Shown piece after piece: positions 1 through 32,269 of a DNA stretch of 32,269 nucleotides. The notes beneath the pieces were generated by a model, which saw nothing but the letters and a program-made list of their open reading frames with translations, was not told the origin of the DNA and did not search any database. The DNA is from Opitutia bacterium. Lineage in GTDB: Bacteria > Verrucomicrobiota > Verrucomicrobiia > Opitutales > UBA953. Location of the stretch: NCBI GenBank assembly GCA_021204635.1, contig JAJPZB010000192.1:1191-33459 (forward strand), read 5' to 3'. Numbering within the stretch: position 1 is the stretch's first letter; each line of letters starts with the position of its first letter. The position numbers and the translations under genes were made by a program.

Positions 1-185
1 TTCCTTGGCGCCGAAAAACAAAAGGCCCACCCCTACCCCAATTGCAAACGGCTTCGCTCCCTTACCCCCCCCCCATTTTCAAATGTCAACAACTCTTTTC
101 ACAAAAAGTTTCCCGCCACAATGGCACTCTTGCCCACCACCAACCCAAACTTCCGCAACAAAGCCAAGTGCCACGAAAAGTTGCC

Positions 186-283
186 CGCGCGTTTCTCGCG
201 CGAAAAATAGCTTCACACTCCCTCACCGCTATCGCGGTCCCCTCCCTCTAACTTAGAGGGAGAATCGCGCATTACATGCGCGA
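186..283. repeat. Cluster of four consecutive hairpins
   Basis: CGCGCG-TTTCT-CGCGCG (186-202); ACCGC-TATC-GCGGT (225-238); CTCCCTC-TAACTTA-GAGGGAG (242-262); TCGCGCAT-TAC-ATGCGCGA (265-283). Confidence 0.8.
214..265 (+). repeat. Structured palindromic element, copy 1
   Basis: Aligns ungapped to 32089-32140 at 45/52 positions, with two compensatory pair changes. Confidence 0.85.
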
Positions 284-362
284 GATTGTTGCCACCACCA
301 ACCCAGATCCTCGATCTCGCCACTAACCCAACTCCCACCACCAACCCGTCACCACCACAAAC

Positions 363-398
363 AAAAAGCTCTGCGGCGTTGTTGTCGCAGAGCTTTTT
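363..398 (-). terminator. Rho-independent terminator downstream of exbB-exbD-exbD
   Basis: Perfect 13-bp arms AAAAAGCTCTGCG (363-375) and CGCAGAGCTTTTT (386-398) with a 10-nt loop; flanks support either direction. Confidence 0.9.
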
Positions 399-429
399 CT
401 TTGTGGCGCCGGCAAGCGCGGGGAGAAAA

Positions 430-882
430 TCAGTCTTCGCTCTCTGTGGCGCTGAACGTGACGTTCGAGACCTTTGCTTTTGCCAAGACGTCGAGCACGT
501 TCATGATGCGGTCGTATTTGACGGTTTCGTCTGCGGAGACGGTGACGATGATTTTCAGTTGCGACTCGGAGGCAGCCTGCGCGAGCTTTGTCATCTCGAT
601 GTAGAGAGAGTTGAGCTCGACGTCGCCGGCGTTTGCCACGGGGTCGTCGTTGATTGAAACTTCGCCATCGGCGTTGATGCTGATCGTCACTTCTTCGGGC
701 GGCTCCGATTCTGCATTTTCGGAGGCTTCGGCAGAGCCCGGCAGTGTCGTTTTGATTTCGTATTCGACCTTGACCGAACCCGCCATGACCATGAAGTAGA
801 GGAGAATGACGAAGATAACGTCGAGGAGCGGCGCGATTTGGAAACCGAGGTCTCCGCCTTCATCTGGAGGTAAACGCTTCAT
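430..882 (-). CDS. exbD: ExbD/TolR family biopolymer transport protein (second copy)
   Basis: ORF 150 aa; N-terminal GFQIAPLLDVIFVILLYFMVMAG single TM with ExbD-type Asp; last gene before a terminator. Confidence 0.9.
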   Translation of the reverse strand: MKRLPPDEGGDLGFQIAPLLDVIFVILLYFMVMAGSVKVEYEIKTTLPGSAEASENAESEPPEEVTISINADGEVSINDDPVANAGDVELNSLYIEMTKLAQAASESQLKIIVTVSADETVKYDRIMNVLDVLAKAKVSNVTFSATESED

Positions 883-894
883 TCTGTTTTTTCC

Positions 895-1350
895 TCAGTT
901 GTCGTGGTTTTGACCGGTGAAGGCGATATTGTCCATTCCCGCCTCGGCGCCGAGTTCGAGAATCAGTTGGATGTATTTCGCCGTGACCTGTTTGTCTGCG
1001 CGGATGAGGAGACGGACTTCGGGGTCGATTTTCTTGGTGATTGGGTCGAGTGCGCGATTTCCGATGAGTTCAATGCATTTCTCTTTGTCGTTGAGATCGA
1101 GGGGCAGATCGTCGAGCTTCACAGTCGCTTCGCCGAGAACCGGATCCCACGCAACGTTGAGCAAGACAGCCTTTGCCTTGTCTTCGCGCTTCTCGCCGTT
1201 TTTGGCGACGGGGAGCGTGATGTTGCTGTCGATTTTCAAGACCTGAGATGTCGTAATGCTCATGAAGAAGATGAGCAGAACGAGGAGCACGTCGCACATC
1301 GGCGCCACCTGGAATGTTGGCGCTCCGTCATCGCTTGCGGCACTTGCCAT
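895..1350 (-). CDS. exbD: ExbD/TolR family biopolymer transport protein (first copy)
   Basis: ORF 151 aa; FQVAPMCDVLLVLLIFFMSITT TM motif; 12 nt upstream of the second exbD. Confidence 0.9.
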   Translation of the reverse strand: MASAASDDGAPTFQVAPMCDVLLVLLIFFMSITTSQVLKIDSNITLPVAKNGEKREDKAKAVLLNVAWDPVLGEATVKLDDLPLDLNDKEKCIELIGNRALDPITKKIDPEVRLLIRADKQVTAKYIQLILELGAEAGMDNIAFTGQNHDN

Positions 1351-1416
1351 GGTGTGCTTCTCCGTTAAATTTTATCGTTCAGACCGTCCTTTTAGAAGGC
1401 AAGGGAGCGGTCTCGT

Positions 1417-2304
1417 TTACGCTTTTGCGGCAGGAGTTTCCGGAGCGGCAGCGGCGGCATCTGCGGCAGGCGCTTCTGCGGGAACTTCGCCTTCGGCAGC
1501 CCACACCGGCGCGGTCGCGTAGATTTCTTCGTCGCCGACTTTCTTTCCGTCAAACTGCTCATAGGGCATTTTGCGGAAGAGTCCGGTGATGACTTCCTGC
1601 ACATCGTGAATGCGGGAAGCGACGCGGTTGCGCAGCAGGTAGTAGAGCAAGAACGCAGGAATCGAAATGCAAAGACCGGAGGCAGTAGCGACGAGCACCT
1701 CACCGATGTGAGCCGCAAGAGCTCCCGCGCCCGCCGTTGCGCCTTCTGCACCGAGAGAAGCGAACGCGCCTTTCATACCTGTGACGGTTCCGAGCAGACC
1801 AACCATCGGCGCGCAAACACCGATAACGGACAAGTAGGAAATTCTCGTGTCAAACCCGCCTTTGACGCGCATGATTTCGGAGAAAATAGCTTCTTCCGTC
1901 ATCGCTTTTCCGTCGGGGAGGAACGCGAGACCGTTGCGAACGATGTCGGAAATAACGGAGCGATTTTTCTTGCAAAAATCATAGGCGCCAACGTAGTCGC
2001 CGGCTTTGAACAAGCTGCGAATGCCTTCGATGTGTTCCGGCGGGAACACTTTCTTTGTCGTCGAGCGGATAAATCCGTCGATTGACAGCCAGACGAGCGC
2101 GATGGAACCGGCGAGAATAATCCACATAACCCAACCGCCCTGGGCGAGCGTGTCGAGGAACGTTTCCGTGCGTTCGCCTTCTGCTGCGGCGTCTGCCGCG
2201 CCTGCTGCCGCTTCTTGCGCGAATACCGCGACAGGGGCGATGATCGCGATGATTGCGAGCACCGGGAGGATTGATTTTGTCAACTGGAGGAGTTTGTTTT
2301 TCAT
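1417..2304 (-). CDS. exbB: ExbB/TolQ/MotA family proton channel protein with N-terminal signal-like extension and Ala/Pro-rich C-tail
   Basis: ORF 295 aa; GLLGTVTGMKGAF and GEVLVATASGLCISIPAFLLYYLLRN are ExbB/TolQ signatures. Confidence 0.92.
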   Translation of the reverse strand: MKNKLLQLTKSILPVLAIIAIIAPVAVFAQEAAAGAADAAAEGERTETFLDTLAQGGWVMWIILAGSIALVWLSIDGFIRSTTKKVFPPEHIEGIRSLFKAGDYVGAYDFCKKNRSVISDIVRNGLAFLPDGKAMTEEAIFSEIMRVKGGFDTRISYLSVIGVCAPMVGLLGTVTGMKGAFASLGAEGATAGAGALAAHIGEVLVATASGLCISIPAFLLYYLLRNRVASRIHDVQEVITGLFRKMPYEQFDGKKVGDEEIYATAPVWAAEGEVPAEAPAADAAAAAPETPAAKA

Positions 2305-2368
2305 AATAAGTTTTCTGCTGAGATGGGGTTGGAGTTAATAGGACATGAAAGGTTTTTTGTTGGCGGGA

Positions 2369-3520
2369 TTATTCGTCGCTCCCGCCGGAATCGTCGGAGG
2401 ATTCTTCTTCATCGGAATCAGAATCGGACTCCGCGTTTTCCATTTGCGATGTCACGGCAGCCTTTGCCGCCGCCTGTTCTTCGAGCGAAGATTTTGCCAA
2501 CGCGGCTTCGCGCTTGTGTTGCGGAAGTTCGGCGAGAGCGGCTTTCGCTTCGAGCGACATCGGGTATTTCTGAATGATTTCCATCAGATATTCTTCTGCT
2601 CGCGCGGGAAGATTCATGCTCTTCGTCTCGGGGCGATCCATGCGCTTCAAACTGCGCGCAATCGCGAGTTTGGCGGCGGGCACGAAGTTGACCTGATTCC
2701 CGTAGAAAACCGGAATGCGGAGATATGTCAGAAGAGCTTCTTCGTAGCGCGAAAGATTGTAGAGCGCGTTGCCTTTGAGCAGGTGCAACCTCGCGAGAAG
2801 CTCCGTGTCGTATGTCGTTTTGATCAGCCTGTCGGATTCGTTGAGAACCATCGCGTTCTCGCCTTTGCGGACGAGCTGATTCAGCCGAGCGAGCTCGATT
2901 TTTTGCGGAAGCCCTTCGATGGACTTGTAGTTCGGCACTGCGGTTATTTCGGAAATGAAGAGCTGCAAGCTCGTGTCGTTGCCCTGCTGGTCGAGAGCGT
3001 CGAGCTTTATCGCCGCAGCGCGAATCCACGGGGAGCCCTCGATGGATTTGAGCGAGCTGAAAAACGTGAGGAATGTTTCTGCGACTTCGAGCGCGCCGGA
3101 GGGATTGCCGCGATTCAACTCGTTTTGCGCGGCAGCCAAGCGCGGGTCGTTGTCGGGCCACTCGATTTTCACGGCGCTTGCCAACGGATATGAGCGCGTG
3201 GCGTCGTTCTCCGTCTTTGAAACGTAATATCCTCTGCTCTCGCGGACTATGCGCGCGTATTTTTTTGAAGGTTTGCGGAGGCTTTTTCGCTGGCTCGCGG
3301 GGAAGAGCCACTCGGGATAGTTCGTCTCCCAGGCTTCTTGCGCCGAGAACACGATTGTCACCGTGGGGAGTTTCGCGGCTTTTTCAACCTTCATTCCCGA
3401 GGCTTTTTCCTTCGCGTCTTTGGCGTCCTGCGCAAACGCTGGAACCGTGGCAAGAGGGGCGACGATCCCGAGAGTGGCGACCGCCAAATATTTCAGAATT
3501 TTGCTCATTTTTTTGCTCAT
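2369..3520 (-). CDS. Secreted TPR-like protein with acidic Ser/Asp/Glu C-terminal tail
   Basis: ORF 383 aa; signal peptide ending AFA/QD; helical repeat-like body; upstream of exbB on the same strand. Confidence 0.75.
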   Translation of the reverse strand: MSKKMSKILKYLAVATLGIVAPLATVPAFAQDAKDAKEKASGMKVEKAAKLPTVTIVFSAQEAWETNYPEWLFPASQRKSLRKPSKKYARIVRESRGYYVSKTENDATRSYPLASAVKIEWPDNDPRLAAAQNELNRGNPSGALEVAETFLTFFSSLKSIEGSPWIRAAAIKLDALDQQGNDTSLQLFISEITAVPNYKSIEGLPQKIELARLNQLVRKGENAMVLNESDRLIKTTYDTELLARLHLLKGNALYNLSRYEEALLTYLRIPVFYGNQVNFVPAAKLAIARSLKRMDRPETKSMNLPARAEEYLMEIIQKYPMSLEAKAALAELPQHKREAALAKSSLEEQAAAKAAVTSQMENAESDSDSDEEESSDDSGGSDE

Positions 3521-3536
3521 TTTCGGGTTCTCGGGT

Positions 3537-6500
3537 TTATTGTTGCGCAGTCGCAGTGGCGGTGTCCTGCTCCGGCGTGTAAGGCCGGCGTAGTGCTCGG
3601 CTTCGTGCTTCCTTTATGACGTCCGCAACTGCCGGAGCATCGACGAATTTCTTCGTGTGCGTCAACTCGTAGTAAATCTTGCCTGCCTCGCCCGGCTGGC
3701 TGAGTTTTTCTTCGAGCAAAACGCCTGCGCGCAACATCGCCCGCGCCGAATACTCGGGATATTTCTTCCACGTGAGATAGCACATGCGGTAGTTGCTGAG
3801 AGCTTCGTTCGGTTTGTTGCGGGCTTCTTCGAGCTGACCTTTGTAGTAGAGCGCGGCGGCGGAGGGAATGCCCTTCCATTCTTTCACGCCCGCGACGAGA
3901 TTCAGCTCTTTGCGAGCCTCCTCGAAGCGGTCATCGACTTCGACCTGCTTCGCGTCCTGCGGCGACATGGCAATGAGCGCTCGCGCGCGGCCTATGCGGA
4001 TTTCCGGCTCATGGTTGTAGGCGACTTCGTTTTTGATGGCGTCGTCGAAAATTTCGTATGCCCTGCGGTAATTTTTCTTGTCGAGCTCGATGTTGCCGCA
4101 ACCGAGGAAGCCGGTGTCGGCGGAACTCGAACTGCGGTAGTTGTCCATCAGGTACGTGTAGAACTCTTCCGCTTTTTTCAGGGATTCATCTGCCTTGGAA
4201 GCCGAGGTCAGGCGCTCCGATTTGCTGCGGTCGTAGAGGTAATCGCCCACGAGACCGAGGATTGTCGGGCTGAGTTCGTCGGCGTTGAACGAAGTGGCAA
4301 TGCTGTTCAGGTTGCGGTTGTATTCCTCTTTGTTGCCGATGAGCCCGTAGATCATCGCACGAGCGTAGAGCCCGCGTGCGCGCCCGATGAGCGTGGTGTT
4401 CGCGGAGGTCTGATTCAGCTTCAGGAGCGTAAACAATTCCTCGGTCGCCTTTTTATCCGTGTAGGCGTTGGGATCTTCGGGCGGCGGAGTTTCGCCCTCG
4501 GCGAGCGGCTTCTTTTTCGTCCGCTTAATCTGCATTGCCAAGCGGCGCGAGAGATCGCCGATGAGCAACTCGACGTTATCCTGAGCGGGATCGTCAAAGT
4601 TTCTCAAAATTGCCTCCGCCAACTTTTTCTTGGATTCCGCCTTTGCCTTCGCGAGAGCTTCCTTCTTGACATTTTTGAAGGTCTCATCGTCCATGCCTTC
4701 CTGCGGCTTGATCTGGGTGGCGGTTTTTTCTGTGAGGTTGAGGATTTTGTTCAGATAATCAAGAGCCTCGGGCGCGTCGGGATTCCAGTTGTAAAGTTCC
4801 TGATAGATGTCGCGCAGCCTCTCGAACTCGCCGCGCTGCGGAAGAGTTTTGTCGAGTTCGGCGAGAACGAAGTCGAGCGATTCCTTGTTCTGCGTCGATG
4901 TTTTTGCGGCGAGAATGTATGCGCGGAGCATATCGTCTGTCGCGCGCTCTTTTTGGATTATTTGCTCGGGCGTGAGTTTCTTCGCGCGGCGACCGGAGCC
5001 GGTGTTGATGTCTTCGGCAACGCGTTTATATGCGTCGCCCATGAGCGTGTAAATTTCGGGGCGCTGTTTTTCGATTGCCTCGCCCATCACGGCTTGGTCT
5101 CCGGTCTCAAACGGAAGCTTTGCGCGGAGTTTCGGGATATTGTTTTCGTTGAGAACCTGATTGTCTTCGACATCGAAATAATCGGTTATCCACTTGCGGC
5201 AATCTGCAAAAACGCTGTTAAGGTTTTCTTCGTTGCGCTTGGGGTCTTTGTATCTCACGCCGAACTGCGTCACGGCTTTGCGATAGCGCGCATCGGGCAA
5301 GTTCAATCCCTTCGGGTGATTTTCGATGTATTTGTTGAGTGCATCGATGGCTTCGCGATATGAGCCGCTGTAAAAGTAGAGCAAGCCCTTGCGGTATTCC
5401 ATGTCTTCGAGCACGTCGGCGAATCCCTTGTTGTTGGCGTAGTCTTTCAGGAATTTGTCGATGTGGTCGATGGTCTCCTTTGTCGCGGCAGAAATCTGGG
5501 GAACGTAGTCGGGCTTCCCCATGTTTTCCTTGACGTAGGTCTTTTCTGATTCCGTCAAAATACCCCACGGGCAACGGGCGAACCAGGACGCGACAATCCA
5601 GTAGTCGAGTTCGGCACGAGTGCCTTGGTCGAGTTTTTTGACGTTTTCCTTCGCCCATTCAAAATTCTTGATTGCCTCGGCGTAGTCGCCGTGGTCGGCA
5701 GAAATTTGCCCCATGAGCAACGCGACGCCGCCGGCCTCTTCCGTCTCCGGATATTTTTCGAGGAATGTTTTGCAAAGCTTTTGCGCATCGGCGTCTTTGC
5801 CGATTTCGCGCAAGCACAAAATGTAGTAGTAAGTCGCGGAGGCGATCTGCGAGAAATCCGAGTGGTTATCTACGACATCGGCGAACGCGACATACGCTTC
5901 CCAGTAGCGCTTCTGCATGAACAGGCACGCGCCGATTCGGAAAGAAATTGTCGCATCGTAGTCTTTGTTTTCCGCGAACTGCTTCTTGTAGTCCTCGAGC
6001 TCATCGATTTCGTCTTGAAATTTTTCGATCTTCTGGGACTGCGCCTCGTTCGGATCGTCGGAAACATTCTTTTTGTAATCTTCGAGAGCCGCCCGCGCGG
6101 TCTGCAATGCGGGCTCGAAGTATTCGACGAGTGCCGCCTGCCGCAAAACCTTTTGGTAGCGGGAAAGCGCCTCGCTGAAATATTCTTCCTTCAAATTGTC
6201 GTCGAACTCGTCGAGACCTTTTGTGAAATAGTTGTCGCCGAGGCTCAGCCCTTGGATGTTCGAGCGAATCACGCTCGCGGGGTCTTTCGCTCCGGAGCTG
6301 TCGATTTCGTTTTTCAGCGCCTCAGCCTCTTTCTGCTTACCAACCTTTAAGTAGAGTTGAATCAGCCGCTGCTTGGCTTCCACAACTTCCGGAGTGTTAG
6401 GCATGCCCGCAACAATGCGCTTCAAAATGTCTTCCGCCGTAGCATACGCCAATTTCGTCTTCTCCGCGTCGCCCGAAGCCTCGGCTTCTTTCTGCACGAC

Positions 6501-7013
6501 ATCGGCGAGAACGACCTCGGTCCGCATGCGGTCTGCCGCAGTCGCGCGAGCCAGTTTGCGCACCTGCTCCAATGTCGAGCGCGCCTCAGCCCATTTTTCC
6601 TGGCGCATGTAAACGTCTGCCAAAGAAATCATCGCGGAGCCGATTTTGTTGTCCTGCTCGTTGCCGGTGCCGTTCGGATACGTCTGCCTGAAATCGCGCA
6701 AAATCGCCTCGACCTCCGCCCAATCTTCTTTCTGATAGTATGCAGTCGCGATGAGGTAATCCAACGACGCCTTCTGCTCTAACGTGAGCTTTTGATAGCG
6801 CGTGCTCGACTTTATCTCGTTGAAAGTCTTGATGGCGTCATCGACCTTTTGCTCTTGCAATTCCTTCAAGCCCTTCTCGACTAACGCTGCTGCCGATAAG
6901 TTTTTCTGTTGCTGCGCGAGCGCCTGAGGCGACACAGTGACCACCGCCATAGCGACAACAACAGCGGCAATTGCAGACCATGCGAACGAGAAGGTGCGAG
7001 ATTTCCGAAACAT
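3537..7013 (-). CDS. Large secreted tetratricopeptide-repeat protein
   Basis: ORF 1158 aa; signal peptide ending ALA/QQ; repeated TPR-like motifs (e.g. YYQKEDWAEVEAILRDFRQTYPNG, GDYAEAIKNFEWAKENV); 16 nt from the next gene. Confidence 0.85.
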   Translation of the reverse strand: MFRKSRTFSFAWSAIAAVVVAMAVVTVSPQALAQQQKNLSAAALVEKGLKELQEQKVDDAIKTFNEIKSSTRYQKLTLEQKASLDYLIATAYYQKEDWAEVEAILRDFRQTYPNGTGNEQDNKIGSAMISLADVYMRQEKWAEARSTLEQVRKLARATAADRMRTEVVLADVVQKEAEASGDAEKTKLAYATAEDILKRIVAGMPNTPEVVEAKQRLIQLYLKVGKQKEAEALKNEIDSSGAKDPASVIRSNIQGLSLGDNYFTKGLDEFDDNLKEEYFSEALSRYQKVLRQAALVEYFEPALQTARAALEDYKKNVSDDPNEAQSQKIEKFQDEIDELEDYKKQFAENKDYDATISFRIGACLFMQKRYWEAYVAFADVVDNHSDFSQIASATYYYILCLREIGKDADAQKLCKTFLEKYPETEEAGGVALLMGQISADHGDYAEAIKNFEWAKENVKKLDQGTRAELDYWIVASWFARCPWGILTESEKTYVKENMGKPDYVPQISAATKETIDHIDKFLKDYANNKGFADVLEDMEYRKGLLYFYSGSYREAIDALNKYIENHPKGLNLPDARYRKAVTQFGVRYKDPKRNEENLNSVFADCRKWITDYFDVEDNQVLNENNIPKLRAKLPFETGDQAVMGEAIEKQRPEIYTLMGDAYKRVAEDINTGSGRRAKKLTPEQIIQKERATDDMLRAYILAAKTSTQNKESLDFVLAELDKTLPQRGEFERLRDIYQELYNWNPDAPEALDYLNKILNLTEKTATQIKPQEGMDDETFKNVKKEALAKAKAESKKKLAEAILRNFDDPAQDNVELLIGDLSRRLAMQIKRTKKKPLAEGETPPPEDPNAYTDKKATEELFTLLKLNQTSANTTLIGRARGLYARAMIYGLIGNKEEYNRNLNSIATSFNADELSPTILGLVGDYLYDRSKSERLTSASKADESLKKAEEFYTYLMDNYRSSSSADTGFLGCGNIELDKKNYRRAYEIFDDAIKNEVAYNHEPEIRIGRARALIAMSPQDAKQVEVDDRFEEARKELNLVAGVKEWKGIPSAAALYYKGQLEEARNKPNEALSNYRMCYLTWKKYPEYSARAMLRAGVLLEEKLSQPGEAGKIYYELTHTKKFVDAPAVADVIKEARSRALRRPYTPEQDTATATAQQ

Positions 7014-7170
7014 ACGGGTGAGAAAATGGACGGGGGATGGCGCCGGGTTTTAGCGCGGTGGGATTTTTGAAAATGAATACGAAAACTTCGGGCTCTGCAA
7101 CTTTTTTTCTGCGATTTGCGTTTAAAGCGCAACTTTTGGAGGCGACGACAACAGCTGCGCCGGAGTGCCG

Positions 7171-7899
7171 TCAAAAACTAAATCTAACGCCGAGTTCAAC
7201 CGAGTGCGACGCGACCTCGATCTCGCTCCAACCCGCAGCCGAAGAGAAAATCGACGGCGAGGCGTAGAAAAACCTGTAGCCCAAAAACACGCTCACGTTT
7301 CTGTTCAGCAAAACTTCCACATACGGGCGGACGCTCAAAACCGTCGTCATCGTGCCGCCGACATCGCTTCCGCCACCGTGAAAATCCATGTCGCGCCGCG
7401 AGCCGCCCACGAGCCCGTAGCCGAGCAGGCAGCCGCACGACAAATATTTCGAGAAGTCGTATGAGCAGCCTGCCGTTATGATGAGATTCAGCGACTGGAC
7501 ATCCGTGTCAACGCCATGCTTGTCCGATGACGCGCAAAACCCGAAGAGCTCGCCACCAATCAGGAAGCGGAAATTCGGCGCGTCTGATGGCGAAATGTGC
7601 ACGAGCCCCGTCAAACTCGCGCTCCAGCCGTCGCCACCGTTTGTCGAGCCGTGCATCCCAAAGAGATACGCGCCCGAGAACGAGAACGAAAATGTGTCGT
7701 CGCGCGGACCGTTGTAAAAGAGATCGCTCGCCTCGGCTTCGCGCTTTTCGCGTTCGCGCGCCAAGACTTTGTTCACGTCGTAGCGCTCACCGGAATCGGG
7801 CTCTGCCGCATTTGCGACAACGGCGCTACCGCCGGAGACTGTGGCGACAACAATCGCGACCAAGGGCGCGAGGGCGGGAAAGTTTTTTTTGCGGGGCAT
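7171..7899 (-). CDS. Predicted outer-membrane beta-barrel-like protein
   Basis: ORF 242 aa; signal peptide; alternating beta segments; terminal SVELGVRFSF ending in aromatic F. Confidence 0.55.
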   Translation of the reverse strand: MPRKKNFPALAPLVAIVVATVSGGSAVVANAAEPDSGERYDVNKVLAREREKREAEASDLFYNGPRDDTFSFSFSGAYLFGMHGSTNGGDGWSASLTGLVHISPSDAPNFRFLIGGELFGFCASSDKHGVDTDVQSLNLIITAGCSYDFSKYLSCGCLLGYGLVGGSRRDMDFHGGGSDVGGTMTTVLSVRPYVEVLLNRNVSVFLGYRFFYASPSIFSSAAGWSEIEVASHSVELGVRFSF

Positions 7900-7902
7900 T
7901 TT

Positions 7903-8322
7903 TCAAATGGAGTATTTTTCAATGACGTCCGGCGGAATGGGCGTTGCGCGCCGAGACGCGAGGTCGATGAGCGCGTATGAGGCAGTTCCATCGGCGACGA
8001 GTTTTCCGTCGGTTTTGCGTGAGATGGAGAATAAGAGTTGGATCGTCGCTTTTGCAAACCCCGTAACGCCGGTCTCCACGAGAAAGCGTTCCCCGAGCCC
8101 GAGGGCGCGCCGGTAGTTTATCGCGAACGAGATCTGATACCAGCCGAGGCCGCGCGCCGCAAAATCCTGCATCGACATGCCGTAGCAGCGTTCCATCTGG
8201 TCGAAGCGCGCTGCGAGAACGTAGTCCATGTAGCGCGAACTGTGGACGTGGCGATAGAGGTCGATGTCGTCGGGGCGCACCTGCATTTCCGTCACGAAGC
8301 GTGAATATTTGTTCTCGCTCAT
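7903..8322 (-). CDS. Acyl-CoA thioesterase, 4-hydroxybenzoyl-CoA thioesterase (hot-dog) family
   Basis: ORF 139 aa; RPDDIDLYRHVHSSRYMDYVLAAR motif; ATGA overlap with upstream lspA. Confidence 0.82.
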   Translation of the reverse strand: MSENKYSRFVTEMQVRPDDIDLYRHVHSSRYMDYVLAARFDQMERCYGMSMQDFAARGLGWYQISFAINYRRALGLGERFLVETGVTGFAKATIQLLFSISRKTDGKLVADGTASYALIDLASRRATPIPPDVIEKYSI

Positions 8323-8924
8323 TTGTCCAAAGTTTCTTCTTCGTTAAAGCGTTTTGCCTGCGGGTGATTGCGCCCGAGTTGCGGCAATAGGCTGAAAAAC
8401 AGATATAGAATCACGCCGACAACAATAGCGCAATCCGCGACATTGAATGCCGGCCAGCGATAGTTCACGAGCGGGACGTGGACGTCCAAAAAATCTATCA
8501 CGCAACCGCGGGCGAGCCGATCGACGAGATTGCCAACAATGCCGCCCGCGAGGACGCCGAGCGAGATTTGGAACGGCCGCCGCTCCAACTCCAAATTTTT
8601 GCGAAAGAAAAAAATCGCCGCGAGCGCGATGAGCGCGAAAATGCTGAGCCCGATTTGCCAGCCGGCGAGCAAGCTGAATGCCGCGCCCGGATTGTCTATG
8701 CAGACGATGTAGAAAAAGCCCGGGATTATCGCAACGGGATCGTGCCCCGGCACATAGCCAATTTCGCCCGGCAGAAAATACGTCGGTGGCGCGTCAGCCT
8801 CCCAGCCAAACGCCGCGACAACAATGAGCTTCGTCAATTGATCCAAGACGAACACCGCAGCCACGAGCGTCCAAAACGTCTTGTACTTGCGGAAATGCGG
8901 AAATTTGGAACAAAACGAAATCAT
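8319..8924 (-). CDS. lspA: Lipoprotein signal peptidase (signal peptidase II)
   Basis: VLDQLTKLIV, DNPGAAFS, GNLVDRLARGCVIDFLDVH and FNVADCAIVVG are LspA catalytic motifs. Start taken at MISFCSK; the track ORF begins at 8984, 13 nt after the dksA-like stop. Confidence 0.93.
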   Translation of the reverse strand: MISFCSKFPHFRKYKTFWTLVAAVFVLDQLTKLIVVAAFGWEADAPPTYFLPGEIGYVPGHDPVAIIPGFFYIVCIDNPGAAFSLLAGWQIGLSIFALIALAAIFFFRKNLELERRPFQISLGVLAGGIVGNLVDRLARGCVIDFLDVHVPLVNYRWPAFNVADCAIVVGVILYLFFSLLPQLGRNHPQAKRFNEEETLDK

Positions 8925-8996
8925 TGTCTCCAGCGATGGCGCCGCCGCGCGTCCCCGCCGAAACTTCCTCCCGCAGGGACGCAACCGGCGCGAGTT

Positions 8997-10619
8997 TTAC
9001 GGTTCGTCGTTCTCTTCGGGGAGCGAAATCGGGGAATCGTTCTCGATGTCGATGACGTCGGAGAGGTCGCCTGTCGCATTCGCGCGGCGGCGGCGAGCTT
9101 CAAGCCCGCGCTGTTTTTCCGCCTCGATTTTCCCTTGCAGGGAATAGCGCGTGAAGGGGACCTTGTTTAGGCGCTCTGCGGGAATCGGTTTTCCGGTGAT
9201 CTCGCAAATGCCGTAAGTGCCTTTTTTCATGCGCTCGATCGCGATGTTGATCTCGGAAAGTTCTTCCTGTTCGGCGGAAAGGCGGCTGATTGCGAAATCG
9301 CGGTCAAACGCTTCGTTGTCGATGTCGGCAGTGTGCTGGCTGTATGCGGAAACGTCGCCGGTTTCCTCTTTGCCCTCTTTGCGGAACGCCTTTTGCGAGT
9401 GGTCGTTTATGCGCGCCAAGAGGCCGTTTTTGCGCTCAATGAGCTTGCGATAATATTTGCGCCACTTCTCCGGAATCTGGCTTTCTTCCTGCGATGCGCT
9501 GTCTTTCGCAAACGGGTCGAAGCCGAAAAGGTCGCTGACGGAAACGGGGCCCACGGGCGCTTTCTTCTGGCGCGTCGGCAACTCCGTCAAAATCACTTTG
9601 CGCTTCTCGGCAGATTTCGCGCTGTCGGCGGTTGCGGGCGCAGACCTCGGGTCGAAAATGTTCATGTTCGTCACGCCGCGACGGAAAAGGAGTTGCTCCA
9701 ATTCCTCCGGCGAATACGCACGCGCGGAGCGGGCGGAGCCTCGATCCGGCTTTGTGACCTCGACATCGCGCGGAACAAAAATCGCCTGCGCGCGCTCGTC
9801 TTCCTTTGATTTCTTGGGCTTGCGGCCACGCTTTGAAACGATCAGCGCGCCTTTGTTGCGGGGCGCCGGAGATTCGGGCTCGGTGGTGGCGGGCGTCTTC
9901 TCCGCCTTGATGGTGGCGGGTTTTGCCGCCTTGGTGGTGGCAACAGTGCCCTTCTTCGCCGCTTTGTCACCACCGTTGTGAGACGCTTTTTTCGCGGGCG
10001 CGGATTTCTTCTCCGGCTTGGTGGTGGCGGGTTTCACCACCTTTGTTGCCGCAGATTTTTTTGCCTTGGTGGTGGCAACAATCTTCGGAGTTTTTTTCTT
10101 GGAAGTTGGTTTCTTCTCGGGCTTGGCCTGAGTTTTTTTCATTGTGGTAGTGTTTTTCTTGGCAGGAACAGGCTTGGTGGCTGCCGGCTTTGCCGATTTT
10201 TTCTTGGTTGTAGTTGTCTTTGTTGTGGCAGATTTTTTCGCCTTGGTGGCGGCAACAATCTTCGCGACTTTCTTGGCAGGAACGGGCTTGGTGGCGGGCT
10301 TCTTCGCCTTGGTGGCGGCAACTGCCTTGGCGGTGGCGGATTTCTTCGCCGGCGCTTTCGCCACAACCTTCGCAACCTTCTTCGCCGCCTGCTTGGTGGC
10401 GGGCTTTGTTGCCGCATGTTTCTTTGCCTTGGTGGTGGCAGCCGGCTTGGTGGCGGCAGGCTTTTTCGCCTTAGTGGTGGCGACAACCTTCGCGGCTTTC
10501 TTGGCGGGAACCGGCTTGGTGGCGAGCTTCTTCGCCTTGGTGGTGGCAACTTTTTTCGCGACAGCAGGCTTTTTCTTCGCGACAGGGGATTTTTTTGTTT
10601 TTTGCTTTGAGGTAGTCAT
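8997..10619 (-). CDS. TraR/DksA-family protein fused to a long histone-H1-like Lys/Ala/Thr/Pro-rich N-terminal tail
   Basis: ORF 540 aa; residues ~1-250 are low-complexity TTKAKKPA/KPVPAKK repeats; C-terminus GTYGICEITGKPIPAERLNKVPFTRYSLQGK matches the DksA family. Confidence 0.85.
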   Translation of the reverse strand: MTTSKQKTKKSPVAKKKPAVAKKVATTKAKKLATKPVPAKKAAKVVATTKAKKPAATKPAATTKAKKHAATKPATKQAAKKVAKVVAKAPAKKSATAKAVAATKAKKPATKPVPAKKVAKIVAATKAKKSATTKTTTTKKKSAKPAATKPVPAKKNTTTMKKTQAKPEKKPTSKKKTPKIVATTKAKKSAATKVVKPATTKPEKKSAPAKKASHNGGDKAAKKGTVATTKAAKPATIKAEKTPATTEPESPAPRNKGALIVSKRGRKPKKSKEDERAQAIFVPRDVEVTKPDRGSARSARAYSPEELEQLLFRRGVTNMNIFDPRSAPATADSAKSAEKRKVILTELPTRQKKAPVGPVSVSDLFGFDPFAKDSASQEESQIPEKWRKYYRKLIERKNGLLARINDHSQKAFRKEGKEETGDVSAYSQHTADIDNEAFDRDFAISRLSAEQEELSEINIAIERMKKGTYGICEITGKPIPAERLNKVPFTRYSLQGKIEAEKQRGLEARRRRANATGDLSDVIDIENDSPISLPEENDEP

Positions 10620-10814
10620 TTTGCTTGAAATGTATTTTCCGTTAAACCGGAGGGTGAAAAATTCCGCGGAAGCATGCTAATTTTTTTCCGTCTGTCAACG
10701 GATTATTAACGTACCCCCACCATAAAAATCTCCCACGAGCCCGCCGCGCAATTTTCACGTGGCGTTCTCGCGCCAAAAAGCATATCTTTTTTCGTTTACG
10801 GTTTTTTCAAGAAA

Positions 10815-13538
10815 ATGACGCAAGACATTCCGAAAAATTACGAGTCCTCGCAGGTCGAATCACGCTGGTATGAGCGCTGGGCAAACAATGGCTGCTTCAC
10901 CGCAGACCCGGCGCGCGTCAGCGAAGCTCATCCTGCGTACTCAATCGTGATACCGCCACCAAACGTGACCGGAGTCTTGCACATGGGCCACGTGCTCAAC
11001 AACACGATTCAGGACATTCTCGCCCGCCGCGCCCGCTTGGAGGGCAAAGAGGTTTTGTGGCTTCCGGGCACAGACCACGCCGGCATTGCCACGCAGGTGA
11101 TGGTCGAAAAACATCTCAGAAAAACCGAGGGCAAAACCCGCCACGACATTGGCCGCGAAGAATTTTTGAAGCGCGTCTGGGCGTGGAAAAAAGAAAAAGG
11201 CGGAATCATCATCAACCAGCTGAAAAAGCTCGGTTGCTCGTGCGACTGGTCGCGCGAACGCTTCACGATGGACGAGCGTTATTCGGCGTGCATTCAGAAA
11301 ATTTTTGTCGATCTCTACAAAAAAGGCCTCATATATCGCGGGCGGCGCATGGTGAATTGGTGCCCTGCCTCGCTCACGGCGCTTTCCGACGAAGAAGTCC
11401 TGATGGAGCCGCACAAGGGATTTCTCTACTATTTCAAGGTCGAAATCGCGGAAGAGCCCGGCACATTTCTCACAATCGCGACAACGCGCCCCGAGACGAT
11501 CCCCGGCGATTCCGCCGTCGCCGTCAACCCGAAAGACGAGCGCTACGCGAAATACATCGGCAAGCACGTAATTCGCCCGCTGCCGAAGGAAAATCAGGAG
11601 CCTATGCCGATTGTCGGTGACGAATCCGTCGAGTTTGAGTTTGGCACGGGAGTGCTCAAAGTCACGCCGGCGCACGACAAAACGGACTTTGAAATCGGGC
11701 GCCGCCACGGGCTGAAAGTCATCGACATAATGAATCCCGACGGCACGATGAACGCGCTCGCAGGCGCGGATTTGGCGGGTTTGGATCGCTTTGTTGCGAG
11801 AGAAAAATCCGTCGATCTCCTGCGGGAACTCGGCTTGCTCGTGAAGGAAGAGCCCTACGAGAACAAGGTCGGAATAAGCGAGCGAGCGAAAGTCCCCGTC
11901 GAGCCGCGGCTTTCCGAGCAATGGTTTTTGAAATACCCGAGCGTTGCCGCCGCGCGGGAATGCGTCGCCACGGGCGCGATGAAATTTCACCCCGCGCGCT
12001 GGAGCAAGGTGTATGAGCACTGGATGAGCAACTTGCAGGATTGGTGCATCTCGCGGCAACTGTGGTGGGGTCACCGCATCCCCGTTTGGTATTCCAAAAG
12101 CGACCCGGCAAAAATCCACTGCGACACTGTGCCGCCCGCCGACATCGAGAATTGGACGCAAGATCCCGACGTCCTTGACACCTGGTTTTCATCATGGTTG
12201 TGGGCGTTCGCAACAATGGGCTGGGACTTGGACACGCCCGAGAGCGAAATGCCCGAGCTCCTGAAAAAATTCTACCCGACGAGCGACCTCGTGACCGCGC
12301 CGGACATTATTTTCTTCTGGGTCGCGAGAATGATAATGGCGGGCTTTGAATGGCGCCGCGAACTGCCGTTCCGCAACGTGTATTTCACGGGAATTGTCCG
12401 CGACAAACTCGGGCGAAAAATGTCGAAAACGCTCGGAAATTCGCCCGACCCGCTCGACCTGATTTCGCGCTACGGCGCGGATGCGTTGCGCTTCGGGACA
12501 ATGCGCTCTGCCCCGCTCGGGCAAGATGTTTTGTTCGACGAAAAGAATGTCGAGCTCGGCAGAAATTTCTGCAACAAACTCTGGAACGCCGCACGATTCC
12601 GCCAAATGAACGGCGCCACCACTGTCGCGGACAATTCCTCGCTCGCGGCGATTGTGGCGAGAATCGAGCCCGCGCTCTGCGACGCCGACGACCATGCGAT
12701 TATCGACGCCTTGCTCCGCCTCATTCGCAGTTGCTCCGACGCCCTCGCGAACTACGAATTTAACGCATACACGCAGACGCTCTACGCGTTTTTCTGGAAC
12801 GACTTCTGCGATTGGTATGTCGAGGTAGCGAAAACGCGCCTCGCAGACGAAAAGCTTCGCGGCAACGTTCTCGCGATTCAGGATTTGTGCCTGCGACAAT
12901 TCCTGCTCTGCCTCGAGCCCCTCGCGCCGTTTATCACCGAGGAACTCAGCCACCTGCTCGGCTACGTCGCCGAGGGCGAATTTTTGCAGTCGCAAACGCT
13001 TTCAACCGCTGACGCTCTCGCGAAGACACTCGCGGCGCGCGGGCTGAAAATCGACGACAAAGCCGTCGCCGAAATCGCGCAAATCCGCGAGTTTGTCACG
13101 CAAGCCCGCGCCCTGAAATCCCACAACAATGCGGGCACGAAAAAGGATTGTCTGTTCCGACTCGCGCTCAAAGACGCTGCGGCGGGCGAGCTACTCAAAC
13201 GCAACGCGGCGAAGATTCGCACGCTCGCGGGCGCGCGGGAAATCGAGATTGTGGCGGCGGGCGACAACAATGCCGGAGCCTCGGCGGTGACGCCGCTCGG
13301 CACGCTTTCGCTCGACATCACGGGCTTGGCAGATGTTGTGGCGGAGCGCAAGCGGCTGACCCGCGAGCTCGAAAAACTCGACAAGGCTGTCGCGGCGGGC
13401 ACGGCGAAGGTCAACAATCCCGCGTTCGCCTCAAAGGCGCCGGCACACATTCTCGAAGGCGCGAAAAAGCAGCTCGCGGAAACGCAGGCGAAGCGCGACG
13501 AAATTGCGAAGCTTCTCGCCGCTCTTCCCGCAGAATAA
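10815..13538 (+). CDS. valS: Valyl-tRNA synthetase
   Basis: ORF 907 aa; PPPNVTGVLHMGHVLNNT (HIGH), KMSKTLGNSPDP (KMSKS), C-terminal coiled-coil arm. Confidence 0.97.
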   Translation: MTQDIPKNYESSQVESRWYERWANNGCFTADPARVSEAHPAYSIVIPPPNVTGVLHMGHVLNNTIQDILARRARLEGKEVLWLPGTDHAGIATQVMVEKHLRKTEGKTRHDIGREEFLKRVWAWKKEKGGIIINQLKKLGCSCDWSRERFTMDERYSACIQKIFVDLYKKGLIYRGRRMVNWCPASLTALSDEEVLMEPHKGFLYYFKVEIAEEPGTFLTIATTRPETIPGDSAVAVNPKDERYAKYIGKHVIRPLPKENQEPMPIVGDESVEFEFGTGVLKVTPAHDKTDFEIGRRHGLKVIDIMNPDGTMNALAGADLAGLDRFVAREKSVDLLRELGLLVKEEPYENKVGISERAKVPVEPRLSEQWFLKYPSVAAARECVATGAMKFHPARWSKVYEHWMSNLQDWCISRQLWWGHRIPVWYSKSDPAKIHCDTVPPADIENWTQDPDVLDTWFSSWLWAFATMGWDLDTPESEMPELLKKFYPTSDLVTAPDIIFFWVARMIMAGFEWRRELPFRNVYFTGIVRDKLGRKMSKTLGNSPDPLDLISRYGADALRFGTMRSAPLGQDVLFDEKNVELGRNFCNKLWNAARFRQMNGATTVADNSSLAAIVARIEPALCDADDHAIIDALLRLIRSCSDALANYEFNAYTQTLYAFFWNDFCDWYVEVAKTRLADEKLRGNVLAIQDLCLRQFLLCLEPLAPFITEELSHLLGYVAEGEFLQSQTLSTADALAKTLAARGLKIDDKAVAEIAQIREFVTQARALKSHNNAGTKKDCLFRLALKDAAAGELLKRNAAKIRTLAGAREIEIVAAGDNNAGASAVTPLGTLSLDITGLADVVAERKRLTRELEKLDKAVAAGTAKVNNPAFASKAPAHILEGAKKQLAETQAKRDEIAKLLAALPAE

Positions 13539-13575
13539 ACGGCAACAAACAATTTTTGCATTCCCTTTCAAAATC

Positions 13576-16380
13576 ATGTCAGCAGAACTCAAAAACACGT
13601 TGAACCTTCCGATCACGGATTTCCCAATGCGCGCAAATCTCGCGGTGCGGGAGCCGAATCGCATAGAGTTTTGGGAGAAAACCGACCTCTACACGCGGCT
13701 TCAAAAGAAGAACGCGGCGACGGGAAAAACCTTCGTGTTGCACGACGGACCGCCGTTCACAAATGGCGACGTCCACATCGGGACCGCGCTCAACAAACTG
13801 CTCAAAGACATAATCATGCGCTATAAAACCATGCGCGGATTTCGCACGCCGTATGTCCCGGGCTGGGATTGCCACGGCTTGCCGATCGAGCACAAGGTCA
13901 TGAAGGAACTGCACGCGAAGGCGAAGACATTGTCTCCGCTCGAAGTCCGCAAGGCGTGCGCGGAATTTTCCGAAACTTTCATCGAAAAACAGCGCAAACA
14001 ATTTCGCCGGCTCGGCATTCTCGCCGATTGGCAATCTGAATACAAAACGAAGAATCCCGCATACGAAGCCGACATCGTGCGCACATTCGCGAATATGGTC
14101 GAGCGCGGGCTCATCTACCGAAGCAAAAAGCCGGTTTACTGGTCAATCCCCTGCAAAACGGCTCTCGCAGAAGCGGAAATCGAGTACAAAAACCACATCT
14201 CGACGAGTATTTGGGTCGCGTTCGCGCAGGTTGACGCACCGGAAAGAAATTTTGTCATTTGGACGACGACGCCGTGGACAATTCCCGCGAACATGGCTGT
14301 CGCCGTGCACCCCGAGTTGGAATACGTGGAAATTTCGCACGGCGGAAAAATCTACATTGTCGCAGACGCTCTCGCGGAAAAATTTATCGCAGACTGCGCT
14401 CTCGCCGGCGCAACAATCGGGGAAAAGCACATGGGCAAAACGCTCGAGGGAATTAAAACGCGCCACCCGATTTGCGACCGCGTCTCGCCTATTGTTTGCG
14501 CAGATTACATCACGACAGACGCCGGCACGGGCTGCGTCCACACCGCCGGCGGCCACGGCATCGAGGACTACCAGACATGCCTGCGCTACGGAATCGAGAT
14601 TTATTGCCCCGTCAACGACGACGGAGTTTACGACAACGACGGCCGCGTCCCTGCAGAGCTCGTCGGCGTCTCGGTCTTGGATGTGAACGGGAAATGCCCC
14701 GCGAACGAGGTAGTTTTGCAACTGCTCGAAAAGTCCGGAACGCTTCTCAAAACGTCGAAAATCGAGCACCAATATCCGCACTGCTGGCGCTCGAAGACGC
14801 CGGTGATTTTCCGCGCCATGGACCAGTGGTTCGTCGCGCTCGACAAAGGCGGAATGCGAGCCGCCGCGCTCGAGCAAATCGGCGAAGTGTCGTGGGTGCC
14901 GGCGTCGGGCGAAAACCGCATTCGCGCCGCCGTCGAAGGCAGACCCGATTGGTGCATTTCGCGGCAACGCTCGTGGGGCGTGCCGATTCCCGTTTTCTAC
15001 GACAATGACACGCGCGAGCCGTTTCTCGACGCGAAAGTCGTTCGCGGCATCGCGGACAAAATCGCGACGGCGGGCACGAATCTGTGGTTTGAAAAAACGC
15101 CCGCCGAGTTGCTCGCGGGCATCGAAGTTCCCGCCAACTGGCCCGCGCCGGAAAAGCTCGTCAAGGGCACAGACACTCTCGACGTCTGGATCGATTCGGG
15201 CTCGTCGAGCGCAGCAGTTTTGAAGCGCAACCCCGAGTTGACTTTCCCAGCAGATCTCTACCTCGAAGGTTCCGACCAACACCGCGGCTGGTTCCAGTCT
15301 TCGCTGTGGACGAGCGTCGTCAATTTCGGTTGCGCGCCATACAAAAAAGTGCTCACGCACGGCTTTGTCGTGAACGAGGGCACGCGGCAGAAAATCTCGA
15401 AGTCCGACGGCAAACCGCAAACCGCCGACGGCTATGTCTCGAGATACGGCGCGGACGTCGTGCGGCTTTGGATCGCGTCTGAAAATTATCAGAACGATAT
15501 TCCGCTCTCCGACAGCATTCTCGACGCGACGGCGACGCAGTATCGCAACATTCGCAACACGATTCGCTATCAGCTTTCCAACCTCTACGACTTCGACCCC
15601 GCAACAAACGCCGTGCCGTTCGCGGAGTTGACGCTCATCGACAAATGGGCTCTCGGGAAGTTCCGCACCCTGCTCGCCGAAGTAACGAAAAACTACGAGA
15701 ACTACGAATTTCACAAGGCATATGCCGCGATTGACGCGTTCACGGTCGAGACGCTTTCCGCGACATACCACAACATACTGAAAGATCGCCTCTACACGCT
15801 CGCGCCAAATTCGCACGAGCGCCGTTCGTCGCAGACCGCGATTTACACGATATTTGTCGCATATCTAAAAATGCTCGCGCCAATGCTCCCGTTCACAACA
15901 GACGAGGCGTGGGGATTTTTCACCGCGAAAAACGAGTACACGGAAAACTCGATCCTGTTGCAGGATTGGCCCGCGCTTCCGGAAGAGCTTTCGTTTTCGC
16001 AGGAGGTGGCGGAGTTTGACGCGCTTTTGAAGACGCTCGACGCCGTAAATTTAAAGCTTGACGCGTTGCGCTCGGCGAAGGTCATCGGGCAATCGCTCGA
16101 CGCGCTCGTCACGATTTCGGGCGATCCCGCAGACCCCGCGTTCGCATTGTTGCAGAAGCATTTCGCCGAGTTGCCGGAGACGTTCATCGTGTCCGACGTC
16201 AAGTTGGTTGCTGCGCCGGCGGGCACGCCACTCTCTGTCGAGGCGGTCAAGGCAGAATCGCTCGGCTACGTGCGTTGCCCGCGTTCGTGGCGGTGGGTGC
16301 CGGAGCTCGTCGAGGCGGGGAAATTCGGCAAGGTCTCGCCACGATGCCGCGAGGCTCTCAAAGCGAAGTACGAGCTCTGA
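13576..16380 (+). CDS. ileS: Isoleucyl-tRNA synthetase
   Basis: DGPPFTNGDVHIGTALNKLLKDI, GWDCHGLPIEHKV, QKISKSDGK; ATG at 13576 (MSAELKNTLNLPITDFPMRAN), internal to the track ORF. Confidence 0.96.
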   Translation: MSAELKNTLNLPITDFPMRANLAVREPNRIEFWEKTDLYTRLQKKNAATGKTFVLHDGPPFTNGDVHIGTALNKLLKDIIMRYKTMRGFRTPYVPGWDCHGLPIEHKVMKELHAKAKTLSPLEVRKACAEFSETFIEKQRKQFRRLGILADWQSEYKTKNPAYEADIVRTFANMVERGLIYRSKKPVYWSIPCKTALAEAEIEYKNHISTSIWVAFAQVDAPERNFVIWTTTPWTIPANMAVAVHPELEYVEISHGGKIYIVADALAEKFIADCALAGATIGEKHMGKTLEGIKTRHPICDRVSPIVCADYITTDAGTGCVHTAGGHGIEDYQTCLRYGIEIYCPVNDDGVYDNDGRVPAELVGVSVLDVNGKCPANEVVLQLLEKSGTLLKTSKIEHQYPHCWRSKTPVIFRAMDQWFVALDKGGMRAAALEQIGEVSWVPASGENRIRAAVEGRPDWCISRQRSWGVPIPVFYDNDTREPFLDAKVVRGIADKIATAGTNLWFEKTPAELLAGIEVPANWPAPEKLVKGTDTLDVWIDSGSSSAAVLKRNPELTFPADLYLEGSDQHRGWFQSSLWTSVVNFGCAPYKKVLTHGFVVNEGTRQKISKSDGKPQTADGYVSRYGADVVRLWIASENYQNDIPLSDSILDATATQYRNIRNTIRYQLSNLYDFDPATNAVPFAELTLIDKWALGKFRTLLAEVTKNYENYEFHKAYAAIDAFTVETLSATYHNILKDRLYTLAPNSHERRSSQTAIYTIFVAYLKMLAPMLPFTTDEAWGFFTAKNEYTENSILLQDWPALPEELSFSQEVAEFDALLKTLDAVNLKLDALRSAKVIGQSLDALVTISGDPADPAFALLQKHFAELPETFIVSDVKLVAAPAGTPLSVEAVKAESLGYVRCPRSWRWVPELVEAGKFGKVSPRCREALKAKYEL

Positions 16381-16381
16381 G

Positions 16382-16450
16382 CGCCATTGTTACCGCCACC
16401 ACAATGGCGGTTTGTGGTGGCAACAGAGGCGCAACAGTGGCCACCACAAA
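16382..16450 (+). promoter_or_regulatory. Candidate structured leader of alkA with alternative pairings
   Basis: Stem A 16382-16390/16401-16409; stem B 16411-16420/16441-16450; competing stem C 16395-16404/16412-16421; all perfect by inspection. Confidence 0.5.
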
Positions 16451-16455
16451 GCGAC

Positions 16456-17142
16456 ATGGCGACTTATTTTCGATACGGGGAAAAGGAAATCGCCTACCTG
16501 AAACGCGCGGACGCGAGATTGTCTTACGCCATCGACAAGATTGGCAAAGTGAGGCGGCAAGTCATTCCCGACCTCTTTGCCGCGCTCGTCCACTCGATTG
16601 TCGGGCAACAAATCACCACCAAGGCGCACGAGACAATTTGGAAGAGAATGCAAGCGGGGATTGCGGCGATAACGCCGGCAACAATGAGCGCGCTCGCGCC
16701 GGAAGAGTTGCAAGGCTTCGGGATTTCGCTCAGGAAGGCGGGATACATCAGGGGCATCGCGCAAAAGGTAATCTCCGGTGAGTTCGACATCGCCGCACTA
16801 AATTCCATGAGCGATGACGAAGTCTGCGCGCAACTTTCAACATTAAAGGGGATTGGAGTTTGGAGCGCGGAAATGCTCATGATTTTTTCCATGCAACGCC
16901 CAAACGTTTTGAGCTTTGGCGACCTCGGGATCCTGCGTGGATTGCGAATGCTCTACCACCGTGGAAAAATTGACCACCAAGCGTTTGAAAAATATCGCAG
17001 GCGCTTTTCTCCTTATTGCAGTGTTGCAAGCCTCTATTTGTGGTCTGTGGCAGGGGGCGCAATCCCGGAATTAAAAGACCCCACCACCAACCCAAATTCT
17101 CACCACCAACCCGCCACCACTAACCCACCACCACTAACCTAA
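16456..17142 (+). CDS. alkA: DNA-3-methyladenine glycosylase II family (HhH-GPD)
   Basis: FAALVHSIVGQQITTKAHETIWKRM ... LSTLKGIGVWSAEMLMIFSMQRPNVLSFGDLGI HhH-GPD motif; start MATYFRYGEKEI; C-terminal ~20 aa encoded by the intergenic repeat. Confidence 0.9.
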   Translation: MATYFRYGEKEIAYLKRADARLSYAIDKIGKVRRQVIPDLFAALVHSIVGQQITTKAHETIWKRMQAGIAAITPATMSALAPEELQGFGISLRKAGYIRGIAQKVISGEFDIAALNSMSDDEVCAQLSTLKGIGVWSAEMLMIFSMQRPNVLSFGDLGILRGLRMLYHRGKIDHQAFEKYRRRFSPYCSVASLYLWSVAGGAIPELKDPTTNPNSHHQPATTNPPPLT

Positions 17143-17210
17143 TCTCACCACCAACCCTATTCCACCACCAACCCTATTTCACCACTGACCCAAAGCCCCA
17201 CCACCAACCC
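17081..17210 (+). repeat. Dense CACCACCAACCC array between alkA and ogt
   Basis: Exact 12-mers at 17082, 17101, 17146, 17163, 17199 plus CACTAACCC, CACTAACCT and CACTGACCC variants. Confidence 0.93.
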
Positions 17211-17212
17211 CT

Positions 17213-17737
17213 ATGAGAAACGGGCATAAAAGCATAATTCAAATCCGGCGCTACCACTCACCCTGCGGGGATTTGATTCTCGGATCCCACGACAACAAAC
17301 TCTGCCTGTGCGACTGGGCAACGAGGAAAAACCGCAACAAACTCGACAAGCGCCTGCAACAAACCCTGCAAGCGGAATATGTCGCAAGAGAATCCGACGT
17401 CATTGTTGTGGCGAGCAGGCAGTTGGACGAATATTTCACAACAAAGCGGACAAGTTTCGACATCCCGCTACTCTTTGCCGGCAGCGATTTTCAGAAAGTG
17501 GTGTGGTCGCAACTAACCCAAATTCCCTACGGCGAAACCCTTTCCTACGGCGAACTCGCAACGGTTGTGGGGCGCCCGAAATCTGTACGCGCAGTCGCGA
17601 ACGCGGTCGGCGCAAATGCGATTTCAATCTTTGTCCCCTGCCACAGAGTGCTTGGTGGTGGCAACAAACTCACCGGCTACGCGGGCGGGCTCGCCACCAA
17701 GAGCGCACTATTAAACTTGGAGCGCCACAAAAAATAA
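17213..17737 (+). CDS. ogt: Methylated-DNA--protein-cysteine methyltransferase
   Basis: IPYGETLSYGELATVVGRPKSVRAVANAVGANAISIFVPCHRVLGGGNKLTGYAGGL with PCHRV active site. Confidence 0.95.
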   Translation: MRNGHKSIIQIRRYHSPCGDLILGSHDNKLCLCDWATRKNRNKLDKRLQQTLQAEYVARESDVIVVASRQLDEYFTTKRTSFDIPLLFAGSDFQKVVWSQLTQIPYGETLSYGELATVVGRPKSVRAVANAVGANAISIFVPCHRVLGGGNKLTGYAGGLATKSALLNLERHKK

Positions 17738-17809
17738 ATTGAGTGGCAACAAACCCGAGATTGTGGTGGGGATTGTCGCCACCCAATTGGTGGGAATCGG
17801 CGGATAAAT

Positions 17810-18679
17810 TTATTTCACCATCGTGCCGTCGGTGCGGACTTTCTGGCGGAAGCGTTCGAGGAGTTTCGCCGTGAGCGGACCGCACTTGCCCGAGCCGATT
17901 TTGCGACCATCGAGCGCGACAACGGGGACCACTTCCGCCGCCGATCCCGTGAGAAATGCCTCGTCGGCGTTCCAAAGGTCGTAGCGCGTCATTGTCGTTT
18001 CCAAAACCGGAATCCCGAGTTCGTGGGCGCACTCGATTGTCGCCGCGCGGGTGATTCCCAAGAGCAGGCTCGACGCCGACATTGGCGTGATGAGCTTTCC
18101 CTTGTGTATTACGAAAATGTTGTCGCCGGAGCACTCCGCGACGTGCCCTTGGTCGTTGAGCAAAAGACACTCATCGAAGCCGCAGTTCAGTGCCTCGATT
18201 TTCGCGAGAATGCTGTTCAAATAGTTCAGCGATTTCACCATCGGCGGGAGCGCCGCAACGCTCGTGCGCCGCGTCGGGACTGTGATGAGTTTCATTCCGT
18301 CTTCATAAACGGACGGCGGATAAAGCTTAATTTTGTCCGCGATAATTATGATCGAGGGATTGCCGCAATTGTTCGGGTTGAGACCGAGGTCGCCAACGCC
18401 GCGAGTAATCACCGTGCGAATGTAGCCGTTTTCAATCCCGTTTCGCCGGCACGCCTCGATGTGCGCGCGGGCGATTTCCTCGCGTTTCCAAGGCAACTCG
18501 AGGGCGATTGCCTTTGCCGAGTATTCGATTCGCTCGAGGTGGGCATCGAGTTTGAAAATGCAGTTGTCATAAACGCGAATTCCCTCGAACAGCCCGTCGC
18601 CATAAAGCAGGCCGTGGTCGAAAACGGAGATTTTCGCGTCCTCCTTGCGATAGAATTTTCCGTCGATGTAAACTTCCAT
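17810..18679 (-). CDS. ilvE: Branched-chain amino acid aminotransferase-like (PLP fold type IV)
   Basis: DHGLLYGDGLFEGIRVY, KSLNYLNSILAKIEA, ECSGDNIFVIHKGKLITP class IV aminotransferase motifs. Confidence 0.88.
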   Translation of the reverse strand: MEVYIDGKFYRKEDAKISVFDHGLLYGDGLFEGIRVYDNCIFKLDAHLERIEYSAKAIALELPWKREEIARAHIEACRRNGIENGYIRTVITRGVGDLGLNPNNCGNPSIIIIADKIKLYPPSVYEDGMKLITVPTRRTSVAALPPMVKSLNYLNSILAKIEALNCGFDECLLLNDQGHVAECSGDNIFVIHKGKLITPMSASSLLLGITRAATIECAHELGIPVLETTMTRYDLWNADEAFLTGSAAEVVPVVALDGRKIGSGKCGPLTAKLLERFRQKVRTDGTMVK

Positions 18680-18749
18680 AGTTGTCGCGAGTTTATTACT
18701 CGACCAACTTGGGAGTAAAGCGCAGATTTCGCCACGGTCGCGGCGGAAA

Positions 18750-20507
18750 TCACATCAGCGTAATCGAGGTTTCGGGCAATCGCGCCCCCGTCGGTGTGCG
18801 CCGGAAAACGAATGACGACACGAATGACAAAACGCCAATTCGCCCGACAAACATCGCGAGAATCAGGACGCATTTTGCGGCTGGCATCAACTTTGGTGTT
18901 ACGTCGCAGGAAAGCCCAACTGTTCCGCATGCCGATACCGATTCAAAAATCAGCGGCATGCCTGGGAGTTCGGGATGCAACGCGCAGAGAACGACTGCGA
19001 CTGCGGTAAAAAACGCCGCACCAAGCAAGACAATTGCAAGGGCCTGATTTGCGATATCGCTGTTGAGCCGCCGCCCGAAAATCTCCAAGTCGCGGCGCCC
19101 CGAAATGTATTGCCTGAGCGCCAAGAAGGCGACGGCGAGCGTCGTAACTTTTATCCCACCCGCCGTGGAAAAAGGCGCCCCGCCGATGAACATCAAAAAC
19201 GTCAGTACCAAGCGCGTGCCCGAGGGAAGAAACGACGTATCGCCGATGTCAAAGCCCGACGTTCTCGCGCCCATGGCAAAGAAGAGCGCACGCAAAAAGC
19301 CGCCTTCCCGCGTGTTTAGCCCCGAGAAATAAAGCGAGAGAAATCCGCCGACGATCAGGATGCCCGTCGTCCACAAAACGAGTTTTGAATGCACGGAAAG
19401 CCGCATGGGGACGGCGTCGTATCCCCGCACAAATTTCCGGCGCAGCGAGTAGAGCGCGACAAACCAGAAATTTTTTACCACCGGAAAACCGATGCCCCCG
19501 ATGAGCGACAAAAACAGCACTGCAGAGACCACGCCGCCCGCAGATGGCAACAGTCCGTCAGGAGACGTGGTGAAACCCGCATTACAAAACGCCATAACGG
19601 AGTGGAAAATGGAGAAAAAGACGGGGTCGGAAATATCCGCCGCAGTACTCGCGTAGGCAAAGTAAATCCACAGCGCCCCGACAACCTCCGAAACCGCCGT
19701 GAAGCCGATGATGAGCCCGAGCGCGACGCCGATTTGCGAAATATTGTTCTCGCGGAAGAGGTCTTGGAACGCGAAACGATTCCGAATCGAGAGCCCGCCG
19801 GCGAAGAAATACGCGAAAAAATATGTTATTGACATGACGCCCAAGCCGCCGAGTTGCGCGAGTATCAAAAGTATTATTTGCCCAAAATCAGTCAGCGTCT
19901 CGGACAACGAAGCCACGGGCGCGAGCCCCGTCACGCAGACCGCGCTCGTCGCAAAAAACAAGGCATCGACGAAGCTGATTCCCTCAACTGTCGCGCGCGG
20001 CGTGAGCAGCATTATCGTGCCACAGGCGATCAAAATCGCGAAGCTCAGGATAAAGACCATACCAGGCGACAACGATTTTTTTGCCGTGAACTCCGCGCGC
20101 ACCCGCATGACCCGCATCGCGACAACGGCGATGACGAGAAAGTCCAAAACGCTCAGGAAATGCCGCGCGCTCTCGGGGTGGAACGCGGCCCCTGTGTAAA
20201 AATGGAAAAACACCGTTATCGGCACCGCGACGACGAGAATAGATTCAAACCAAAAATGTCTTACATATTTGAAGAACGAATCTACGACATGGACGAAGCG
20301 GAGCACTTCGAGAAACGCGAAGAGCGCGATTGTTGCAAACGTCAGCACGTGAAACGCAGTGCTGCCGAGGGAATCGATCCCCCAACCGTTCATCGCGACG
20401 ATTTGAGCCGCCGCCAAGACAGCGCAGAAGCCGGCGGCAACTCTGAGCCAAAAGCGCAAGCGCTTTTGCTCGGCATCGCCTAATTCTCCCGAAAATAATC
20501 GAATCAT
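18750..20507 (-). CDS. trkH: TrkH/KtrB-family potassium uptake protein
   Basis: ORF 585 aa; multi-TM; DALFFATSAVCVTGLAP, AFCNAGFTTSPDGL, MGARTSGFDIGDT, ESVSACGTVGLSCDVTP selectivity-filter-like repeats. Confidence 0.88.
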   Translation of the reverse strand: MIRLFSGELGDAEQKRLRFWLRVAAGFCAVLAAAQIVAMNGWGIDSLGSTAFHVLTFATIALFAFLEVLRFVHVVDSFFKYVRHFWFESILVVAVPITVFFHFYTGAAFHPESARHFLSVLDFLVIAVVAMRVMRVRAEFTAKKSLSPGMVFILSFAILIACGTIMLLTPRATVEGISFVDALFFATSAVCVTGLAPVASLSETLTDFGQIILLILAQLGGLGVMSITYFFAYFFAGGLSIRNRFAFQDLFRENNISQIGVALGLIIGFTAVSEVVGALWIYFAYASTAADISDPVFFSIFHSVMAFCNAGFTTSPDGLLPSAGGVVSAVLFLSLIGGIGFPVVKNFWFVALYSLRRKFVRGYDAVPMRLSVHSKLVLWTTGILIVGGFLSLYFSGLNTREGGFLRALFFAMGARTSGFDIGDTSFLPSGTRLVLTFLMFIGGAPFSTAGGIKVTTLAVAFLALRQYISGRRDLEIFGRRLNSDIANQALAIVLLGAAFFTAVAVVLCALHPELPGMPLIFESVSACGTVGLSCDVTPKLMPAAKCVLILAMFVGRIGVLSFVSSFVFRRTPTGARLPETSITLM

Positions 20508-20625
20508 CGGAACCTCTCTGCTTTATCTTCCGCCAAAAGTCTATGGAGGCGCATTGAAAAGACAAACAGCTTTTGCCGCGGCAACAATCGCGCGAGCGGG
20601 AATTTTTCTCCCTTTCCGATTAATC

Positions 20626-20670
20626 AAAAAACAAAAGCGGAGCGCACTTCCGACGAGGGAGCCGCTCCGC
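20626..20670 (-). terminator. Rho-independent terminator of the rpmJ-rpmE transcript
   Basis: Minus-strand GCGGAGCG ... CGCTCCGC followed by TTTTGTTTTTTG. Confidence 0.8.
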
Positions 20671-20690
20671 CCAAAAGCCAATAAGCCGAA

Positions 20691-20942
20691 TTAACGACCG
20701 CGACGGCGCGAGAACTTATTCTGGAATTTCTCGACGCGACCTGCGGTATCGACGAAGCGTTTCTCGCCGGTGTAGGCAGGGTGAGAATCGGCGGTGACAT
20801 CGCGCTGGATGACGAAATATTCCTCGCCGTCGATTGTGATTTTCTCTCTCGAAGAAAGTGTGGATTTGGTCAAAAACTGGCGACCGGAGGAAACGTCGCG
20901 GAAGCACACATTGTTGACGACAGGATGGATATCTTTTTTCAC
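20691..20942 (-). CDS. rpmE2: Ribosomal protein L31, type B (cysteine-poor form)
   Basis: V/MKKDIHPVVNNVCFRDVSSGRQFLTKSTLSSREKITIDGEEYFVIQRDVTADSHPAYTGEKRFVDTAGRVEKFQNKF; GTG start at 20942 preceded by AGGA. Confidence 0.93.
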   Translation of the reverse strand: MKKDIHPVVNNVCFRDVSSGRQFLTKSTLSSREKITIDGEEYFVIQRDVTADSHPAYTGEKRFVDTAGRVEKFQNKFSRRRGR

Positions 20943-20987
20943 GGTAGTTTTTCCTGAAAATTTGTTAATTGCAGCTCGCGCCAAATT

Positions 20988-21113
20988 TTAGCCCTGACGC
21001 GCTTTGTAGCGCGGGTGGGTTTTGTTGATGACATAAACGCGTCCCTTGCGACGAACAACCTGGCAGTTCGGGTGGCGCGACTTCAAATTTTTGAGCGAAG
21101 ATGATACTTTCAT
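20988..21113 (-). CDS. rpmJ: Ribosomal protein L36 (YkgO-like form)
   Basis: Manual translation: [41 protein letters not shown]; 41 aa, too short for the supplied ORF track. Confidence 0.95.
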
Positions 21114-21139
21114 GACTGTCGGAAAAAATGTTGAATGGC

Positions 21140-21169
21140 TATCAAATTATTATTGCTGCCCGCTGTCAA
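21140..21169 (-). promoter_or_regulatory. Putative sigma70-type promoter for rpmJ-rpmE
   Basis: Minus-strand TTGACA, 18 nt spacer, TTGATA; the -35 lies inside the 3' end of the upstream MFS gene; ATG of rpmJ at 21113. Confidence 0.4.
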
Positions 21170-22511
21170 CGTTCTTTTCCCGAACGCTGTTGCCACCAGC
21201 CTCGGAATCGCCGGAAAATCCGCGCGACGATGATATGAATTTGTTAATTTTCGGCGCAACAACGGCAGAAAGAAGCGCAAAAAATGCCGCGCAGAGAAAC
21301 GCACCCCGCAACCCCACGCTCGGAGCCTCCGCAGGGTCTGACGCAAAAAGATTTCCAAGAAATTCCGCCGTGTGGCCGATGACGGGCGGGCCGAACAAAA
21401 ATCCGAGAAAGCCTATCGTCGAGACCGACGCAATTGCCACGCCGACCGGAATGTTTTCGGCGCGCGACGACAGACTGTAGCAAACCGGCACGATCGACGA
21501 AATCCCGAAGCCCACGAGCATGAAGCCGCCGGCGGCTGTTGCGGTCTGCGGAAGCGCCACCGACAACAACAATCCGCACGCCGACATCGTCGCGCAAACC
21601 TGAATCACGCGCACCTGCCCGAAGCGCATGACGAAGCGATCCGCGACAAAGCGCCCCGCCGCCATTGCCCCGAGCGCGACAGTGTAGCCGAGCCGCACGA
21701 GGCTTTCGTCGGGACGGACAACCTGCTGGAAATACACGCCACTCCAATCGAACATCACGCCCTCGCAGCCCATGTTCACAAAGCAAATCACGCCGAGCAA
21801 AAGGATGAACGGGTCGGAAAGCGCAAATCGCCGCCGGCGGGGCGCATTTTTCCCCGCGCTGTTTTCGCGCAATTCGCGCACGGTTTCCTGCTTTGACGCA
21901 TCCGAGGGAATCGCGAAACGGATCAGAAACGCCATCAAAATTGCGCACGCCGCATAGACGCCGGCGAAATGCGCCACGGGGGAAATCCCTGCGGAAACCA
22001 ACGTCGTGCTTATCAGCCCCGACGCGAACCCCGCCAAACTCCACACGCCGTGGAAGCCCGCCATGATGCTCCGCCCGTAAATCCGCTCCACGCCGACGCC
22101 CTGCGTGTTTATCGCGATGTTGTGCAAATTGCCACAGACGCCAAAAAACACCAGCGAGGCAAAAAACACGGCGCGCGAACCCGTGCCCGCCGCGAGTGCG
22201 ATGAGCGTCAGCGCCAAACCATAGACCGCAACAGCAATTCCCGTGCACGCCCTGCTCCCGATTTTCGCCGTGAGCCAGCCCGAGAACGGCATAGCCAAAA
22301 GTTGCCCGAGCGGAATCGCGAACAGCACGCTCCCGAGATCCGCCTCGCTCATGCCCAACATCGCCTTGATGTCGGGAATCCGGCTTGCCCAACTCCCGAA
22401 GACAATGCCCTGCATGAAATAGAATATGCCCACGACAACGCGAAACCTGCGACGCCCCGCGCCGGAGATTTCCGCCAAATCCGTTCCCGTCAAAGCAAAA
22501 TTTTTCGCCAT
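21150..22511 (-). CDS. MFS transporter
   Basis: FYFMQGIVFGSWASRIPDIKAMLGMSEADLGSVLFAIPLGQLLAMPFSGWL; multiple TM segments; start MAKNFALTG at 22511 preferred over 22664. Confidence 0.88.
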   Translation of the reverse strand: MAKNFALTGTDLAEISGAGRRRFRVVVGIFYFMQGIVFGSWASRIPDIKAMLGMSEADLGSVLFAIPLGQLLAMPFSGWLTAKIGSRACTGIAVAVYGLALTLIALAAGTGSRAVFFASLVFFGVCGNLHNIAINTQGVGVERIYGRSIMAGFHGVWSLAGFASGLISTTLVSAGISPVAHFAGVYAACAILMAFLIRFAIPSDASKQETVRELRENSAGKNAPRRRRFALSDPFILLLGVICFVNMGCEGVMFDWSGVYFQQVVRPDESLVRLGYTVALGAMAAGRFVADRFVMRFGQVRVIQVCATMSACGLLLSVALPQTATAAGGFMLVGFGISSIVPVCYSLSSRAENIPVGVAIASVSTIGFLGFLFGPPVIGHTAEFLGNLFASDPAEAPSVGLRGAFLCAAFFALLSAVVAPKINKFISSSRGFSGDSEAGGNSVREKNVDSGQQ

Positions 22512-22653
22512 GGCTCGCTCGTGAAAATCGGCGCGGCATTTTCCATTTTCCGGCAAAACAGTCAAGCCACACCGCACGACAACGACGCACAATTTGCCCC
22601 ACAACAACAAACTTTGCCGCAACACAACCGCCGCCAACAAGCGCCAAAACAGA

Positions 22654-22683
22654 TTGACTGCCACTGCGACAAAATTTGATAAT
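22654..22683 (+). promoter_or_regulatory. Putative sigma70-type promoter for the epimerase gene
   Basis: TTGACT (22654-22659), 18 nt spacer, GATAAT (22678-22683); ATG at 22694. Confidence 0.45.
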
Positions 22684-22693
22684 AAACCACAGC

Positions 22694-23662
22694 ATGAAAA
22701 TATTGGTCAGCGGAGGTGCCGGATTCATCGGCTCAAACTTGTGTGAAACACTCTTGCGCCGTGGCGACGAAGTTGTGTGCATAGACAATTTCGCAACCGG
22801 CAAAATCGAAAATCTGCTCCCGCTCTTCGGTGAGTTCCCGAAGACGTTCAAACTCGTCGTCGGCGACATCCGCAATCTCGACGATTGCCGCAAGGCGATC
22901 GATGGTTGCGAAGCCGTTTTGCACGAGGCGGCTCTCGGCTCCGTGCCGCGCTCAATCAAAGATCCCGCCACGACAAACGAGGTCAACATCTCCGGTTTCA
23001 TGAACATGCTCATCGCCGCCCGCGACGCAAAAGTTCGCCGCTTCGTCTATGCCGCAAGCAGCTCGACATACGGAGATTCCAAAACTCTTCCCAAAGTTGA
23101 AGATGTGATAGGTCGCCCGCTCTCGCCCTATGCCGTGACAAAATATGTCAACGAACTTTACGCCGATGTCTTTGCGCGGACATACGGAATGTCGTGCATC
23201 GGGCTCAGATATTTCAACGTTTTCGGTCGCCGCCAAGACCCGAACGGGGCATACGCGGCAGTTATTCCGCTGTTTGTGAAAAAACTGATGGCGCACGAAT
23301 CCCCCACAATAAACGGAGACGGCGAGTACTCCCGCGACTTTACGTACATCGACAACGTCATTCAGATGAATATGCTCGCCTTGGAAACAACAGATCCTGC
23401 GGCAGAAAATCAAGTTTACAACACTGCGTTTGGCGAGCGCACAACGCTCAACCAACTCGTCGCCTGCCTCAAAGAATTTTTGAGCGAATTTGACCCCAAA
23501 ATTGCAGAAGTTCCCGTGATCCACGGACCCACGCGAGTTGGCGATATTCCGCATTCTCTCGCCTGCATAGACAAGGCGAAGAAACTTCTCGGCTACGCAC
23601 CCCGTTTTTCGATGAGAGACGGTCTGAAAGCCGCAGTAAAGTGGTATTGGGAAAATCTGTGA
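22694..23662 (+). CDS. NAD-dependent epimerase, UDP-N-acetylglucosamine 4-epimerase-like (WbpP/TviC type)
   Basis: MKILVSGGAGFIGSNLCE Rossmann motif; ASSSTYGDSKTLPKVED, YAVTKYVNELYADVF YxxxK; RYFNVFGRRQDPNGAYAAVIP. Confidence 0.9.
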   Translation: MKILVSGGAGFIGSNLCETLLRRGDEVVCIDNFATGKIENLLPLFGEFPKTFKLVVGDIRNLDDCRKAIDGCEAVLHEAALGSVPRSIKDPATTNEVNISGFMNMLIAARDAKVRRFVYAASSSTYGDSKTLPKVEDVIGRPLSPYAVTKYVNELYADVFARTYGMSCIGLRYFNVFGRRQDPNGAYAAVIPLFVKKLMAHESPTINGDGEYSRDFTYIDNVIQMNMLALETTDPAAENQVYNTAFGERTTLNQLVACLKEFLSEFDPKIAEVPVIHGPTRVGDIPHSLACIDKAKKLLGYAPRFSMRDGLKAAVKWYWENL

Positions 23663-23733
23663 GCGCGCAGAATCTTTTCACAAACAACTATACGAAAAAC
23701 ATCAACAACTGACATTTTAAAAATATAAATAAG

Positions 23734-24996
23734 ATGAAAACAAAGATTTGTGTAATCGGATTGGGATATGTCGGGCTACCGTTGGCACGACTTTTCTCGA
23801 CAAAATACGAAACCGTTGGTTACGACATGAACCGCGCACGCGTCGAGGCTCTGAATGCGGGGCACGACGCAACGCTCGAAGTTTCTGACGAACTGTTGCA
23901 GGGTGCATTAGCGAACGGTTTCAAATGCACGGCGAACATGGACGACATTCGCGACTGCAACTTTTACGTTGTCGCAGTCCCCACACCGGTAGATGAAAAC
24001 AACAATCCGGATTTGAAGCCATTGTGGGGCGCGAGCGAAACAGTCGGAAAGGTAATTTCCAAAGGAGATATCGTCGTTTATGAATCCACGGTCTATCCGG
24101 GCGTCACGGAAGATGAATGCATACCCGTGGTCGAAAAAACTTCCGGATTGAAGTTTAACGTCGATTTCTTCGCCGGATATTCCCCCGAAAGAATTAATCC
24201 GGGCGACAAACTCCACACCGTCGAGAAAATAAAAAAGGTGACGAGCGGCTCGACGCCCGAAGTCGCGCAAAAAGTCAACTCCGTCTATTCTTCGGTGATC
24301 GAGGCAGGCACGCACCTCGCGCCGTCGATAAAGGTCGCGGAAGCGGCAAAGGTCATCGAAAATTCACAACGCGATATCAACATTGCCTTCGTCAACGAAC
24401 TCTCGAAAATTTTCACAAAACTCGGGATTGACACGGGCGACGTCTTGGAAGCCGCCGCCACTAAGTGGAACTTTCTGTCGTTCAAACCGGGTTTGGTCGG
24501 TGGTCACTGCATTGGCGTCGATCCATACTATCTCGCGCAATGCGCGCAACGCCACGGCTACAACCCTGAAATCATTCTCGCCGGTCGCAGAATGAACGAC
24601 GGGATGGGCGAATATGTGGCAACGCAGGTGGTGAAATTGATGATCCAAAAATCAATTCAGGTCGTCGGCTCAAAAATTCTCATTTTAGGGTTCACTTTCA
24701 AAGAGAATTGCCCCGACGTCCGCAACACACGGGTCATCGACATCGTGCGAACACTTGCCGAATACAAACTCGATTTGACTATTTACGACCCTTGGGCAAG
24801 TCCGGCGACGGCGAAGCGCGAATACGGCGTCGAAACCATTTCCGAACTGCCAAAGGAACAATACGACGCGGTCATTCTCGCCGTGGCGCACAAAAAGTTT
24901 GAGACGCTCAACATCGCCGCGCTCCGCAAACCAAAATCCGTGCTATTCGACGTCAAATCGTTCCTCCCCAAAGATTCGGTTGACGGGCGCCTGTGA
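23734..24996 (+). CDS. Nucleotide-sugar dehydrogenase, UDP-N-acetyl-D-glucosamine/galactosamine 6-dehydrogenase (WbpO/TviB type)
   Basis: VIGLGYVGLPLARLFSTKYETVGYDMN; AGYSPERINPGDK; GLVGGHCIGVDPYYLAQ; LGFTFKENCPDVRNTRVIDI. Confidence 0.93.
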   Translation: MKTKICVIGLGYVGLPLARLFSTKYETVGYDMNRARVEALNAGHDATLEVSDELLQGALANGFKCTANMDDIRDCNFYVVAVPTPVDENNNPDLKPLWGASETVGKVISKGDIVVYESTVYPGVTEDECIPVVEKTSGLKFNVDFFAGYSPERINPGDKLHTVEKIKKVTSGSTPEVAQKVNSVYSSVIEAGTHLAPSIKVAEAAKVIENSQRDINIAFVNELSKIFTKLGIDTGDVLEAAATKWNFLSFKPGLVGGHCIGVDPYYLAQCAQRHGYNPEIILAGRRMNDGMGEYVATQVVKLMIQKSIQVVGSKILILGFTFKENCPDVRNTRVIDIVRTLAEYKLDLTIYDPWASPATAKREYGVETISELPKEQYDAVILAVAHKKFETLNIAALRKPKSVLFDVKSFLPKDSVDGRL

Positions 24997-25052
24997 GCGC
25001 GCACGGCGAAAATTCCCTTGCGCGGTGTCGCGCGGCAATATTTTCTAAAAAC

Positions 25053-25850
25053 ATGAAAAAACTTATCTCGTTGTGCGGATTGCTCTGCGGACTGCTCTTT
25101 TCAGTTGCGCAAGAGGCCTCGGCGGAGACGACTCTCCCGCCGAAAGAAAAGTTCTATCTCGTGCTCCTCGCAGGTCAGTCAAACATGGCAGGACGCGGAA
25201 TCATGACAGCGGAAGACAAAACGCCGTATGAGCGCGTGTTGGTGCTCGACAAAAGCGGAAAGTGGGTTCCGGCGCACGCTCCGCTACATTATGACATGCC
25301 GACTGCCGGAGTTGGTCCGGGCGACACGTTTGCAAAACTTTTGGCTAAGAGCGACCCGACAATCACCGTGGGCATTATCCCGACTGCATGCGGCGGCTCG
25401 AGCCTCGAAGTTTGGAAGCCCGGCGCATATTGGAAGCAGACGAAAAGCCACCCCTACGACGACGCTGTCGCGAGAACGCAAAAGGCGCTCGAGGTCGGCA
25501 CTTTGAAAGTAATTTTGTGGCATCAAGGAGAATCGGATTGCACACCCCAAAACGCAAAAACTTACGAAAAAGACTTAGATACCCTGATTAAGGATTTCAG
25601 GAAAAAATTCCACGCAGAAAATGTCCCCGTTATCATAGGGCAACTTTCAAAATTCCCAGGAGAAAAGTGGAGCAAAGAAAAATCTGCCGTAGATAAGGCG
25701 CAACAGGATGTGGTTCGCAAAAATCGCCCCGCGGCATTCGTAAAATCCGACGGCTTGAAATCCAATCCCGACAAACTTCACTTCGATCGCGACAGCCAAA
25801 TCAAGTTTGGCGAACGCTACTTCAAAGAATACCAAAAACTCGCGAAATAA
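25053..25850 (+). CDS. Secreted sialate O-acetylesterase-like (SASA/SGNH) carbohydrate esterase
   Basis: Signal peptide ending ASA/E; LVLLAGQSNMAGRG, GIIPTACGGSSLEVW, VILWHQGESDC; start at 25053. Confidence 0.85.
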   Translation: MKKLISLCGLLCGLLFSVAQEASAETTLPPKEKFYLVLLAGQSNMAGRGIMTAEDKTPYERVLVLDKSGKWVPAHAPLHYDMPTAGVGPGDTFAKLLAKSDPTITVGIIPTACGGSSLEVWKPGAYWKQTKSHPYDDAVARTQKALEVGTLKVILWHQGESDCTPQNAKTYEKDLDTLIKDFRKKFHAENVPVIIGQLSKFPGEKWSKEKSAVDKAQQDVVRKNRPAAFVKSDGLKSNPDKLHFDRDSQIKFGERYFKEYQKLAK

Positions 25851-25905
25851 TTGAATTTGCGCCGAGCGCGCCCCGCGACAATCACATTTCGCGCAAATTT
25901 AAAAA

Positions 25906-26018
25906 TTTTTCCACAACAAAGCCGCAACAATTGCGTTTGTGGAGACAACATTGCGGCATTGTGGCGGCAACAAAGCTCCGCAGCCCTTGCGTTATCAATT
26001 CCCTTTGTTGTGAAAAAA
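25906..26018. repeat. Imperfect long inverted repeat in the recQ leader
   Basis: CACAACAAAG (25912-25921) and CTTTGTTGTG (26003-26012) are perfect 10-bp arms, flanked outside by T5 and A6. Confidence 0.6.
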
Positions 26019-26041
26019 TTAGAGCCACGCGGCGGCGAAAT

Positions 26042-28204
26042 ATGGTAAAAACGCGCGCATTAGTCGTGGAAAATTCTCCGCAGAGCATTCTCAAAAAAGT
26101 TTTCGGGTTCGACAGTTTTCGCAAGCCGCAGGGCGAAATTGTCAACTCGCTGATTTTGCAACGCGACGCTCTTGTGGTCATGCCGACCGGTGGCGGAAAA
26201 TCGCTTTGTTATCAGCTTCCGTCGCTGCTTTTCCCGCACATCACGATTGTCGTCTCGCCACTGATTGCGCTGATGAAAGACCAGGTCGATGCGCTGCGGG
26301 CGCGCGGAATCCCCGCCGCGAGCCTGAACAGCACGCAGACTTTGCGGGAGCAAAACGAGGTTTTCGCGCAAATGGAATCCGGCGAGTTGAAGCTCGTTTA
26401 CATCGCCCCCGAGCGCTTCCGCGCGCGACGCTTTCTCGAAACGATGTCGCAAATGGAAGTCTCGATGTTCGCGGTTGATGAGGCGCATTGTCTCTCGCAG
26501 TGGGGGCACGATTTTCGCCCTGATTACCTGCGGCTTGGTGACGCGATCTCGATTTTCCGCCACCGCCCGGTTGTCGCGGCTTTCACGGCGACTGCGACCG
26601 AGAACGTGCGCGACGACATCAAGAAGCACTTGAAAATGCGGGATCCGGCGGAGTTTGTCGCCGGTTTCGCGCGCCCAAATCTCGCATTCAACATCAGGCA
26701 CATTTCGACGGGCACAAAGCGCGGCAACGAATCGAAAACGACGCTCCACGAGGCAAAACTCGCGCGTCTGCGGAAAATCATCGCCGCCCACCGCACGGGA
26801 ATAATCTATTGCGCGACGCGGAAAAGCGTCGAGCGCGTCGCCGACGATCTCGCCACCGACGGCGTAAATCTCGTCATGTATCACGGCGGCATGAACGATG
26901 TCGAGCGCAACGCCGCGCAAGACAAATTCATGTCGAGAGCCGCCGATGTCGCAGTCGCAACAAACGCGTTCGGCATGGGAATCGACCGCGCAGACATCCG
27001 CTTTGTCGCACACTACGAAATGCCCGGCAGCATCGAGGACTACTATCAGGAATCCGGCCGCGCGGGTCGCGACGGCGCGCCGGCTGTCTGCGAAATGCTC
27101 TTCAATCTTTCCGACAAGCGGGTTCAGGAGTTTTTCATCGACGGCAACAATCCCGATCGCGAGACAGTCGTCGATGTTTACGAAACTCTGCGAAAGCTCG
27201 CCGACAACGGAAACGAACTCCGCATTTCGCTCGATGATCTCGCGGAGCAAACGAAAATTTACGCGGGCAGGAAAATAAATCCCATGGCGGTTTCCACGAG
27301 CGTCGGCTTGCTCGTCCGCTACCACATGATCGAGCGCTTCGACATGGCGGGAACACGCATTCGCGGCACGCGCCTCTTGCACCCCGACATGAGTTGCGCC
27401 GAAGCTGCAATCCCGTGGAACGATCTCGCCGAGAAAAAGCAACTCGACCACGACAAACTCGACAAACTCATCGGCCTCGCCACGACAAACGTGTGCCGGC
27501 AAGAGGCAATTTTGCGATATTTCGGCGACATCGAAGCCGCGAAACCGTGCGGGAAATGCGACGTCTGCGCCTCGCAGAGCGACACCGCGCGACGCGTCCC
27601 CGACGTGGAAGAACTCATCATTGTCAAGAAAATTCTCAGCGGCGTCGCGCGCATGTCCACCCGCCACGGAAACGAGTTCACTCCTCGCGTCGGTCGCCTG
27701 CGCATAGCGAAATGCCTTCTCGGAAGCCGCAGCGAGGCGACGATTCAATCCGGCTGCACAAACCTTTCGACCTACGGAATTTTGAAAGGCGAAAACAAAA
27801 GGTACGTCATCGCGCTCATGGACGAATTGCTCCGCGAGGGCTTGCTCTCGACAACAGAGGGCGAATATCCGCTCTGCGGGCTGACAAAATTCGGCGTCGC
27901 CGTGATGTTTGGGAAAGAAAATTTCACGCTGCGCTGGCCCTCTCGCGACGGAGAGCCGGCGCCCGAGGCGGACGACGAAATCCCGCCACCGTCCGCGAGC
28001 CACGACGACAGCGCCGGCAAAATCCCGCGCCACATCACGGTCCCCCGCGACAAAGACGTGCTTTCACGCCGCGAAAAGGAATTTCTCAAAAAAATTGATT
28101 CGCACATTGGCGAAAAAAAGAGAAAAAAATCCGGAAGTTCTTCTCGCGGTAAAAAGAACAAACTCCCACCATGGCTTCTCGCGAAAATTCGCAGACACAC
28201 GTGA
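26042..28204 (+). CDS. recQ: ATP-dependent DNA helicase RecQ
   Basis: VVMPTGGGKSLCYQLPSLL, DEAHCLSQWGHDFRPDYL, GMGIDRADIRFVAHYEMPGSIEDYYQESGRAGRDG, zinc motif CRQ...CGKCDVC; start taken at 26042. Confidence 0.95.
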   Translation: MVKTRALVVENSPQSILKKVFGFDSFRKPQGEIVNSLILQRDALVVMPTGGGKSLCYQLPSLLFPHITIVVSPLIALMKDQVDALRARGIPAASLNSTQTLREQNEVFAQMESGELKLVYIAPERFRARRFLETMSQMEVSMFAVDEAHCLSQWGHDFRPDYLRLGDAISIFRHRPVVAAFTATATENVRDDIKKHLKMRDPAEFVAGFARPNLAFNIRHISTGTKRGNESKTTLHEAKLARLRKIIAAHRTGIIYCATRKSVERVADDLATDGVNLVMYHGGMNDVERNAAQDKFMSRAADVAVATNAFGMGIDRADIRFVAHYEMPGSIEDYYQESGRAGRDGAPAVCEMLFNLSDKRVQEFFIDGNNPDRETVVDVYETLRKLADNGNELRISLDDLAEQTKIYAGRKINPMAVSTSVGLLVRYHMIERFDMAGTRIRGTRLLHPDMSCAEAAIPWNDLAEKKQLDHDKLDKLIGLATTNVCRQEAILRYFGDIEAAKPCGKCDVCASQSDTARRVPDVEELIIVKKILSGVARMSTRHGNEFTPRVGRLRIAKCLLGSRSEATIQSGCTNLSTYGILKGENKRYVIALMDELLREGLLSTTEGEYPLCGLTKFGVAVMFGKENFTLRWPSRDGEPAPEADDEIPPPSASHDDSAGKIPRHITVPRDKDVLSRREKEFLKKIDSHIGEKKRKKSGSSSRGKKNKLPPWLLAKIRRHT

Positions 28205-28263
28205 CGCGCGATTGATTCTTTTCCCGCGCCCCGAAAAAACTGCCCCACCCCACCGGAAAAATC

Positions 28264-30207
28264 ATGAAAAAAGAAATCTCGTTTGTCGCCGCGCTGGCGT
28301 CAATTTGCGCAGTCGCGCCGGCATTTTCGCAGGAAGTTGCCGCAACAGTCCCGAGCGACAACGCCGCCACCAACGCCATTGTCGCGGAAACCGGCGGCAT
28401 AGTTGCGGAGGCAAAAATCTCCCGCGTCGTCGTGTTCCCGCGCGGTGCGAAAATCACGCGCACTGCGCGCGTCAAAGTCCACGCCGGCGCGCAGGAAATC
28501 ATTGTTGCAGGCACGCCGCGAGGCTTGCCGTTGCGGGTGTCGTCGTTCTCGGCATCGTTGCGGCTCCCCGGCGCGCGCGTCGCCACCGTCTCGCCGATGG
28601 TGGATTTTTCCCCTGCCGCCACCGACTCCGTTGTCGCGGCAGCCTTTGAAAAATATCGGGAAAAGCAGCTCGTGGTGGAGCGCCTCGCCGCCACCAAGCT
28701 CGCGCTCGAAACCTACCGCGAACGCCTCATAGACGCGCCGAATCCCACCACCGAGGCGAAAAAAACTCCGCCTGCGTTTGATGCCGCCGCATTCTCGAAG
28801 GCACTGCGTTTTTGCGAGGAAGAAAACCGCAAAACGCTCGAAGAAATTTCCGTGCTCGACGACAAACTCGAGCTCGCGAGAATCGACCTCGATGTCGCCA
28901 AAAGCGAGTACGACAAACTCGAAAGTTCCGCGCGACAGGCAACGCAGACCGTGCGCGTGAAGATTGTTGCCGACAACGATGCCGAGGGCGAAATCGATTT
29001 GAGCTACGATTCCCCCAACGCTTCGTGGCGACCGAGCTACGACGTCGTCGTGGATCCCGAGAAAAAAACCGCCACAATCGTGGCGTATGGCGTCGTCAGC
29101 CAGCAAACCGGCGAGGATTGGAACAACGTTCTCGTGACGCTCTCAACGGCGTTTCCCGACGCGGATGCCGACTTGCCCGAGTTCAGAAAAATCCTCGTAA
29201 CAGAGCGCTTCCCGCAGCGCGATGTCCCCATGCCCCTGCTCGCCACCGACAACAATGCCGCGCAACCAACTGCGAGAATGGCGACGCGCGCCATGGGCGC
29301 CACCAACCGCAAAGCCGCGAAAGTTGAGGTACCACCACAAAGCCGCACAATTCTCGGCAACGGTGGCGAAAGCGCGATCATTCTCGCCGACGGCACAACA
29401 ATCGAGAACGCGAGCGACATCCGCTATCGCGCCGGCAACTACATTTTCAAGAGCAACGGCGAAGTCCGGCAAGTCAGTGGCGAAAATGTTCGCGCATTGT
29501 CGCAGGAATTTGTCGAAACCGGCAGGCTCGACATTGCAGTCTCGCGCCTGCTCGACCCGTCGCGCAACCTGCACGGTCTCGATTTCCGCTACGAACTCGC
29601 GCGCGCCGCGACAATTGAATCCACGGGGATGCCGCGCCGATATTTGTTGTCAAGCGAAACATTTGCCGGCGATTTCTTCTGCCGCGTGATTCCCGCGCAG
29701 ACCGAGCGCGCGTATCAAATGCTCGCAGTGACAAACGGGAATTTCCGCCCGATTCTCGCCGGTCCCGCGAACATTTTCTACGGCGCGGATTTCATCGGCG
29801 ACATGGACATTCCGTTCACGGAAAACAAAGGCGTCGTCGAAATTCCGCTCGGCATCGACCCGCGCATTTCCGTGGAGCGCCAAAAAATAAATTCCGTGGA
29901 AACTGTCGGCACATTCACGTCCTCGCGCCGCAACAGCGTCGCCGTTTCCGTGAAAATCCGCAACCGCACGCCGGAGCAAATCCGCGTTGTCTGCGACGAC
30001 GCAATTCCCGTGAGCACGCAGGCTGAAATCGAGGTCTCGCCGCCGGATTTTTCGCCGTCTGCAAACTTGGATGAAAAAACGGGAATCGCGCAATGGGACG
30101 TCAAAATCGCGCCCAACGCGGAAATCGAGCTCTGCACCAAATACAAAATCGATTACCCCAAAGACTTCGCGATCGAGGAAACCGAGCATGCGCAAGCCGC
30201 GAAATAA
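28264..30207 (+). CDS. DUF4139/DUF4140 (mucoidy inhibitor MuiA-like) protein, copy 1
   Basis: ORF 647 aa; signal peptide; AKISRVVVFPRGAKITRTARV N-domain; ASWRPSYDVVVDPEKK...QQTGEDWNNVLVTLSTAFP core. Confidence 0.85.
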   Translation: MKKEISFVAALASICAVAPAFSQEVAATVPSDNAATNAIVAETGGIVAEAKISRVVVFPRGAKITRTARVKVHAGAQEIIVAGTPRGLPLRVSSFSASLRLPGARVATVSPMVDFSPAATDSVVAAAFEKYREKQLVVERLAATKLALETYRERLIDAPNPTTEAKKTPPAFDAAAFSKALRFCEEENRKTLEEISVLDDKLELARIDLDVAKSEYDKLESSARQATQTVRVKIVADNDAEGEIDLSYDSPNASWRPSYDVVVDPEKKTATIVAYGVVSQQTGEDWNNVLVTLSTAFPDADADLPEFRKILVTERFPQRDVPMPLLATDNNAAQPTARMATRAMGATNRKAAKVEVPPQSRTILGNGGESAIILADGTTIENASDIRYRAGNYIFKSNGEVRQVSGENVRALSQEFVETGRLDIAVSRLLDPSRNLHGLDFRYELARAATIESTGMPRRYLLSSETFAGDFFCRVIPAQTERAYQMLAVTNGNFRPILAGPANIFYGADFIGDMDIPFTENKGVVEIPLGIDPRISVERQKINSVETVGTFTSSRRNSVAVSVKIRNRTPEQIRVVCDDAIPVSTQAEIEVSPPDFSPSANLDEKTGIAQWDVKIAPNAEIELCTKYKIDYPKDFAIEETEHAQAAK

Positions 30208-30231
30208 CCACGAAAAAGGAGATTTACAAAA

Positions 30232-31899
30232 ATGAAAAAATTTATCCACGCCGCTGTTGTCGCAATTGCGTTGTCGCCGCTTCTCGCCGCCGGCGAAGAA
30301 ATTTCGCACTCTGTCGCGAAGGCGGAAATTTTCACAGACCGCGCAGTTTTGACGCGCACGGGCACGGCGAATTTGAAAGAGGGTAGAAACGAAATCGTGT
30401 TCGCGGGCATTCGAGACAATGTAGATCTGCGCTCGATCCGCGTCGGCGACATCATGCCCGCCGACGTCGAAGTGCTCGGCGTCTCGTGGGAGCGCCACGT
30501 CTCGACAACCGTAGATAACGCGAAAATTGCCGAGTTAGAATCAAAGCTTTCCGAACTCGGGAAGCAGCTGTTTGTCGCGGAAAACGAGCTCGCGGCAACA
30601 GAGAAACTGCTGTCGCGCGCAGGCGATTTTTCAAAACTTTTTTCCGAATCCGTAAACGCGAAAGCCTTTGAAAACAGTGACGACAAACCCGCGCCGGACT
30701 GGGCAACAAACTCGGAGCAGCTCCGCGCTGAGTTGCAAAAACTCGCCACCACAAAGGCGGAACTCGACAGCCGCGTGAAAAAAATCAAGCGCGAAATCGA
30801 ACCCGTCGCCACCGAGCTCAACAAGATTTACGGTGGTGGCAACGCAAGGCGCTCGCTGAGCCTCGTGCTCGCGATAAACGCAAAGCAAAGCGAGAGCGCT
30901 CCAGTCTCTGTGGCGTACACGACGCGCACGGTTTCCTGGGAACCAAGCTACGATTTAAGTCTCGGCAACGGTGGCGACAGCGATGCCGAATTTGCCTATC
31001 GCGGGACGATTCGCCAGAACACCGGCGAGGACTGGAAGGGCGTGGCGATAACGCTTTCGACGGCGCAACCACAAATCAGCGCGCGCCCGCCGCGAGCCAC
31101 CACCATCTCGCTCTCGGGCAGAAAACTCGATAATCCCGACGAACGCGAAATCGTCGAAGTCGCAGCCGACAAGCCCGTGCCCGCCACTCTCTCACTCGCG
31201 CGAGCGGACGCGGGCGACAACGATGCCGAGACTGCCGGTCGCGACAATGCCGATTTTTCCGACGTTCGTGGTCGCGGCGCCACCGTCACGTTTGTGGTGG
31301 CGGGCACCCACGACGTCCCCACGGGTTCGCGCGAGCACCAAGTCGAAATCGCGCAGGAAAAGCTCGCGGTGCAGGAAACGCGCCTCGAGGCGGCGCCACG
31401 GTTGCGGGGCGATGTCTATTGGCGCGCGGAGCTGAAAAACGACGACGCGCGACCGATTGTCGCGGGCAAGTTGCGGGTCTGTCGCGACACCGGGTTTATC
31501 GGCATCGCGCAGCGGGAATACGTTCCGGCTGGGGCGACATTCGCGATTTTCGCGGGCGCGGAAAGCGGTTTGTCGGCGTCGTGCGAGACGCTCGCGCCGT
31601 TCAAGGAATCGGGCTCGGGCAAGTTTTTCTCGGCTTCGGAAACGACGGTTGAGGGCGACATCTACAAGATCGCGAATCTCACCACCAACCCGCGCAAAGT
31701 CCGCGTCCGCTCGCAAATCAAAGTTTCCGAGATCGACGACGTCAAAATTTCCATTCTCGACAAGCAGGAGAAACACATTCCCGCAACAACGCCGGGCTAC
31801 GTTCTCGAAAAGGAAACAGGCATGGTTTATTGGGACATCGAAGTTCCTGCCACCGGCGAGAAAACCCTGATTCTCACCACAAAGACCGAGCGCAAATAA
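30232..31899 (+). CDS. DUF4139/DUF4140 (mucoidy inhibitor MuiA-like) protein, copy 2
   Basis: ORF 555 aa; signal peptide; KAEIFTDRAVLTRTGTANL; VSWEPSYDLSLGNGG...RQNTGEDWKGVAITLSTAQP core; 24 nt after copy 1. Confidence 0.87.
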   Translation: MKKFIHAAVVAIALSPLLAAGEEISHSVAKAEIFTDRAVLTRTGTANLKEGRNEIVFAGIRDNVDLRSIRVGDIMPADVEVLGVSWERHVSTTVDNAKIAELESKLSELGKQLFVAENELAATEKLLSRAGDFSKLFSESVNAKAFENSDDKPAPDWATNSEQLRAELQKLATTKAELDSRVKKIKREIEPVATELNKIYGGGNARRSLSLVLAINAKQSESAPVSVAYTTRTVSWEPSYDLSLGNGGDSDAEFAYRGTIRQNTGEDWKGVAITLSTAQPQISARPPRATTISLSGRKLDNPDEREIVEVAADKPVPATLSLARADAGDNDAETAGRDNADFSDVRGRGATVTFVVAGTHDVPTGSREHQVEIAQEKLAVQETRLEAAPRLRGDVYWRAELKNDDARPIVAGKLRVCRDTGFIGIAQREYVPAGATFAIFAGAESGLSASCETLAPFKESGSGKFFSASETTVEGDIYKIANLTTNPRKVRVRSQIKVSEIDDVKISILDKQEKHIPATTPGYVLEKETGMVYWDIEVPATGEKTLILTTKTERK

Positions 31900-31900
31900 T

Positions 31901-32060
31901 CCCACCACCATCCCAAATCTCACCACCAACCCAAACTCGCGGCGTATGGGTTGGTGGTGAAAGTCTGGTCAGTGGTGGGAGTTGGGTTAGTGGTGGTGGT
32001 TGGGTTGGTGGCAGGGCTTTTTTCGTAGGGGTTGGTGGTGAAGCTTTGGGTTGGTGGCGG
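31901..32060. repeat. Mixed-orientation CACCACCAACCC / GGGTTGGTGGTG cluster downstream of the DUF4139 pair
   Basis: Forward 12-mer at 31921; reverse 12-mers at 31948 and 32029; several one-base variants. Confidence 0.9.
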
Positions 32061-32088
32061 GGAGCAAAGTCAGGCGACGTTCAACCAA

Positions 32089-32140
32089 CACACACCCTCA
32101 CCACTAACGTGGTTCCCTCCCGCTAACTTAGCGGGAGAAT
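32089..32140 (+). repeat. Structured palindromic element, copy 2
   Basis: Hairpins ACCAC-TAAC-GTGGT (32100-32113) and CTCCCGC-TAACTTA-GCGGGAG (32117-32137); aligns to 214-265. Confidence 0.85.
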
Positions 32141-32201
32141 TACGTGTTTTCTAACCTCTCGCAACAAAGCCAACATTCCCGCCGCCGCTTAACCCAAGTC
32201 C

Positions 32202-32259
32202 CACCACCAACCCACCGCCACAGACCCAGATCTCACCACCAACACGCCACCACCAACCC
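32202..32259 (+). repeat. CACCACCAACCC repeats at the right edge
   Basis: Exact 12-mers at 32202-32213 and 32248-32259; variant at 32234. Confidence 0.9.
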
Positions 32260-32269
32260 ATTCCTCACC

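Follow-up and report, generated by a model that had tools for sequence, protein, structure and literature searches.

Palindromic repeats around a DUF559 gene in an Opitutia bacterium: putative ends of a mobile element with candidate counterparts in other bacteria

Introduction

Many bacterial genomes carry REP- or BoxC-like palindromes without a known enzyme (Di Nocera et al.), and for each such family the question arises of what copies it. A known pairing is that of REP/REPIN sequences with RAYT genes (REPtrons), in which short high-copy palindromes flank a dedicated transposase gene (PMC2817692, PMC3116915, PMC3733652). The question is raised here by a window of 32,269 nucleotides (the whole stretch of DNA analysed) from a draft genome of an Opitutia bacterium of the gut (Verrucomicrobiota; GenBank assembly GCA_021204635.1, contig JAJPZB010000192.1, positions 1,191 to 33,459, forward strand), which holds two copies of a 52-bp hairpin-rich element. 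What kind of element is this, and which gene, if any, is its partner?

Results

Two copies of a modular element

Positions 214-265 align without gaps to 32089-32140 with seven mismatches, as the preliminary description had claimed and as our realignment reproduced, these lying at 219 (T in copy 1, A in copy 2), 228 (G/A), 232 (T/A), 235 (C/T), 239 (C/T), 247 (T/G) and 257 (A/C). Four of the seven are indeed two paired stem changes, 228/235 in hairpin 1 and 247/257 in hairpin 2. The heptamer TAACTTA had been described as an unchanged loop; it is unchanged between the copies but is not a mere loop, being self-complementary, so that hairpin 2 forms a palindrome of 21 bp around a single central nucleotide, CTCCCNCTAA-C-TTAGNGGGAG. 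Copy 1 folds as three consecutive hairpins (z = -7.7 against shuffles), whilst copy 2 gives z = -2.3. Both copies lie downstream of genes, named by inspection as encoding ExbD (ending at 430) and a DUF4139-like protein (ending at 31899), and no clean empty site was found for either window copy, the host assembly being a fragmented draft. The parts of both copies are listed in Table 1.

Table 1. Parts of the two window copies and related insertions in restriction genes
Feature	Position or locus	Strand	Remark
Module b, 5' part of copy 1, GTTGCCCGCGCGTTTCTCGCGCGAAAAATAGCTT	180..213	+	9 of 73 classified copies are type b; contains hairpin CGCGCG-TTTCT-CGCGCG at 186-202
Copy 1 core: CACACTCCCTCACC - hairpin 1 - GGTCCC - hairpin 2 - AAT	214..265	+	
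Copy 1 hairpin 1, ACCGC-TATC-GCGGT	225..238	+	
Copy 1 hairpin 2, perfect palindrome CTCCCTCTAA-C-TTAGAGGGAG	242..262	+	
Copy 1 3' module B, third hairpin TCGCGCAT-TAC-ATGCGCGA	265..283	+	directly downstream of core
Copy 2 module a, TTTTTTCGTAGGGGTTGGTGGTG...GGGAGCAAAGTCAGGCGACGTTCAACCAA	32020..32088	+	63 of 73 classified copies are type a
Copy 2 core	32089..32140	+	
Copy 2 hairpin 1, ACCAC-TAAC-GTGGT	32100..32113	+	
Copy 2 hairpin 2, CTCCCGCTAA-C-TTAGCGGGAG	32117..32137	+	commonest form
Copy 2 3' module A (AATTACGTG...)	32138..32151	+	truncated
In-frame palindrome-DUF559-palindrome insertions in hsdR/hsdM, Verrucomicrobiota	L175, L200-L202, L204-L207, L210, L211, L174		

As a separate observation, degenerate tandem GGGTTGGTGGTG / CACCACCAACCC repeats fill intergenic DNA at 133-347, 17079-17210 and 31899-32269 of the window and genome-wide; tandem pairs number 335 in the host, and 11 relatives have none. 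The motif is similar to sequences that form two-tier G-quadruplexes and switches orientation at the hairpin elements.

A dispersed, high-copy family in the host genome

The host genome (G000; a 1.92-Mb draft in 195 contigs, 90% complete) contains the hairpin-2 pattern at 194 places (up to 3 mismatches) and the hairpin-1 pattern at 160, each against 0 for the reversed-pattern control, far more than chance would give. A large protein of the window has its nearest named relative in an Opitutales MAG (50% identity). These counts are inflated because many of the contigs end inside the element, which fragments the assembly, and the true copy number lies below them, at roughly 150-190 and perhaps 150. 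Both hairpins occur in the same arrangement in 71 of the 73 copies with enough flank, and the build is a mosaic: the core, shared by all, is preceded by a 5' module (a or b) and followed by a 3' module, either A or B, of which B carries the third hairpin, in places repeated in tandem arrays with ~200-bp spacing. The element is high-copy, intergenic and palindromic with a core within the 20-60 bp of REP sequences, and the likeness in scale to REP/MITE-type elements that had been noted from the two window copies thus extends to the dispersed, structured family as a whole. Its DNA found no match in the plasmid collection.

The T:A variant of hairpin 2 seen in copy 1 is rare, with three copies among those read. 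One divergent copy (L157:4523-4573; G000:C171:7325) combines hairpin 2 in this T:A form with a hairpin 1 like that of the sister species (ACCGACTTCGTCGGCGGT), and is possibly a relic of the ancestral family. The T:A form is probably the older one, since the sister species (see below) and the divergent copy share that state.

Covariation in the stems

Across 81 aligned cores the covariation exceeds that in shuffles and slid controls. Pair 14:21 of hairpin 1 is A:U, G:C or G:U in 31 of 33 distinct rows, pair 58:62 of the third hairpin is C:G in 18 and U:A in 16, and pair 33:43 of hairpin 2 shows one double change; other stem changes are mostly unpaired singletons. The covariation reported from the window is therefore real but thin, coming mainly from two biallelic pairs, that is, from a few old alleles spread through the family, and when non-compensatory stem changes are set against compensatory ones, the comparison proposed in the preliminary description, the two come out roughly level. 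The covariation had been read as implying selection on, or replication through, a folded form. Alone it does not imply this, since hairpin-templated repair or gene conversion gives the same pattern, and the chances are about even that the paired changes arose in just that way among copies of a neutral repeat: the biallelic pairs are few and occur in all combinations with the loop variant, and the palindrome is near-identical in most copies. Such an origin would concern the paired changes only; it is no alternative to mobility and is compatible with the nuclease-driven spread considered below.

Placement relative to genes

Gene calls made with a simple codon-usage caller trained on the window genes placed every copy in the host between genes and none inside one. 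Among 48 copies with a gene called on both sides, 23 lie between convergent, 14 between codirectional and 11 between divergent genes; where only one side could be called, 41 adjoin a 3' end and 8 a 5' end. This 3' bias, together with the covarying stems, is what a structured RNA, or a transcription terminator or mRNA stabiliser selected at gene 3' ends, might display. The bias is, however, accounted for by avoidance of promoters, no Rfam model matched the element, copies stand in both orientations, separate intrinsic terminators adjoin some of them (e.g. 362-401), and the family is missing from five of seven congeners. We rejected a terminator as the primary role on the last three of these grounds and regard the RNA reading as a whole as extremely improbable.

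Sister species and the search for a RAYT partner

A search of 57 genomes, those of the host and 56 relatives, found the element only in the host and in two congeners, G003 and G007. Its form there has diverged (CTCCCTCTTACTAAGAGGGAG), is arranged as inverted doublets of two units, and has as its regular state the T:A pair that is rare in the host. Several G003/G007 copies (L062, L067, L068, L070, L109) stand directly 3' of stop codons, and the ends of the genes preceding them resemble PEP-CTERM sorting signals (GLLAGVGALALVASRRRR).

A RAYT/TnpA-REP transposase had been suggested as the partner, and a REP/BIME family moved by such an IS200-like HUH enzyme, since lost or hidden in an assembly gap, would account for the size of the element, its intergenic placement and its REPIN-like inverted doublets in G003/G007; RAYT-like genes exist in sister species, and the host genome is 90% complete. 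The evidence nevertheless points elsewhere. No Y1_Tnp domain (PF01797) was found in the 90% complete host draft, and the RAYT-like genes of the congeners G003, G007 and G001 (L083:1438-2139, minus strand; L084:1023-1724, plus strand; L085:1409-2209, minus strand) failed as candidates, since each lies between palindromes of its own (GAACAGGCG... or GAAGCGGTT...) that are not related to the window element. Of the classic GTAG/CGTC tag, exact GTAG was seen at neither end of the palindromes on inspection of the 81 cores, and the gene that does lie between element copies encodes a DUF559 protein. A lost or hidden RAYT is thus very improbable, and the check for an associated gene yielded DUF559 in its stead.

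A DUF559 gene between inverted copies of the element

A cluster in G003 first showed a DUF559 reading frame between two element copies. Searching for the domain gave two matches in the host and two in G003, which belong to one frameshifted gene; G002 holds a fragment, and the remaining congeners gave no match. The host gene is intact (163 aa; PF04480, E = 2e-31, 108 bits against a cut-off of 20.6) and occurs on contigs C171 and C183 with inverted cores on both sides, module a at its 5' end and module b at its 3' end. From one flanking core across the gene to the other, the two contigs are 100% identical; adjoining repeat copies are 85-93% identical, and the sequence further out is unrelated, so the whole DUF559 unit has recently been copied to a second locus; alternatively, the two loci may stem from two strains merged in the draft assembly. 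The arrangement recurs in G003 around the frameshifted gene and with the diverged core of that species, and within the genus the flanked gene is confined to these two genomes.

Judged by their modules, window copy 2 (type a) corresponds to the 5'-side end of the gene and copy 1 (type b) to its 3'-side end, and the window elements very probably belong to this DUF559-associated repeat family.

DUF559 and palindromes in other bacteria

The pairing of DUF559 with palindromes recurs in Verrucomicrobiota, Proteobacteria, Cyanobacteria and Deinococcus. The host protein as query returned 38 records of the plasmid collection, from which 22 loci were fetched, and most of these have palindromes of the CCCTCACC...CCTCTCCC-loop-GGGAGAGG style within ~200 bp of the DUF559 gene; none were seen at several of the plasmid loci (Parageobacillus, Sutcliffiella, one Synechocystis). 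The two flanks of the gene are joined by an inverted repeat of 10 bp or more at 10 of 17 annotated plasmid DUF559 loci, compared with ~9% of 204 other coding sequences there (Fisher p about 2e-6). The repeats at the flanks occur many times over, at no fewer than 39 places in Sinorhizobium meliloti, 26 in Neisseria gonorrhoeae and at least 40 in Photobacterium; the sequence flanking DUF559 in Pseudanabaena is likewise multi-copy. Among 291 Verrucomicrobiota genomes, a stand-alone DUF559 gene is present in five of the eight with three or more CCTCTCCC-N-GGGAGAGG palindromes (the other three lack one) versus 7 of the 283 others. At three loci (L197, L230, L239) the C-terminal tails of DUF559 proteins, PSPSRLREG, NPSPEGEG and PSPVGEG, are read-through of the neighbouring repeat.

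Insertion can be followed within coding sequences. DUF559 frames in large Verrucomicrobiota proteins proved to be in-frame insertions in the type I restriction genes hsdR and hsdM (Table 1), with HSDR_N, SWI2_SNF2 or N6_Mtase Pfam domains around, or split by, the inserted DUF559 and with the bordering palindromes translated as PHPQPLSQGEKG / LPSTSGRGAGGEG; the inserted unit has the ends ACCCTCACCC...GGGTGAGGGT. At L175, alignment to an uninterrupted HsdM (PDB 3khk) places the 176-aa insert exactly between its residues 448 and 450, and a second, repeat-only insertion follows further along the same hsdM; hsdR is interrupted at other positions. Inverted repeats of at least 10 bp accompany 9 of 18 DUF559 domains in large proteins compared with all 11 stand-alone genes, a comparison in which the large proteins are a contaminated negative control because these in-frame insertions carry palindromes of like kind. 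Three Deinococcus species have the unit at three different junctions of a homologous hpa operon, and the hpaE-NADox junction interrupted by the unit in one species is a 4-bp overlap in another. The DUF559 unit thus inserts as a whole into new sites. The position of the gene relative to the repeat varies, lying between two doublets in Sinorhizobium and G003 and inside one doublet in the hsd genes.

The DUF559 gene of E. coli is ycjD, which about 3367 of 5426 genomes carry between sapF and fabI and which has a BoxC-like repeat on its downstream side. The median E. coli genome has this repeat at 16 places, and a K-12 MG1655 record has it at 19. In an even sample, uncorrected for phylogeny, the median was 20 places in genomes with a full-length best match (a proxy for ycjD) and 9 in the others, an association of repeat number with ycjD that is suggestive only. 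Strains lacking ycjD at fabI were considered as clean empty sites and rejected, an RND-efflux/TetR operon occupying the place.

The DUF559 protein and a proposed mechanism

The DUF559 profile matches the solved PDB structures 3hrl (E = 4e-38), the 'mobile intron protein' 3r3p (4e-7) and, weakly, Vsr 1cw0 (0.002), and residues D55, E66, D68, H72 and D81 are invariant in 16 sequences. Caulobacter VsrA, a DUF559/Vsr-like protein, reportedly accounts for the SOS response of cells that lack a cytosine methylase (PMC12907096), which fits nuclease activity in vivo.

We propose that the window elements are probably non-autonomous (solo) ends of a DUF559-REP mobile element. Its autonomous form would be a DUF559 endonuclease gene between two inverted element copies; the protein, a Vsr/EDxHD-type nuclease, would recognise the palindromic ends as a cruciform, triplex or single-stranded hairpin and nick or cut there, and repair would then copy one end, or the whole unit, into a new place or another repeat copy. 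That DUF559 drives the spread of the repeats is the reading towards which we lean; its catalysis of the movement and the folded state of its substrate are inferred.

The enzyme could instead be a homing-type parasite that cuts existing copies, its gene being copied in by homologous repair, whilst the repeats spread by other means. Such behaviour would suit its solved relatives, the closest of which include an EDxHD homing nuclease, and would fit several of the arrangements: both host DUF559 units sit inside pre-existing repeat arrays, the hsdM of L175 holds a repeat-only insertion beside its DUF559 unit, and G007 retains element copies without a DUF559 gene. It would, however, leave unexplained the enrichment of stand-alone DUF559 in palindrome-rich Verrucomicrobiota and names no other mover of the repeats, RAYT being absent from the host, and we consider it unlikely. 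DUF559-driven spread remains our preferred explanation.

Discussion

The window repeat has led to a candidate enzyme in DUF559, a family that is widespread and still bears the label of a domain of unknown function. If the proposal is right, a whole class of intergenic repeats gains an engine and DUF559 a role, and the idea can be tested in E. coli K-12. The wider generalisation, that bacterial REP-like and BoxC palindromes at large represent ends and solo descendants of a hitherto unrecognised class of mobile element, driven by DUF559 and independent of RAYT/HUH enzymes, with E. coli ycjD and BoxC as its laboratory example, may be right or wrong with equal probability. In the DUF559 literature, as judged from titles and the openings of abstracts and from a combined search for DUF559 and palindromic, with subscription papers and preprints outside this coverage, a link to palindromes is apparently undescribed.

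Among known systems, EDxHD homing endonucleases (I-Bth0305I type) and Vsr resemble DUF559 in their profile matches (3r3p, 1cw0) and in the conserved E-x-D-G-x-x-H...D; unlike the homing enzymes, DUF559 does not lie in an intron and is flanked by palindromes with many solo copies. RIME of Rhizobium/Sinorhizobium is, like the element described here, a multi-copy palindrome doublet, although of different sequence. In S. meliloti a doublet of RIME-like appearance, which we take to be RIME, lies on both sides of the DUF559 gene, and the literature searched gave no link of DUF559 to RIME.

BoxC, also called PIT or the intrastrand triplex motif (TM; PMC4666352), shares with the host element the C-rich CCCTCACC...CCTCTCCC-loop-GGGAGAGG layout and the intergenic placement, and the same kind of repeat adjoins ycjD in E. 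coli. The host element differs in having a hairpin between two C-rich blocks: the triplex-type blocks of copy 1 are CTCCC (218-222), CTCCC (242-246) and GGGAG (258-262), and hairpin 1 intervenes. Holder et al. (2015) reported that mobility genes were never found near TMECO sites, and their paper mentions neither ycjD nor an endonuclease (PMC4666352).

The comparison with REP/REPIN systems is divided. The enzyme is a DUF559 protein of the Vsr/EDxHD fold and not an HUH tyrosine transposase, and the GTAG tag is missing; yet here, as there, short high-copy intergenic palindromes, often in inverted doublets, surround one dedicated nuclease gene, and the non-autonomous copies outnumber the autonomous ones.
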